DNA of 60,413 bases, taken from NCBI GenBank assembly GCA_902788645.1, contig CADAKW010000003.1:1-60413 (forward strand), read 5' to 3'. The DNA is from an uncultured Lachnospiraceae bacterium (GTDB lineage: Bacteria > Bacillota > Clostridia > Lachnospirales > Lachnospiraceae). The translations under genes and the position numbers were made by a program. A model generated the notes under the pieces. That model searched no databases and was not told the DNA's origin. It was given only the letters and a program-made list of their open reading frames with translations. Positions 1 through 60,413 of the stretch are shown piece by piece (within the stretch, counting starts at the first letter, position 1; the number at the start of each line of letters is the position of its first letter).

Positions 1-6
1 TTTTTA

Positions 7-48
7 TTTTTCTACAAACTCTCGTTTTCCAACCGTTTTGTAGAAAAA
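7..48. repeat. short inverted repeat at window start
   Basis: Two 12-bp arms (7-18 and 37-48) are perfect inverted repeats around an 18-bp loop. Each strand has T's before the stem and A's after it, so it does not look like an intrinsic terminator. Its role is unknown. Confidence 0.4.
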
Positions 49-101
49 ATCTCCTGTCCGGAAATCAAAACTTCTCTGTGTCACCAACGACTTTTGAGCG
101 T

Positions 102-133
102 AAAAAAACACAGCATGATATAACTCACTGTGT
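102..133 (-). terminator. intrinsic terminator after tRNA-Ser(GGA)
   Basis: On the minus strand a hairpin with arms ACACAG/CTGTGT is followed by a run of seven T's, directly downstream of the tRNA-Ser gene. Confidence 0.65.
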
Positions 134-136
134 AAC

Positions 137-224
137 GGAGAAGGAGGGATTTGAACCCTCGCGCCGCTATTAACGACCTACTCCCTTTCCAGGGGAGCCC
201 CTTCAGCCTCTTGGGTACTTCTCC
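137..224 (-). tRNA. tRNA-Ser (anticodon GGA)
   Basis: The minus strand folds as a type II tRNA with a 7-bp acceptor stem (GGAGAAG paired with CTTCTCC), anticodon stem CTCCC/GGGAG around loop CTGGAAA, a long variable arm and the T-loop GTTCAAATC. The anticodon GGA reads UCC/UCU serine codons. CCA is not encoded. A second tRNA-Ser lies 100 bp upstream. Confidence 0.95.
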
Positions 225-324
225 AGGCTGATTCAGTACACATATTATAGTATCTGATCATTTCTGACTCTGTCTTTGTCAGAAAAAAATTGCACGGTGT
301 CATCTGACTCCGGGCAATAATAAC

Positions 325-409
325 GGAGAGGGTGGGATTCGAACCCACGCGCCCTTGCGGACAAACGGTTTTCAAGACCGCCTCGTTATGACCACTTCGA
401 TACCTCTCC
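325..409 (-). tRNA. tRNA-Ser (anticodon TGA)
   Basis: Minus-strand type II tRNA with acceptor GGAGAGG/CCTCTCC, anticodon loop CTTGAAA (TGA), a variable arm and T-loop GGTTCGAATC. It reads UCN serine codons. It sits just downstream of a good sigma-A promoter and is probably cotranscribed with tRNA-Ser(GGA). Confidence 0.95.
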
Positions 410-458
410 ACATATTCTTTTGTGGCGTTTGCTTATCTCTCTCAAACGCTGCTTGACA

Positions 459-487
459 AGTATAACACCCGAGACTGTCCTCGTCAA
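459..487 (-). promoter_or_regulatory. sigma-A promoter of the tRNA-Ser pair
   Basis: On the minus strand TTGACG (482-487) and TATACT (459-464) are separated by 17 bp, about 50 bp upstream of tRNA-Ser(TGA). Nothing else is seen between 410 and 576. Confidence 0.7.
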
Positions 488-576
488 GTGTTTTTTGAAA
501 TTTTTTCCGCCTTTTTTTAAAAATGTTTCTACACCCCGGAACAATCCCCATAAAACTGACTTTTTCCACCATAACG

Positions 577-602
577 AAAAGAGGATCATATAAATGATCC
601 TC
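577..602 (-). terminator. intrinsic terminator of the 6S-like RNA
   Basis: Perfect 9-bp stem (GAGGATCAT/ATGATCCTC) with a four-base loop, followed on the minus strand by TTTTCG. Confidence 0.75.
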
Positions 603-795
603 TTGCTGTCAAAGAAGCCCAAAATGCCGGTTCCTGAATTTTGAGTCCTAGCATGTGCTAGGTGGGTCACCGCACATATACTTCTGCCGTCCCCAATAAT
701 AGGGGCGTGACATCCGTATATAGATATAGGAATCCCTGTTCAAAAGTGTAGGTTCAAAATATCAGGAGTATCGTACACCCCAGGTGATTTCTTTT
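581..795 (-). ncRNA. ssrS: probable 6S RNA
   Basis: This non-coding region between recO and the serine tRNAs has its own promoter (802-830) and terminator, giving a transcript of about 200 nt. The ends pair as a long closing stem: CCTGATATTTTGA near the 5' end against TCAAAATTCAGG near the 3' end, with one bulged T. Inside are a central open region, a small hairpin CCTAGC/GCTAGG on its 3' side, and an apical CCCC/GGGG hairpin. That rod with a large central bubble is the 6S RNA architecture; 6S RNA mimics an open promoter and binds sigma-A RNA polymerase in stationary phase. The family call rests on structure and recall of clostridial 6S sequences, without a covariance search. Another structured RNA remains possible. 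Confidence 0.65.
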
Positions 796-801
796 ATAGA
801 T

Positions 802-830
802 AGTATACTCAATTTCATTTCAAATTACAA
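802..830 (-). promoter_or_regulatory. sigma-A promoter of the 6S-like RNA
   Basis: TTGTAA (825-830) and TATACT (802-807) on the minus strand are separated by 17 bp. The predicted transcription start is near 795. Confidence 0.7.
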
Positions 831-864
831 CACTTTCTGCAAAGTATTTTTTTCCATATCTTTC

Positions 865-1614
865 TTATAGAAAGGCGAGAGATTGAAAAGTATGATGAAG
901 GTAATGTTCAAAGTAATGTTTCATAAAGTCTGCCAGCTCTTTTTCCACTGTATCAGAAACCCGAAAGCTGAAAAGCTTGCTCAGGGAAGTGGTTAAAATG
1001 AACTGAAGAGCATACACCGCATCACCGCTGAGAGAATACCCCTTTTCCCGTTCCGGGCGCACAGATCTTGCAGCACAGTCCCTGCACAAAAAACCTCCTC
1101 TGGAAAAATATACTTTTAATTCCCCTTCTTCTTTTCCACAGTCCAGACAATGGAACAGCTCCAACGCCTCCCCCTGTATCTGCATCATCCGCATTTCATA
1201 GATAATACGCACCAACGGCAGAGAAACCTGTCCTCTGGTCATAGCGCTGCAGGCTACATAAAGCAGAAGCAGCTCCTGCGGTGCTTCTACATTTTCCCTG
1301 GTGAAGTATCTTGCCAGCTCTGCAAAATAAGAAGCGTAGCATAAAATGTCAAAATCATCCGCAATTTCGGAAAAGAACTTCTGGATATGGGCAGACTGTA
1401 CATTATATGATGATCTTCCTTCATATAGGTAATACGTACCAAAGGTAAAAGGGATCGCACATGCCGACACCTTACTGTTTACCCTTCGTGCCCCCGTCAC
1501 AAAGGCAGAGATCCGCCCCCGCTCCCTGGTCAACAGCTCTATTCTTTTGTCATATTCTTTCACCGGAGATGCTGCTAATACCATCCCCGTTACCTCTATC
1601 AGCTCTGCTGCCAT
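865..1614 (-). CDS. recO: DNA repair protein RecO
   Basis: A 249-residue RecO, which loads RecA onto SSB-coated single-stranded DNA in the RecFOR pathway. The N-terminal OB fold (about 1-80) has the typical start MAAELIEVTGMVL. A four-cysteine zinc site, CLDC with CRDC about 20 residues later, sits in the C-terminal helical domain. The ATG at 1614 is preferred to an upstream in-frame ATG at 1650, because homologues begin near MAAELIE and GCAGGGA lies before it. It is the last gene of the minus operon after the YqzL-like gene, and the reading frames overlap by about 65 bp. Confidence 0.93.
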   Translation of the reverse strand: MAAELIEVTGMVLAASPVKEYDKRIELLTRERGRISAFVTGARRVNSKVSACAIPFTFGTYYLYEGRSSYNVQSAHIQKFFSEIADDFDILCYASYFAELARYFTRENVEAPQELLLLYVACSAMTRGQVSLPLVRIIYEMRMMQIQGEALELFHCLDCGKEEGELKVYFSRGGFLCRDCAARSVRPEREKGYSLSGDAVYALQFILTTSLSKLFSFRVSDTVEKELADFMKHYFEHYLHHTFQSLAFL

Positions 1615-1759
1615 AATATGTCCCTGCTTTTTCTTCTGCTCTATCCTCATTCGGATTATGTTCTGATGTCTTATTGCATTCTGCCTGACGATAGCTTAAA
1701 TAGTCCTCCACCCTGCCACTGGCTGCAAATTGATTCCATCGATCCTGTAATTCCATCAT
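1550..1759 (-). CDS. YqzL-like small protein
   Basis: A 69-residue ORF starting at an ATG with an ideal AAAGGAGA site. Its beginning (W..F..SGRVEDYLSYR) resembles the short YqzL family, which in Bacillus lies between era and recO. The same position here supports the call. YqzL proteins are usually about 45-50 residues; this one runs on and its last 22 codons lie inside recO in another frame. The C-terminal part is hydrophilic and unconserved in appearance. Function is unknown; the overlap suggests translational coupling to recO. The 165 bp between it and the upstream gene hold no recognised element. Confidence 0.6.
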   Translation of the reverse strand: MMELQDRWNQFAASGRVEDYLSYRQAECNKTSEHNPNEDRAEEKAGTYYGSRADRGNGDGISSISGERI

Positions 1760-1924
1760 CCATTCTCCTTTGCCCGTGATATGACATGATACTATAACTC
1801 CATAACGCTTCGGCATGAGGCGCAAAAAACTCCTCTTTCCCTTACGCACATGATGTCATATATATGCCTGCTTTTAGAATGGCTTTTTCATCTGATGGAT
1901 ATACTGGAAGCTTATGGTATCGGA

Positions 1925-2620
1925 CTATTTGCCCTGATAAACGGCCCGGCGTGGATTTCCATCCTTCAAAAGATTCCGGTACTTCGTCTTAACTGCTTTT
2001 GGCATAACAAAGCGAATCCCTGAAGCTGTTTTGTAAAATGCATCATCACCTACGTTTTGAAGTTTCTTCCCCTGAAAAGTAACTCTCTTCAGCTTGGAAT
2101 CACCCATAAACGCTCCGTAACGTATCTGCTTCACATATCGTCCGATCGTAACATTTTTAAGCTTACTGCAGCCCTGAAACGCCTCGTAATCAATCATTGT
2201 CACATCATAATATATATCCTGTACACATATCTTTGCAGGTACATGGATACTTTTTTTCTGTTTTGCAGTGTTGGTACAGCCGATCAAATGGGCATATGTG
2301 GCTGTATATTCGTAAATGAGTCCTTTTTTGGTTATCTTCTGTTCTATGGGTGCATTCATTACAGACATAGCCGGTTCTTCTGTCGGAGAAGTACTCGGAG
2401 CCGCGGATGCTGTTGCAGACGCAGACGGATTCGGCGAAGCGGAAGACGAGACAGATGCTGTCGTCCGCGGTGTTGTGGTCGCAGATGCAGATGCCGCCGG
2501 TGTCGCAGTAACTGCCGCCATAGATTTTTGCGGCATATTGGTTATATTTACTACCGCTGTCACGGCAAAAAGAATACCCGCAATACTTCCAACCGTCAAA
2601 ATGCTTTTTATCTTTTTCAT
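1925..2620 (-). CDS. secreted leucine-rich-repeat (BspA-like) protein
   Basis: A 231-residue protein with an N-terminal signal/anchor segment (MKKIKSIL then a hydrophobic stretch to about residue 35), then a Ser/Ala/Thr/Pro-rich linker (about 40-85) of the kind that spans cell wall, and a C-terminal region with LRR_5-type repeats (YEAFQGCSKLKNVTI, GAFMGDSKLKRVTF, DAFYKTASG). Such domains mediate surface adhesion. The start at 2620 has GGAGGAATAACGAT before it and lies 4 bp after the era stop, so translation is coupled to era. A surface protein between era and recO is unusual. No LPXTG motif is present. Confidence 0.7.
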   Translation of the reverse strand: MKKIKSILTVGSIAGILFAVTAVVNITNMPQKSMAAVTATPAASASATTTPRTTASVSSSASPNPSASATASAAPSTSPTEEPAMSVMNAPIEQKITKKGLIYEYTATYAHLIGCTNTAKQKKSIHVPAKICVQDIYYDVTMIDYEAFQGCSKLKNVTIGRYVKQIRYGAFMGDSKLKRVTFQGKKLQNVGDDAFYKTASGIRFVMPKAVKTKYRNLLKDGNPRRAVYQGK

Positions 2621-2624
2621 ATCG

Positions 2625-3542
2625 TTATTCCTCCTGTCCCTCGGATCGATAACCAAAATTCCTGATCAGAAAATCACTGTCTCTCCAATCCTTCTTTACC
2701 TTAACCCATAATTTCAGATTGACCTTACAGTCCAGCAGGGCCTCAATATCCCTGCGGGCATCTGTACCAATTTTTTTGAGCATAGAGCCCTGCTTTCCGA
2801 TAATGATCCCCTTATGGGAATTGCGCTCACAAACGATCGTTGCATCAATATCGATCAATGTACCGCCCGGACGTTCCTTCATACGGTCAATGGCTACCGC
2901 CACTCCATGAGGGATCTCATCGCTGAGATTGCGCAATGCCTTCTCCCGGATCAGCTCAGATACGATCTGGCGTTCCGGCTGATCAGTAATGGTATCTTCA
3001 TCATAATACTGAGGTCCTGCCTCCAGATAACGGAACATTGACTCCAGAAGCTCATCTGTATTCTCGCCTTTTAAAGCGGAAACAGGAATGATCTCCGCAA
3101 AGTCCGCTATATCCTTATAGGCATCTATAAATGTAAGTATCTCCGCCTTCGCTACGGTATCAATCTTATTGATCACCAGAAATACAGGCGTCTTGACCCC
3201 TTTGAGCTGTTCTGCAATATGACGCTCTCCTGCGCCGATAAATGTCGTAGGCTCTACCAGCCAGAGGATCAGATCTACCTCACGAAGGGTGCGCTCTGCC
3301 ACAGATACCATATATTCTCCCAGTTTATTCTTCGCCTTGTGGATCCCCGGTGTATCAAGAAAGATGATCTGTCCCCTCTCATCTGTATATACCGTCTGGA
3401 TCCTGTTCCGGGTCGTCTGGGGCTTGTTGGAGGTGATCGCGATCTTCTGTCCGATCATACGATTCATCAGGGTTGATTTTCCTACATTAGGGCGTCCGAT
3501 CAGGGTCACAAAACCGGATCGGAATTCTTGTTTTTTAGCCAT
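2625..3542 (-). CDS. era: GTPase Era
   Basis: A 305-residue Era GTPase, which binds the 3' end of 16S rRNA and helps 30S maturation. P-loop GRPNVGKS is at 16-23, followed by DTPG (G3), NKID (G4) and SAL (G5). The C-terminal KH domain contains GKQGSMLKKIG. Length is normal for the family. It follows the M16C peptidase by 15 bp and is followed within 4 bp by the LRR protein. Confidence 0.97.
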   Translation of the reverse strand: MAKKQEFRSGFVTLIGRPNVGKSTLMNRMIGQKIAITSNKPQTTRNRIQTVYTDERGQIIFLDTPGIHKAKNKLGEYMVSVAERTLREVDLILWLVEPTTFIGAGERHIAEQLKGVKTPVFLVINKIDTVAKAEILTFIDAYKDIADFAEIIPVSALKGENTDELLESMFRYLEAGPQYYDEDTITDQPERQIVSELIREKALRNLSDEIPHGVAVAIDRMKERPGGTLIDIDATIVCERNSHKGIIIGKQGSMLKKIGTDARRDIEALLDCKVNLKLWVKVKKDWRDSDFLIRNFGYRSEGQEE

Positions 3543-3557
3543 ATTTCTCTCCTTGTA

Positions 3558-6521
3558 TTATAAAGTCATCAGCTCATCAAAAAGCCGGCTCTGTTCTTTG
3601 ATATGATTTTCGTTACCTATTACACAAATATTACCATGCTCTGCGATGGACTCTACCATTGCTGCTGCCGCACGGATATCCTCCTGAGAGCATGCCAGCA
3701 CCTGATCTCTTTCCTGCTGTAAGATCTCCGGCGGAATCTGCGACAGATAAATCCCCATGGAACGCTTACCTCTGGATGCCGGTGGTTTTGGCGTATCCAG
3801 ACCACTGATGGTGCCAATGATGGTTTTTAACAGCTCTCTTTCCTCTGTCTCAAAGGATCGCAGAAAAGCCGCCGCTTTGCGGTATGCTTCCAAAGTACTT
3901 TCCAGTCCCGGATCCCGGTACGAAGTAAAGAAGCCCTCTCCGTTCCGGATCATCTGGCAGGAAACACCATATGCTCCGCCCTTGACACGAACCTCATTCC
4001 ACAGATATCCAAAGTTTAATAAATGACGTACTACGTCCAACACTCCTTTTTTGATGCCGGACATATCATTGCATTTTCCGGCCAGCGCCACATACTGTAC
4101 CTCTGCCGGTGTCATGATCGCTTCATTTTTCTGTCCAGCTTCTCTCTTAAATGGCATCATTACATCGTCAGGCCGGTCAATATCTGTTTTCTTTTCAAAC
4201 TGCTCCAGCTTTGTAAGAAATGCCGGAAGCTCCTGATCCAACGCCTGAAGCCCCTGCTGGTCTGTCGTACATGATATGGTCATATTGGCACGCCGGAAGA
4301 TTTTGTGCAGCAACGCCAGACATCCCTTCTGCAGTCTCTCCTTCTCCTGATCAAAATGATCATCAAGAGCTGCCAGATACTGATAATAACCATAACCACC
4401 GTACTGCTCTGTCAGCCAGTCTACTTCTGATAAATGAGACATTGCACGAAGCATTGCCGCCTGATGACCGGCAGACATCAGACTCATCTTTTTACGGGAA
4501 CGAGCCTCCGCTACCACCTCGCGAAGATGCTTCTCATCATCAAAGCTTGTGGTGAACATGATCTCCGCCATAAGCTCCAGCGCCTCGGAAAGCTTGCTGC
4601 GAAGCACCTTGGTACTCATCTCGAAGCGAACCTTGCAGGCATCCTCCTCACCATACAGACGATAGAAATTCACATCAGCGCCGATACCGCCGGTGTGAAA
4701 ATTGATCTCGGTATCCAGACTGCTGTAACTGTGGGAAGCGGTATCCATATAGCCAAGCAGTGTCTTTAAAAAGCTCATCTGTGGCATGTATTCCCGACAG
4801 TCATCCACATCAAACAACAGATCAAGATAAACAATATCATTGGTGTGGATATCATGATGCATGACCGGAATATCACATAAAGTCACCTCTTTATTGTAAA
4901 TTGGTGCAATTTCTTTGCCAATATCTTCTCTGGAGAGCATTGGTATCTTTTCCAGCACCTCCTTCGGTGACGGCTCCTCCTGATATGCCTTGAGTGCTTT
5001 GGTGTCCTCGATCAACTGCTGTATCTCATCCTCAGACAGGGATGCTTTATATGCAGCCAGACGATCCTTTTCCTTCTGCTCTGCCTCGGCGGACAGTCCC
5101 TTTTTCGGCTTCATTTCCACCAGAACAGCGTGAGGATTATCTAACAGATATTTCTCGATCAGCTCCTCATAATAGCCGGTTCCCAACTTCGTTCTCAAAA
5201 ATTCATAGGTGTCCTGGAAACAAAGTGCATCATATGGCATCTTGTCATCATAGAGCCAGGTTTTCATAGTATTCAGCCCATAGACTAATCCCTTCGGGAA
5301 CATGCCGTAATCCGCTTCACGCTCCTTAAATTCCATGGCGTTGATGGCCGCCTCTAACGCCTTCTGGTCAAGACCATGCTCCACCTGCTCCTGCAGGGTG
5401 CTGCGGATTATATCATAAAAGCGCTGTCTGTCCCCGGCCTTGGCATTCTGTGTAGTCAACGCAAAATAACTTTGGCGCAGGATATCGCAGAAATCCACAT
5501 CAATATCCGTACCGATCCCGGCATCCAAAAGAGCCTGCTTGAGAGGCGCTCCCGGCATCTCAGCCAGAACATAAGCCAGAATCTCAAAGGCCTTGCAGAC
5601 CTTTACATCGAGAGTGATATCCATCGCGGCCGCAAAAGCATAATATGTCTTTTCATCACTGTCCTCATTCTCCGAAACAGCATACTCTGTCTCTAACTCC
5701 TTCATCCGGGTAAACGGCTTTTGCAGAGGAATCGATGAATCCAGCTCAATTGCCGGAAAATCCTTGAGATAATGCTGGTCCATCCACTCCAGTCTCTCCT
5801 CTATGTCCATATCACCGTACAGATAAATATAGCTGTTGACCGGATGATAATAATGACGATGGAAGTCCAGATACTCCTCATAAGTAAGATCCGGAATATT
5901 GGCCGGATCTCCACCGGATTCATTGCCATAGGTGTTGTCCGGAAACAGTCCGTTCATTACGAAACGCTCCAGCTTTCCGTCCGCAGAGGAGAACGCACCC
6001 TTCATCTCATTAAACACAACACCATTGTAGGTTACAGGCTCCTCCGGCGAGTTCAACTCATAATGCCAGCCCTCCTGTTTGAATATCTCCTCATGCTTAT
6101 AGATATTCGGATAAAAAACCGCATCCATATATACATGCATCAGATTCTGAAAATCCTTGTCATTGCAGCTCGCTACCGGATACAATGTCTTGTCCGGATA
6201 GGTAGTGGCATTGAGATAGGTATTCAGCGAACCCTTCACCAGCTCCACAAAGGGATCCTTGGCCGGAAACTCTCTGGAGCCGCACAGCACCGTATGCTCT
6301 ATAATATGCGGCACACCTGTCGCATCCTTGGGCGGAGTACGGAAACCGATGGAAAATACTTTATTGTTATCTTCATTGCTCAGAAAGAGAACTCTTGCCC
6401 CGCTCTTCTTATGACGCAATGCCAGTGCAAAACTGTCAATCTCCGGAATTGCCGCCGACTGCTCCAGTGTATATGTGTCCGGTATCTTTATCTCCTGTAT
6501 GCTTTTAATCTTTGATGCCAT
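3558..6521 (-). CDS. M16C family zinc metalloprotease (presequence-protease type)
   Basis: A 987-residue insulinase-family peptidase of the PreP/Cym1 type. The inverted zinc motif HIIEH is at 72-76 with the usual context GVPHIIEHTVLCGS, and the further glutamate lies in NEMKGAFSS about 80 residues on. Full length includes the C-terminal M16C-associated domain. No signal peptide is seen, so it is probably cytoplasmic and clears oligopeptides. The start at 6521 has GGAGG five bases upstream and is chosen over an ATG at 6533 that lies within that site. First gene of the operon to era and recO; a TTGACA (6585-6590, minus) upstream may be its -35. Confidence 0.9.
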   Translation of the reverse strand: MASKIKSIQEIKIPDTYTLEQSAAIPEIDSFALALRHKKSGARVLFLSNEDNNKVFSIGFRTPPKDATGVPHIIEHTVLCGSREFPAKDPFVELVKGSLNTYLNATTYPDKTLYPVASCNDKDFQNLMHVYMDAVFYPNIYKHEEIFKQEGWHYELNSPEEPVTYNGVVFNEMKGAFSSADGKLERFVMNGLFPDNTYGNESGGDPANIPDLTYEEYLDFHRHYYHPVNSYIYLYGDMDIEERLEWMDQHYLKDFPAIELDSSIPLQKPFTRMKELETEYAVSENEDSDEKTYYAFAAAMDITLDVKVCKAFEILAYVLAEMPGAPLKQALLDAGIGTDIDVDFCDILRQSYFALTTQNAKAGDRQRFYDIIRSTLQEQVEHGLDQKALEAAINAMEFKEREADYGMFPKGLVYGLNTMKTWLYDDKMPYDALCFQDTYEFLRTKLGTGYYEELIEKYLLDNPHAVLVEMKPKKGLSAEAEQKEKDRLAAYKASLSEDEIQQLIEDTKALKAYQEEPSPKEVLEKIPMLSREDIGKEIAPIYNKEVTLCDIPVMHHDIHTNDIVYLDLLFDVDDCREYMPQMSFLKTLLGYMDTASHSYSSLDTEINFHTGGIGADVNFYRLYGEEDACKVRFEMSTKVLRSKLSEALELMAEIMFTTSFDDEKHLREVVAEARSRKKMSLMSAGHQAAMLRAMSHLSEVDWLTEQYGGYGYYQYLAALDDHFDQEKERLQKGCLALLHKIFRRANMTISCTTDQQGLQALDQELPAFLTKLEQFEKKTDIDRPDDVMMPFKREAGQKNEAIMTPAEVQYVALAGKCNDMSGIKKGVLDVVRHLLNFGYLWNEVRVKGGAYGVSCQMIRNGEGFFTSYRDPGLESTLEAYRKAAAFLRSFETEERELLKTIIGTISGLDTPKPPASRGKRSMGIYLSQIPPEILQQERDQVLACSQEDIRAAAAMVESIAEHGNICVIGNENHIKEQSRLFDELMTL

Positions 6522-6628
6522 AAAAACCTCCATATGTCTTACTCAATATTTCAAACTTTCTCTATGTATACTATACCCAAAATCTGTCAAAATGTAAAAT
6601 CCGAATACAAAAAGTTTTTCCCTTGATC

Positions 6629-6672
6629 CACACTGCGTCACGGGCATTTTCCCATACACACAAAAATAGCAA
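6629..6672. repeat. interspersed repeat copy 1, downstream of a terminator
   Basis: About 36 nt (core CACACTGCGTCACGGGCATT) closely match 55936-55979. Both copies lie just beyond the T-run of a minus-strand terminator. Confidence 0.5.
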
Positions 6673-6699
6673 GAACCCCCGGCTCTACCGGTTGTCCTT
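6662..6699 (-). terminator. intrinsic terminator after rhaB
   Basis: Imperfect 12-bp hairpin (6671-6699, CCGG/CCGG core with TAGAG loop) followed on the minus strand by ATTTTTG. Confidence 0.6.
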
Positions 6700-6748
6700 A
6701 CTATTCTGTCATTTTGTAATATCACCTCAAAAGCTGCCACGTTCTGCT

Positions 6749-8245
6749 CTACTGATATAAATGTTCAAAACGCTCATATGCTTTATTCCAAACTTCCGTT
6801 TCCTGAGGCAGATATTCCGCCGTTTCAAAGGAAGCTGCAAGAATATTACACTTCTCTTCTCTTGTTTTATAAGCCCCCAATGCATAGAGCTGCTCCATAA
6901 TATTTCCCACAGCAGTTGCCTCACTGGCTCCCGTGATCACCGGTATGCCAAGGGCATTTGCCGTAAACTGGTTCAACACCTGATTCTGAGCGCCGCCTCC
7001 CACTATATAAAGCTTTTCTTCCCATGTGATATACGGCTTTAAGCTCTGATACACCTGACGGTAGCGCATCGCAAGACTTTCCAGCACACAGCGTATCAAT
7101 GCCCCGTCTGTCTGAGGTACCGGCTGACCTGTCTTTTCACAATATGCCCGTATCTTTTCCGGATAATTCCCCGGCTGCATAAAATCATCCGGACGAATAA
7201 AGCTCTGCAACGGCTTCTCCGCTGCCGCCATTTCATTCATCCGGGCAAAGCTGTACTCCTTGCCTTCTCTCTGAAAACTGCGGCGCAGCTCCTGATTGAG
7301 CCAAAGTCCTATAATATTAACGGTCGGGCGGTATCCTCCGTCCCAGGTTCCTTCATTGGAAATCTTGTCGTGGATCACCTGCTCTCCCTGCAGCATGGTC
7401 TTGGATGAAATCCCCATCAGCGACCATGTTCCACTGGATAAAAATGTAAACTCTTCCTCTCCTGCAGGCACAGCAGCCACGGCACAGGCAGTATCGTGTC
7501 CGGATACCGACAAAATATGGAGATTCTCCTGGCCTACTTCCCGGGCAATCTCCGGCTTGAGCGATCCCAGATCTTTTCCTGCATAATCCAACGGTGCTAA
7601 CAGAGACGGATCGATCCCTGCCTTCTGCAGCAGCTCCAGCGCCCATTTCTTTTCCTTCATGTCCAGAAGCTGGGAGGTAGAAGCAATGGAATACTCGCTG
7701 TGTACCACCCCCGAAAACAAATACTCGATCAGATTGGGCATAAATAAAATCTTGTCTGCTGCCTTCATCTGCTCCGGCATGGCTTTCTGCAGATAGCACA
7801 GCTTATATAATGTATTGTATGCCAGACTGGCGATCCCTGTCTGTTCAAACGCATACTCCTCGCCTTTTTGCACTGCTTTTTTGTGGTCCTGCTCGGAAGG
7901 AACAAACGCAGCCAGAACGGACTCCATATTGTCCTGATCCAGCGCAGCATCCCTGTAACTCCCCGGCATACCAAGCAGATTGCCCTGTGCATCGATCATA
8001 CCACAGTCAACGCCCCAGGTATCAAATCCCACACCGGAAAGAGGTTCCTTGCAGAGGCGCATTCCCTCTTTCATTTCCTCATAAAGAGAAATAATATTCC
8101 AATATGCTCTGCCATTCAGTACAGAAAAGTTGTGAGGAAACCGATGAATCTCCTCCAGAGTAATCTTTGTGCCATCAAAGCGTGCCAGCATACCTCTTCC
8201 GCTGCTGGCCCCCAGGTCAAATGCCAATACATTGATCGTTTCCAT
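6749..8245 (-). CDS. rhaB: rhamnulokinase
   Basis: A 498-residue FGGY-family sugar kinase that phosphorylates L-rhamnulose in rhamnose catabolism. The N-terminal phosphate motif FDLGASSGRG is typical of RhaB, as are GFDTWGVDCG and SGHDTACAVAAVP; the second-domain motif YIVGGGAQN is present. The ATG at 8245 (GGAGGAAG before it) is preferred to that at 8257. No other rhamnose gene is in the window, so the gene stands apart from its pathway. It is followed by a terminator. Confidence 0.92.
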   Translation of the reverse strand: METINVLAFDLGASSGRGMLARFDGTKITLEEIHRFPHNFSVLNGRAYWNIISLYEEMKEGMRLCKEPLSGVGFDTWGVDCGMIDAQGNLLGMPGSYRDAALDQDNMESVLAAFVPSEQDHKKAVQKGEEYAFEQTGIASLAYNTLYKLCYLQKAMPEQMKAADKILFMPNLIEYLFSGVVHSEYSIASTSQLLDMKEKKWALELLQKAGIDPSLLAPLDYAGKDLGSLKPEIAREVGQENLHILSVSGHDTACAVAAVPAGEEEFTFLSSGTWSLMGISSKTMLQGEQVIHDKISNEGTWDGGYRPTVNIIGLWLNQELRRSFQREGKEYSFARMNEMAAAEKPLQSFIRPDDFMQPGNYPEKIRAYCEKTGQPVPQTDGALIRCVLESLAMRYRQVYQSLKPYITWEEKLYIVGGGAQNQVLNQFTANALGIPVITGASEATAVGNIMEQLYALGAYKTREEKCNILAASFETAEYLPQETEVWNKAYERFEHLYQ

Positions 8246-8322
8246 GTCTTCCTCCATTTATATCCTCTATCGTTTCCATGTTTCCGTTTTCCTGCTCATC
8301 ATTTGCCGGTTAGATCATTCCA

Positions 8323-10239
8323 TCACCCGGATATCCCATTGGTTTCGCGCAGATACTGCAAAAACTCTCTCTCCGGCAGCGGTTTTGAATAAAAATATCC
8401 CTGCAGGAAATCTCCCTTCAATCGCTTAAAAATATCAATATGTTCCTGTGTCTCAATACCCTCCGAAATAATCCTTTTTCCTTCTGCATGTATCATCGGT
8501 ACAAGCTGATCAAGATATTTATTCTCTCCTCTTCCATAGGACCACACAAGGCTCTTATCGATCTTGACGAAATCCACCGGCAGACTCACAATACTGCTGA
8601 CATTGGAATAACCCGTTCCAAAATCATCCAGAGCGATCTTAGCTCCGGAGGAGCGAAGCGTCTCCAGAGTTTCCCTTATCTCTTCCTTATCCATAATACC
8701 GCTCTCTGTAATCTCCAGATGCATCCTTGACATAGGGATGTCGTATTCTCCTGCAATACGGATCAGGTCCTGTGCAAGCTCTTCATAACAACACTGTACC
8801 GGCGACAGATTGATATTGATATCATCGATCCCCATTTCAAAGATATGGTTCTGGGTTGCAAATATACATGCCTTGCGATAGATCTGTTCTCCCAGAGCAA
8901 TGATATCCCGGTTCTCTTCCGCTACATGAATAAAAAACTCCGGATTGATAAATTTTTTATCCTTGTCCTTTAAACGGGACAGCACCTCCAGAGAAGTGAC
9001 CCGCCCCTTTTCCAGAGAATAGATCGGCTGAAAATATATCTCGATGCTATTGTCAATGACTGCCTGTTCCACCAGCTCTGCCACCATCTGCTTTTCCTCT
9101 GCCGGCTTCACAGCATCGTGGGTCAGCGGAATCAATTCTCCTGCTTTGTGGTGACCCTGATGATCCGACCTCGCATATGCCACCCGCTGTAAAAGCTCGT
9201 CAACGGAATCACAGTCATCGAGAATATTTACCTCATAAAAACAATATTCATGGACAATTTCTTCTCCATCGATCGTCCATATCTTGGGCATCACATCAAC
9301 AAAACGCTGATGTACCTCTCTCGTCTCCTTTTCATTGGGGAGCAGTATCGCAAACGTAGAAGCAGCAATATGATAATAATCCTTGTCTCCGCACTCCTTC
9401 TGCATCAGCTCTGCCATAGCCGCCTGAATCGCTGTCAGCTTGGAGTCCTCATACATCTCTGTCATGGCATTATAGTTGATGATCCGAATGATCAGCACTG
9501 AACACTCCTCTTTATAAGCCATTTTTTCACGAACAGTTTCTTCAAAACCATGCATCTTGAAAAAACCGGTCACTTCATCCATGTAATAATCGGAATTCTG
9601 CAAAAACAGATAACAGCAGAAAACAACAACACTGTTTACCGCATAAGCAAACAAAAAGTTGGGAAATAACGTGTATTGCAGTACCTTGGCAGTGACCACT
9701 GCCACAGGGATCGCAATGATCCATTTCTTGATCCTTCTTGAAACAAAGGAAACCCGCTGCATCAGCACCAAAGGGATCAGTATGTAAATAATACAGATGG
9801 ATTCAATCAAATAGTACCAGTTTCCTCTATGAAATACCCCCTGAGGATCAAACGAATACAACATCCCCGTAAAAGGCATCACTGCAATTGCGATCACTCC
9901 CACTGCAAAGGGAACACACCATAAAACCTTACGTTTCGTACCGCCGATATAATCCAGCCTGTGAAGCAGCTCCATCGCATACAGAGAATACGTAACCGAG
10001 TAGATCATGGAGACAACCAAAAAGACTGTCTGCACAATATATCCTAATAAAACAGGCACGGGATGATACATCACGATCCCACAAAAGACATCACAAACAG
10101 CAGTCACAACTCCCAGCAGCATAAGCCAGAAAAACAGACTGCTCCTATACACACGCAAATGTCTTTGTTTAAAAAACACCAGCGTTGCGACCATCATAAA
10201 TGTCATTGCCGCAAGCTCATAATGTATCTGTACCTCCAT
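8323..10239 (-). CDS. membrane-bound EAL-domain protein, likely c-di-GMP phosphodiesterase
   Basis: 638 residues: about seven N-terminal membrane helices (1-215), a degenerate GGDEF domain without the signature (about 230-375), and a C-terminal EAL domain (about 395-630). EAL catalytic positions look intact: the E of SLEVLSRL, N of ININLSP, E of LEITES, DD of LDDFGTGYSN, K of VKIDKS, E of SEGIET and Q of LQGYFYSKP. It should hydrolyse cyclic di-GMP. Its ATG overlaps the stop of the upstream gene (TAATG), so it is coupled to that paralogue. Confidence 0.85.
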   Translation of the reverse strand: MEVQIHYELAAMTFMMVATLVFFKQRHLRVYRSSLFFWLMLLGVVTAVCDVFCGIVMYHPVPVLLGYIVQTVFLVVSMIYSVTYSLYAMELLHRLDYIGGTKRKVLWCVPFAVGVIAIAVMPFTGMLYSFDPQGVFHRGNWYYLIESICIIYILIPLVLMQRVSFVSRRIKKWIIAIPVAVVTAKVLQYTLFPNFLFAYAVNSVVVFCCYLFLQNSDYYMDEVTGFFKMHGFEETVREKMAYKEECSVLIIRIINYNAMTEMYEDSKLTAIQAAMAELMQKECGDKDYYHIAASTFAILLPNEKETREVHQRFVDVMPKIWTIDGEEIVHEYCFYEVNILDDCDSVDELLQRVAYARSDHQGHHKAGELIPLTHDAVKPAEEKQMVAELVEQAVIDNSIEIYFQPIYSLEKGRVTSLEVLSRLKDKDKKFINPEFFIHVAEENRDIIALGEQIYRKACIFATQNHIFEMGIDDININLSPVQCCYEELAQDLIRIAGEYDIPMSRMHLEITESGIMDKEEIRETLETLRSSGAKIALDDFGTGYSNVSSIVSLPVDFVKIDKSLVWSYGRGENKYLDQLVPMIHAEGKRIISEGIETQEHIDIFKRLKGDFLQGYFYSKPLPEREFLQYLRETNGISG

Positions 10240-12152
10240 TATACTTCCTCCATATACATATGTATCCTCTCCGGTGTCAGGACTCCGGAATAATATCTCC
10301 CCTGAAAATATGAGATATCTCCCAGTTTCTTTACCTCTTCATAACGCTTTTCATTGTCAATGCCCTCCAGACAAATATCCCATCCATTGTCATGAAGCAT
10401 ATTGATCTGATATTTCAAAACATCACTCTCTCCGGAGCAATATCTCTCCACCATTTTTTCACTGATCTTTACAACACCGAAAGGCATCCTCATGATCCCC
10501 TGAAGATTACATACATTGTCACCGTAACGGTCAAGTACCACTGTTACCCCTTCACTGATCAGGTCATTGATATACTTCTCCAGCCGTTCAAAAGGAACAC
10601 TCATATCCTCTGTCATCTCCAGACAGAGCCGGTTTAAAGGAAACTCATATTTTTTTGCCAGAAAACGATATTCCCGGATCACTGTCTCCGAACTGATATG
10701 AAGCGGAGTTACATTGATAATAAGCTTTTTGAACCCATGCTCCAGGATCCTTTCATCCCGGGCCATTTTCAAAGCACTCTCCAGCGTGATACGCCCCAGC
10801 TCCCGAACATAACCCATTTCCTTGGCAACAGCCCAGATCGCTCCTTCCGGAATCGGCTTACCATTTTCCCGAAGCATATAAATCTTTGCCTCTACCGCAT
10901 GTCTTTTCCCCGTGCTGCTGTCAACGATCGGAGCAATGCAGATATCACACTGCTTATCCTGCATGATCTTCTTCAACATACGGCTGATCTGAAGCTCCAG
11001 ATCGATATTCCGGCGAACCTCTCCCTCATAGCGCAGAAGCTGCCTGTCGTGGAGCTGTTCCCTCAGCATCTTTTTCATGCTGGCAACCATCTTGTAAAAC
11101 TCTGACTGGTCGTATGCGGCCTCCTCAAGAGTAAGCATATAAAATCCATAACTGATCGGAATGCTTTTGTTGTTGATCCTCACAGTCCCCGGAAGTCTCT
11201 GTGAAACCGCCTCATAAAGAGCTACACTGTCCTCTTCCCTCCTCTGAAGCACGGCAAAATCGGCACCGTGAATATGGAACTGATTATGTTCTCCTCCATA
11301 TTGACGGAGGATTCCACCAATCTCCCCCATAACACCGGAAAGCTCGTCCTCTTCACAGATACTCAGAATATTCTGATAATTTTGTATCGCAATGAACAGA
11401 CAGCTAAATCTCTGACGATACTTAAACTTTTCCTGAATGACCTTGCGAAAACCTGCCCTGGAAAATCCTCCGCTGATCCGGTCAGAATAACGGTCCAGAT
11501 TCTGGTACAGCAGATAACATACAAAGATCATAACTGCCACTCCATAAAAGGCTAACAGGTAACTGCCCTTTAAAAACGTATGCTGTATTAAAACTATAAT
11601 ATCATATTGCACACACAATATCACGCATATCAGCCCCCTGAATACGGAATCAGAGGACGAAGAATGAATCGCCGTAAAGCATGCCCCGATAAAGTAAATA
11701 CTGACTACCAGAAATGTAAGGTTCTTGAGCGGTCCGCTATGACAGATCCCCTGGAAATCATACCAGAATACCAGATGCGTGACCGGACTGGATACCACAA
11801 GTGCCGTTGCCACACAGGCCGGCAGGATCATCTCCAGAAAACGTATACTTTTGACAATGACCCTGTGTCCGCAAAGACCATGCCAATATTGAAAATAAAA
11901 CATGGCAATCCAGACCATAGCGACCCTCGGGATCACAAAATCCAGATTGCAGGCATATCTGCTCTCCGGAAATACAAACTCGCAAAATATATTGACTGCG
12001 ATATCTACTATGGTAAAAAGCACACCAGCCTGCAAAAGCTGGTTAAAACAGCGATTCATATACAGATCCAGCCAATTCTTCTTTTTGTAGCTTATAGAAA
12101 TCACGGCTAAAAATACAGCCGCAACCACATCATATGCATACTCGCTTGTCAT
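10239..12152 (-). CDS. membrane-bound degenerate EAL-domain protein
   Basis: 637 residues with the same layout as the next gene: membrane helices, a GGDEF-like domain without signature, and a C-terminal EAL-like domain. The EAL signature reads VEAKIY, and the metal-binding DDFGTG loop reads LDRYGDN, so the second aspartate is arginine. N (INVTP), E (LEMTED), K (VKISEK), E (LEGIDN) and Q (FQGRYYS) remain. Loss of the DD pair predicts an inactive or ligand-binding domain. The start at 12152 has GGAGG upstream. It is probably a paralogue of the downstream active enzyme. Confidence 0.8.
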   Translation of the reverse strand: MTSEYAYDVVAAVFLAVISISYKKKNWLDLYMNRCFNQLLQAGVLFTIVDIAVNIFCEFVFPESRYACNLDFVIPRVAMVWIAMFYFQYWHGLCGHRVIVKSIRFLEMILPACVATALVVSSPVTHLVFWYDFQGICHSGPLKNLTFLVVSIYFIGACFTAIHSSSSDSVFRGLICVILCVQYDIIVLIQHTFLKGSYLLAFYGVAVMIFVCYLLYQNLDRYSDRISGGFSRAGFRKVIQEKFKYRQRFSCLFIAIQNYQNILSICEEDELSGVMGEIGGILRQYGGEHNQFHIHGADFAVLQRREEDSVALYEAVSQRLPGTVRINNKSIPISYGFYMLTLEEAAYDQSEFYKMVASMKKMLREQLHDRQLLRYEGEVRRNIDLELQISRMLKKIMQDKQCDICIAPIVDSSTGKRHAVEAKIYMLRENGKPIPEGAIWAVAKEMGYVRELGRITLESALKMARDERILEHGFKKLIINVTPLHISSETVIREYRFLAKKYEFPLNRLCLEMTEDMSVPFERLEKYINDLISEGVTVVLDRYGDNVCNLQGIMRMPFGVVKISEKMVERYCSGESDVLKYQINMLHDNGWDICLEGIDNEKRYEEVKKLGDISYFQGRYYSGVLTPERIHMYMEEV

Positions 12153-12177
12153 ATGAACCTCCATTCTGATCTGTTAT

Positions 12178-13239
12178 CTACTCATCTGCCGCACTGTGCT
12201 GGAACAGATTGTATCTGTCTTTTCCGGATCGTTTTGATAAGTATAATGCTTTATCCGCCTTCTGATAAACAGACATAAAATCTTCCCCGTCAATCGGTGC
12301 AGATGCTATACCAATACTTGCCGAAACCTGCACAGCAATATCTCCATTGGAATACTCTGCCTTCAGATTTTCACAAAGCTGTTCTCCCTTTTTGGTCATA
12401 TACTCTGTGAGGTTTTCCTGATCAAATGCATCAAATGGTGCAAAAACAGCGAACTCATCGCCTCCCAGACGTCCGATCAGTGCATTGGCCGGAAATACCT
12501 TTTTTATTTTGCCGGCAGTCTCCACTAACACTTTATCGCCATATGCATGCCCCAGATTGTCATTGACTTCCTTGAAATTGTCCAGATCGATCATAAAAAA
12601 GACGAGTTTTTCACTGCCGATACGATACTCCATCTGAGCAGACACCCTGCTTTCCATTGTCTTTTTATTTAAGATACCGGTCAGAAGATCATTTTCTGCC
12701 ATCTCCGTCAGCTCTTTCTCCTGACTTATCTGAGAATCAACATTTTCCATACGGATCACAAATCTTTTGTTTTTCTGATTCTTTTCATTCTTGACCAGAG
12801 TGCCTGTAACTGCATACCACGCATATGTATCATCCAGCCTCCGGATCAGAAGATCCGTCTTGAAATATTTCTCTCCGCTGTCAAAGAAGTTACGTATGGC
12901 CGAACGAACCGGAGTTGCCTCCTCATTGACCCAGTTATAGATATCATAGACTTCAACCCCCATAAAATCCAGCATATCAAACCCTGTAAACTGCCCAATG
13001 TCCCCTGTCACGGTCAGGTGCTGCGGTGAAAATGTATAATCCAACCAGATACTTTCATTCTGTGCTGCGATCAGATCATATCTTTCCTTTTCCCCATACA
13101 CGCGTTTAAATTGAATAGCAAAAAAAACAATGCCCGCACACAGCATGACCACAAGCACGATCAACACTGCAATGATCGTCATAAATATGTTTCTTGCCGA
13201 TGTTGCAGCGAGGGAACTAAAAAATAATCTTTGCCACAT
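12178..13239 (-). CDS. GGDEF diguanylate cyclase with PAS-like sensor
   Basis: 353 residues: one N-terminal membrane helix (about 15-43), a PAS-like region (about 55-165), then a GGDEF domain with an intact RLGGDEF near residue 259-263 and the upstream motif DLDNFKEVNDNLGH. It should make cyclic di-GMP from GTP. No RxxD inhibitory site precedes the signature (NALIG instead). The ATG at 13239, with GGGGGC eight bases upstream, is used rather than 13257. First gene of a synthesis/degradation operon with the two EAL proteins. Confidence 0.88.
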   Translation of the reverse strand: MWQRLFFSSLAATSARNIFMTIIAVLIVLVVMLCAGIVFFAIQFKRVYGEKERYDLIAAQNESIWLDYTFSPQHLTVTGDIGQFTGFDMLDFMGVEVYDIYNWVNEEATPVRSAIRNFFDSGEKYFKTDLLIRRLDDTYAWYAVTGTLVKNEKNQKNKRFVIRMENVDSQISQEKELTEMAENDLLTGILNKKTMESRVSAQMEYRIGSEKLVFFMIDLDNFKEVNDNLGHAYGDKVLVETAGKIKKVFPANALIGRLGGDEFAVFAPFDAFDQENLTEYMTKKGEQLCENLKAEYSNGDIAVQVSASIGIASAPIDGEDFMSVYQKADKALYLSKRSGKDRYNLFQHSAADE

Positions 13240-13375
13240 AATGTCTGCCCCCTGCATCCTTTCTTTATGTGTATTCCTTTGTACCTTCTCCCCGTACTGT
13301 TCCCAAAAAATCCCCTGTAAAACAATTATATCATCCTTCAGAAAAAAAAGAAAGTTATCTCCATAAAAAGTGTAA

Positions 13376-13420
13376 CAAAAAATAAAACAGCCAGACAGAT
13401 CACTCTGATCCGTATGGCTG
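13376..13420 (-). terminator. terminator-like hairpin in the leader of the c-di-GMP operon
   Basis: On the minus strand a hairpin CAGCCA...TGGCTG with an inner GATCA/TGATC stem is followed by TTTTATTTTTT, about 140 nt before the GGDEF start. A second hairpin (CCGGC...GCCGG) lies just upstream. No minus-strand gene precedes it, so it may attenuate the operon. The rest of 13421-13768 holds no gene and includes the divergent promoter below. Confidence 0.5.
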
Positions 13421-13663
13421 CTTTATCTCCGGCTTAGATATGCCGGCGGGATTCTCCTGTCCGCTCAGAATCCTTTATGTATCTTAACACTCTCCACTCC
13501 CTTGGAAAATGTCATGCGACATTTCCTGCCCTAATCATCTTTTACTCGTCACCCGATATCCAACATATTATCACGGCACTTTCTTTTTTTCTAGCTTTTT
13601 GTCATGAAATGCCTGTTTTTGGTCATGAAATCATTTTCGTAAATTTAAATATCATAAAAACAA

Positions 13664-13693
13664 TTGCTTAATGTGTCCCAAAAGTGATACAAT
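13664..13693 (+). promoter_or_regulatory. candidate promoter of the LytTR operon
   Basis: TTGCTT (13664-13669) and TACAAT (13688-13693) are separated by 18 bp, about 75 bp before the regulator start. Confidence 0.5.
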
Positions 13694-13768
13694 ACGATAC
13701 GAATAATATACGTGTATTTTCAATATGAAAATAACAAAAAGAACTTTACGAACAGGAGAGCCCTACAA

Positions 13769-14455
13769 ATGAATCCATCCGTTTTTATATTGGAAGATAA
13801 TCCTGCTTTTTCGCAGAATCTTGTGGATATGATCAACCATTATCCTATCAATCTGAACTGCTTTGTCGCATCGGATCTGAACTCGGCATTAAAAAAACTG
13901 GATGATTCCATCCACTATACTGCTTTTTTTGTAGATATCGCTCTGGATGAAACTACTGAGAATAAAGATGGTCTGGCTTTTGCAAAATATCTGTCGGAAA
14001 ATTCCTCTTACAGAGAAACTCCCGTGATCTTTACCACGAGTTTTCCCCATTATATATATGAGGCATTAAATCAGCTGCACTGTTATGCTTATCTGCTAAA
14101 GCCCTTTCGCCAGGAGGATGTGTTTTACCAACTGGATCAGATCTTAAAAACCAATTGTTCGATCCGTCTCAAAACAGCGGACGGCATTTTCATGAAATTA
14201 AATACAAATGATATTTATTTTATACAGGCTTTTGGCAGAAATATGCTTTATGCCACAAAACACGGAGAGATCTGTTCCAGACAATATACCATGAAATCTC
14301 TGGCCGACATCCTTCCGGAACATTTTGTGCGCTGCCATAAATCATTTATCGTTAATAAAAAATATATCCACTCAGCCAATCCAAAGGAACGGACACTCCA
14401 CATCAAGGAAATCGAGGACGATATTCCCTATGGAAAAGTTTTTTATCTTGAGTAG
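13769..14455 (+). CDS. LytTR-family response regulator (AgrA/ComE type)
   Basis: 228 residues: receiver domain (about 1-115) with acidic pair EDN near the start, phosphoacceptor in FFVDIALDE and conserved lysine in LLKPF; then a LytTR DNA-binding domain (about 135-228) with FVRCHKSFIVNKKYI. The ATG at 13769 (AGGAGAG upstream) gives the canonical MNPSVFILEDN start. It is followed 29 bp later by its GHKL kinase. Such pairs usually respond to secreted peptides, but no peptide or exporter gene is visible nearby. Confidence 0.88.
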   Translation: MNPSVFILEDNPAFSQNLVDMINHYPINLNCFVASDLNSALKKLDDSIHYTAFFVDIALDETTENKDGLAFAKYLSENSSYRETPVIFTTSFPHYIYEALNQLHCYAYLLKPFRQEDVFYQLDQILKTNCSIRLKTADGIFMKLNTNDIYFIQAFGRNMLYATKHGEICSRQYTMKSLADILPEHFVRCHKSFIVNKKYIHSANPKERTLHIKEIEDDIPYGKVFYLE

Positions 14456-14484
14456 CAGCATATAACAGAAAGGAGGATTTCACC

Positions 14485-15804
14485 GTGTCTATCATGATCC
14501 CGTATTTACTGGTAAACGTCCTGCAGATCGGGGCTTACGCTGTATGCATGCTTTATCTGACAGGAGAACTCGCCCTGCAGAAAAAACATCCCTGGTCTGC
14601 AGGTATCAGTTTTTTTATCATGTATTGTCTGGCGATCATTATACAATTTTATGACAACGAGTGGATCGTCATCGGACTTTTTCTCATATTAAGTCTGTAC
14701 TTTCTGTTTATTTATTTTAACACCTCCAAATCCATCAGCCAATGTCTGAATGTGGTAATATGCGGTTATCTCATCGAAACTGTCTGTCAGGTGTTTTTTA
14801 TCGTTCTGTACAATCTGCTCCATATCCCATGCGATTCCAGTGGGTATGACGATCCCGCTTCTCTGTCCATTGTCGTCTTCGGCTGTCTGGTCCTGATCCC
14901 GGTCCTTCGTTTTCTGCCGGTCCGCAAATGGATGAATAATCTGGAAAATGTATCTTATTCCTCTTCTTTGGTGCTGATCGTGATCCTTTTGATCATCTCT
15001 GCGCTGAGCTTAAGATATAACGAGTTAAGTCTGGGACTTTTGATGCCCACCATTGCATCTATTGCGATTTTTTCTTTTCTGGGGGCTCTGATCATTATGC
15101 AAAGCCTCGCAGACCAAAGACGAAAACAGGCTATTTCGGATTATGAGACTTACATGCCGATCCTCAATGATATGATCCAGAATATCCAGAAGCAGCAGCA
15201 TCTTTATAACAATCAGCTTGCATCCCTGATACATCTGTCGGACTCCTATCACGATTACGATTCCCTTTCCCATGCGCTGAAAAGTTATTCCAATTTTGCC
15301 GAAAACGCTGTGGATACCGAATCATACTCTTTTCTGCATATAGAAAATAAGCTGCTCGCCAGCCTGTTTTACTGCAAGTTTCATGAGGCAAAATCTGCCG
15401 GCATGAAAATGATCGTCAAGGTAAATGATTACCGTTATCACAGTCCCTGCTCCGATACGGAAATTGTGGACATCGTCGGTATTCTTCTTGACAACGCCCT
15501 CGAAGCTTCCCATGAAAACGATAACATTTATGTTACCCTGGGCAAGCGGTCCGGCTCCAACAGTCCATTTTTCATAACCGTGGAAAACCCGGGACCTCTG
15601 GTCACAGGAAAGTTTGTTCACGATATTTTCTCCCCACGGTATACCAGCAAAAAAGAGTTTACCGGGCATGGACTTGGATTGAATGTCCTGAAATCCTTTG
15701 TGGATAAATATCATGGATCTATCACTGTAGGAAATAATTATATTGACACTGCTGATCACGCCGGTCAACAACAGCAATATATATTTTTTGAAATAGAAAT
15801 ATAA
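14485..15804 (+). CDS. GHKL sensor histidine kinase (AgrC-like)
   Basis: 439 residues starting at GTG, with AGGAGG eight bases before; the ATG at 14494 is too far for that site. Six or so membrane helices (about 1-215) precede a dimerisation region with candidate histidine in QKQQHLYNNQL and a C-terminal ATPase domain: N box DIVGILLDNALEAS and G box GHGLGLNVLK. The residue after the histidine is L rather than the usual D. It pairs with the LytTR regulator just upstream; hemL begins 17 bp downstream. Confidence 0.85.
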   Translation: MSIMIPYLLVNVLQIGAYAVCMLYLTGELALQKKHPWSAGISFFIMYCLAIIIQFYDNEWIVIGLFLILSLYFLFIYFNTSKSISQCLNVVICGYLIETVCQVFFIVLYNLLHIPCDSSGYDDPASLSIVVFGCLVLIPVLRFLPVRKWMNNLENVSYSSSLVLIVILLIISALSLRYNELSLGLLMPTIASIAIFSFLGALIIMQSLADQRRKQAISDYETYMPILNDMIQNIQKQQHLYNNQLASLIHLSDSYHDYDSLSHALKSYSNFAENAVDTESYSFLHIENKLLASLFYCKFHEAKSAGMKMIVKVNDYRYHSPCSDTEIVDIVGILLDNALEASHENDNIYVTLGKRSGSNSPFFITVENPGPLVTGKFVHDIFSPRYTSKKEFTGHGLGLNVLKSFVDKYHGSITVGNNYIDTADHAGQQQQYIFFEIEI

Positions 15805-15821
15805 TAAAGGAGGGTCATCTC

Positions 15822-17093
15822 ATGACACGATCAGAATCACTTTTTCAGGAAGCCGTTAAATATATTCCGGGCGGAGTAAATTCTCCCGTCCGGGCCTTTG
15901 GGTCCATCGGCAGTACCCCGCGCTTTATCGCAAAAGCCGATAAGGCCTATATGTGGGACGAAGACGGAAACCAATATATCGATTTCATCGGATCCTGGGG
16001 TCCTATGATCCTCGGTCACAATCATCCCGCCACTATGCAGGCTGTACTGGAGGCATGTACCAATGGTCTGAGCTTTGGCGCCGCCACAGAACCGGAGGTT
16101 ATAATGGCAAAGCTGATCTGCGATATCGTTCCTTCCATCGACATGGTACGCATGGTCAACTCCGGCACAGAAGCCGTTATGAGTGCGATCCGTGTTGCCA
16201 GAGGATATACGGGAAGAGATAAGATCATCAAATTTACCGGCTGCTACCACGGTCACTCTGACGGTCTGCTGGTCAAAGCTGGCTCCGGCGTAATGACCGC
16301 AGGTGTGCCGGACAGTTCCGGTGTGCCGGTTTCCGTGACCAGTGATACCCTGACAGCAGAGTACAATAATCCGGACAGTGTCCGCACTCTTTTTGAGCGT
16401 TACGGCGAACAGATCGCCGCCATCATCGTGGAACCTGTTGCCGCCAATATGGGCGTTGTTCCTCCTGCTCCCGGTTTTCTCCAAAGCCTCCGGTATATCT
16501 GTGATCAGTACGGAAGTATCCTGATCTTCGACGAAGTGATCACAGGCTTCCGCCTGTCCCTCACCGGTGCCCAGGGATATTATGATATCAAGCCGGATCT
16601 GACCACCTTCGGCAAGATCATCGGCGCCGGTATGCCTGTTGGCGCATATGGCGGCCGCCGGGATATTATGGAACAGGTCTCTCCTGTAGGCAATGTGTAT
16701 CAGGCCGGTACCCTGAGCGGCAATCCCGTGGCAATGGCAGCCGGTATTACCCAGCTCACAATCTTAAAGGAGCATCCGGAGTATTACACACAATTAAACA
16801 ATACGGCAGACGAATTTTTCAATAAAATAAAGGAGATCCTTCTCCGGAAGGACCTCCCTTGGCAGGTCAATCATGTGGGTTCTATCGGAAGTCTGTTTTT
16901 TACAGAAACTCCCGTCACCGACTACTCCAGCGCAAAGAAATCGGATGTCTCCGCCTATGCCCATTACTGCAATCAGATGCTTTCCCATGGTATCTATATC
17001 GCACCGGCACAATTCGAGGCAATGTTCCTTTCACTGGCACATACGCAGGAGGATCTGCAACAGACACTCGATACCATAGCCATCTGTTTATAA
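15822..17093 (+). CDS. hemL: glutamate-1-semialdehyde 2,1-aminomutase
   Basis: A 423-residue class III PLP enzyme that forms 5-aminolevulinate from glutamate-1-semialdehyde in the C5 tetrapyrrole pathway. It has the family start IPGGVNSPVRAF, NSGTEAVMSAIR, the PLP-binding aspartate in IFDEVITGFR and the PLP lysine at 265 in TTFGKIIGAGMPVGA. AAAGGAGGG precedes the ATG. No other hem gene is in the window. It appears to be the third gene of the LytTR operon. Its stop overlaps the convergent kinase gene by 6 bp. Confidence 0.95.
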   Translation: MTRSESLFQEAVKYIPGGVNSPVRAFGSIGSTPRFIAKADKAYMWDEDGNQYIDFIGSWGPMILGHNHPATMQAVLEACTNGLSFGAATEPEVIMAKLICDIVPSIDMVRMVNSGTEAVMSAIRVARGYTGRDKIIKFTGCYHGHSDGLLVKAGSGVMTAGVPDSSGVPVSVTSDTLTAEYNNPDSVRTLFERYGEQIAAIIVEPVAANMGVVPPAPGFLQSLRYICDQYGSILIFDEVITGFRLSLTGAQGYYDIKPDLTTFGKIIGAGMPVGAYGGRRDIMEQVSPVGNVYQAGTLSGNPVAMAAGITQLTILKEHPEYYTQLNNTADEFFNKIKEILLRKDLPWQVNHVGSIGSLFFTETPVTDYSSAKKSDVSAYAHYCNQMLSHGIYIAPAQFEAMFLSLAHTQEDLQQTLDTIAICL

Positions 17094-18596
17094 GTTTTCA
17101 GCATCCTCTACAGAACATTCTATAAATGAGAATTTAAATACTGTCCCTTCGCCCGGCTGACTTTCTACCGAAATGTCTCCATCATGGCGAAGGGCTATTT
17201 GTTTGGCGATCATCAGCCCAAGCCCTGTTCCGTTCTGATTCTGCCGCAGCTTGGAGGTATAAAACTTTTCAAAGATATACGGCAGCTGATCCTCTGAGAT
17301 CCCAATTCCATAATCTCTGATCTCGATCATCAGGCGAACAATATCCTTCTCCGGGTGTCTCTTCAGAGAGATTTCGATCACGCCATGTTCATGGGAAAAC
17401 TTCACCGCATTGTCAACAATGATCAGAAACATCTGACGAAGCCTGTCATAATCTCCCAGGATCAGACACGGTTCATCCTCAGGCATATCCACCTCAATCT
17501 GAATCTGCTTATCCCGTCCCAGGATGCGCCCATGACGCACTACATCCCCAAATATCTGTATCAGGCTGACAGGTTCTTTTTCAATCCGGAAATCAGGATT
17601 CTGCATTTTGGAAAGGATAAAAAGATCTCCAACCAACCGCTCCATGCCCTGACATTCCTGTACCATACGCTGATAATACTCCTGCTCCTGCTGCTTTCCC
17701 GTCACAACGCCATCTGCCAGAGATTCCGAATACCCCCGCAGTACTGTGATCGGCGTCCGCAGCTCATGGGATACATTTGCAAAAAAGTCCTGACGCACCC
17801 GGTCCAGATTTTTTCTCTCCTCATTGATCTGCCGCAGCCGCCCTGCAAGTTCATCCAGCGCATTTTCCAGTTGTCCCAGCTGGGTATCCTTTTTGACGAT
17901 ATGATGTTCACTGTAATCTCCATCTACAAGGCGCAGTATGTCCCTGCGTATCCTCGCCAGTGGTCTGGATAAATATTTGGAAGCTCCCAGCGCAATGATG
18001 TAGGATATGATCAATGCCATGACCGCACTGAGGGTCAACAGATTTTTTCCCTGACGCACCCCCATCTGCTGCCGGTCAAGCATACTGACCATCATGACCG
18101 CCCCTGCTGCCTCTTCGGAATCCTTTTCTACGTAGATCGGAATCGCCGTTCGCAGGATCACCATACCATAGATCTTGTCAAAGTTGGAATTGTATGCTTT
18201 CTGTCCCTGAAATGCTTTTTGCAGCACGTCATACATCTCCGGGGTAAGGCTTCCGGTATCTGCATTTGTATAATCGCTTGCCAATGGTTTTTGGGCTTTT
18301 TCATTGCTGACGATCCATACATCGACCTCATCCGCACGCTGCAGCTCATCGATATCCGATGCATAGCGGGAAAACCTGTTGGTATTTTGATTTCTGGCCA
18401 GTTTTCCAACCTTTTTGGCGATCACAGCTCCCTGTCTGGTCAATGTATCTGTATAAGAGCGCATATAATTGGTCTCATACAGCTTCAGAAAAATAACACC
18501 GATCAGAGTCACGGTCAAAGCCAATACAACAACAAAGGACAGATAGATCCGGATAATTATGTCATTTTTGCGAAACAGACGCATTAAACGCTTCAT
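17088..18596 (-). CDS. sensor histidine kinase (HAMP, HisKA, HATPase)
   Basis: 502 residues: N-terminal helix, extracytoplasmic sensor (about 35-170), second helix, HAMP (about 200-255), HisKA with FFANVSHELRTPITVL and HATPase with N box MFLIIVDNAVKFS and G boxes DYGIGI and GTGLGL. The start at 18596 (GGAGG upstream) replaces 18650. It is the partner of the OmpR regulator whose stop lies 16 bp upstream. Its last codons overlap hemL tail to tail at TTATAA. Confidence 0.92.
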   Translation of the reverse strand: MKRLMRLFRKNDIIIRIYLSFVVVLALTVTLIGVIFLKLYETNYMRSYTDTLTRQGAVIAKKVGKLARNQNTNRFSRYASDIDELQRADEVDVWIVSNEKAQKPLASDYTNADTGSLTPEMYDVLQKAFQGQKAYNSNFDKIYGMVILRTAIPIYVEKDSEEAAGAVMMVSMLDRQQMGVRQGKNLLTLSAVMALIISYIIALGASKYLSRPLARIRRDILRLVDGDYSEHHIVKKDTQLGQLENALDELAGRLRQINEERKNLDRVRQDFFANVSHELRTPITVLRGYSESLADGVVTGKQQEQEYYQRMVQECQGMERLVGDLFILSKMQNPDFRIEKEPVSLIQIFGDVVRHGRILGRDKQIQIEVDMPEDEPCLILGDYDRLRQMFLIIVDNAVKFSHEHGVIEISLKRHPEKDIVRLMIEIRDYGIGISEDQLPYIFEKFYTSKLRQNQNGTGLGLMIAKQIALRHDGDISVESQPGEGTVFKFSFIECSVEDAENL

Positions 18597-18612
18597 CTTT
18601 CCTCCACTTTCC

Positions 18613-19311
18613 TTAATCCATATCTTCAACCTCAAATTTGTATCCCACACCCCAGATGGTCTTAATGCTCCAGTCCGGATGTTCCACTGAATCCAGCTTA
18701 GAACGAAGCCTCTTAATATGAGAATCTACCGTACGGCTGTCTCCGTAATAGTCGTACCCCCACAAACTGTCGAGAAGATTATCCCTGGTAAAAACTTTAT
18801 TGGGATGTCCTGCCAGTGTCCACATGGTTTCGATTTCTTTTTTGGTCAATGGGATCCTCTGGTCATCTACCTTAAAGGTGTACTCATCCAGATTAATATA
18901 CAGATTTTTGATGCGGATCACACCTTCCTGTTCCTTTGTTTCCTGCTGTGGAGTGATCCTCCGAAGAACCGCCCGGAGACGCGCCATAACCTCTCCCGGA
19001 CTGAATGGTTTTACAATATAATCATCCGCACCGATATCCAGACCCATGATCTTATCGTAATCTTCTCCCCGGGCAGTGATCAATATAATAGGGACACTGG
19101 ACTCCCTGCGTATCGTCCGGCAAACCTCATACCCATCCTTTAACGGCATCATCACATCCAGCAGTAACGCAAGAGGCTGATACTCCTCAAAGAGCCTTTC
19201 CGCCTCCAGTCCATCCTTTGCGATCACAGGCTGGTATCCCTCTTTCTGCACATAAGCCGCCAGAATATCTGTGATATCCTTATTATCATCTGCAATCAAT
19301 ATGTACTGCAT
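18613..19311 (-). CDS. OmpR-family response regulator
   Basis: 232 residues: receiver (1-118) with acidic DD, phosphoacceptor in LLLDVMMP and lysine in IVKPFSPGE; winged-helix output (about 135-228) with TRDNLLDSLWGY and SRTVDSHIKRLR. AAGGGAGAAAAT precedes the ATG. It is transcribed with the kinase and divergent from the Ig-like protein. Confidence 0.93.
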   Translation of the reverse strand: MQYILIADDNKDITDILAAYVQKEGYQPVIAKDGLEAERLFEEYQPLALLLDVMMPLKDGYEVCRTIRRESSVPIILITARGEDYDKIMGLDIGADDYIVKPFSPGEVMARLRAVLRRITPQQETKEQEGVIRIKNLYINLDEYTFKVDDQRIPLTKKEIETMWTLAGHPNKVFTRDNLLDSLWGYDYYGDSRTVDSHIKRLRSKLDSVEHPDWSIKTIWGVGYKFEVEDMD

Positions 19312-19532
19312 ATTTTCTCCCTTCCTGCCATAAGCATTTTCATTATGTATATATTATTTCCCGGCATTTTTGAATTATTTATACATAGTTTACCATAAAA
19401 ATAAGGAAAAATTATGGCAATTTTTCTTTTGTGATGACATGGTTTTGCCATGGATAGTCTATATTCTGTTAATGTCAAAAGAAAAATTGATGATCAATAC
19501 GCAGATTTATATTATAGAAAGGTATGATTCTC

Positions 19533-20183
19533 ATGAAGAAAAAAAGATTCCGCTATCAGGTGATTGCTTTTCTTCTGCTGTTTTCGCTTTTGGCAGATAC
19601 CACATCTGCATCAGCAAAAAGCTCCCGCAGCAAAAAGAAGGAAGCGCAGTCGCCATATTCATTAAATATGATGACAGCCAATGTGCTTTTAGATGACAGC
19701 GTCACCCTGACCGTGGACGGCATCACAGATCAGACAGTTTCCTTCAAAAGCAGCTCTAATGATACCGTTTCCGTTGAACCCGGAGAAGATGGTATCAGCT
19801 GCAAATGCACCGGAACAGGTGTAGGACGTGCTACCATAACGGTAAAGATCAAGGAGAAGGGTTTTCTGTTTTTTAATAATACGGCAACCCAGCTGACCTG
19901 CAAGATCAACGTAACACCTAAGGCTACCAGCGTGCAGTTTAACCGCCAGCAGATCCGCATGTCACCCAATACCCGAAAGAGGGTTAAGATCACTCTGCGT
20001 CCAAGTATCACGGCAGAAATCCCCGTGTTTTCGTCCTCTGACCCCAAGATTGCCAGAGTCAATGCCGCTCAGAAAATCGTGGCAAAGTCTCCGGGAATCG
20101 CAGTGATCACAGCCACCCTGCAAAACGGTACCACCGCCTCCTGCCGTGTGATCGTTGCAGAAAAAACAGATTCCGAGGATTAA
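19533..20183 (+). CDS. secreted Ig-like (Big_2) protein
   Basis: 216 residues with a signal peptide (MKKKRFRYQ, hydrophobic core, cleavage likely after ADTTSASA). Two bacterial Ig-like domains follow (about 45-130 and 135-210), recognised by SSSNDTVSV, GTGVGRATITVKI and SSDPKIARVNA...KSPGIAVITATL. Such domains occur in surface adhesins. No sortase or LPXTG motif is present, so it may be released. Its target is unknown. Confidence 0.75.
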   Translation: MKKKRFRYQVIAFLLLFSLLADTTSASAKSSRSKKKEAQSPYSLNMMTANVLLDDSVTLTVDGITDQTVSFKSSSNDTVSVEPGEDGISCKCTGTGVGRATITVKIKEKGFLFFNNTATQLTCKINVTPKATSVQFNRQQIRMSPNTRKRVKITLRPSITAEIPVFSSSDPKIARVNAAQKIVAKSPGIAVITATLQNGTTASCRVIVAEKTDSED

Positions 20184-20195
20184 GTTTTGATCATA

Positions 20196-20230
20196 AAAAG
20201 GGCAAAACAAATGTTTTGCCCTTAATTTTT
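20196..20230. terminator. bidirectional terminator
   Basis: A 9-bp stem GGGCAAAAC/GTTTTGCCC has T-runs on both strands and serves the convergent Ig-like gene and murI. Confidence 0.8.
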
Positions 20231-20253
20231 GCCATATTTAAATACTTTCGTCC

Positions 20254-21045
20254 CTATGCACGAAAAAGAGACCGGCATAAAGCAAGCTCCTCCTCCGTAT
20301 TCCGGCTGTTATAAAATGTCACCTGCCCCTGCTCCTGCTGTGGATTTAGCAGATCGTTCTGTGCCAGACGTCTCCTCATTTCCCTTGCTGTCCCAGGACC
20401 ACCATCATAGATGGTAACATTGTCCCCAACGATTTCCTGTATCATTTTTCTCACAAAGGGATAATGGGTACATCCCAACACGATACCGTCAATGGGTTCT
20501 CTGGAAACCTCTCCCAGCAGTTCATGTAAATATGTACGCAGATCCTCTCCTTCCAGATCACCTCTCTCCACAAACTCCATGAGTCCCGGACACGGCAGAG
20601 GGACAATACGTATCTGATCCTCATAATGTGCCATCAGCTTTTGAAACTTCTCCTGGCGAATCGTCATAGGTGTTGCCATCACCACGATCCTGGCACCCGG
20701 ATTCTGCACTGCTGCCGGCTTGATCGCCGGCTCGATCCCCACCAGCGGAAGCTCCGGATACATTTTACGAAGCACAGCCACCGCCGCGCTTGTGGCTGTA
20801 TTGCATGCAACAACAATCCCCTTGGCTCCCTGCGCCATCAGTCCTTCCACATGATGGATCGTCAGCTCCCGTATTTCTTCGGTCCTCTTCGTACCGTAAG
20901 GCGCATTTACAGAGTCTCCAAAATATATAAAATCCTCATGAGGCATTACTTTCACAAGCTCCCGGAGCACGCTGATCCCACCCATACCGGAATCAAAAAC
21001 TCCGATGGGATGTTTTCTTAAATCTTCCAAATCATCTGTTTTCAT
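20254..21045 (-). CDS. murI: glutamate racemase
   Basis: 263 residues; makes D-glutamate for peptidoglycan. Both catalytic cysteines are present, in VVACNTAT and GCTHYPF, and the N-terminal motif IGVFDSGMGG is intact. The ATG at 21045 is used because homologues start shortly before IGVFDSG, though its ribosome site (AGGGTG) is weak. A short repeat shared with 54052-54093 lies just upstream (21058-21098). Confidence 0.95.
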   Translation of the reverse strand: MKTDDLEDLRKHPIGVFDSGMGGISVLRELVKVMPHEDFIYFGDSVNAPYGTKRTEEIRELTIHHVEGLMAQGAKGIVVACNTATSAAVAVLRKMYPELPLVGIEPAIKPAAVQNPGARIVVMATPMTIRQEKFQKLMAHYEDQIRIVPLPCPGLMEFVERGDLEGEDLRTYLHELLGEVSREPIDGIVLGCTHYPFVRKMIQEIVGDNVTIYDGGPGTAREMRRRLAQNDLLNPQQEQGQVTFYNSRNTEEELALCRSLFRA

Positions 21046-21057
21046 CACCCTAAACCT

Positions 21058-21098
21058 ACATTCCTTTCTCAACCCGCAAACTTTGGGCCGCAGGCACA
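21058..21098. repeat. leader repeat copy 1, upstream of murI
   Basis: About 40 nt read ACATTCCTTTC...CCGCA...CTTTG...CGCAG on the plus strand and match 54052-54093 in order and spacing. Both copies sit immediately before a minus-strand gene. Confidence 0.45.
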
Positions 21099-21123
21099 AT
21101 ATTTGTAACGCGTTTTTTTCACA

Positions 21124-21492
21124 TTACTCCTCTTCCACATGCTCCAGTCCCTGATCGATGATCGCCCGGACATGGGCATCTGCAAGGGAATAAAAAACAG
21201 ACTTTCCTTCCCTCCGGCTCCGTACCAGCTTATTCTGCTTCAAAATGCGCAGCTGGTGTGATACCGCCGACTGCGTCATATTTAACGCAGCGGCCAGATC
21301 ACACACGCACACCTCTGCTTCAAAAAGCACAAATAAGATCCTGATCCTTGTAGAATCTCCAAACACCTTAAACAGCTCCGCCAGATCATATAAAACTTCC
21401 TCCGGCGGCAGCTTCTCATTCACTATATTTAACAATTCCTGATGTACCTCAACACTGTCACAACAGTCCAATGCAATATGTTCGTGTTTCAT
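21124..21492 (-). CDS. ArsR/SmtB-family metal-sensing repressor (CadC-like)
   Basis: 122 residues with a winged helix (LNMTQSAVSHQLRILKQ recognition region) and candidate soft-metal ligands: C10-C11 near the N terminus and C62-C64 in EVCVCDLA. This matches the CadC-type Cd/Pb/Zn sensor site. It lies downstream of the Zn/Cd ATPase and probably binds the palindrome at 23836-23855. The start at 21492 gives the better protein start; an upstream GTG at 21519 is the alternative. Confidence 0.87.
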   Translation of the reverse strand: MKHEHIALDCCDSVEVHQELLNIVNEKLPPEEVLYDLAELFKVFGDSTRIRILFVLFEAEVCVCDLAAALNMTQSAVSHQLRILKQNKLVRSRREGKSVFYSLADAHVRAIIDQGLEHVEEE

Positions 21493-21560
21493 AATATACA
21501 AATCCCCCTCAGTTCCCACATATGATACAAAAGCGAAATGCTTTCGACCCTAATATCTCT

Positions 21561-21589
21561 AGTATGTAGGAATCTGAGAGGGATGTCAA
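21561..21589 (-). promoter_or_regulatory. candidate promoter of the ArsR gene
   Basis: On the minus strand TTGACA (21584-21589) and CATACT (21561-21566) are separated by 17 bp, in the gap between the ATPase and ArsR. Confidence 0.5.
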
Positions 21590-21664
21590 GACATGGTTTC
21601 TGTTCTCCACGCCCAGGTAACAGGATGCCGGGACCATATCTGCCCCGTGCATCACAATCTTCTT

Positions 21665-23536
21665 TTACAGTCTTTTTACAGACAGGGCTCTGATGGCATT
21701 CAGCACTGCAATGACCATAACTCCCACATCTGCAAAGATCGCAGCCCACATGTTGGCAATACCGAGAGCACCCAGGATCAGACAGATCACTTTAATGCCA
21801 ATGGCAAAATAAATATTTTCATAAACAATACGGATACACTTTCTGGCAATCTTGATCGCCTTGGCAATCTTCATTGGATCATCATCCATCAATACGATAT
21901 CTGCCGCCTCAATAGCAGCGTCGGAGCCCATGGCTCCCATGGCAATACCAATATCTGCTCTGGAAAGCACCGGCGCATCGTTGATACCATCGCCTACAAA
22001 AGCAAGCTTTTCCTTTTTCCCCTGCTCGCTCAAAAGCTTCTCCACGCCGCTGACCTTATCAGCCGGAAGCAATTCCGCATAATATTCGGAAAGTCCCAGC
22101 TCCTTTGCCACATGCTCCGCCACATTCTTCCGGTCACCTGTGAGCATAACTGTCTTGCGGATACCTGCTTTTTTCAATGCTTTGATTGCTGCTGCCGCTG
22201 TCGGCTTTGGCTGATCAGAGATCAGGATACTTCCTGCAAAGGTCTGATCCACCGCCACGTAAACAACAGTTCCAACTTCATTTAATTCCTTATAGGAAAC
22301 GCCAAGCTTTTTCATAAGCTTATCGTTACCAACGGATACTTCTTTTCCGTCAATCGCAGCCTTTACACCATTGCCGCTGATCTCCTCCACATCTGCAATG
22401 CGGTTCTTGTCGATCGCTTTGCCATAAGCCTTCTGCAGACTACGGCTGATAGGATGACTGGAATAGCTCTCCGCCAGTGCCGCATACTCCAACAGCTGAT
22501 CCTCGCTCATCCCCTCCGGATAAATGGAAGATACTGCAAATACACCCTGTGTCAATGTACCTGTCTTATCAAAAACAACACAGCTGGTCTGCGCCAGTGT
22601 CTCCATATAATTGGAACCCTTTACCAATACACCCGAACGGCTGGCACCTCCGATCCCGGCAAAGAAGCTGAGCGGAATACTGATAACCAGTGCACACGGA
22701 CAGCTGATAACCAGAAATGTCAATGCACGGAAGATCCACTCTCCCCAGTCCGGTGCAATATGCAGAAACAGAATACTTACCAACGGAGGAAGTACTGCCA
22801 GTGCTGCTGCACAGTAACATACGATCGGTGTATAATAATGAGCAAATTTTGAGATAAAGTTCTCGGAACGGGACTTTCTGGAGCTGGCATTTTCCACCAT
22901 ATCCAATATCTTGGAAACAGTGGACTCCCCAAACTCCTTCGTGGTCCTGATCCGTAATACACCTGTCATATTGATACAGCCACTGACGATCTCATCTCCT
23001 GCTTCCGCCTCTCTTGGAAGACTTTCTCCGGTCAATGCGCTTGTATTTAAGGTACTTTTTCCTTCAATGATCACACCATCGATCGGCACCTTCTCACCCG
23101 GCTGTACAACAATGACTTTGCCAATTTCAACTTCGTCCGGATCCACCTGCTCCAACTCACCGTTTTCTCCCTCAACATTAGCATAATCCGGCCGGATATC
23201 CATGAGCTCACTGATATTGCGACGGCTTTTGCCCACTGCATAGCTCTGGAACAGCTCTCCGATCTGATAGAAGATCATAACGGCAACGCCCTCGGTATAA
23301 TCCCCCAAAGCGATCGCTCCAATCGTTGCAACCGCCATGAGAAAATTCTCATCAAACACCTGACGGTTCATAATCCCCTTAACCGCCTTGCGAAGAATAT
23401 CATAACCGATCACCAGATAAGGAACCATAAATAAGGCAAACCGAATATATCCCTTTACCGGCAGCAATGAGATCAGCCCCACCAACGCAACCGCTATGAT
23501 AATACGGATCAACGCCTTTTTTTGTTTCTTTGTCAT
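21665..23536 (-). CDS. P1B-type Zn/Cd/Pb-exporting ATPase (CadA/ZntA type)
   Basis: 623 residues. TGES at 169-172, transmembrane CPC at 279-281, phosphorylation D323 in DKTGTLT, HP motif SHPISR, and GDGINDAP. The last helices contain MWAAIFADVGV, whose aspartate is typical of Zn/Cd pumps rather than copper pumps. No N-terminal metal-binding domain is fused; a separate HMA protein is encoded just upstream. It would export Zn, Cd or Pb across the membrane. Confidence 0.93.
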   Translation of the reverse strand: MTKKQKKALIRIIIAVALVGLISLLPVKGYIRFALFMVPYLVIGYDILRKAVKGIMNRQVFDENFLMAVATIGAIALGDYTEGVAVMIFYQIGELFQSYAVGKSRRNISELMDIRPDYANVEGENGELEQVDPDEVEIGKVIVVQPGEKVPIDGVIIEGKSTLNTSALTGESLPREAEAGDEIVSGCINMTGVLRIRTTKEFGESTVSKILDMVENASSRKSRSENFISKFAHYYTPIVCYCAAALAVLPPLVSILFLHIAPDWGEWIFRALTFLVISCPCALVISIPLSFFAGIGGASRSGVLVKGSNYMETLAQTSCVVFDKTGTLTQGVFAVSSIYPEGMSEDQLLEYAALAESYSSHPISRSLQKAYGKAIDKNRIADVEEISGNGVKAAIDGKEVSVGNDKLMKKLGVSYKELNEVGTVVYVAVDQTFAGSILISDQPKPTAAAAIKALKKAGIRKTVMLTGDRKNVAEHVAKELGLSEYYAELLPADKVSGVEKLLSEQGKKEKLAFVGDGINDAPVLSRADIGIAMGAMGSDAAIEAADIVLMDDDPMKIAKAIKIARKCIRIVYENIYFAIGIKVICLILGALGIANMWAAIFADVGVMVIAVLNAIRALSVKRL

Positions 23537-23576
23537 AGATTCACACTCCTTCCTACGGACCGCTTTTTAGCAGCGA

Positions 23577-23795
23577 TTACAGGAAGATCTCGCAGTCATC
23601 TTCTACTTTCTTGCAATTCTTTAATACATCCTGCATAACTGCCTTTGGCTCGCTGCCTTCTTCAAACTCTACAGACATCTTCAATGTCATAAAGTTTACA
23701 ACGGCATCCTTTACGCCATCTGTAGCTTTTGCAGCCTCTTCCATCTTATTTGCACAGTTCGCACAATCAACCTCAATCTTATACGTCTTCTTCAT
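23577..23795 (-). CDS. stand-alone heavy-metal-associated (HMA) carrier
   Basis: 72 residues with the HMA fold and motif DCANCANKME, the form found in Zn/Cd pumps (copper carriers usually have GMTCxxC). The tail ends in DDCEIFL, adding a possible extra ligand. It is the first gene of the efflux operon and looks like the detached N-terminal domain of the ATPase 40 bp downstream. The ATG at 23795 has AAAGGATGG upstream. Confidence 0.85.
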   Translation of the reverse strand: MKKTYKIEVDCANCANKMEEAAKATDGVKDAVVNFMTLKMSVEFEEGSEPKAVMQDVLKNCKKVEDDCEIFL

Positions 23796-23835
23796 AATGA
23801 TTTCCATCCTTTCAAATATACATGTTTTTTTCATC

Positions 23836-23855
23836 ATATGAACAATCATTCATAT
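23836..23855. promoter_or_regulatory. ArsR/SmtB-type operator
   Basis: Perfect 7-6-7 palindrome ATATGAA/TTCATAT, very like known SmtB/CzrA operators, placed between the promoter and the HMA start. Confidence 0.75.
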
Positions 23856-23865
23856 ATTTGTTTCT

Positions 23866-23893
23866 ATTGTATCAAATCTTTTTCATATGTCAA
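23866..23893 (-). promoter_or_regulatory. promoter of the metal efflux operon
   Basis: On the minus strand TTGACA (23888-23893) and TACAAT (23866-23871) are separated by 16 bp. Confidence 0.75.
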
Positions 23894-23920
23894 TACATAA
23901 AAGTAAAAAAATAAAATCCC

Positions 23921-24447
23921 CAAACTTCGCACACTGATCATTCGATCGCGCCCATAATAGTTCTTATGTCCAAAGTGTAAATATGATTTTTGCCTTAAAT
24001 TATTTGAATAACCGTGAGCAGGTGACACCAAAATTGTCTTGTCACTTACGGATTTCGAAAAGTCTAAATGCTTTGCTGTTTCGATGTTCGATAAACGTGT
24101 CTTCCCGTACTCGCCTCCGGGTGGAATTCAGGTGTTTCGTAAGGCACTTGCGCTCGCCACTACTTGCATCCTGTTTTGCAGGATGCTATGTAGTGCTGCG
24201 TAGCGCATTGTAGCGGGAGCGTGCCTGTCGAAATAACTGATTCCACTCTGGAGGCTCGGTCGTCCAGACACGTATTCATCGAAACATTGCAAAGCAAAGA
24301 CTTTTCAGAAATCCTACTGATCTGCGTCAATTTGGGTGTCACAGCTTCACAATTTTGTCAGACATCCTGAGGCAAAAATCTATATTCATTTTCTTCAGAC
24401 ATAAGAACTATTATGGGCGCATCCATCTATTAATTGTGCGAAGTTTG
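23921..24447. repeat. 527-bp foldback (long imperfect palindrome), possible MITE
   Basis: No gene lies here. The ends are a perfect 12-bp inverted repeat (CAAACTTCGCAC). Further inside, 23948-23970 and 24398-24420 pair over 23 bp without mismatch, 23985-23995 with 24370-24380 over 11 bp, and more short blocks continue to the centre, where GCATCCTG/CAGGATGC flanks a 5-base loop at 24174-24178. The centre matches the midpoint of the two ends. The whole could form one long hairpin in DNA or RNA. It may be a foldback transposon relic or a structured RNA. No transposase is present and no exact target duplication is seen. Confidence 0.8.
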
Positions 24448-24481
24448 AAATAAATCATTTTGGGACTATACATTGCATAAG

Positions 24482-24520
24482 AAAAGGGAATGTCTCATTC
24501 CTGTGGAGTGAAACATTCCC
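24482..24520 (-). terminator. intrinsic terminator after the hydrogenase
   Basis: Long stem GGGAATGT.../...ACATTCCC followed on the minus strand by TTTTCTT. Confidence 0.75.
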
Positions 24521-24546
24521 TGATATCATTTTATTGATTGTTTGAA

Positions 24547-25992
24547 TTAGCGGTGCTGCTCAAATGCACTCAGATCATAATTCTTAAGATTGCCTGTGAT
24601 ACTTCTGTCGTCTGCTTCATCGATCAGCTTATCACGGACCTTCTTGGTCTTCATTGGATCAGCATAGCCACTCGGACCGCCAACACAGCCGCCCTCGCAG
24701 ATCATACCCTCGACGAAGTCCTCCGGCAGTCTGCCTGCTTTCAGCAGAAGCATTGCTTTTTTACATTCCATGGCACCGTTGGCCTTGAATATCTTGGCAT
24801 CCACTTCCTGATCGGTCTCTTTCATATATTCCAGCACAGAAGCAGTTACACCACCTGCATTACCGTAACGCTTACCATAGGTACTTGACTCCTGATACTC
24901 GTTTGGAGCCGGCTCCAGCTCAACATCCTTTGCTTTCATAATGGCACGGATCTCACTGTAAGTAAGAACAGCATCTGCATTGCCCTCGATCTGCTGATCC
25001 ACAACCTCTGACTTCTTACCGATACATGGACCGATAAATACGGTATAGCAGTCAGGCTCCTTGGCTTTGAGCATTCTGGAGATCATACACATTGGTGAAA
25101 CCGTAGTGGAGATCAGGTCTGCCTGCTCCGGATAATGCTTACGGATCATATTTACAAATGCCGGACAGCAGGATGTGGTCTTTTTCTCACCTGCATGGTA
25201 TGCTTCCAGCCACTCCTCAGCCTCACTCTGTGTGGTCATATCTCCGCCGAGGCCAACCTCGATCATATCTGCAAAACCAACCTTCTGCAGAGCGATCTTC
25301 CAACTCTCCATGGTAATGTCAGGACCGAACTGTCCCTCTGTCGCAGGAGCTACCATACCATAGACCTTCTTGCCTGCCTTCAGCGCACCGATCACATCCA
25401 GAATAAATGTCTTGGAGCCGATGGCACCAAATGGGCATTTATGGATGCAGTGACCACAACGGATACATTTGCTCTCATCAATCACGGAAATACCAAGATC
25501 ATTGTATGTAATGGCATCTACCGGACATGCAAACTTACATGGACGCTTCAGATGAGCGATGGCATTGTAAGGACATGCCTTCGCACACATACCACACTCT
25601 TTACATTTATTGGCATCAATGTGGGAACGCTTCTCTCCCGGGCTGATGGCACCGAACTTACATGCATTCACACAAGCCTTGCCAAGACAGTTCTGACAAT
25701 TGTCCGTTACAACATAACTGGAAATCGGACAGTCTTCACATGCGGAAGAAATAACCTGAACGACATTTCCATTGTCCTCCGGACCAGGAGCTTTTCCCTC
25801 TGCCAGACGAATACGCTGACGGATAATCTCACGCTCTTTATAGACGCAGCAACGGAACTGCGGTGTTGGTCCGGGTATCATCTTACGTGGCAGGTGATCT
25901 CTTTCCTCCTCCAGAGTGCCCTCAAAGGCCAGCTTTGCCACCTCATAAAGTACATCATGCTTGATCCTAATCACATTTTCATCTGCAAACAT
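24547..25992 (-). CDS. monomeric [FeFe]-hydrogenase, group B-like
   Basis: 481 residues. The N-terminal part carries several cysteine clusters for 4Fe-4S sites (CEDC, CQNC, CKECGMCAKACP, CIRCGHCIHKCP). The H-cluster domain has L1 TSCCPAFV, L2 GPCIGKKSE and L3 EGMICEGGCVGG. L1 with CCPAF and the L2 form are those of group B enzymes, whose physiological role is less clear than the group A ferredoxin hydrogenases. No HydE/F/G maturases are in the window. The start at 25992 has AAGGAG upstream. It is transcribed alone. Confidence 0.88.
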   Translation of the reverse strand: MFADENVIRIKHDVLYEVAKLAFEGTLEEERDHLPRKMIPGPTPQFRCCVYKEREIIRQRIRLAEGKAPGPEDNGNVVQVISSACEDCPISSYVVTDNCQNCLGKACVNACKFGAISPGEKRSHIDANKCKECGMCAKACPYNAIAHLKRPCKFACPVDAITYNDLGISVIDESKCIRCGHCIHKCPFGAIGSKTFILDVIGALKAGKKVYGMVAPATEGQFGPDITMESWKIALQKVGFADMIEVGLGGDMTTQSEAEEWLEAYHAGEKKTTSCCPAFVNMIRKHYPEQADLISTTVSPMCMISRMLKAKEPDCYTVFIGPCIGKKSEVVDQQIEGNADAVLTYSEIRAIMKAKDVELEPAPNEYQESSTYGKRYGNAGGVTASVLEYMKETDQEVDAKIFKANGAMECKKAMLLLKAGRLPEDFVEGMICEGGCVGGPSGYADPMKTKKVRDKLIDEADDRSITGNLKNYDLSAFEQHR

Positions 25993-26147
25993 TTTTTCTC
26001 TCCTTATTTTGTCAGTTTGTGTACATAAATTTCTTTGTCGGATCCTTCCAGCCAAAAAATGGTCAGAATAACCCTTTGGAGATAGTATAACATATATTTG
26101 CCGATAATGAAATTATTTTTCTATAAAGTTTTTTAATTGATATTTTT

Positions 26148-27170
26148 TCATCTTTGGCCGATCTTCAGATTCGGCACGGCATTGAGATCGAGACCGTGAC
26201 GCGTCCCTGCCATATACTCATAATATCCCTGGGAAGCGATCATTGCCGCATTGTCCGTACAGTAGATCTGAGACGGATAGCAAAGTCCCAGTCCTGCCTC
26301 GTCACACGCCTGTTTCATGGCGGCACGGAGTGCAGAGTTGGAAGCAACGCCGCCTGCTACGGCGATCCGCTTTTCCCCAAGCTTTTGGGCTGCACCAACA
26401 GCTCTGCCCACCAGTACATCAACAACCGCCTGCTGGAAGGAGGCTGCCACATCTGCTCTGTTTACCTCAATGCCTTTCATCTCGCACCCATTCAGATAAT
26501 TCAAAACAGCTGACTTGACACCGGAAAAACTGAAATCATACTCACAGCCGTCAATCTTTGCCCGTGGAAACTCGATGGCATGAGGATTTCCTTCCTTTGC
26601 AAGCTTATCAATCTTCGGACCACCCGGATATCCCAGACCAATGGCTCTGGCAACCTTGTCAAATGCCTCCCCGGCCGCATCATCATGAGTATAACCGATA
26701 ATCTCAAATCTGCCATACTCCAGCACGCGAACTAGATGGGTATGCCCTCCGGATACCACAAGGCACAAAAACGGCGGTTCCAGATCCGAATGCTCCAGAT
26801 AATTTGCTGCAATATGCCCTTCAATATGGTGCACTCCCACCAACGGCTTTCCGGCCGCATACGCGATCGCCTTGGCCGCGCCAACACCCACAAGAAGGGC
26901 TCCCACCAGTCCCGGCCCATATGTTACGCTGACCGCATCGATCTCGTCCAGCGTAACACCTGCATCCTTCAGTGCCTGTTCGATCACCTGATTGATCCGC
27001 TCTACATGCTTTCTGGATGCAATCTCCGGCACCACGCCTCCATATAATGTATGAATATCAATCTGAGAGGAGATCACATTGGACATAACCGTCCTTCCGT
27101 TTTTCACTACGGATGCCGCTGTCTCGTCGCAGGAGCTTTCGATCCCCAGTATCAGTACATCTTTTTCCAT
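26148..27170 (-). CDS. tsaD: tRNA N6-adenosine threonylcarbamoyltransferase TsaD
   Basis: 340 residues; transfers threonylcarbamoyl to A37 of ANN-reading tRNAs (t6A). It has [13 protein letters not shown], the metal motif HHIEGH and VSGGHTHLV, and the late motif [12 protein letters not shown]. TsaB and TsaE, its partners, are encoded upstream on the same strand (29618-30783), so the t6A module is nearly contiguous. ATG at 27170 is chosen over an in-frame TTG at 27182. Confidence 0.96.
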
Positions 27171-27267
27171 GATTTTAACCAAGCCTTTCTCGCATATATT
27201 TCTTGTAAATTATCAGAGAAGAAAGGATGTTGCCGCATCCCTTCTTCTCCTTCTTTCCATTTCATTT

Positions 27268-27873
27268 TTACTGTTTCTCCGCTTCCTCTGCTGTGACCTG
27301 CTGCCAGCCCAGGATCTTCCAGCGCCCTTTGCTGTCCTTACGGCAGATATATTTTGCATAGGATTCTGTGGTTTTTGACTTTTTGGAGGTTTCCAATACA
27401 GAAGCAACCAGTGTGGCTTCTTCTTGTCCTTCTACCTCTGCATATTTGACCTGATCGTCCTCCTGCACGATATAAGAAGAAATAAATTTTTTTGCTTCAT
27501 CAAACTTCTTAATATCTTTCTTTAACGACTGATACATCTCGTCCTCTGAATTTCCCTTCTGTGCCAGGAATTCATCATCATACAGCAGACGAAGCTGCCG
27601 ATATAATGCTTTTCGGTCATTTTCTTTCATGTTGGTATTATAAATACACTTGTTCAATCGCCAGAAAAGCTTCACAACCTCCGTAGGTGTTCCGGGATAC
27701 TCCAGTTCCAGATCCTTTGCCAGAAGCTTGCCCACCTCCGTCTTTGGCAGACTTGTTTCACCCTTTTCCTCTGCTTCCTTCTGTTGAAAAGCACGAACGC
27801 CAATAAAGATCAACAAGGCTGCTGCAACAACAACTACAAATACGATCAAAATCTTTTTTGTCATTTTGTCCAT
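27268..27873 (-). CDS. membrane-anchored hypothetical protein
   Basis: 201 residues with one N-terminal membrane helix (about 6-27) and an extracytoplasmic helical domain of about 170 residues, resembling small lipid- or TM-anchored proteins of unknown function common in Lachnospiraceae (DUF6715-like by recall). GAGAGG precedes the ATG. It lies 2 bp after rnz and about 100 bp before tsaD in a shared operon. Confidence 0.65.
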   Translation of the reverse strand: MDKMTKKILIVFVVVVAAALLIFIGVRAFQQKEAEEKGETSLPKTEVGKLLAKDLELEYPGTPTEVVKLFWRLNKCIYNTNMKENDRKALYRQLRLLYDDEFLAQKGNSEDEMYQSLKKDIKKFDEAKKFISSYIVQEDDQVKYAEVEGQEEATLVASVLETSKKSKTTESYAKYICRKDSKGRWKILGWQQVTAEEAEKQ

Positions 27874-27875
27874 TT

Positions 27876-28799
27876 TTACCTCTCCTCTTCCTCATCAATG
27901 AAATCAAGAGTTTTGCTCCACTTGTCTCGGGCAGCATGTGCATGAGGAAAGATCTTTTTGACTTCCTTCATGTAATCCTCCGGATGCAGCATGGAAGGAC
28001 TGTAATGCGTCAGCCACATTTCCCTTACATCTGCTTTCTTTGCAAGTCTAGCCGCCTCGTACATTGTCATATGCTTAAATTCTGCTGCTTTCTTCTGTTT
28101 GTCGTGATCCCCATACATTCCCTCGCAGATGAACAGGTCTGACTCCGACGCATTCTCCGCAATAACATCTAACGGTCTGGTATCTGTACAATATGTAAGC
28201 TTAATGCCCTTTCTGGCCGGTCCGATCACCATATCCGGTGTATAAACACGTCCATCCTGCTCTATGGTTTCTCCCTTCTGCAGGCGGCTCCACATCTTTA
28301 ACGGAACCTCATTGGCCTTTGCGAGCTCCGGATGAAACTTTCCGCCCCGTGGCACGGTAATGGTATATCCATAACATGTTACATTGTGATTGACCCGGAA
28401 GGCTCTGATATGATAACCATTGACCTCCAGTTCCTGCTCCTTCTCACTAAGCTCTATAAATTGAATCTGAAAGGGAAGCCCCGGCGCAATGACGCGCAAT
28501 GCATTGACTGTTTTTTCCAGTCCCTTTGGCCCGATCATCGTCACCGGACGGGTCCGGTCTGAATTGCCCATGGACAAAAGGAGACCCGGCAGACCACTGA
28601 TGTGGTCTCCGTGATAATGGGTAAAACAGATCGTATCGATAGGATTGACACTCCACCCCTTCTCGCGAATGGCGATCTGCGTGCCCTCTCCACAGTCCAC
28701 CAGAAGGCTGCTGCCCTCCAGACGGGTCATCATGGCTGTCAGCCACCGTCCCGGCAGCGGCATCATTCCGCTGGTTCCCAGTAAACATACATCTAACAT
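27876..28799 (-). CDS. rnz: ribonuclease Z
   Basis: 307 residues, metallo-beta-lactamase fold; removes 3' trailers from tRNA precursors lacking CCA, which fits the tRNAs here that lack encoded CCA. Zinc motif HYHGDH at 61-66, N-terminal LGTSGMMPLPGR, and later ligands in VNHNVTCYGY, CTDTRP and LTHYSP. Length is normal. Confidence 0.95.
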   Translation of the reverse strand: MLDVCLLGTSGMMPLPGRWLTAMMTRLEGSSLLVDCGEGTQIAIREKGWSVNPIDTICFTHYHGDHISGLPGLLLSMGNSDRTRPVTMIGPKGLEKTVNALRVIAPGLPFQIQFIELSEKEQELEVNGYHIRAFRVNHNVTCYGYTITVPRGGKFHPELAKANEVPLKMWSRLQKGETIEQDGRVYTPDMVIGPARKGIKLTYCTDTRPLDVIAENASESDLFICEGMYGDHDKQKKAAEFKHMTMYEAARLAKKADVREMWLTHYSPSMLHPEDYMKEVKKIFPHAHAARDKWSKTLDFIDEEEER

Positions 28800-28843
28800 A
28801 ATCCACCTCTTCTCATCTCTGAAAGAATCCGTGGACTATTGTA

Positions 28844-29062
28844 TCACAATTCGGTTGCTTCTGTCACCATTGGCGGTATAACAAATTTCTTCACCATCTC
28901 ATCATAACATTCCTCACAAAGCAGAAACGAATGAATTTCTCCGTCCCGTTTGGAAAAGTATCCCCACTGTTTTTTTCCTTCAAAGACATCCTCTCTCAAA
29001 ATACCGTTTTCGCATTTCAGAATGCGTCCGCATCCATTACAAAATAATTTATTTTCTGCCAT
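28844..29062 (-). CDS. small zinc-ribbon protein
   Basis: 72 residues with CNGCGRIL and CEEC, an apparent four-cysteine zinc site, and no other recognisable domain. GGAGG precedes the ATG. It lies between rimI and rnz in the same direction. Function unknown. Confidence 0.6.
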   Translation of the reverse strand: MAENKLFCNGCGRILKCENGILREDVFEGKKQWGYFSKRDGEIHSFLLCEECYDEMVKKFVIPPMVTEATEL

Positions 29063-29193
29063 CTTTATCCTCCCGTCTTCCACAGCCGAACCGCAGCTGC
29101 TTCCTTTTGTTTGCTTACTGTAAGTATATCCTGTCCCGGTATTTCTGTATAGTGGAAAACAAAGGAAGTCGATTTAAAAACATATATCAAATA

Positions 29194-29628
29194 TCAAAGT
29201 TTTTTCTGCATGATCACGGCATGTTCCCGGGGATCTCTGTAATAATTCTTCCGAAGTGAAATCCTTTCAAATCCTAATTTATCATATAGTCCAATGGCTG
29301 CCCGGTTGCTCTCGCGCACCTCCAGCAAAATCTGTTCTACGTCTTTGCCTGCACATTCCTGAAACGCCTGATATAACAGAGCCTCTGCTATTCCCTCCCG
29401 ACGGTGAGCCGCATCCACAACAATGTTGCACAGATCTGCCGTTTCAAAAGAGCACCAGAGTACACAACTTCCCACAACGATGCTATCCTGTACCGCAGTC
29501 AGATAAATCTTATCTTCATCATGCAGGTGCTCCATATAATCCTGCTCACTCCACGGATGAGTAAAATTGTTCTTTTCCAATATCGCCGTTTCCGCTGTTT
29601 CCGTCTCGTCCATAAATTTAATTTGCAT
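29194..29628 (-). CDS. rimI: ribosomal-protein-alanine N-acetyltransferase-like GNAT
   Basis: 144-residue GNAT with the acetyl-CoA signature AHRREGIAEALLYQAF and the RimI-type tail LLEVRESNRAAIGLYDKLGFERI...NYYRDP. It overlaps tsaB by 11 bp, the usual tsaE-tsaB-rimI order. The substrate is inferred. Confidence 0.9.
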   Translation of the reverse strand: MQIKFMDETETAETAILEKNNFTHPWSEQDYMEHLHDEDKIYLTAVQDSIVVGSCVLWCSFETADLCNIVVDAAHRREGIAEALLYQAFQECAGKDVEQILLEVRESNRAAIGLYDKLGFERISLRKNYYRDPREHAVIMQKKL

Positions 29629-30325
29629 TTAACTTCTCTTCTCTTTCTCGTTCTGCCTGAGATTTTCGCAGATATACCGGTCGATGCTCTGCTGCCGTCT
29701 CGATTTTGCCCTGATGATAATAACGCTCTCCCAAAGCAGCCACTGCTGCCGCCCGCTGTCTCGATAAATGGCAAGGTGCAAACTGATACTCGTTCACGAT
29801 CTCCTCCCGGATGACCTCCTCATAAACAGGCACACCATCTCCGAGAAAATGAACCTTTACCGGATATTTTGCCAACTCCTTCAGCAGATCATGAATATCC
29901 ATGGCACACTGATCAATGACCGAAACCAGCTCACCATCACGCATCTCGTAAACTCCGGTATAGACCTGGTTTCTCCGGGCATCCATGATCGGACAGATAA
30001 ATCCGTCTGACTCGGCAAGCTGATATGCCAGCCCCTCCAGCGTCGGCACCGGGATAATGGGCTTATCCAGCACAAGTCCCAGCCCCTTCACCGTTGCAGA
30101 TCCGATCCGTAGCCCGGTAAAAGACCCCGGTCCTGCTGCAACTGCTATGGCATCCAGCTCCTCCAGCGGAATCCCTGCATAATCCACAACCTCCTTTATC
30201 ATAGGAAGCAATGTCTGAGAATGTGTCTGTTTATTATTTACCGTAAACTCCGCTACAATGGCATCGCCGGACAATATTGCCGCAGATGCTACCAATCCGG
30301 AGCTGTCCACACCTAATATTTTCAT
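29618..30325 (-). CDS. tsaB: t6A biosynthesis protein TsaB
   Basis: 235 residues, ASKHA-type paralogue of TsaD with MKILGVDSSG and AVAAGPGSFTGLRIG; scaffolds TsaD and TsaE in t6A synthesis. It sits 26 bp after tsaE and overlaps rimI. Confidence 0.95.
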   Translation of the reverse strand: MKILGVDSSGLVASAAILSGDAIVAEFTVNNKQTHSQTLLPMIKEVVDYAGIPLEELDAIAVAAGPGSFTGLRIGSATVKGLGLVLDKPIIPVPTLEGLAYQLAESDGFICPIMDARRNQVYTGVYEMRDGELVSVIDQCAMDIHDLLKELAKYPVKVHFLGDGVPVYEEVIREEIVNEYQFAPCHLSRQRAAAVAALGERYYHQGKIETAAEHRPVYLRKSQAEREREEKLNAN

Positions 30326-30351
30326 CTTTTATCACGCCTTTCTAAATTAAG

Positions 30352-30783
30352 TCATCTTTTAACTACAGTAATTTTTCTGTAATCAAATCCCTTTTCCAAT
30401 ACTTTTTCAATCTGTATCTCTGTCACATGCTCCGGAATCAATTCTTCAATCAGGGAAGCCCATTCGATCAGACAGACCCCCCTTCCAAAGAAATAGTCCT
30501 CATAACCGATCTCATCCATTTCTTCCGGATCCGCGATCCGGTAAACATCAAAATGGTACAGAGGAATCCTCCCCTGCTCATAGATCTGCATGATCGTAAA
30601 AGTCGGACTGCTGATAGGCTCATCAATCCCCAGTCCTTTTCCGAACCCTTTGGTAAACACTGTCTTGCCAACCCCTAAATCACCATTTAACAATACGATA
30701 TCTCCAGGTTTGCATTGTTCTCCCAGCTTTTTTCCAAAATCATAGGTATCCTGTTCCCGTAAACTTTCTATCACCTCTGTCAT
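30352..30783 (-). CDS. tsaE: t6A biosynthesis ATPase TsaE
   Basis: 143 residues with Walker A GDLGVGKT at 34-41, SSPTFTIMQ and LIEWASL. ATPase that resets the TsaBD complex. AGGAGG precedes the ATG, 2 bp after the YcxB-like gene. Confidence 0.95.
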   Translation of the reverse strand: MTEVIESLREQDTYDFGKKLGEQCKPGDIVLLNGDLGVGKTVFTKGFGKGLGIDEPISSPTFTIMQIYEQGRIPLYHFDVYRIADPEEMDEIGYEDYFFGRGVCLIEWASLIEELIPEHVTEIQIEKVLEKGFDYRKITVVKR

Positions 30784-30785
30784 GA

Positions 30786-31337
30786 CTATTCCTCCTGATC
30801 TCTCTGTTCATCCTCACGAGCTGCCGACTCTGCCTGTGCCGGATCATAATCCGCATATTCCTTTACTTTTGCTGCTGCAAAGGATTTAATCTCCTCAAAC
30901 TGCGCTCCACATTGAGACTGCGGAAAAATAAAAGCTCTGACCGGAGACATATACAGATAGACGGCTTTCGCCGTGCAGATGATCTTGCGGACATCGTACC
31001 ATTTTACAGACGCCTCCTGTTCCCCCTGGGACACCGTAATGCCATCCGGTGACAATATATAATGAAGCTTTGCATTGATATCCTTATTTTGTCTCGCCTG
31101 CGCCTTTGATTTCGAATAAAGCATCACCGGCTGTACGATCGTAAACAGACATCCAATGATAAACAATGCGATCCGCGCCGTGGTGTCCATCACACCAAAG
31201 CGCACTGCCAGAATGACCCAGCAGGACAGACTGATCACCACGCCGAAGATCCCTGATATATTTCCGTATGTGTGTCTCATGGAAAACGCATACAGATCCC
31301 CCGCCGTCAGTTCTACGTCAAACTCTATCTCCTTCAT
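30786..31337 (-). CDS. YcxB-like membrane protein
   Basis: 183 residues, two adjacent membrane helices (about 28-70) followed by a cytoplasmic PH-like domain with PDGITVSQGE and WYDVRKI, as in YcxB-like proteins. It has no known role. It starts the tsaE-tsaB-rimI operon and is divergent from the RelA/SpoT-domain gene. Confidence 0.7.
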   Translation of the reverse strand: MKEIEFDVELTAGDLYAFSMRHTYGNISGIFGVVISLSCWVILAVRFGVMDTTARIALFIIGCLFTIVQPVMLYSKSKAQARQNKDINAKLHYILSPDGITVSQGEQEASVKWYDVRKIICTAKAVYLYMSPVRAFIFPQSQCGAQFEEIKSFAAAKVKEYADYDPAQAESAAREDEQRDQEE

Positions 31338-31483
31338 AAGTTATCTCCTGTTCCTTCCTCTTTGCATTTTACCGGTACAATGATTCATTGTCCGTTGTAC
31401 TAGCATTATAGCAGAATATGGCGAAAAAACAATATATACAAAACTTCCATCATATGTTATCTTAAAAAAAGGGGGGTGTCATT

Positions 31484-33364
31484 ATGGATATTACAAATAT
31501 GAGCATAGAAGATATCCGTGAGCAGATAGAACAACAGATTGATTTTGACCGGCTCGAAGAGTTAAATGCCCATCTTGAGAAGGATATTCGGGGCATACTT
31601 GACTCCTGCGGATTATATTACCGGATCTTTTCCAGAGTAAAAACAAAAAGTTCCATCAGTAAAAAACTATATAACGGCAAATACGGCACCGGAGAGAATC
31701 CCAAAAAGGTACAGGATCTCATCGGACTTCGTATCGTTCTATACTATTCGGACGACCTGAGCATCGGCCGCGAGATTATGGAAAAAACATTTCTGCGTAC
31801 CGGTACCTGGTCGCGAAACGATTTTAATGCAGCGGAATTCCGTGCCACCAAGATCAACGGCGTATTCCGTCTGCCATCCGAGCATTTCAAATTATATACC
31901 AGCGAGCTGTGGGATCTTCCTATTGATACGACCTTCGAGATCCAGTTCCGTACGGTATTTTTTGAAGGCTGGCACGAGATTGAACATGACATGCGTTACA
32001 AGAGTCTTCTGCCCGATGACAAGTTTTGGGAAAACAGTGAAGATCTTTCCCGTATCCTTCATTGTATCCTTGCCAATCTGGAGCTGTCAGACTGGTCTCT
32101 TGTACAGCTTTTTGAGCATCTTTCCTATAACCATTATCAGAACGGAAACTGGGATCTCATGCTCAAGAGCCACTTCCGGCTGCGTATGGAGGATAAGGAG
32201 CCTCTTTCTCCTGCCATCAAAGCACTCTTTGACCAGGACCGCCGTCTGGCAAAGCAATTCTTCAAATGCGAGAAAATTGTACTGGTGCGGGAGTTGTTAA
32301 GGCAGGATTATATTCCAAAGATCACCTTTGATCTGATCATACGTCTGCTGAACGAGAGCGTGGTACACGACGAACGCATCACCGCATATTATCAGGAACA
32401 TGATCCTTTAGCCATCAAAACACCGGCACCTGTGCGGCAGGCATTAAAGCCGTTGGATCACAGCACCCTGTTTCATTTGGAAATACCGCTTTTACACAAG
32501 TCGGTACGCGAGCTTAAAACAGAATTTAACAACGCATCTCATATCATTTACCGATGGATCCGCTATAAATTGAGCTATATTTTTCCGGATCTTCCTGCCG
32601 AGGTGGAAACACTGCATCGTCATCTGCCCGGCTACGACGTAAAATGCATCTGGAATGCCGATCAATATATTATGGAAGCGGAGTTTTCTTATATTGATGA
32701 TAAAATGCCCGGGACACTGTGGCACATCACGGCATCCCTTCACGGAGACTGTACCGATCCGGATCAGCCATTGATGTTCCGTCACCGAACAACACTCCAT
32801 ACACCGACGACAGCCCTTCACCGGGAAACCTTCAGCAAACCGTCCTATCTGGCAGAGCTTTCCTCCAAGATTGGTCTGATGGATCAGGAACGTCTGGGGA
32901 CACAGGGACGTTTCGTCAATACCTCCGAGGGTTTTGAAGCTCTGGAGCATCTGCTTCATGATCCGCAGAGGCGTCTGCCGGTGATCGTGATCACCCAGAA
33001 TGAAACAGTCTCCCCGGAGAATACCAACGATTACCGGGAGGGATACGATATGAACACATTCCCTGTCAACGGAACACGTCTTGCCAAGGTGATCGGACTG
33101 TATTCCCATGTGTATATGCTTGATCAGAGACTGACTGAAAATCTGTCTGTCGAAGGACAGCAGGATGCCAGAGTGATCCATGGCGGTATTCTCATATTCT
33201 GGCCAGTTTCTTCTCACAGAGAAGCCACCATATATACCAGTCAGATGATCCGGGAGGCTCATTTCGATTATAACCGTTTTGCTTATCACGAGCAGAATTT
33301 TAATGAAAAGGCATTCCGATCCAGACTGGCACAGATCATTAAGGATGACCATGTCACCCATTAA
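31484..33364 (+). CDS. large protein with N-terminal RelA/SpoT-type synthetase domain
   Basis: 626 residues. Residues about 40-175 match the RelA/SpoT nucleotidyltransferase: a basic loop RVKTKSSISKKL, D78 in QDLIGLR, catalytic-type E152 in FEIQFRT and the following WHEIEHDM. The usual guanine-stacking NGYxSLH motif is replaced by INGVFRLPSEHF, so substrate specificity may differ. No HD hydrolase, TGS or ACT domain is present. The remaining 400 or more residues contain RLPVIVITQNE and, about 35 residues on, LAKVIGLYSHVYML, and match no domain I can name. It is monocistronic, with GGGGGG before the ATG and a terminator after. Confidence 0.75.
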   Translation: MDITNMSIEDIREQIEQQIDFDRLEELNAHLEKDIRGILDSCGLYYRIFSRVKTKSSISKKLYNGKYGTGENPKKVQDLIGLRIVLYYSDDLSIGREIMEKTFLRTGTWSRNDFNAAEFRATKINGVFRLPSEHFKLYTSELWDLPIDTTFEIQFRTVFFEGWHEIEHDMRYKSLLPDDKFWENSEDLSRILHCILANLELSDWSLVQLFEHLSYNHYQNGNWDLMLKSHFRLRMEDKEPLSPAIKALFDQDRRLAKQFFKCEKIVLVRELLRQDYIPKITFDLIIRLLNESVVHDERITAYYQEHDPLAIKTPAPVRQALKPLDHSTLFHLEIPLLHKSVRELKTEFNNASHIIYRWIRYKLSYIFPDLPAEVETLHRHLPGYDVKCIWNADQYIMEAEFSYIDDKMPGTLWHITASLHGDCTDPDQPLMFRHRTTLHTPTTALHRETFSKPSYLAELSSKIGLMDQERLGTQGRFVNTSEGFEALEHLLHDPQRRLPVIVITQNETVSPENTNDYREGYDMNTFPVNGTRLAKVIGLYSHVYMLDQRLTENLSVEGQQDARVIHGGILIFWPVSSHREATIYTSQMIREAHFDYNRFAYHEQNFNEKAFRSRLAQIIKDDHVTH

Positions 33365-33380
33365 TCCCATAATACCAATA

Positions 33381-33453
33381 AAAACCGTGGAATAAAAATG
33401 ACCTTTTTATCGAATTCCTACGGAATCCTGAAGCATTTCTGTTCCACGGTTTT
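33381..33453. terminator. bidirectional terminator
   Basis: Perfect 12-bp stem (AAAACCGTGGAA/TTCCACGGTTTT) with a structured 49-bp loop and T-runs on both strands, between convergent genes. Confidence 0.75.
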
Positions 33454-33508
33454 ATTATGTATATTTATATGCTTGTTTCATCGTTGTACCTGTCTGTCAG
33501 GCTGCCGT

Positions 33509-34729
33509 TCAATCCAGCGTTACCCTCACGGTTTTGTTTTTCTCTGCGCCTCCGCTTTCTCTTGATAAATGGATCTCCAGCCGGTCTCCCGGTTCGTGCG
33601 TTGACAAGCATAAACTGAAATCTGCCATATCCCTGATCTTGCTGCCGTCAATCGCATCGATCCGGTCCGCCACCCTGACTCCTCCATGATAAGCCGGAGA
33701 CTTTAACTGAACCTCCGTAACATAAACTCCCTTGTGTCCACCGGCATCTCTGCCGTGAATCCCCATAAAAGCTGTTTGCTTATGATCCACGATCGCCTGT
33801 GCTGCTGCCGCAATATCTGTTATAGAAATAAAGGACCAGTTCGTTTCTCCCGTAACATCCTGATACGCTTCTGTAATAACGCCTACAATCCTTCCTTCCA
33901 CATCTGCCGCAAATCCATTTCCACCCTCTGTATACGCAATATCCGTAGCGTACAGTGAGAGGTTTCTATCCAGTGTCTGAACGGAAAGCTCTGCATTTAC
34001 AATATTTCCCAGCATCACCGATTTCATCAGACCATTAGGTGCCCCAAAAAGAAGGATCCGGTCACTCAGCTTCGGAGACAGCTCTGACGTATATTGCGTA
34101 AAATCCTTTTCCTCCACTTTCTTTAATGTGCTTTTGGTAACCTCCTTCACAGCAACACGCAGCACGGCAATCCCCGTATTGTGATCTCCATCCACAAGCT
34201 CTGCAAACGCCTTTGTGCCATCGCAAAACTCTACCTCGAGAGCCTTTTTTTCTATCAGGGACGATGTCTGCGTTAATATATAAAGAGCGCTTCCTTTTCT
34301 CTTAAATACAAGACCGCTCTGTACAACATCCTCCTGCTGATTCTTCTGATACCAACTTTCCGTATGCAGCTGCCCCACTGCGACTACTGATCTGTTGCAC
34401 TGTGTGCCGATCTGTGCGATCCCCTTCCAATACTCCTCATATGCCGCAATCTTATCCGCATCCGATCTGTTTGTAAGGCTTTCCTGTTTTTCCGGAGTGC
34501 TGCTGGCACTATTCAGCAGATTTTCCCGGTAGATCCGTGCATCCCTCTCTCCCAGCATATCCTGTACTTTCCAGAACACTACTGCTGCAACGGCCCCAAA
34601 AACAACCGCCAGAATGATCGCATAGACCATCTTTTCCACAAGCCGGGGACGTTTTTTCGTATGCTGCTCCTGCACCGCTTCCTGCAGAAAACAATACCCC
34701 TCCCCTGCTTCTTTCCTTTTCTCTTCCAT
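33509..34729 (-). CDS. membrane-anchored HtrA-like PDZ protein, catalytic triad lost
   Basis: 406 residues: cytoplasmic tail, one membrane helix (about 38-60), trypsin-like domain (about 110-300) and PDZ domain (about 310-400, MGIHGRDAG...GVYVTEVQLKSPAY). By alignment to HtrA proteins, the catalytic H site reads ILTQTSSLI, the D site reads HNTGIAVLRV and the GNSGG serine loop reads GGNGFAAD. All three residues appear replaced. It is therefore probably a pseudoprotease that binds peptides. ATG at 34729 has TTGGAGAG upstream; divergent from mutS2. Confidence 0.78.
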   Translation of the reverse strand: MEEKRKEAGEGYCFLQEAVQEQHTKKRPRLVEKMVYAIILAVVFGAVAAVVFWKVQDMLGERDARIYRENLLNSASSTPEKQESLTNRSDADKIAAYEEYWKGIAQIGTQCNRSVVAVGQLHTESWYQKNQQEDVVQSGLVFKRKGSALYILTQTSSLIEKKALEVEFCDGTKAFAELVDGDHNTGIAVLRVAVKEVTKSTLKKVEEKDFTQYTSELSPKLSDRILLFGAPNGLMKSVMLGNIVNAELSVQTLDRNLSLYATDIAYTEGGNGFAADVEGRIVGVITEAYQDVTGETNWSFISITDIAAAAQAIVDHKQTAFMGIHGRDAGGHKGVYVTEVQLKSPAYHGGVRVADRIDAIDGSKIRDMADFSLCLSTHEPGDRLEIHLSRESGGAEKNKTVRVTLD

Positions 34730-34832
34730 AATAATACTCTCCAACTTCAATGATAACGGTTTTATATAAAGGTTATCACACACATATGAATAGTTTATGA
34801 ATAAGCAGTTAATATGATATTTCAAAATTATC

Positions 34833-34862
34833 TTGCAGTATGTTATCTGTGTGGTGTATGAT
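34833..34862 (+). promoter_or_regulatory. candidate promoter of mutS2
   Basis: TTGCAG (34833-34838) and TATGAT (34857-34862) are separated by 18 bp. Confidence 0.5.
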
Positions 34863-34895
34863 GATGGTAATTGTATTGAAATGAGGTCTAAAATA

Positions 34896-37277
34896 ATGAA
34901 CGAAAAAGTATTACAGACATTAGAATATAATAAGATCATTGATCAACTGGTTTCTTTCGCCTCATCTCCGTCCGGCAGGGAGTTTTGCCAAAACCTAAAG
35001 CCACAGACAGACCGTGACTGGATCGAAACGACTCAACGGGAAACCTCAGATGCCCTGACACATATTTTAACAAAAGGTGAGCTTTCCTTCTATGGGATCC
35101 GGGACATCCGGCCATCATTAAAGCGTCTTGACATCGGCTCCTCTTTAGGCAGTCATGAGCTTTTAGATATTGCAATGCTTCTGTCTGCAGCAGCTTCTGT
35201 CAAAAATTATTTTCGCCAGGCACTCCGGGAGGATGACTCCACCGGAGATTCCCTTGATGAGCGTTATCAGCTGATCGAACCGTTATCTCCTCTGATGCAG
35301 GAGATCCGGCGCTGTATTCCGGACCGTGATATCATCGCAGATGACGCATCCACTGGGCTTTCCCAGGTCCGCAGACAATTAAAGCTCACAAATGACCGGA
35401 TCCATGAACAGTTAAACAGTATTCTCAGCGGCTCCGCCAGAAGCATGCTTCAGGATTCTATCATCACTATGAGAAACGGCCGCTATTGTCTGCCGGTCAA
35501 GGCAGAATACCGTTCCTCTTTCCGTGGCATGCTTCATGACCAGTCTGCAACCGGTTCCACGCTTTTTATCGAGCCTGCCGCTGTCGTGAAGCTGAATAAC
35601 GACATCCGCCAGCTGGAATTGCAGGAGCAGGAAGAGATCGATAAGATCCTTGCAGATCTAAGCAATCTCGCTGCAGAGCAGTCCTTCTTTCTGGAACAGG
35701 ATTACCGGGTTTTATGTGAACTCGACTTTATCTTTGCCAGAGCCATGCTCTCCAAAAAGATGCGGGGAACCCGTCCACTTTTTCCGGCAGAGGGATATAT
35801 TGAGATCAAGAAGGGGCGTCATCCTCTGATCGACGCAAAAAAGGTTGTGCCTATTGACATTCACATCGGAAAGGATTTTTCTCTGCTGGTGGTTACAGGA
35901 CCAAATACCGGCGGAAAAACAGTTTCTCTGAAAACAGTAGGACTTTTTTGTCTCATGGGACAGGCAGGTCTTCATATTCCTGCATTTGACAATTCCAGTC
36001 TCAAGATCTTTGATGAGATTTATGCCGATATCGGCGACGAACAGAGTATCGAGCAGAGTCTGAGTACCTTTTCCTCTCATATGGTCAATACCGTATCCAT
36101 CCTCGAAAAGGCTGATTCCAACAGCCTTGTACTTTTCGATGAGCTTGGTGCCGGTACCGATCCTACCGAGGGTGCGGCTCTCGCTACGGCGATCCTTGCC
36201 AATCTGCATAAGCGTGGCTGTCTGGTTATGGCAACTACACACTACAGTGAGTTAAAGCTGTATGCCCTGCAGACACCGGACGTGCAAAATGCCTGCTGTG
36301 AGTTTGACGTATCTACCCTGCAGCCGACTTACCGTTTATTAATCGGCATTCCCGGCAAAAGTAATGCATTTGCTATTTCCGGCAAGCTGGGACTATCCTC
36401 TGAGATCATTGAGGATGCCAAAGAGCGTGTCTCTTCCGATGCGCAGAACTTCGAAGACGTTCTCAGCGATCTGGAGGCTTCACGGATCAAGCTGGAGCAG
36501 GAGCATAAAACGATCTCAGAGAACCGCAAAGAGATCTCTCAGCTCAAAAAAGAGCTTCGTGAAAAGACAGAAAAGCTGGAGCAGTCCCGCGAAAAGATCC
36601 TGCAAAACGCCAATCAGGAAGCAAGCCGTATCCTTGCGGAAGCCAAAACCGTGGCAGACGATACCATACGAAAATACACAAAATGGGCCAAAAGCGACCG
36701 CCACATCCAGGAGATGGAAAAAGAGCGTGCCGAGCTCCGCAATCGCATGAATAAACATCAGAATCAGTCCGGCAGCAAACCGCAAAAGAGGAAAAAGAAA
36801 TCCATCAAAGCCTCTGATCTGATGATCGGTTCCAATGTTCATATATTAACACTGAATGCAGACGGTACCGTCAGCACACTGCCTAACGAAAAGGGGGATC
36901 TTTTTGTACAGGCCGGTCTCTTGCGGACACAGGTCAACATTAAGGACCTCGAGCTGCTTCCTGAGGAAAAGCCGAAGCAAACGGAAAAACGCCACAGCGG
37001 AAGCGGAAAGATCCGCATTGACAAAGCTGCTTCTGTTCATCAGGAGGTAAATCTCATCGGCATGACCATCGATGAGGCAATGCCGGTATTAAATAAATAT
37101 CTGGATGATGCCTATCTGGCCCATATGACACAGGTAACAGTGATACACGGCCGGGGTACCGGGGCGCTCCGTAAAGCTGTCCATCAGCAGCTTGCCCGCC
37201 TGAAATACGTAAAATCTTATCGCATTGGCGAATTTGGCGAAGGTGATATGGGAGTTACCATCGTAACTTTCAAATAG
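34896..37277 (+). CDS. mutS2: endonuclease/ribosome rescue factor MutS2
   Basis: 793 residues: core and clamp, ABC ATPase with Walker A GPNTGGKTVSLKT and Walker B FDELGAGTDP, a coiled coil rich in K/E (about 510-620), and a C-terminal Smr domain with VNLIGMTIDEAM and HGRGTGALRKAV. MutS2 splits collided ribosomes or suppresses recombination. The start is the ATG at 34896 with TGAGGT upstream. It is followed 27 bp later by an OmpR regulator in the same direction. Confidence 0.95.
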   Translation: MNEKVLQTLEYNKIIDQLVSFASSPSGREFCQNLKPQTDRDWIETTQRETSDALTHILTKGELSFYGIRDIRPSLKRLDIGSSLGSHELLDIAMLLSAAASVKNYFRQALREDDSTGDSLDERYQLIEPLSPLMQEIRRCIPDRDIIADDASTGLSQVRRQLKLTNDRIHEQLNSILSGSARSMLQDSIITMRNGRYCLPVKAEYRSSFRGMLHDQSATGSTLFIEPAAVVKLNNDIRQLELQEQEEIDKILADLSNLAAEQSFFLEQDYRVLCELDFIFARAMLSKKMRGTRPLFPAEGYIEIKKGRHPLIDAKKVVPIDIHIGKDFSLLVVTGPNTGGKTVSLKTVGLFCLMGQAGLHIPAFDNSSLKIFDEIYADIGDEQSIEQSLSTFSSHMVNTVSILEKADSNSLVLFDELGAGTDPTEGAALATAILANLHKRGCLVMATTHYSELKLYALQTPDVQNACCEFDVSTLQPTYRLLIGIPGKSNAFAISGKLGLSSEIIEDAKERVSSDAQNFEDVLSDLEASRIKLEQEHKTISENRKEISQLKKELREKTEKLEQSREKILQNANQEASRILAEAKTVADDTIRKYTKWAKSDRHIQEMEKERAELRNRMNKHQNQSGSKPQKRKKKSIKASDLMIGSNVHILTLNADGTVSTLPNEKGDLFVQAGLLRTQVNIKDLELLPEEKPKQTEKRHSGSGKIRIDKAASVHQEVNLIGMTIDEAMPVLNKYLDDAYLAHMTQVTVIHGRGTGALRKAVHQQLARLKYVKSYRIGEFGEGDMGVTIVTFK

Positions 37278-37304
37278 ATCAAGTAATGAAATGGAGAAGA
37301 TGAA

Positions 37305-38012
37305 ATGGCTGAAAAACAAAAAATATTAATTGTAGACGACGACAATAATATTGCCGAGCTTGTTAGCATGTATCTGATCAAGGAATGTTTTGACACATAT
37401 ATCGCCAACGACGGAGAAGCTGCTCTGGCAGCGATTCAAAGCTACCAGCCGAATCTGGTGGTTTTGGATATCATGCTCCCCGGCATCAGCGGTTATGATG
37501 TTCTTCGGGAGCTTCGTAAAACCTCCAATCTGCCTGTCATCATGCTCTCCGCCAAGGGTGAAACATTTGACAAGGTTCTTGGGCTGGAACTCGGTGCAGA
37601 TGATTATGTTATGAAACCTTTTGACACAAAGGAGCTGGTGGCACGGATCAAAGCCGTTCTGCGCCGGTATGTCAATGAAACCTCCGCCCAGGAGGCTGAA
37701 GCGATTCCAAAAGAATGTGTGACATACCCGAACCTGATCATTAACCTTACTGACTACTCTGTTTACTACTACAAGCAGAGAGTCGAGATGCCGCCAAAAG
37801 AGCTGGAGCTCTTTTATTTCCTTGCCTCTCATCCCAATCAAGTATTTACCCGTGAGCAGCTTCTGGATCATATCTGGAGCTACGATTATATCGGAGATAC
37901 CCGTACTGTTGATGTCCACATAAAAAGACTTCGCGAAAAATTTTCCCAGCCTGCTGACTGGAACATCGCTACCGTATGGGGTGTAGGCTACAAATTTGAG
38001 TATCACGCATAA
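37305..38012 (+). CDS. OmpR-family response regulator
   Basis: 235 residues: receiver with DDD acidic patch, phosphoacceptor in VVLDIMLPG and lysine in VMKPFD; winged-helix domain with TREQLLDHIWSY and TRTVDVHIKRLR. GGAGAAG precedes the ATG. The kinase partner starts 26 bp downstream. Confidence 0.93.
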   Translation: MAEKQKILIVDDDNNIAELVSMYLIKECFDTYIANDGEAALAAIQSYQPNLVVLDIMLPGISGYDVLRELRKTSNLPVIMLSAKGETFDKVLGLELGADDYVMKPFDTKELVARIKAVLRRYVNETSAQEAEAIPKECVTYPNLIINLTDYSVYYYKQRVEMPPKELELFYFLASHPNQVFTREQLLDHIWSYDYIGDTRTVDVHIKRLREKFSQPADWNIATVWGVGYKFEYHA

Positions 38013-38038
38013 ATCACAAGCTTGAACGGAGAAATGCA

Positions 38039-39466
38039 ATGAAACTATCAATTCGTTCTATTTACATTACGATCTATCTCCTTTTGGCAGCAGTGATGTT
38101 TATACTAATGCACTTTCTCGGTGTCCATTTGCTGTCAAATTCCCTGATCGCAGATCGTAAGGCCGCATTGTACGAGGAGGCAAGTGCGCTTTCAAAACGA
38201 TATTTTTTCAATGTCAGATCCATCAATGATTTTGACGATCATACGGAATCCACTCTGCGTGAACGCATGTCTTCTCTGCAGACTATGAGCCATGCCCGTT
38301 ATTTTCTGGTGGATAGTACCGGCCGTATCTCTGTTGATTCTGCCGGCTCCGCCAGTCTTGAGGGACAGAATTTCAACGATCTGAACCCTACCTTTTTGGA
38401 CAACGATACTTATATGGGTCATCTGAACAGCTCTTCTCTTCCTCAAGAGACATTGTCTGTCATTTATCCATTATCCAACGATAACAGCATGAATGGATAT
38501 CTGGTCGTCATGACCTCCCTGAAGGAGATCCGTTCCAGCGTATCACGTTTTATCCGGAGTTTCCGGATATGCTTTATCCTGTTTTTTCTGGTGCTTCTTT
38601 TTATTCTCTTTCAACTTTACTGTCTGACGATGCATCCGATCCGCCAGCTCTCCCTTACGATCCGTGAGTATTCTGCCGGCCATTTCGATGCACAGATGAA
38701 GCATCTTCCTCTGAAAGAATACGGCTCGATGACAACGGCGATACGAAATCTTGCATCTTCCTGCAAAAATGCAGGAGCATACCAAAAGGATTTTGTGGCA
38801 AATGTCTCCCACGATTTCCGTTCGCCACTGACCAATATCCGCGGATATATCGGTGCCATGCTTGACGGTACAATCCCTCCTGAGATACAGGAAAAATACC
38901 TGAATATCATCCTGATGGAAACAAACCGCCTGACAAAACTCACAGAGCAATTGCTGGAGATGAATCGTTTTGAAAACAACGGAATCATCCTGAATTACAG
39001 CACCTTCGATATCAATGAGGTTATCCGCAATGCTGCCTCCAGCTTTGAAAAGCATTGTACAGAGAAGAAAATTTCCATTCACCTGATCTTTAGTGCGCCT
39101 TCGCTCTATGTAGACGCAGACCGTGATAAAATATCCCAGGTGATCCAAAATCTGATCGACAATGCCGTAAAATTCAGTTCTCCTGACTCCTCTATTGAGA
39201 TTCAGACCACCATACAGAAGGATAAGATCTTCGTCACCGTCAGCGACCATGGTATCGGTATCCCTGAAGACAGTCTCCCACATATCTGGGATCGTTTTTA
39301 CAAAACAGATGTCTCCCGCGGAAAAGATAAGACCGGATCCGGTCTTGGACTAGCGATCACAAAGGAGATCATCGAAGCCCATCATGAATATATCCATGCC
39401 ACCAGTATTCTCGGAAGCGGCACAGACTTTTCCTTCTCGCTGCCACATCATCCATCCGGTTTATAG
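38039..39466 (+). CDS. sensor histidine kinase
   Basis: 475 residues: two membrane helices (about 10-32 and 175-200) flanking an extracytoplasmic sensor, HAMP, HisKA with FVANVSHDFRSPLTNI, and HATPase with N box VIQNLIDNAVKFS and G boxes DHGIGI and GSGLGLAI. Partner of the regulator upstream; the three-gene unit ends at a strong terminator. Confidence 0.93.
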   Translation: MKLSIRSIYITIYLLLAAVMFILMHFLGVHLLSNSLIADRKAALYEEASALSKRYFFNVRSINDFDDHTESTLRERMSSLQTMSHARYFLVDSTGRISVDSAGSASLEGQNFNDLNPTFLDNDTYMGHLNSSSLPQETLSVIYPLSNDNSMNGYLVVMTSLKEIRSSVSRFIRSFRICFILFFLVLLFILFQLYCLTMHPIRQLSLTIREYSAGHFDAQMKHLPLKEYGSMTTAIRNLASSCKNAGAYQKDFVANVSHDFRSPLTNIRGYIGAMLDGTIPPEIQEKYLNIILMETNRLTKLTEQLLEMNRFENNGIILNYSTFDINEVIRNAASSFEKHCTEKKISIHLIFSAPSLYVDADRDKISQVIQNLIDNAVKFSSPDSSIEIQTTIQKDKIFVTVSDHGIGIPEDSLPHIWDRFYKTDVSRGKDKTGSGLGLAITKEIIEAHHEYIHATSILGSGTDFSFSLPHHPSGL

Positions 39467-39481
39467 TTTATAATTCCCGGC

Positions 39482-39524
39482 AACCAAAAAGAGGAACCAG
39501 TCCTACAGGTTCCTCTTTTTGGTT
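39482..39524. terminator. bidirectional terminator
   Basis: About 16-bp stem (AACCAAAAAGAGGAACC with its complement) shared by the convergent kinase and pfkA genes. Confidence 0.85.
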
Positions 39525-39536
39525 TGAAATATTTAC

Positions 39537-40517
39537 TTATTCTCTTGTTCCGAGAACTCTTGCAATCTCATACTCATACTCATCAATGGACTTTGTCATA
39601 GCAAATGCCTCATCTACATCCACATCATACAGCTTGCCGTTCTTGTATCCGATCAAACGGTTCTTTCTGCCCTGATCGATCACATCAACCGCATAAGCTC
39701 CCATCATAGATGCATAGAAACGATCTCTGGCTGTCGGGCTTCCACCTCTCTGAAGATGTCCAAGGATCGTTGCTCTGGTCTCAATACCGGTTGCCTCCTC
39801 GATACGCTTTGCAAGCTCATCCGAATGACCGACACCCTCTGCATTAACAACGATCTGATGTGTCATACCAAGCTCTCTGTTCTTATGGATCTGCTCCAGA
39901 AGAGCATCATAATCATTGTCAAACTTCTCCGGCAGAAGGATCTCCTCTGCACCATTGGCAATACCACACCACAATGCAATATAGCCTGCAGAACGTCCCA
40001 TGACCTCAACAACGCTGCAACGCTCATGGGAATTGGACGTCTCACGTAATCTGTCGATAGCTTCCATAGCAGTATTGACAGCCGTGTCAAAACCGATCGT
40101 ATAATCTGTATAGGCGATATCCAGATCGATCGTACCCGGAATGCCAATAATATTAACACCAAATTTAGACAGGTTCTTGGCTCCTGTAAAGGATCCGTCA
40201 CCTCCGATGACGATCAGTGTCTCGATCCCCATCTCCTTGCAGATCTCTGCAGCCTTCTTTTTACCCTCTATCTCACGAAACTCTGCGCTGCGGGCTGTAA
40301 ACAAAAATGTACCGCCATGCTGCAGCTTTTCTGAAACATCCTTAAATGTCAATAAATCCATCTCTTTGTGAAGGATACCATTGTATCCTCTGCGGATACC
40401 GTAAACGTCATATCCTCTGGTAATGCCGGTACGAACAACCGCACGGATAGCCGCATTCATGCCCGGTGCATCTCCTCCACTTGTAAGTACTCCGATTTTT
40501 CCTTTCTTTGTGCTCAT
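39537..40517 (-). CDS. pfkA: ATP-dependent 6-phosphofructokinase
   Basis: 326 residues; phosphorylates fructose-6-phosphate in glycolysis. TSGGDAPGMNA at the N terminus, GGDGSFTGA (glycine typical of ATP rather than PPi enzymes) and catalytic IPGTIDLDI. The usual TIDND reads TIDLD, with the catalytic D retained. GGAGG precedes the ATG at 40517. Transcribed alone. Confidence 0.95.
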   Translation of the reverse strand: MSTKKGKIGVLTSGGDAPGMNAAIRAVVRTGITRGYDVYGIRRGYNGILHKEMDLLTFKDVSEKLQHGGTFLFTARSAEFREIEGKKKAAEICKEMGIETLIVIGGDGSFTGAKNLSKFGVNIIGIPGTIDLDIAYTDYTIGFDTAVNTAMEAIDRLRETSNSHERCSVVEVMGRSAGYIALWCGIANGAEEILLPEKFDNDYDALLEQIHKNRELGMTHQIVVNAEGVGHSDELAKRIEEATGIETRATILGHLQRGGSPTARDRFYASMMGAYAVDVIDQGRKNRLIGYKNGKLYDVDVDEAFAMTKSIDEYEYEIARVLGTRE

Positions 40518-40804
40518 TTTTTCCTCCATTCTGCCACAAATGACCATGGCATCGTTAATTATTTCTATGTATGATTTGTGCAGATACCAAAAAATACCGG
40601 AAAATGCACAAAATATAATAATATGCACACATTTCTATTTTATTATGATACGAGAGTATTTTCAATCCCTTTTTCGATTTTTTTCAAAAAACTTTTCTAA
40701 TTTAAGAAATTATATGATCTGGTAAATATTGTTTTTCAACTATTTTCATATTTTATAAAAAAGAGCTGATTTTTCATCAAAAGTATGATATAATTGTGAC
40801 ATAT

Positions 40805-40831
40805 TGTTGGCAATAGGCAATATTGACAACA
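40805..40831. promoter_or_regulatory. palindromic operator overlapping a -35 box
   Basis: Arms TGTTGGCAATA and TATTGACAACA match at 10 of 11 positions around a 5-bp spacer. The right arm contains TTGACA (40823-40828); 17 bp later is TTGTAT (40846-40851) on the plus strand. This is the likely promoter of the PadR-fusion gene. The rest of 40518-41034 is AT-rich with no other feature recognised. Confidence 0.55.
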
Positions 40832-41034
40832 TTCGTTATTAAAAATTGTATATTTTCGTCACTTGCATTATTTCACGATCCGTACGATAATGTATTTAGA
40901 GAAAATATGTAAAGATATGTCTGAATATCAACAAAATTATTATAAGACATGATCAGAGGGAAAGAGTAAGAAAGAAGACATATTGTTCGTAATTCTGAAT
41001 AATATGTACTCCGAAAAGGAAAGGGATGAATGTT

Positions 41035-44000
41035 ATGATGTTTAACACCAGTGAGTTAATACTCGATGCAGTTATTTTATCAATTGTGGCCAGCACGCCT
41101 GAGGGCATTTCCGGCTTTAAGATTGTCCAGAATGTCCGCTCTAAGATTGATGTACCGGAGAACACATTCTATCCTTTGTTAAAGCAGATGCAGGCTGATG
41201 GCTATCTGGAAGTTTATCATAAGGATATCGGTGGCCGCAGTCGTCGTTTTTATAAGATTACAGATGCCGGACGTGAGCATCTTACATATTGTCAGCAAAC
41301 CTGGAACAGTTATCTGCAGGGCGCCAGCTCACTTCTGATGAACGGAGCTGCAGCACCTCAGGCTGCTGCGCCGACACCGGCACCTCAGCCGCAGACAGCT
41401 TCCACATCACAGCCTCAGCCAGTTCCTGTTATGAATGCGGCCCCTCAGGCTGTTCCGGCTTCCGGTTCCCAGCCGGTGCCCGTTATGAATGCAGCACCTC
41501 AGGCTGTTCCGGTTTCCGGTTCCCAGCCGGTTCCTGCTATGAACGTGGCTCCTCAGGTTACTCCTGTTTCCGAACCACAGCCGGTTCCTGTTATGAATGT
41601 GGCTCCTCAGGTTACTCCTGTTTCTGAGCCTCAGCCGGTTCCTGCTATGAACGTGGCTCCTCAGGTTACTCCTGTTTCTGAGCCTCAACCGGTTCCTGCT
41701 ATGAACGTGGCTCCTCAGGTTACTCCTGTTTCCGAACCACAGCCGGTTCCTGTTATGAACGTGGCTCCTCAGGTTACTCCTGTTTCTGAGCCTCAACCGG
41801 TTCCTGCTATGAACGTGGCTCCTCAGGTTACTCCTGTCTCTGAGCCTCAGCCGGTTCCTGTTATGAATGCAACACCACAGATCAATCCGGCAACCTTACA
41901 ACAGCAAAATGCTGCGGCCGCCGATGACTCTTTCCATATCGGAGGAGCATCCGACGCTATGATGGATTTTGACTTTTCTATAGGTGATGATGATTCCGTA
42001 ACATCAGATGATATGGGATTTTCTTCTGATGGCGATTTATTCGAATTCGAGAATATTCCATCATCATCATTTATTTCATATGATGACGCTCCTGCTGACG
42101 CTGTTCCACAGCAGACACCTGTTTATCAGGAACCTGCTGCAGAGCCTGCTCCTGTTCTGGAAGCGCAGCCGGAAGCCCAGGCCATTGCACCGGAGCCTGT
42201 TTATCAGGAACCTGCTGCAGAGCCTGCCCCTGTTATGGAAGCGCAGCCTGAAGCTCAGGCCATTGCACCGGAGCCTGCTTATCAGGAGCCTGCTGGAGAA
42301 CCTGTTCCTGTTATGGAGGCACAGCCGGAAGCCCAGGCCATTGCACCGGAGCCTGTTTATCAGGAGCCTGCTGCAGAACCTGTTCCCGTTATGGATGCAC
42401 AACCGGAAACTCAGACCATTGCACCGAAACCTGTTTATCAGGAGCCTGCAAATGAACCGGCTACGGAAACGATCAATATGGATGCAGAACAGCCTGTTTA
42501 TCAGGAACCTGCCGATGAACTTGCTACAGAAACGATCAATATGAATGCAGAACAGCCTGTTTATCAGGAACCTGCCGATGAGCTTGCCACAGAAACGATC
42601 GATATGAACGCTCCTGTGGAGGAAATGATCTCTACAGAGCCGGCATCGGATGACGCTAATGAACCTGTAGAAGATGACGAGGCAGACTTCCTTGCAGAAA
42701 TGGCTATGGGTGATTCTGACGAAACAGCTGAAGATGACCTTCCGGAACTTGAAAGCTCTGTATCTGATATTGCTACGATCAATGCTTTGGAAAGCATGCT
42801 CACACAGTTACGTTCTTTCGAATCCGTTATGGAAGCTCATCCGGAGCCAAAGGCAGCAACAGAAGAAGCTTCCGCCAATTTAAATATTAACGATATCAAT
42901 GCGGTTGCTGCTATGTTAAATCCTGCAGATGCAGAAGCATCTGATACAGCTGCCAGCGATACAAATGCGCAGGAGTCTTCTTCGACCCCTGTTCGTTATA
43001 CAGAAGTCCGTAACAAAGAAACAGATGACTCCGTCAACAGTCTTGTAGACTTACTGAAAGATGACGATCAGCCAAAGAAACGTGGATTCTTTGGACGTAA
43101 TAAAAAGAAAAATATTCCAAAGGAGCTTATTGCCGATACTCCGAGATCATCCTCTACCCCTGTGCCGGTACCAAGTCAGGTCAGAGCGAAATCAGAGTCT
43201 TCACCAATTCCTACTTCTTCCTCAAGAATGCAGGAGGTCCGCAACCCGGACAGTGATGATTCTGTCAATAGTCTCGTAGATCTTCTGAAAGAGGATAACT
43301 CCTCTTCCAAGAAAAAAGGACGTAAATCAAGTCGTTCTGCTGCCGATGAGTTCAGAGCTACTGCTGCAGATATTTCTGCAATGTCAAGTTCTGTTCCTCT
43401 GCCAAAGCAGACCTCTTCATCCAATCCGTTACGGGCATTTTCTTCTTCAACGCCTCTGCGGGCATTCTCTTCATCCAATCCGGTCCGGGCATTTTCTTCT
43501 TCCAGACCTGTTGGACCGGTGCCAAAGGCTGAAAATTCGCAGTCAAGACCTGTTTCCAGATCCAGCTACCGTGAAGTACCGGACGATGATGCAGTCGGTG
43601 GATTAGCAGATCTTTTGATGGAAGGAAAGCAGAATAAATCCGCTACACCAAAGATTTTCAAGCAGAGAATGGTTTCCAGCTCTCAGCCACTCGCCGGTGT
43701 GTCCTCAGAAAGTCCGGTACCAGAGTCAAAAGAGACTGTTTCTCCTGAGGCAGAATCACATGCTCATAAGCCGGAGGCAGGCAAGTCCTTTGAAGAAAAG
43801 GCTGCCGCACCAAACGCAAAGCCTGTGGAAACCACCGCTACTATCACAAAACCTTTAGAGGCAAAAGCTATCAGCACAAAACCTACAGAGGCAAAGCCGG
43901 TAGAAGCAAAATCTGTAGAAACAAAGGCAGTCGTTACACCAAAGCAGGAGCCGGAACCTGCACCTGCACCTGCTGCAGAGCCGGAAGAGGCTCCTATGGA

Positions 44001-44061
44001 TGATTTCAAGCGTCGTCTGTTACAGGCACACTTGATCTCCAACGAAGATGACAATAAATAA
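41035..44061 (+). CDS. PadR-type regulator fused to a 900-residue repetitive tail
   Basis: 1008 residues. Residues 1-95 form a PadR winged helix, close to the 110-residue PadR protein at 48512 (MMFNTSELILDAVILSIV against MVFNTGSALLDAIVLAVV). The rest has low complexity: nine 18-residue repeats (41419-41904, unit PVPAMNVAPQVTPVSEPQ), four 26-residue and three 21-residue repeats starting PVYQEPA (42118-42618), an acidic stretch, three copies of a DDSVNSLVDLLK-like motif each followed by basic residues, Ser/Arg repeats and a KPVEAK-rich end. It closes with MDDFKRRLLQAHLISNEDD. Start fixed by alignment to the paralogue. The tail is probably disordered and its role unknown. Confidence 0.8.
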   Translation: MMFNTSELILDAVILSIVASTPEGISGFKIVQNVRSKIDVPENTFYPLLKQMQADGYLEVYHKDIGGRSRRFYKITDAGREHLTYCQQTWNSYLQGASSLLMNGAAAPQAAAPTPAPQPQTASTSQPQPVPVMNAAPQAVPASGSQPVPVMNAAPQAVPVSGSQPVPAMNVAPQVTPVSEPQPVPVMNVAPQVTPVSEPQPVPAMNVAPQVTPVSEPQPVPAMNVAPQVTPVSEPQPVPVMNVAPQVTPVSEPQPVPAMNVAPQVTPVSEPQPVPVMNATPQINPATLQQQNAAAADDSFHIGGASDAMMDFDFSIGDDDSVTSDDMGFSSDGDLFEFENIPSSSFISYDDAPADAVPQQTPVYQEPAAEPAPVLEAQPEAQAIAPEPVYQEPAAEPAPVMEAQPEAQAIAPEPAYQEPAGEPVPVMEAQPEAQAIAPEPVYQEPAAEPVPVMDAQPETQTIAPKPVYQEPANEPATETINMDAEQPVYQEPADELATETINMNAEQPVYQEPADELATETIDMNAPVEEMISTEPASDDANEPVEDDEADFLAEMAMGDSDETAEDDLPELESSVSDIATINALESMLTQLRSFESVMEAHPEPKAATEEASANLNINDINAVAAMLNPADAEASDTAASDTNAQESSSTPVRYTEVRNKETDDSVNSLVDLLKDDDQPKKRGFFGRNKKKNIPKELIADTPRSSSTPVPVPSQVRAKSESSPIPTSSSRMQEVRNPDSDDSVNSLVDLLKEDNSSSKKKGRKSSRSAADEFRATAADISAMSSSVPLPKQTSSSNPLRAFSSSTPLRAFSSSNPVRAFSSSRPVGPVPKAENSQSRPVSRSSYREVPDDDAVGGLADLLMEGKQNKSATPKIFKQRMVSSSQPLAGVSSESPVPESKETVSPEAESHAHKPEAGKSFEEKAAAPNAKPVETTATITKPLEAKAISTKPTEAKPVEAKSVETKAVVTPKQEPEPAPAPAAEPEEAPMDDFKRRLLQAHLISNEDDNK
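41419..41904 (+). repeat. 54-bp in-frame tandem repeats (9 units)
   Basis: Nine coding units of 54 bp encode an 18-residue motif, the middle six nearly identical in DNA, so the array probably expands and contracts by slippage or recombination. Confidence 0.9.
42118..42618 (+). repeat. 78-bp and 63-bp in-frame repeats
   Basis: Four 78-bp units followed by three 63-bp units, each beginning with codons for P[VA]YQEPA. Confidence 0.85.
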
Positions 44062-44087
44062 ACGATATAAATGCATATCTATTCATA

Positions 44088-44141
44088 GTATCCATTGCTC
44101 TTTGGCAATGGATACTTGTATAAAATAATGTTTTATACAAG
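44088..44141. repeat. two abutting perfect palindromes
   Basis: Arms of 11 bp with a 6-bp loop (44088-44115, GTATCCATTGC/GCAATGGATAC) run directly into arms of 11 bp with a 5-bp loop (44115-44141, CTTGTATAAAA/TTTTATACAAG). The first may terminate the PadR gene. The second ends 2 bp before the IS. Confidence 0.7.
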
Positions 44142-44219
44142 ATAGTGTCAAGTGACGTATGAAAAAAACGTGACAAAGAAAAGGGCACTTATGCACCTTG
44201 AAAACTGTAGATATTTTAG

Positions 44220-44440
44220 GTTGTGGTGGAGTGACGCCACCCTTGACAGCACAACAAGAACTGCTGGAAGGTCATTACCGACGGCGAAGAACTCAAGAAC
44301 AGTTAGTTCTTTTCCGTCTTTTACAGCAGTGTAGCAGTTCTTTTATGAGCCATCAAGGGCATGCCGCTTACGCGGTGGCTGTTTTATTACCTTAGGCTCA
44401 GAATCTAAGAACAGTTAGAGCCTTCGGCTTGCATTTTTAA
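44220..44440. other. highly structured non-coding end of the IS
   Basis: Nested hairpins: GGTGG/CCACC (44226-44242), AAGAACTGCT (44256-44265) with AGCAGTTCTT (44333-44342), inside which GACGG (44280-44284) pairs with CCGTC (44314-44318) and AAGAACT with AGTTCTT; then AGGCTC/GAGCCT near 44394-44425. It could be a transcription block or an element-encoded RNA. Confidence 0.5.
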
Positions 44441-45862
44441 GATTTGCTGTTGTCCTAAGAAGATTAGAAGCTGCCATTTTCCCGGCATGTTGGTTGCACC
44501 TTTTAACATATCAACCTCATTTAATACTTTGTAACCATTGTGTTTGTGAGGTCGAAGGAAGTTGTAGTAGGCAACCCAGAGAGCAAGGTCGTAGTTGGCA
44601 CCGTCGATGTTATCAAATCCGTTAGTAGGTCTGTAAGACATTTTATAAGTGCGGTTGAGACGTTCAATCATCTGCTTATAAGGACGGAATTCTTTTGATA
44701 CTTCATCGTCGTTGGTAAGTCCAATAACCTGAGTGATATCAAACTTGATTTTGCCGTTTGACTGTATAAAGAATTGTTGGGCTGCAAGAGGATAAGCACT
44801 GTAACCATCCGCGATAAACTTGAATTTTTCCGGTAGCTCTTTTAGATGTTTGAATGCCATACGCATTGACAGAATACATGGACCAACGCCACGGTTATCC
44901 GATATTTGATATCCGATAATAGAACGTTTGGCAGCATCCATGATGAACCAGATGTAGCCTTTGACACCGCGGATTTTGATATATGTTTCATCAGCGGTAA
45001 AGACATTTCCGACCTGATAGTCAAAGTTGTCTGTAAAAGGTTTTATACAGACCGCAGCGGTTTTCAGATAGTTTGCAACCTGCTGATGGGAGATTTTGAT
45101 TCCGTGGATATCGTTTAAAGCCTGGGCAGTTTTTCTTAAAGAAAGACCAAGATTTACTTTGTAGGAAAGACATAATCCCATGACATTCTGGTCGAACTTA
45201 GTGAATTTAAGGGAGGAAGCGTTTTTAGGTAAAGTGTTTAAGTCCATGTTGAAGAAATCTATCTGGAATTCCCGGTAGATGTAGTGGAGTTTATATTTAT
45301 ATTTATTAGATTCCAAGTCTTCTTTATCAACCTTTTTAAGATTGTGAAGGTAGTAAGGACATTTCTTGTTAATACATTTATGTACAACGAAGTGTTTGCG
45401 GTTTTTCTTACGGTCGAGAGTGTGGTTGCAGTGAGGACATTTTAAAACATGAGTTTTGGTAAATCTGGATTCAGCAGTAGGCTTAAATCGGGATTGACAA
45501 ACCTTGCAAAGAAGCTGGGACTGTTTCTTGCCATCGTTCCACATAAGGTATTGAAACGGAGCATTACAAGAAAAACAGCGACAGTCTTCAGGAACGTTAC
45601 ATTCGCTATGACGGAATACCGGTTTAATGGTTTTGTGATAACGTTGTTCATAGTAGCCGATGAGGTCCTTCCAATCCCATTCCTGTTCATAGGATATGAT
45701 TTTGGGAAGCTGATCAATCTTGAACTTTTGGTACTTTGGAGAGTGTGAATCATCGAAAGCCCACTGCTTAAGAGGAATGTATCTACAGATAAAGTTAAGA
45801 AGTTGGCCAATAATTTTTTGTTGGTATTGAATGTAATCAAGTAAATATTGTATAATGTTCAT
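44405..45862 (-). CDS. DDE transposase with N-terminal zinc ribbons
   Basis: 485 residues. The N-terminal half has cysteine pairs (CFSC/CKVC, CPHC/CINKKCPYY) forming zinc ribbons, then a helix-turn-helix-like region (LSLRKTAQALNDIHGI). The catalytic core has D in FTADETYIK, D in FIADGYSAYP and E in KQMIERLNRTYK, resembling DDE domains of the IS6/IS240 group. The ATG at 45862 has AAAGGAATT upstream. The reading frame is intact. Confidence 0.85.
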   Translation of the reverse strand: MNIIQYLLDYIQYQQKIIGQLLNFICRYIPLKQWAFDDSHSPKYQKFKIDQLPKIISYEQEWDWKDLIGYYEQRYHKTIKPVFRHSECNVPEDCRCFSCNAPFQYLMWNDGKKQSQLLCKVCQSRFKPTAESRFTKTHVLKCPHCNHTLDRKKNRKHFVVHKCINKKCPYYLHNLKKVDKEDLESNKYKYKLHYIYREFQIDFFNMDLNTLPKNASSLKFTKFDQNVMGLCLSYKVNLGLSLRKTAQALNDIHGIKISHQQVANYLKTAAVCIKPFTDNFDYQVGNVFTADETYIKIRGVKGYIWFIMDAAKRSIIGYQISDNRGVGPCILSMRMAFKHLKELPEKFKFIADGYSAYPLAAQQFFIQSNGKIKFDITQVIGLTNDDEVSKEFRPYKQMIERLNRTYKMSYRPTNGFDNIDGANYDLALWVAYYNFLRPHKHNGYKVLNEVDMLKGATNMPGKWQLLIFLGQQQILKMQAEGSNCS

Positions 45863-46013
45863 AGCAATAATTCCTTTCGTATAGGTTTGTTTGGCGATAG
45901 ACATTATACATCAAAAAAGGGGGTTATTGCTTTTTTATTTGCAAAATCCCTGAAAATAAAGGTTTTTAATAGAAATAGAGGGGTGTCTTTTGACACTACC
46001 GGTGGAGCAGGCG

Positions 46014-47357
46014 ATGGAATACTATGAAGATTATTTTGCTGATGCAGGTCCTGAAAAGGAGCAGGAGATCATTCGTGATTTTATTTCTCCTGCCTATATT
46101 GCCGAACAGCTGCGTGAGGCTTCTTTACAACGTCAAAAGGCTGCGGCCCAGGCAACGGTTCAGGAGGAAGAGAAACGCGCCGCTGCTGCAAGAGCGCAGG
46201 CGGCCGCAGGTAAACCACCTGTATATTCCAGAAAACTGGCAGCTCAGGCGCAAAAAAATGCATCTATGGCTACCTCGACCGGATTTGTGACGCAAACACC
46301 AACGGTAAGAACAAAATCTTCTGTTCCTCCTGCACAGCCGCAGACCAATCCTGCCGCCAATCCGGTTTCCGGACCTTCCACTGCAGCCGCATATAGCCAG
46401 GATCCAACGTCGGCTGGAACTACAGCTCCTATTTCTACACCACAGACACAGACACCGGCACAGGCTGCAGCTTCTATTTCCATGCCGCAGACACCGGCAC
46501 AGGCCGCAGCTGCCATTTCGGTTTCACCGACTCCTGCGCAGACTGCCGCTTCTATTGCTTCTGCTCCTTTTGCAGGACAGGCTGTCCCTAACCCTTCAGC
46601 CACTACAGCAATTCCACAGACGGCACAGACAGCAGGCAGCGGTGCTCCACAGACGGCATCTGTTCAGAGACCACAGACAATAACCCCGCCTGGTATCGGT
46701 CAACCATCTGTCCAGGCCTCTGTTCCTTCTCAACAGGCACCTGCCACAGCAGCCGCAAAACCGGCAGAGCAGCCATCTAAAAGCTCTTCCATGCGTAATT
46801 CCATCTTCCGTGATGATACGGAGGAAGACAAGAAAAAGGCTGAAGAAGAATTGGAAAAACGCAATAAAACAAAGGTTGATATTAAATCGATCAATTCCAC
46901 TACTTCTAAGGTAGACAAAAAATTATCGAGAGCGGAAGCAAAACGAAATGCTGCGATTGAAAAAGCAAATAACGCCGAAAGATACAGCAGCTCTAAAAAA
47001 ATGGTCATTGGAATTGTACTGCTGATCACCTGCCCTATCTGGCTGACCTTTATAGGCATTATCCTCGGAGTCTTTCTCCTGGGCGCAGGTGCTGTCATCG
47101 GATGTATCCTTGCCGGCATAGGCTGTTTCGCTGCAAGTCTGTCATCCATTGCTCTGACGTTGTTAGCCTTACTCTCCGTTCGGATTTCTACGGGTATCTT
47201 TACTTTGGGCTGTGTATTATTCTTATTTGCAGCCGGTTGTGGATTGTGCTTTCTTGGCTACAAGCTGGCAACAAGAATCCTTCCCGGCGCCTATTTCAGC
47301 GTCAAAGTTTTATTCAACGGAATTAAAGCAAGACTTGCCCGTCTTGCTCTCAAATAA
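46014..47357 (+). CDS. HAAS/DUF1700-type membrane protein, 5' end removed by the IS
   Basis: 447 residues from the first ATG after the IS; the open frame extends back to TTG at 45990, inside the IS end. It begins MEYYEDYFADAG, which in the paralogue at 48901 lies after about 30 residues of MTKYEFLGDLSRLLADLPEEE. Thus the N-terminal helix of the HAAS domain is missing. A long Ala/Pro/Gln/Thr-rich linker (about 40-260) follows, then a charged stretch and four membrane helices. GGAG in host DNA before 46014 could act as a fortuitous ribosome site. Whether it is expressed or functional is uncertain. Confidence 0.7.
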   Translation: MEYYEDYFADAGPEKEQEIIRDFISPAYIAEQLREASLQRQKAAAQATVQEEEKRAAAARAQAAAGKPPVYSRKLAAQAQKNASMATSTGFVTQTPTVRTKSSVPPAQPQTNPAANPVSGPSTAAAYSQDPTSAGTTAPISTPQTQTPAQAAASISMPQTPAQAAAAISVSPTPAQTAASIASAPFAGQAVPNPSATTAIPQTAQTAGSGAPQTASVQRPQTITPPGIGQPSVQASVPSQQAPATAAAKPAEQPSKSSSMRNSIFRDDTEEDKKKAEEELEKRNKTKVDIKSINSTTSKVDKKLSRAEAKRNAAIEKANNAERYSSSKKMVIGIVLLITCPIWLTFIGIILGVFLLGAGAVIGCILAGIGCFAASLSSIALTLLALLSVRISTGIFTLGCVLFLFAAGCGLCFLGYKLATRILPGAYFSVKVLFNGIKARLARLALK

Positions 47358-47401
47358 TTTGATAGTCAGAAACAGATCATTGTTTCAGAATGGAGTATCG
47401 C

Positions 47402-48304
47402 ATGAATAATAAAATTAAAATCATCATTGCAATCGGCATCATCGGAATTTTAGTTATGGTCGCAGGCTTTGTTATGGGCAGCGGTCCATCCTCTATTCCT
47501 GCAATCTTCTCAGGTCAGAACATTCCGGAAGGAGCTGCCTCCATCAACGATGTGCAAGCCGGTGATGTGCGCTCAATTGAGTTAAATCTGTTTTCCAGTA
47601 AGATATCTATTAAAACCGGGGAAAATTTTGACCTGTCCGGCAGTGGCCAGTTTGATGGTTATGTATTAAATGGCATCTTATATGCAGGTTCCACTGAAGC
47701 CAAAAGAACTGCAAATGTCCTGGGCATGAAGTTCAATGTACCTTCCAAATGGATCTGCGGTTACGGCAGCTATGTTCTCGTAATCCCTCCGGATGCAAAG
47801 CTGGATCAGATCACTATCAACACCAATCGCTGTGATATTACCTGTGATGCCTTAATTGCCAGCAAGGTCAATATCAACGTAAAAAACGGCGATTTGAAGG
47901 TTGACACACTTACAACCGATAATGCTGCCATTTCTGTCGATGGTACCCTTGATGTATCTGCATCAAAGATCACTATGGGAGGCAACATATCTGCCAATAA
48001 ACGTATGAGCATTGGTACATCCGGTGCTGCCAAAGAAAATGCCATGAACAACACTACACTTGCAAATAAGCGCGGAGGCATTATTCTCTATGGTAAAATG
48101 ACCGGAAGTACAACCTTACAGAGTAATCGTGGTAACATTGAAGCCTGCTTATATGGCAGCCGTGCCAATTACACATTCCCTGCAGCATCACCAAATCTCA
48201 TGATTCATGATTCTGCTGTCGCCAACACAAAGGACGATCCCGAACCATATGGTACTGTTGCAGTAGATGCGTCAAAGGGCAATGCATCCATTTCCTTTGA
48301 ATAG
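47402..48304 (+). CDS. DUF4097-type beta-helical membrane-anchored protein
   Basis: 300 residues with one N-terminal membrane helix (about 4-26), then a repetitive beta-strand domain typical of DUF4097 (SKISIKTGENF, ITINTNRCDITCDALIASK, INVKNGDLKVDTLTT). GGAG precedes the ATG. Last gene of the first PadR-HAAS-DUF4097 cassette. Function is unknown; these proteins accompany HAAS proteins and probably sit outside the membrane. Confidence 0.8.
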   Translation: MNNKIKIIIAIGIIGILVMVAGFVMGSGPSSIPAIFSGQNIPEGAASINDVQAGDVRSIELNLFSSKISIKTGENFDLSGSGQFDGYVLNGILYAGSTEAKRTANVLGMKFNVPSKWICGYGSYVLVIPPDAKLDQITINTNRCDITCDALIASKVNINVKNGDLKVDTLTTDNAAISVDGTLDVSASKITMGGNISANKRMSIGTSGAAKENAMNNTTLANKRGGIILYGKMTGSTTLQSNRGNIEACLYGSRANYTFPAASPNLMIHDSAVANTKDDPEPYGTVAVDASKGNASISFE

Positions 48305-48321
48305 TAAATTAAATAATACGC

Positions 48322-48371
48322 AAAAAAGACTTTCCAGCCCCCCAACATCGGGTATGGGAAGTCTTTTTTCA
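48322..48371 (+). terminator. intrinsic terminator after cassette 1
   Basis: AAAAAAGACTT/AAGTCTTTTTT stem ending in a T-run. Confidence 0.8.
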
Positions 48372-48410
48372 TTCCGTAAAATACCCATCACATAAAAAAA
48401 CACATATATC

Positions 48411-48439
48411 TTGACAGGACATATTATACAGCGTATAAT
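48411..48439 (+). promoter_or_regulatory. consensus promoter of cassette 2
   Basis: TTGACA (48411-48416), 17 bp, TATAAT (48434-48439): a perfect sigma-A promoter. Confidence 0.85.
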
Positions 48440-48466
48440 ATCACCATATTATATAGCATATAGTAT
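48421..48466. promoter_or_regulatory. tandem palindromic operators, probable PadR sites
   Basis: A perfect 9-3-9 palindrome (48421-48441, arms ATATTATAC/GTATAATAT around AGC) covers the -10. A second copy with the same AGC centre and 8 of 9 arm matches lies at 48446-48466, exactly 25 bp downstream. Binding would block transcription, fitting PadR autoregulation. Confidence 0.65.
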
Positions 48467-48511
48467 TATATTCTGTAAAAAAATCATCAAACAATATGAA
48501 AGGAGTTTTTC

Positions 48512-48844
48512 ATGGTATTTAACACTGGCTCTGCATTATTAGATGCCATTGTGCTTGCCGTTGTGGAACGGTCTTCCGAGGGAACCTATGGCTATAAGAT
48601 CACTCAGGATGTACGATCTGTCATAGATGTCTCAGAATCAACACTCTACCCGGTTCTGCGAAGACTCCAGAAGGATGACTGCCTTTCTGTATATGACAGA
48701 GAGTGCGGTGGGCGAAACCGCCGGTATTATCAGATTACAGAACAAGGCCGGGTACAATTAAACCTTTATCGGCAGGAATGGCACAGTTATTCCCATAAGA
48801 TCAGTCAACTGCTGCTGCACACACCAACAGGTACAAATCAATAA
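48512..48844 (+). CDS. PadR-family transcriptional regulator
   Basis: 110 residues, a complete PadR winged helix with the recognition region ESTLYPVLRRLQKDDCL and wing DRECGGRNRRYYQITEQG, ending without the usual long helical extension. AAAGGAG precedes the ATG. First gene of cassette 2 and close paralogue of the N terminus of the 41035 protein. Probably represses its own operon through the palindromes upstream. Confidence 0.9.
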   Translation: MVFNTGSALLDAIVLAVVERSSEGTYGYKITQDVRSVIDVSESTLYPVLRRLQKDDCLSVYDRECGGRNRRYYQITEQGRVQLNLYRQEWHSYSHKISQLLLHTPTGTNQ

Positions 48845-48900
48845 ATTGTTGCACACATCAGCAGACGCAAGTCAATAAATGAAAAGAAATGAGGAGAATT

Positions 48901-49767
48901 ATGACCAAATATGAATTTTTAGGAGATTTAAGCCGGTTATTGGCAGATCTTCCGGAGGAGGAACGCAAACAGGCGCTTCACTATTACGAAGATTATTTTG
49001 CCGATGCCGGGGAAGATAACGAGCAGGATGTCCTGAAAGAGCTTGGCTCTCCGGAAGCAATTGCCGATCAGATCAAAAATGACGGCACCGAAGACATTTC
49101 CTACGGAGACAGTGCCGGCTTCCATGCAGCCGATGCCCCTCAGTTATATCAGACATCCGAACATACATCGGATGATCACACACAGAACGCTTCCGGGTCC
49201 GGGGACGGATGGCATAAAATGCCCGGCTCGCAAAATTCCGGTAATAACCGGCAGCAAAATTCCGGCTCAAATAGTCAGACCGGCTGGAACCAGACTTCCG
49301 GCAATTACCATAACACAAACGGGGAACAGGCATCTTACCAACAGGCAGGCCAGAAAAAATCCGGCTTCTTTGCAAAAATGGATCAATCAAATACTCTCAT
49401 CATGATCATTGTCCTGATCGTCACCTCTCCAATCTGGGGATCCGTATTGATCAGTATTGCCGGCATCCTTTTGGGTATTGTGAGTGCCATCGTTGGTATT
49501 TTCGCCGCAATGATCTTTGGCGGTGCCGGATCAGCAATTGGAGGCGTTGCTACCATCGTTGGTGGAATCATTGGCATTATCGCCGGAAAGACTGCCGGAG
49601 GTATCCTTACCATCGGCGTCGGCTGTCTGTTATTTGCTCTTGGCTCTGCATTCTGTTATCTGGGAATATTCCTTGCCATCCGGTTATTTCCGCTGCTCTG
49701 GAAGCAGCTCCAGCGTTTCTGGGACTGGATGACAGGAAAGCTTACAGGAAAGGAGCAGTCTTATTAG
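48901..49767 (+). CDS. HAAS/DUF1700-type membrane protein
   Basis: 288 residues: complete HAAS domain at 1-65 (MTKYEFLGDLSRLL...YYEDYFADAGEDNEQDVLKELGSPEAIADQIK), a Gln/Asn/Ser/Gly-rich linker (about 75-155), then four membrane helices rich in Gly/Ile. GAGGAGAATT precedes the ATG. Intact counterpart of the truncated 46014 protein. Confidence 0.85.
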   Translation: MTKYEFLGDLSRLLADLPEEERKQALHYYEDYFADAGEDNEQDVLKELGSPEAIADQIKNDGTEDISYGDSAGFHAADAPQLYQTSEHTSDDHTQNASGSGDGWHKMPGSQNSGNNRQQNSGSNSQTGWNQTSGNYHNTNGEQASYQQAGQKKSGFFAKMDQSNTLIMIIVLIVTSPIWGSVLISIAGILLGIVSAIVGIFAAMIFGGAGSAIGGVATIVGGIIGIIAGKTAGGILTIGVGCLLFALGSAFCYLGIFLAIRLFPLLWKQLQRFWDWMTGKLTGKEQSY

Positions 49768-49780
49768 ACGAGTGTGAATT

Positions 49781-50731
49781 ATGAAAAAAAGAAATATTTT
49801 TTTATTCGTTTTATCCGGAATCTTTTTGATCGGTATATTATGTATTATTGCAGGAACCATGATGGGAGGGACGCTTTTTTCCTTTCATATCAACCCGAAA
49901 ACATCATCGGAAACATATAAGGAAAGCGGGTCCATGACTTTGTCTGATAAGGAAGCCTCACAGATCACAGGCTTCGACTTCGACATCAAGGCCCAGGAGG
50001 TTGTGATCCAGTCCGGGGAATCTTACGGCATTGAAACCAAAAATGATAATGATAATAACCGCTATCATTCCTACATTGAGGACGGTATCTGGCATGTGGA
50101 AACTCCTGATACTACAAATGCCGATGTTACGATCCTCGACCATACGATCCAGATCCCTTTTGGCCACAGGATCACGAATGATAGTCTCTATACGATCACC
50201 ATCCCCTCCGATGTAACCTTTGATAAAGCGAATATTTCCTTAGCGGCAGGGGCATGCCGGCTCAATACGCCTCTGATTGCCGAACAGTCCATCATAAAAA
50301 TCGGTGCCGGGGATTTAAGAGCAAAGGATCTGCAGGCCAAGACATTAACTATCAAGATCGGTGCCGGAGAAGGCATCATTGACAAGCTTCAGGTTGCGGA
50401 GCATTGCACCGCGAAGGTCGGTGTGGGAAATCTGGAGCTTGGAAAAAGTGATAATGTTTCCGCTATCCACAATCTGGTCTCTAAAACAGCCATGGGAAAT
50501 ACCGAGATCACAGGAAAGCTCACGGGAAGCAGTACATTGAAATGTTCTACCGGGAATCTGGATCTGACACTGACAGGTGCAAAAAGTAATTACAACTTTA
50601 GCACAAGCGCCGCCATGGGAGACATTACCTTTAAAAAGGACTCTCCGTCAGAAAATACCTCCTCAGAAAATTATGGAGATGTAACCCTCAAATGCAGCAT
50701 GGGAGCCATTACGGTAGACTTTATGAACTAA
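49781..50731 (+). CDS. DUF4097-type membrane-anchored protein
   Basis: 316 residues: one N-terminal membrane helix (about 6-30), then DUF4097 beta repeats (IIKIGAGDLRAKDLQAKTL, TIKIGAGEGIIDKLQV, AKVGVGNLELGKSDNV). Last gene of cassette 2, 13 bp after the HAAS gene; paralogue of the protein at 47402. Confidence 0.82.
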   Translation: MKKRNIFLFVLSGIFLIGILCIIAGTMMGGTLFSFHINPKTSSETYKESGSMTLSDKEASQITGFDFDIKAQEVVIQSGESYGIETKNDNDNNRYHSYIEDGIWHVETPDTTNADVTILDHTIQIPFGHRITNDSLYTITIPSDVTFDKANISLAAGACRLNTPLIAEQSIIKIGAGDLRAKDLQAKTLTIKIGAGEGIIDKLQVAEHCTAKVGVGNLELGKSDNVSAIHNLVSKTAMGNTEITGKLTGSSTLKCSTGNLDLTLTGAKSNYNFSTSAAMGDITFKKDSPSENTSSENYGDVTLKCSMGAITVDFMN

Positions 50732-50754
50732 CAAAACTTCGCATATACAAAAAC

Positions 50755-50792
50755 AAGGAACTGATACCGATTCATGTACCAGTTCCTTTTTC
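50755..50792. terminator. bidirectional terminator
   Basis: AAGGAACTG/CAGTTCCTT stem with T-runs on both strands, between convergent cassette 2 and trmL. Confidence 0.75.
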
Positions 50793-50848
50793 GTATTCTT
50801 ATATCATTTATATTTATTTCTACATTCTCTTTGCTGCTTGATTTCTTA

Positions 50849-51358
50849 TTACTGCTCGCTGTGCCAATGCAGCCGGTGAAGCTGTCCATCTCTCTCGGCC
50901 TCCAGAAAGCTGTTTTGCCGCAATGCCTCGTACAACACGATCGCAACAGAATTGGAAAGATTCAGAGAGCGGATATTGTGATTCATCGGGATACGGATGG
51001 CATTTTTTTCATTGTCCACAAGAATCTCCTCCGGTATGCCGGCGCTTTCCTTGCCAAACATAATATAGGCATCCTCCGGATATGAGACATCCGTATAGGT
51101 CTGATGTGCCTTGGTTGTGGCCATAAACATATTGCCTACAGCCTGAGGATTCTTCTCCAGAAAGTCCTCATAACATTCATAGACCGTCACATCCAGCTTA
51201 TCCCAGTAATCCATTCCCGCTCTTTTGAGCATCTTATCACTGATCTGAAACCCCAGAGGCTCGATCAGATGAAGTCTGGAGCCGGTCGCACAGCAGGTAC
51301 GGCCGATATTTCCCGTATTCGCCGGTATCTCCGGCTCAAGAAGTACAATATTTATCAT
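50849..51358 (-). CDS. trmL: tRNA (cytidine(34)-2'-O)-methyltransferase TrmL
   Basis: 169-residue SPOUT enzyme methylating the wobble ribose of tRNA-Leu. It has LLEPEIPANTGNIGRTC, GKESAGIPEEIL and the knot motif RSLNLSNSVAIVLYEALRQ. Length matches TrmL. It follows the aminotransferase by 12 bp. Confidence 0.94.
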   Translation of the reverse strand: MINIVLLEPEIPANTGNIGRTCCATGSRLHLIEPLGFQISDKMLKRAGMDYWDKLDVTVYECYEDFLEKNPQAVGNMFMATTKAHQTYTDVSYPEDAYIMFGKESAGIPEEILVDNEKNAIRIPMNHNIRSLNLSNSVAIVLYEALRQNSFLEAERDGQLHRLHWHSEQ

Positions 51359-51370
51359 AGGATTCCTCTT

Positions 51371-52534
51371 TTATTTTCTGTGTCTCTCGATAAACCGCTC
51401 AATACGCTCCAGGGCAACCTTCAGATCGTCGATGGAATATGCATAGGAGATACGAAGAAATCCCTCTCCGCAGCGGCCAAAGGCAGTACCCGGTACAACG
51501 GCTACCTTTTCCTCTTCCAGAAGCTTTGTTGCAAATTCATCGGATGTCATTCCAAACTCTTTGATACTAGGGAATACATAAAATGCGCCAAACGGTTCAA
51601 AACATTTCAATCCCATATCGCGGAACGCTTTCATCAGAAAGTTTCTGCGCTGATTGTACGCTGTTCTCATGCGCTCTACATCAGCATCTCCGTCACGAAC
51701 GGCACTGATGGCTGCATACTGACTCAGAGTAGGGGCACACATGATCGCGAACTGATGGATCTTAAGCATCTGCTTGATGATCGGCTTCGGTCCGCAGGCA
51801 TATCCCAGACGCCATCCGGTCATGGCATAGGACTTGGAAAATCCATTAATCACAATGGTTCTTTCCTGCATGCCCGGCAGAGATGCAATAGATACATGAT
51901 CCCCGCTATAGGTCAGCTCCGAATAAATCTCATCTGAGATTACATAAAGATCATGTTCTCTGACCACCTCAGCAATCTCCTCCAGATCCTCTCTGGTCAT
52001 AATGGCACCTGTTGGATTATTTGGAAATGGCATGATCAGAATCTTAGTCTTGTCGGTGATGGCATCCAGAAGCTGCTGCTTCTTAAGCTTAAACTCGTCC
52101 TCTTCCTTTAACTCGATGATCTTTGGCACACCGTCTGCCAGAACAATACATGGCTCATAGGATACATAGCTTGGCTGGGGCAGAAGAACCTCGTCTCCCG
52201 GATCAAGCATGGCGCGAAGTGCTCCGTCAATGGCCTCACTGCCGCCTACGGTCAGATAAATCTCTCCTGCCGGATCATAAGATAACTGAAAACGCCGTTT
52301 CAGATAATTGGCAATCTCCTCCTTCAGCTCCTTTAAACCGGCATTGGAGGTATAGAAGGTTCTTCCCTGCTCCAGGGAGTAGATTCCCTCCTCGCGAATA
52401 TGCCATGGTGTATCAAAGTCAGGCTCTCCTACACCAAGAGAGATCGCATCCTTCATCTCACTGACGATATCAAAAAATTTACGGATGCCGGAAGGCTCAA
52501 TACTCTGTACTTTCTTAGATAATGGGTCTCTCAT
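51371..52534 (-). CDS. class I/II PLP-dependent aminotransferase
   Basis: 387 residues, fold-type I, with the PLP lysine in NGFSKSYAMTGWRLGY, NNPTGAI and the C-terminal arginine in GFLRISYA. Similar to aspartate/aromatic aminotransferases of the PatA/AspC group; the substrate cannot be read from sequence. Its ATG overlaps the stop of the Lrp gene (ATGA). Confidence 0.88.
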   Translation of the reverse strand: MRDPLSKKVQSIEPSGIRKFFDIVSEMKDAISLGVGEPDFDTPWHIREEGIYSLEQGRTFYTSNAGLKELKEEIANYLKRRFQLSYDPAGEIYLTVGGSEAIDGALRAMLDPGDEVLLPQPSYVSYEPCIVLADGVPKIIELKEEDEFKLKKQQLLDAITDKTKILIMPFPNNPTGAIMTREDLEEIAEVVREHDLYVISDEIYSELTYSGDHVSIASLPGMQERTIVINGFSKSYAMTGWRLGYACGPKPIIKQMLKIHQFAIMCAPTLSQYAAISAVRDGDADVERMRTAYNQRRNFLMKAFRDMGLKCFEPFGAFYVFPSIKEFGMTSDEFATKLLEEEKVAVVPGTAFGRCGEGFLRISYAYSIDDLKVALERIERFIERHRK

Positions 52535-53019
52535 GGGGTAATCAACATCCTTTCTGAATCGTGCTTTTCGTCGGTCATGATCAGACCGTGCTCTTTGTAT
52601 TTCTTAAGTACGAAGTATGTCGCTGTACTTGTGATATACTCCAATGTGGAAAGCTTCTCCGTTACAAAACGTGAAACCTCCTTCATGCTCTTTCCCTGAA
52701 TAACTACAGTCAGATCAAAACCACCGGACATCAGATAAACACTCTCTACCTCTTCAAACTTATAGATACGCTCTGCTACTTTATTAAATCCCATATCGCG
52801 CTGTGGTGTTACCTTTACCTCGATCAAAGCGGTAACCTTCTCACAGTCTGTCTTATCCCAGTTGATCAGGGTCGGATAACCGCAGATCACCTTGTTGTCC
52901 TCCATCTCCTTGATCTCATGCTCAATGGTATCTGTTCCTGTATTTAACATGGCTGCCAGATCCTCTGTAGACCGGCGGCTGTTCATGCTGATCGCATCTA
53001 ATATCTGTTTCTTGATCAT
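52531..53019 (-). CDS. Lrp/AsnC-family regulator
   Basis: 162 residues: N-terminal helix-turn-helix (RSTEDLAAMLNTGTDTIEHEIKEM) and C-terminal RAM ligand domain (TALIEVKVTPQRDMGF...VYLMSGGFDLTVVI). Probably controls the overlapping aminotransferase in response to an amino acid. Confidence 0.88.
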   Translation of the reverse strand: MIKKQILDAISMNSRRSTEDLAAMLNTGTDTIEHEIKEMEDNKVICGYPTLINWDKTDCEKVTALIEVKVTPQRDMGFNKVAERIYKFEEVESVYLMSGGFDLTVVIQGKSMKEVSRFVTEKLSTLEYITSTATYFVLKKYKEHGLIMTDEKHDSERMLITP

Positions 53020-53055
53020 ATTGATCCACCTTTCCTTTCATCTGATTCTTATTCA

Positions 53056-54042
53056 TTACTGATAAATCTTATAAAGCTGATCACTGCCTGCCGGCTCCAG
53101 AAAACGTGTCTCTTCTCCGCTTCGGATGATCCGGTCGTTGCCTTCTGTGGCTCTGCCGATAACAGCAGCCGGTATTCCGTGCTCTGCCAGCTCATCCACC
53201 AGTTTATTACCGTGCGGTGTCCCGATCAGCATACTTCCGCTGGAGATCAGCATGTATGGATTGATATCGTAAAACTCGCACAGCTCAATGGTTTCCTGCC
53301 GGATCGGTATCTTGTCCAGATCAGCGATAATCCCTACGCCGGATGCCTCTCCTACTTCCCACAATGCACCGAATATGCCACCCTCCGTGACATCATGCAT
53401 TGCCGTGACACCGGCATTTACCGCGACTGCAGCCTCCGGTACCACAGAAATATATTCTCTCATGGCCGCTGCCGCATCCACGATCTGCTCCGGTATCCGC
53501 GTCAGCAGCTCCTCACGCTTCTCCTCCGCAATGATGGAGGTTCCTTCCAGACCTGCCCATTTCGTCATGACAAGGTCATCATCCGGACGAAGTCCTCCGG
53601 TAGAAACAAGCTTATCCTTCTTGACCTTTCCAACGCCGGTTACTGTGATCACCGGACGGTTGACAACATCTGAAATCTCCGTGTGGCCTCCCATCACCTC
53701 GATATGCAGACGGTTGGCCGCCAGTATGATCTCCTCCATAAGGTCATGAAGCTTTTTCTCGCGGGTCCGGGGAGGCAGGATCACGCAGGTAAGGATCCCT
53801 ACCGGCTCCGCTCCGCTGGAAGCCAGATCATTGGCCGTGATATGTACCGCCAGAGTCCCCATTCCCTTGGATGCCCCTGTAATAGGATCTGTCGAAAAGA
53901 CAAGCACCTCATCCTCTGCTGTCTCAATAGCAGAACAGTCTTCACCTACTCCCGGATGTAATAATACCTCCGGACGAAGATGCTTGATCTGCTTAAAAAC
54001 TGCTCTTTTCAATACATTCTCGGGTACTTTTCCAATCTCCAT
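53056..54042 (-). CDS. AIR synthase-related protein, HypE-like
   Basis: 328 residues of the PurM/HypE/ThiL superfamily: N-terminal GVGEDCSAIE, ATP-binding STDPITGASKGMGTLAVH and ITANDLASSGAEP, and HDVTEGGIFGALWE. HypE proteins end in PRIC; this one ends QLYKIYQ with no terminal cysteine, so thiocarboxamide chemistry on its own tail is not possible. No other hyp genes are near. It leads the Lrp-aminotransferase-trmL operon. Confidence 0.82.
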   Translation of the reverse strand: MEIGKVPENVLKRAVFKQIKHLRPEVLLHPGVGEDCSAIETAEDEVLVFSTDPITGASKGMGTLAVHITANDLASSGAEPVGILTCVILPPRTREKKLHDLMEEIILAANRLHIEVMGGHTEISDVVNRPVITVTGVGKVKKDKLVSTGGLRPDDDLVMTKWAGLEGTSIIAEEKREELLTRIPEQIVDAAAAMREYISVVPEAAVAVNAGVTAMHDVTEGGIFGALWEVGEASGVGIIADLDKIPIRQETIELCEFYDINPYMLISSGSMLIGTPHGNKLVDELAEHGIPAAVIGRATEGNDRIIRSGEETRFLEPAGSDQLYKIYQ

Positions 54043-54051
54043 AATCTCCTA

Positions 54052-54093
54052 ACATTCCTTTCCCGGTCCGCAGGCTTTGAACCGCAGACTTTC
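54052..54093. repeat. leader repeat copy 2, upstream of the HypE-like gene
   Basis: Same order of blocks as 21058-21098 and immediately upstream of a minus-strand start. Confidence 0.45.
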
Positions 54094-54135
54094 TATTTTC
54101 CGTCATCCCTCAAGCCCTGTATCTTATATCCTGTT

Positions 54136-55794
54136 TTACCTTGCAACGGCCTTTCCACCGGTACTCTCCAATGTCTTCGCCGTATTATTTTTCTTCGTAT
54201 TTTCTGTAGTATTTTTGTTTGTCGTTGTATTTGTCGTAGTCTTCCCGGTACTGTTTCCTGATGTACCGGAGGTATTTTTCTTTGTATTGCTACCGGATGC
54301 TTTACTTCCACTGCTCTGCGAACCTGTTGTGGATTTCGGACTGGCACCGGATGTATTCTTTTTCTTTGATTTATCCGATGGCGATGCACTTGCAGACGGA
54401 CTCGCGGAATCCGGTGCCGGTGTTGCCGGCTGTTTTCCTACTGTCACATACTGTGGTGAAGCATTGTATGCGCTTGTATTGATCTGTACCTTGTCGGTCT
54501 GCACACCATTAACCTTGATGATCTTCCAGAGTTTTGCTTTATAACCCACATGTGCAGACTGTGTCACGGTACGATAACTTGCAGGCAGGGTAGGATCCTC
54601 TGTCACAACCTCCTCGCCCGGCTCGATCGTATCTGTGATCTCAGACTCAAAAGAAATCTCTCTGCCGGCTTCTCTGGTTTCATGACCGTACACACGGAAG
54701 GACAAAATACCACCGGATGCACTTCCCATAATGTAAATAGGATAATCGGTATTATTCTTAAATTTGAAATCCTTATAATCTCCGGAGATCGCCGCATCCC
54801 GTGAAACCGGAACATATGCGACAACCATGGAATGAGGCGAACGCTCAACCACCTTAAGCTCTGCATTTAACACGGCATTGTAAAGTGTCGTTGACACCTG
54901 ACAGACTCCTCCGCCAATACCGGAAACAACCTTACCACTGGAATACTCCGGCGCTGATTTGTAGCCGTTGGCCTCCGTCCTGTCCTTGATCACCTTAATG
55001 GTGGAAAATGTCTCTCCCGGCTCCAACACTGTTCCGTTGATCCTGCCTGCTGCAGTAGCAACATTGCTGGAACGCTCCACCTGATATGTTGCATAAGTTG
55101 TAGAATATTTCCCGAGAAGATCCGTACACTGGGATGCCTCCTCCTGTGTAAACTTCGGCTGTGTCACCTGGACATCTGCTTTTACTTCTATGGTGTCCTT
55201 CTCTGCTGCTTTCTTATCTAAAAGTGCCTTCCTGATGGCATCAGAGGTGTTATCAACCTGAACCTCCATGCCTTCCCGCGATCTCGTCGCCTTTAATGCT
55301 CCATTTTTAAATTTTAAGCGGGAATCCTTTGCCTTAATATCATATTCAGAACACTTTGTCTCTACAAAACTCTTTAACGTATCTTCATCAATCTCCGGCT
55401 CCAGTGCGATATCCTTCTCGCCCTTCTCTGCCTTGCGGATCTCCTGAAGTTTCTCCCAGAGATTTCCTTTCTTTCCGATCTGAAGCGCCTCTCCCGCGTA
55501 ATCCTTCTCCGGAATCGTAAATCCAGCCTCCTGCGCTGTTCCTTCTACCAGATAGTCCTGTACCGCAACCACCAGACTCTGCTGCTGTCTGTCCGCAATA
55601 TAGGTCTCCACCTTCTTTTGCGCCTGCTCCTTCGTAAGTCCTCCCACATCAATTGAACCGATGGATACCCCATCACAGATCTGTGTTTTATTACCAAAAT
55701 TATCCTTTGCAAACAATGTCACAATACCTGCAATCGCAACTACTGCAATACAGCCTGCCACAAAAACCGCTGTCAATGCTTTGTTTCTTTTCAT
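54136..55794 (-). CDS. VanW-family cell-wall protein
   Basis: 552 residues: N-terminal membrane helix (about 8-30), PG_binding_4-type domains (about 40-215), VanW domain with NGTVLEPGETFS and GIGGGVCQVSTTLYNAVL, a G5-like segment (ITDTIEPGEEVVTEDPTL), and a C-terminal tail of about 100 residues very rich in Ser/Thr/Asn/Lys/Gly. Surface-exposed; VanW proteins are associated with the wall but their activity is unknown. Transcribed alone or with the HypE-like gene 93 bp downstream. Confidence 0.88.
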   Translation of the reverse strand: MKRNKALTAVFVAGCIAVVAIAGIVTLFAKDNFGNKTQICDGVSIGSIDVGGLTKEQAQKKVETYIADRQQQSLVVAVQDYLVEGTAQEAGFTIPEKDYAGEALQIGKKGNLWEKLQEIRKAEKGEKDIALEPEIDEDTLKSFVETKCSEYDIKAKDSRLKFKNGALKATRSREGMEVQVDNTSDAIRKALLDKKAAEKDTIEVKADVQVTQPKFTQEEASQCTDLLGKYSTTYATYQVERSSNVATAAGRINGTVLEPGETFSTIKVIKDRTEANGYKSAPEYSSGKVVSGIGGGVCQVSTTLYNAVLNAELKVVERSPHSMVVAYVPVSRDAAISGDYKDFKFKNNTDYPIYIMGSASGGILSFRVYGHETREAGREISFESEITDTIEPGEEVVTEDPTLPASYRTVTQSAHVGYKAKLWKIIKVNGVQTDKVQINTSAYNASPQYVTVGKQPATPAPDSASPSASASPSDKSKKKNTSGASPKSTTGSQSSGSKASGSNTKKNTSGTSGNSTGKTTTNTTTNKNTTENTKKNNTAKTLESTGGKAVAR

Positions 55795-55907
55795 AATGTC
55801 GTCTCTTCCTTATTTTTGCTTATTACATTATTTTAATCATATTACAGGCAAATCGCAAGTCAAAGATTTTCCCCATATTTGACAATTTTTCGTACATTAT
55901 GTATATT

Positions 55908-55937
55908 GAAAAAGGGCAAAACCAGCGTTTTGCCCTT
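55908..55937 (-). terminator. second terminator hairpin
   Basis: Perfect 11-bp stem AAGGGCAAAAC/GTTTTGCCCTT with minus-strand T-run, beyond the first terminator of the 34-residue gene. Confidence 0.6.
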
Positions 55938-55979
55938 GCTCACACTGCGTTACGAGCATTTTCTATACACTGAAAAAAG
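55936..55979. repeat. interspersed repeat copy 2
   Basis: Core CACACTGCGTTACGAGCATT matches 6629-6672. On the minus strand TGCTC/GAGCA can pair as a hairpin. Confidence 0.5.
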
Positions 55980-55997
55980 CAGATGGAATACATCTGC
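55973..55997 (-). terminator. terminator of the small membrane protein gene
   Basis: GCAGATG/CATCTGC stem followed on the minus strand by TTTTTTC, 20 bp after the stop codon. Confidence 0.8.
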
Positions 55998-56017
55998 TCA
56001 TTTATCGACGAAAACAA

Positions 56018-56122
56018 TTAACCTAAGTATCCGAGGACCATAGGAAGGACCATGGCAATAATAAGTAATATACAGATAACCATTGCGATTCTTTGCTGAT
56101 TTTTCTTGTTAAAAAAGTTCAT
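56018..56122 (-). CDS. 34-residue membrane peptide
   Basis: ATG at 56122 with AAAGGAG seven bases upstream, stop TAA at 56018, and its own terminator. The peptide begins MNFFNKKNQQR, then a single membrane helix (IAMVICILLIIAMVLPMVLG), so the basic end should face the cytoplasm. Short basic-start single-helix peptides of this shape include the Prli42 type of Firmicutes, but that link is a guess. Confidence 0.75.
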   Translation of the reverse strand: MNFFNKKNQQRIAMVICILLIIAMVLPMVLGYLG

Positions 56123-56183
56123 AATGTACTCCTTTCTTTGGCACTTTTACATAGCATATCCCATCACAGGAGGATGATATCTT

Positions 56184-56795
56184 ATGCCAATTATACTCAT
56201 ATTCTTTATTCTATTCATAATCTGGGTGAACGTCAAGACCAAACGTGGCACCAAAGACAACTCCAAATGGGACACCGCTTACTGGGAAAAAGAACGGGAA
56301 TCCAACTTTGTCCGCAAAAAGGATATCAGCGAGCTGGATTATATTACAATTCCCGAAGAAGAGCTTCCTTTCTCCGATACCGCCGATGGAGAAGAAAAGT
56401 ACCGCCAGGATGAGGTCCGCCGCGCACTCTCCTGTAAAAGCCTGAACCTTTCCGGTATGAGTAACGCTGATATCAAGCTGGCATACGGCACAGCCAACTT
56501 TCCGGAGCTTTCCATGTATGATCAGAATTATATCCTGTTGATCCGCAATCTGGGACTGTGGGGCAGTTATCTTCATCATAGCTGCGATGGACAGGATGCC
56601 CGTGCCAAAATAATTCTGGAACGTGCTGTTTCACTGGGCAGTGATATTAAGGATACCTATGTTTCACTGGCAGAGATCTATCTTGCAGAACGTCACCCGG
56701 AAAAAGTGCGGGAGCTGATCCGTCATGTAGAGGATTCCGACTTTGATCTAAAAACTTCTCTGCTCCGCGCACTCCATGAGCTTCTTGCGGACTAA
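56184..56795 (+). CDS. hypothetical TM-anchored helical protein
   Basis: 203 residues: N-terminal helix MPIILIFFILFIIWVNV, a charged region, then a helical C-terminal half resembling TPR/Sel1-like repeats (ARAKIILERAVSLG, VSLAEIYLAERHPEKVRELI). AGGAGG precedes the ATG. It is divergent from the 34-residue gene and overlaps the next gene tail to tail by 4 bp. Function unknown. Confidence 0.7.
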   Translation: MPIILIFFILFIIWVNVKTKRGTKDNSKWDTAYWEKERESNFVRKKDISELDYITIPEEELPFSDTADGEEKYRQDEVRRALSCKSLNLSGMSNADIKLAYGTANFPELSMYDQNYILLIRNLGLWGSYLHHSCDGQDARAKIILERAVSLGSDIKDTYVSLAEIYLAERHPEKVRELIRHVEDSDFDLKTSLLRALHELLAD

Positions 56796-57115
56796 AATAA
56801 TCCTTTATATGGATTGTCCCTCGCTTCATTCCATTCTTCGATCCGGTCCTCATAGCTCTGACATATCCAGTCATAAGCTTCGTCCAGCCCCTCCTCTGTA
56901 TAGACAAAATCCTTTACTGTCTTTTTCTCATCGGATGTTTTTTCAAAACAGAACGGCTCCGGCCAGATCGTCACGCGAAGCACCGGTTCCGCTTCTTCCT
57001 GCTCCGGATCCTTATACTGCTCCAGTTGATAACGCATCCCCTGAAAACTTGCCTTTAACACGGCTTTTTTATTGTAAAAGGACTTAATATCATAAATCGA
57101 TTTTCTACTGTTCAT
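56792..57115 (-). CDS. hypothetical cytoplasmic protein
   Basis: 107 residues, acidic, no helix in the membrane, with RVTIWPEPFCFEKTSDEKK and a helical C terminus. No domain recognised. AAAGGCATGG precedes the ATG. Confidence 0.6.
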   Translation of the reverse strand: MNSRKSIYDIKSFYNKKAVLKASFQGMRYQLEQYKDPEQEEAEPVLRVTIWPEPFCFEKTSDEKKTVKDFVYTEEGLDEAYDWICQSYEDRIEEWNEARDNPYKGLF

Positions 57116-57190
57116 TTTTCACCATGCCTTTCCTGTATTCAAGAGCAAAGCAGTCAAACCCGCTTCCACTTCCCGAATTTTCCGTAAAAC

Positions 57191-57228
57191 AAAAATCCCA
57201 TAAAAGACATCTCTGTCATTTATGGGAT
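57191..57228 (-). terminator. terminator of tRNA-Trp
   Basis: Stem ATCCCATAAA/TTTATGGGAT with inner GACA/TGTC pairing and a minus-strand TTTTTGTTTT run. Confidence 0.8.
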
Positions 57229-57235
57229 CGGTTAG

Positions 57236-57306
57236 CAGGGGTGGAAGGAATCGAACCCTCCTCTGGAGTTTTGGAGACTCTTATTCTACCGATGAACTAC
57301 ACCCCT
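57236..57306 (-). tRNA. tRNA-Trp (anticodon CCA)
   Basis: 71-nt minus-strand cloverleaf: acceptor AGGGGTG/CACCCCT, anticodon loop CTCCAAA with CCA, T-loop GGTTCGATTCC, discriminator G. CCA is not encoded. Confidence 0.95.
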
Positions 57307-57338
57307 GAATCGTAGTGGCAAATTCACACTGCCTGTCT

Positions 57339-57367
57339 AGTATACTATCCCTTTTTAATTTTGTCAA
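57339..57367 (-). promoter_or_regulatory. promoter of tRNA-Trp
   Basis: TTGACA (57362-57367), 17 bp, TATACT (57339-57344) on the minus strand. Confidence 0.8.
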
Positions 57368-57444
57368 GAGATATTTTACAAACCTGCTATAAAATAATAC
57401 AAGGGGCAAGCAATCTGTGGCACCGGTCGGAAGCAAAATACTTT

Positions 57445-57473
57445 TTGACCACAACATCATAAAATGATAAGAT
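57445..57473 (+). promoter_or_regulatory. candidate promoter of the zinc-ribbon protein gene
   Basis: TTGACC (57445-57450), 17 bp, TAAGAT (57468-57473), 34 bp before the start codon. Confidence 0.5.
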
Positions 57474-57506
57474 ATAAGTATATTTACAGATACTCAGGAG
57501 GAATGT

Positions 57507-58385
57507 ATGAAAATAAAATGCACAAATTGCGGCAAGCGTTTTGATTACGATCTATATGCCGGTCTCTGCCCGCACTGTGGCGTTTATATGCGCCCGGATT
57601 CCGCAGATCATACACCGGATCCGTCTTTCAATCCCGAAGCACAGCCAGCCAGGCAGCCCCGTAGAAATACTTCTACGTCTATCCCCCCGAAATCTACTCC
57701 AAAGAAACATCAGCAGACGAAACGACAAACACGGCAAAATAAAAATACTTCTACTCCGATCCAGCGTTTTCGTAGCAGCCGGGTAGTAACCGTTGTTCTG
57801 GTCCTGATCCTTGCTCTGGCAATTATCGTCCCGTACGGCTATTCTACCTATGTTTTCCATGACAAAAAGCAGGAGCTGATCCTGACAGATCCGTCGATCC
57901 GCACAAATCTCAAGGGCTCAGAGACTTTTTCGATTCCCACGGAAAACGGAGATTTTACTGTTTCTATGACAGAAGTAACTCAGGACAATGATAAAACCTT
58001 TGAAACACCCGATGGCTATGAGGTTCTGACGGTCCGGTATCACGTTGATATCCCCTCCGAGGCTTTGGATACCTATCCGGGCCAGGCAAAGGAGAATCAT
58101 CTTTTCACCAACTGGATGTACGGCACGGTCCTCTCCTACGGCGTCACCAAGAGCGGCCGTTACGTTAAGCCCATTTCAGAATATGATCTGAGCCGTGTCA
58201 AAGACATGGAAGAAAGTGAGCGTCAGAAAAAAGGCATTGGAGATACCATTGATTCCCAGGATGGATTCCTCTATTTTATGGTAAAGAAAAATGATTTTAA
58301 GGGAATATTGGTCAATCAGATGAATCCTGATACGGATGCGTTAGTGGCCTCTTATCTCATCACAGGAATTAAACGAAAGAAATAA
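57507..58385 (+). CDS. zinc-ribbon membrane protein
   Basis: 292 residues: N-terminal zinc ribbon CTNCGKRF...CPHCGVYM (residues 4-30), a Pro/Thr/Lys-rich linker, one membrane helix (about 93-113) and an extracytoplasmic beta-rich domain of about 175 residues ([17 protein letters not shown]). The zinc ribbon is cytoplasmic by this topology. Function unknown. CAGGAGG precedes the ATG. Confidence 0.7.
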
Positions 58386-58466
58386 TTTTTCTTACATTCA
58401 TATGAACGTATAAACCTGAACTATTTACAGAAAAATTTTAAACTTTTACATCAAAGGAGGCACTTT

Positions 58467-59000
58467 ATGAAAGGGGTATCTTTCCTCATTGAAAAGCTTG
58501 TAACCACAACCTACCAAAAACTTGGGGTCAACGGAATATTGCTCCTGCTTATTTTCATTGCGATTCCAGCCAGCCTTTTCTATACGGATTATAACGGACC
58601 GGATTATCATTTTACGACAAATTACACACTGAAGGCTGTCACAGAGCCGGAAAAAGTGGCCGAAAAAGATGTCCCACCAGCGATCGACCGTTTTGCCGAC
58701 GATTATTATACGGTATCTCTGCAGATCGACAACTATTACTTCAAGGAGCTGAACCTTCCTTATCTCTCTGCATTTCAGGAGGACGAGGATAATTTTATCT
58801 CGTTTCGTGATTACGATTATTATGATGACATCAAAGGCTACGATGTAATTTCCCCTGACACTTGTATCCCCGCCGGAGCCGGGATCACACTTCCATATTA
58901 TTTCTCCGTCTATGAGCTGACAGATACGGAGCTTACCGTCCGCCCATATGAGGATAAAGAGGTGAACGAGGGAAATACTGTTTTACTGAAATTAGATTAA
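58467..59000 (+). CDS. hypothetical membrane-anchored protein
   Basis: 177 residues with one membrane helix (about 20-40) and an outside domain rich in Tyr and Asp. AAAGGAGG precedes the ATG. It probably forms a unit with the zinc-ribbon gene 81 bp upstream. No domain recognised. Confidence 0.6.
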   Translation: MKGVSFLIEKLVTTTYQKLGVNGILLLLIFIAIPASLFYTDYNGPDYHFTTNYTLKAVTEPEKVAEKDVPPAIDRFADDYYTVSLQIDNYYFKELNLPYLSAFQEDEDNFISFRDYDYYDDIKGYDVISPDTCIPAGAGITLPYYFSVYELTDTELTVRPYEDKEVNEGNTVLLKLD

Positions 59001-59024
59001 AATAAAATCCGCGATACGGGCGGG

Positions 59025-60413
59025 GAGTGTCCCAAAGTTTGTGTAAACCTTCAAACTGATGTAAGATAACATTACTCAGTATGGAGGTTTTTTATTATGG
59101 CAAGAAGAAAAAGTGATTCACCACAAAAAGCAGCAATGCGCGAAATGATGCAGGGATACCTCAAGGAGAATGATATCAGTATCAAAAGCGGAAACGATGT
59201 TAATTCCATCATGCGGGACATGATGTCTGTTTTATTGGAAGGGGCTCTTGACGAAGAGCTTAATGAGGAACTTGGGTATTCCAAATACGATTACCGCAAT
59301 AAAGAGACCGATAACAGCCGGAATGGACATTCCAGGAAAACAATGCGTACCAGTTATGGGGATATGGACATTGCAATACCCAGGGACCGCAAAGGGGAGT
59401 ATGAACCGCAGCTGATGCCAAAATATCAGAATACAGTCACTCAGGACATGGAAGAAAAGATCATATCTATGTATGCAAAAGGAATGACCACGGGAGACAT
59501 TGAAGCACACTTAAAAGAGCTTTATGATCTGGATATTTCAGACAGCACGATCAGCCGTATTACCGATAAAATAATGCCACTTGTAAAGGAATGGCAGGAG
59601 CGTCCACTACAGGAGATATATGCTGTTGTTTACATGGATGCGATCCACTGCCACGTCCGCAGTGAAGGGCGTATTGTGAAACGTGCGGTATACATTGCCC
59701 TCGGGATCGATATGGATGGGAAAAAGGATGTGATCGGCATGTATGTTGGGGAAAATGAAGGTGCAAAATTCTGGCTGTCTATTATTAACGGATTGAAAAA
59801 CCGTGGTGTGCAGGACATTCTGATCGCCTGTGTGGATGGACTGAACGGATTTCCACAGGCAATCGAGGCAGTTTATCCAAAGACCGAGATCCAGCAGTGT
59901 ATCATCCACCAGATCCGGAATACCACGAATTATGTATCCTATAAAGATCTGAAAAAACTTATGGCAGATTTAAAAATGGTTTATGCAGCACCTGATGAAG
60001 CTGCAGCCCTGGAGGAATTAGAATCTTTTGGTGAAAAATGGAACAGCAAATATCCGAAGATCTATAAATCCTGGAGCGAACGCAGGGCTACACTTTCCAC
60101 TTATTTTAAATATCCCAATGAAGTGCGGAAGCTCATTTATACAACTAATGCGATTGAAGGATTCAACCGGCAACTGCGTAAAGTCACCAAAAGCAGGACT
60201 GTCTTTCCAAGCGATGACAGCCTCTTAAAAATGCTCTATCTGGCTACCATGGACATCACTAAAAAATGGACCGGACGCCGCAGGGACTGGTCCCAGATAC
60301 GAGCCCAGCTGGAAATCTACTTTGAAGAACGGCTGGAAAAAGCAGAATTCTAGGGAAATCTATTTGACATGTGCATTTATACCTGTATAATGCAGATAGA
60401 GCAGAGAACCAAA
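59025..60413 (+). mobile_element. IS256-family element, right end outside the window
   Basis: The left end is near 59025, where GAGTGTCCCAAAGTTTGTG begins a typical IS256-type inverted repeat. The transposase is complete; the matching right repeat is not found before the window ends. Confidence 0.8.
59097..60353 (+). CDS. IS256-family transposase
   Basis: 418 residues, Mutator-like DDE enzyme with D in VVYMDAIHCHV, D in ACVDGLNGFPQAI, the CIIHQIRN motif and E in TTNAIEGFNRQLRK. Intact, with GGAGG before the ATG. Confidence 0.95.
   Translation: MARRKSDSPQKAAMREMMQGYLKENDISIKSGNDVNSIMRDMMSVLLEGALDEELNEELGYSKYDYRNKETDNSRNGHSRKTMRTSYGDMDIAIPRDRKGEYEPQLMPKYQNTVTQDMEEKIISMYAKGMTTGDIEAHLKELYDLDISDSTISRITDKIMPLVKEWQERPLQEIYAVVYMDAIHCHVRSEGRIVKRAVYIALGIDMDGKKDVIGMYVGENEGAKFWLSIINGLKNRGVQDILIACVDGLNGFPQAIEAVYPKTEIQQCIIHQIRNTTNYVSYKDLKKLMADLKMVYAAPDEAAALEELESFGEKWNSKYPKIYKSWSERRATLSTYFKYPNEVRKLIYTTNAIEGFNRQLRKVTKSRTVFPSDDSLLKMLYLATMDITKKWTGRRRDWSQIRAQLEIYFEERLEKAEF

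Follow-up and report, generated by a model that had tools for sequence, protein, structure and literature searches.

A PadR-family regulator carrying a long, repetitive, low-complexity tail in a Lachnospiraceae genus: a possible flexible tether to a membrane-bound HAAS complex

In the window, the 60,413-nucleotide stretch of contig CADAKW010000003.1 of an uncultured Lachnospiraceae bacterium that was analysed here, an uninterrupted open reading frame of 1011 codons (41026-44061, + strand) encodes a PadR winged-helix domain followed by a low-complexity tail of ~900 residues. The reading that we tentatively prefer, with a probability of roughly 40%, is that this protein is the autorepressor of a PadR-HAAS-Toastrack envelope-stress operon, and that the tail, as a multivalent and flexible tether, links it to the HAAS complex in the membrane. 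A tether is the simplest explanation that covers the fusion itself, its genus-wide conservation, the constraint on short boxes within the tail, the labile spacers, the operon and a segment of the HAAS protein. The PadR-family one-component regulators of bacteria are compact, typically ~100-200 residues, a size that is not part of the Pfam definition. Here, regulatory information appears to reside in the tail, whose length is several times that of the DNA-binding domain.

The domain, repeats and boxes of the protein are located as follows, with pN/pS values given against the relative G001.

41026-41349 (+): PadR winged-helix domain, residues 1-108; PF03551 match; PDB relatives 3l7w, 4ejo and 7wjp
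41419-41904 (+): nine 18-residue PVP[VA]MN..EPQ repeats, variable spacer 1; pN/pS 0.43; absent in G002
41917-42105 (+): conserved acidic-aromatic box FDFSIGDDDS..LFEFEN.IPSS.FIS, residues 298-360; core residues invariant in three of three species
42118-42608 (+): seven YQEPA repeats, variable spacer 2; pN/pS 0.47
42676-42942 (+): acidic region with the short predicted helices EADFLAEMA, INALESMLTQLRSFES and NINDINAVAAML; AlphaFold2 helices 551-560, 580-603 and 621-639
43003-43104 (+): motif copy 1, EVRNKETDDSVNSLVDLLKDDDQPKKRGFFGRNK; predicted helix 667-678; pN/pS 0.04, basic patch included
43234-43335 (+): motif copy 2, EVRNPDSDDSVNSLVDLLKEDNSSSKKKGRKSSR; predicted helix 745-755
43570-43668 (+): motif copy 3, degenerate, REVPDDDAVGGLADLLMEGKQNKSATPKIFKQR; predicted helix 858-865; aligned in G001 and G002
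43783-43944 (+): 54-residue C-terminal core KSFEEKAAAPNAKPVETTATITKPLEAKAISTKPTEAKPVEAKSVETKAVVTPK, residues 920-973; 47 of 54 residues identical in G002; pN/pS 0.02; modelled as coil
43996-44025 (+): C-terminal short helix DDFKRRLLQAHL; AlphaFold2 helix 991-1000, block pLDDT 60-74; found in three of three species

PF03551 matched residues 18-86 (E=1.9e-9; 37.9 bits, cut-off 27), which identifies a PadR family domain, and no other Pfam or NCBIfam model rose above its curated cut-off in the rest of the 1011-residue protein. The domain retrieved 37 PDB sequences at E<=0.01, mostly named PadR, the best of which (e.g., 3l7w and 4ejo) are ordinary proteins of ~110-120 residues. Between the window genome (G000) and G001, no amino-acid difference was seen over its 108 codons (pS 0.51; pN/pS 0), and 81 of the 108 residues (75%) are identical in G002. 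At 1011 and 754 residues in G000 and G002, respectively, the tailed protein exceeds the typical PadR size. The preliminary description had begun the gene at 41035, an in-frame ATG that is as plausible as 41026, and its proposal of a PadR domain fused to a repetitive tail of ~900 residues is borne out by the reading frame, the PF03551 match and the repeats.

The long PadR was present in all three of the sampled genus members, adjoining pfkA, with HAAS and Toastrack-like genes downstream. In G002, an intact tailed PadR with four motif copies lies at the same locus beside pfkA, whereas in G001 the PadR end and the remaining tail are found on two contigs that both end inside the 18-residue repeats, which is the break expected of short reads. 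These long forms beside pfkA indicate that the fusion is genuine and conserved in the genus, in which the tail ranges from ~640 to 900 residues. An assembly artefact, or two misjoined genes, is thus a very remote explanation. The repeats are prone to misassembly and the G001 contigs do break within them, but the G002 gene is intact without any 18-residue repeats and the G001 ends match both sides of the break, so that two independent assemblies support the join. A short PadR at this locus in close relatives, which the preliminary description had raised as a check together with misassembly, was found in neither G001 nor G002, and length variation, which it had anticipated between strains, was seen between species, in both repeat number and total length (1011 versus 754 residues).

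Beyond the genus, a profile search with the tail gave no meaningful homologue in 397 family genomes, the match in an L,D-transpeptidase-like protein (G061) being one of low complexity, and none in 196 genomes of the class; when contigs of named genomes were searched, the hits were limited to the two genus members already described. These samples hold about one genome per genus, and the two genus relatives are metagenome assemblies. From these searches, the tail looks like a genus-level innovation, seen so far in no more than three Lachnospiraceae genomes. Across 299 sampled genomes of the family, PadR matches were short, nearly all of about 105-200 residues among the frames listed, and PadR open frames in 148 class genomes spanned 97-406 residues among the matches listed in order of E-value. 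Among the long family frames inspected, G031 (581) and G116 (322) proved to be ordinary PadRs, G031 being rejected as a long form since its PadR frame ends beside a separate HAAS frame, and G274 (421) is a PadR-HAAS fusion. In a tree built on a short alignment, for which the bootstrap had not settled, the long PadRs formed one group apart from 33 short ones with 100/100 support. When pfkA synteny was used to look for a short-PadR orthologue in other genera, none of the 28 best pfk loci there had a neighbouring PadR, and a literature search for PadR proteins with a long disordered extension returned nothing relevant.

The tail contains no cysteine or tryptophan, is 14% proline and carries a net charge of -83. 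Tandem Repeats Finder resolved a 54-bp unit repeated 8.4 times at 41416-41870 (best score 666), with higher-order periods of 108 and 162 bp, a 78-bp unit repeated 4.3 times at 42118-42449 (score 503) and a 63-bp unit repeated 2.8 times at 42430-42608. At the protein level, these correspond to the nine PVP[VA]MN.. units of residues 132-293, the ninth of which is degenerate, and to the seven YQEPA units, four of 26 and three of 21 residues; all of the repeats previously described are therefore present. The motif DDSVNSLVDLLK occurs at residues 667 and 744, with the degenerate form DDAVGGLADLL at 854, and the first two copies carry a longer leader, EVRNxxT/S. A basic patch had been described beside each copy; it is clear after copies 1 and 2 (KKRGFFGRNKKK and KKKGRKSSR) but weak after copy 3 (KIFKQR). 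No other protein of the genome carries a DDSVNSLVDLLK-type motif, apart from a weak match in a 23-residue frame (G000 C20).

The three-way alignment divides the tail into fast repeat blocks (pN/pS 0.43 and 0.47) and slow boxes and core (0.02-0.11) between G000 and G001, values that are relative only, because synonymous change is near saturation, and that are affected by the uncertainty of alignment inside low-complexity sequence. Of all parts of the tail, the 54-residue core is under the strongest constraint between these two species, the closest of the three. Identity between G000 and G002 is higher in the core (87%) than in the PadR domain (75%), but the difference does not reach significance (Fisher p=0.10). 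When motif copies 1 and 2 of a single protein are compared over 11 codons, six changes are synonymous and one is nonsynonymous, indicating that their likeness is kept at the protein level and not by recent duplication. The motif copies noticed earlier are thus conserved as protein, according both to their pN/pS against G001 and to the mostly synonymous differences between copies 1 and 2. The three DDSVNSLVDLLK copies are, however, only part of the conserved tail, which has additional short boxes absent from the earlier list. In the acidic region, helices 551-560 and 580-603 recur in G002, and the surroundings of ADFLAEMA have a pN/pS of 0.11 against G001. Conserved short motifs between fast-evolving spacers are usually associated with eukaryotic transcription factors.

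AlphaFold2, run on the three-sequence alignment, gave a model of low confidence throughout (mean pLDDT 37.9, pTM 0.24), in which low pLDDT alone is weak evidence of disorder because the PadR domain also scored poorly (26-66 by block). The repeats were modelled as coil, with isolated helices at 551-560, 580-603, 621-639, 667-678, 745-755, 773-784, 858-865 and 991-1000, every one of which, except 773-784, falls on a conserved box named above. Composition supports disorder for most segments of the tail; the charge-hydropathy test does not call the V/M/A-rich 18-residue block disordered. The disordered tail that had been proposed is in keeping with this low-complexity composition and with the lack of a folded model, the latter at low confidence.

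The features surrounding the gene in the window are as follows.

40807-40829 (strand not assigned): 8-7-8 palindrome TTGGCAATaggcaatATTGaCAA in the padR promoter region, predicted PadR operator; one mismatch in G000
44087-44116 (+): 13-bp hairpin just past the padR stop, without a proper U-run; -18.5 to -22.3 kcal/mol and z -6.0 to -8.0 in three species
44143-45998 (strand not assigned): IS element bounded by the 14-bp terminal inverted repeats TAGTGTCAAGTGAC/GTCTTTTGACACTA; not present in G001 or G002
45990-47357 (+): HAAS membrane protein, 5' end lost in the window genome; partial PF22564 match; intact in G001 and G002
47390-48304 (+): divergent Toastrack/DUF4097-like protein of the same operon; PF13349 E=1.5e-4, 21.6 bits against a cut-off of 22.9
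48512-50731 (+): second, ordinary PadR (110 residues)-HAAS-DUF4097 operon, used for comparison

PadR proteins bind DNA as dimers at operator palindromes and usually repress their own genes. The palindrome TTGGCAAT-7-ATTGCCAA is perfect in G001, has one mismatch in G000 and has diverged in G002; it is the only site with 0-1 mismatches in the G000 genome and likewise in the G001 genome. It sits just after a conserved -10-like box, TGATATAAT, upstream of padR. It is a predicted PadR operator. A consensus promoter scan did not pick out the padR promoter.

Downstream, the HAAS gene directly follows the tailed PadR in G001 and G002, so that the two are coupled in these genomes. The DUF4097-like gene scored just under the PF13349 cut-off, and its operon position fits a Toastrack protein. 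In the HAAS proteins of the tailed operons, a linker of 148-268 residues separates the HAAS domain from the first membrane helix; the G001 model shows it (105-264) mostly as coil, at low confidence. Within the linker lies a conserved segment, MRNxIF..KAE..KTxVxIKS (46791-46922 in the window). Using phmmer, this segment was found at no other HAAS locus of the ~30 examined, the second operon included. Linker length by itself was rejected as a mark of tailed operons, since short PadRs, too, can have a neighbouring HAAS protein with a long low-complexity linker (e.g., L024, 231 residues), and so was the change of the HAAS groove GxP to ISP/VSP as a mark of co-evolution, because V, E or Q is found there in the HAAS partners of short PadRs.

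In the window genome, the IS element replaces the HAAS start codon and the first ~24 residues, including the first helix, at a place where the relatives are uninterrupted. Its transposase (44405-45904, - strand) has IS6/IS66-like DDE matches, and the assembly contains one copy of the element. A TTG after GAGGGG could restart translation of the truncated HAAS without HAAS helix 1. The PadR frame stays open despite the truncation, which may reflect a recent loss or another partner. Because the HAAS start has been removed here, the whole system is better studied in G001 or G002.

The arrangement resembles known systems. HAAS and PadR form a signalling pair with Toastrack partners, in which the PadR-like wHTH is standalone (PMC11237479, mSystems 2024). 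The PadR-type winged helix, the HAAS membrane protein and a Toastrack/DUF4097-like protein are common to both, whereas the present system has ~640-900 extra residues on the regulator and a novel segment in the HAAS linker; with its long tail in place of a standalone PadR, it is a variant of the HAAS-PadR system and not a standard member. In Listeria monocytogenes, mutation of lltR relieves repression of its own LltR-DUF1700-DUF4097 operon (lmo0599-lmo0600-lmo0601) by 100-150 fold (PMC6624303). This operon shares with the tailed one the succession of a PadR regulator, an autorepressor in Listeria and putatively one here, a DUF1700 (HAAS) protein and a DUF4097-type protein. LltR is described in the parts of that report consulted as a PadR-like repressor, with no tail reported, in contrast to the protein studied here. 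The second operon of the window matches the tailed operon in gene order, and the PadR domains are 47% identical, but its PadR (48512-48844; 110 residues) is tail-less and differs in promoter palindromes and tree branch. Two further proteins couple PadR physically to a membrane protein. In G274, a PadR-HAAS-TM fusion forms a single 420-residue frame (L047, 4108-5367, - strand), seen in one assembly and possibly a frameshift, and in G518, a 1.1-Mb genome of the same class, a 397-residue protein (L102, 947-2140, - strand) joins PadR through an acidic low-complexity linker to several apparent TM helices. The anchoring is covalent in these fusions and the tail is free here, and the tail profile matched neither of them; as independent fusions, they indicate that a physical link between a PadR domain and a membrane protein does arise in nature.

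In the proposed mechanism, a PadR dimer would bind the operator in its own promoter, and the two fast-evolving repeat blocks would act as spacers of a long flexible tether. The conserved short boxes, namely the acidic-aromatic boxes, three to four amphipathic helices of acidic character, mostly with a basic/aromatic patch after them, the 54-residue extended core and the C-terminal helix, would be docking sites that fold on binding. The likeliest partner would be the membrane-anchored HAAS protein of the same operon, and its Toastrack protein, and the state of the envelope would change the amount of repressor held at the membrane, whereby repression would be released or restored. Autoregulation is suggested by the palindrome and by the precedent of LltR. 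Binding of the tail to HAAS is suggested by operon context and co-occurrence, and the direction of signalling is likewise a proposal. The partnership with HAAS, an idea of the preliminary description, is plausible, given the shared operon and the linker segment present only in tailed operons. Against a tether, the second operon in the same genome works without a tail.

The main rival, which we consider doubtful, is that the tail is a scaffold or condensate segment at the nucleoid or RNA polymerase, in which acidic-hydrophobic boxes would recruit the transcription machinery and the KPxEAK core would contact DNA, making the protein an activator or cluster-forming regulator. The boxes are indeed acidic and aromatic or hydrophobic (DLFEFEN, MMDFDFSIGDDD, EADFLAEMA), as in activation-domain-like segments, the net charge of -83 accompanies many repeated interaction-like units, and the 54-residue core is conserved and rich in K, E, P and T. 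However, no precedent was found among PadR proteins, the protein's own promoter contains the sole operator-like site with 0-1 mismatches in G000 and in G001, and the operon context points to the membrane. Another possibility, given similarly low odds, is a multivalent assembly, either a membrane-proximal or a nucleoid cluster or condensate, of a eukaryote-like motif tail with a co-evolved HAAS linker, in which motif number and chain length, and not a folded sensor domain, would set transcriptional control.

Direct anchoring of the tail at the membrane by amphipathic helices and basic/aromatic patches (KKRGFFGRNKKK), with no protein partner, is the second rival and is improbable. In the different species, most motif copies are followed by FF or F embedded in lysine/arginine clusters, and the DDSVNSLVDLLK helix has a hydrophobic moment of 0.55, but the helices are acidic with a mean hydrophobicity of zero, which favours protein over lipid binding, and the weak basic patch of copy 3 also argues against it. 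It is slightly less probable still that the tail is mostly a neutral expansion of repeats, tolerated on a regulator that the cell can dispense with. Fast variation is seen in both repeat blocks, which G002 lacks or has in reduced form, and a single genus among the family and class genomes searched yielded the tail. However, the low pN/pS of the boxes and core relative to the repeats, and the retention of the tail in three species, with PadR domains only 75% identical for G000 versus G002, are contrary to such an expansion. Neutral expansion is thus disfavoured for the boxes but may yet account for the repeat blocks.

If the tail does dock on the HAAS/Toastrack complex, as the tether reading has it, the system would give an accessible handle on HAAS-to-PadR envelope signalling without phosphorylation, with built-in comparisons in motif number (three versus four), in spacer length and in the ordinary short operon that follows it directly in the window genome.

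Several minor observations were also made. In many HAAS proteins of the family (L015-L049), the HAAS domain is immediately followed by an E[YF]TExGYxDxRF-like motif, possibly an unrecognised functional motif, which is absent from both HAAS proteins of this genus. The promoter of the short-PadR operon (48410-48480; L044, 4780-4840) contains tandem TATTATA-TATAATA-like palindromes near the -35/-10 region, and their difference from the long-PadR palindrome suggests separate operator specificities. The hairpin GTATCCATTGC..GCAATGGATAC between padR and HAAS (44087-44116; L044, 2219-2262; L043, 7290-7325) is very stable and is nearly identical in sequence in the three species despite near-saturated synonymous sites. 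It is not a canonical terminator and, lacking a proper U-run, may serve mRNA processing or partial termination.
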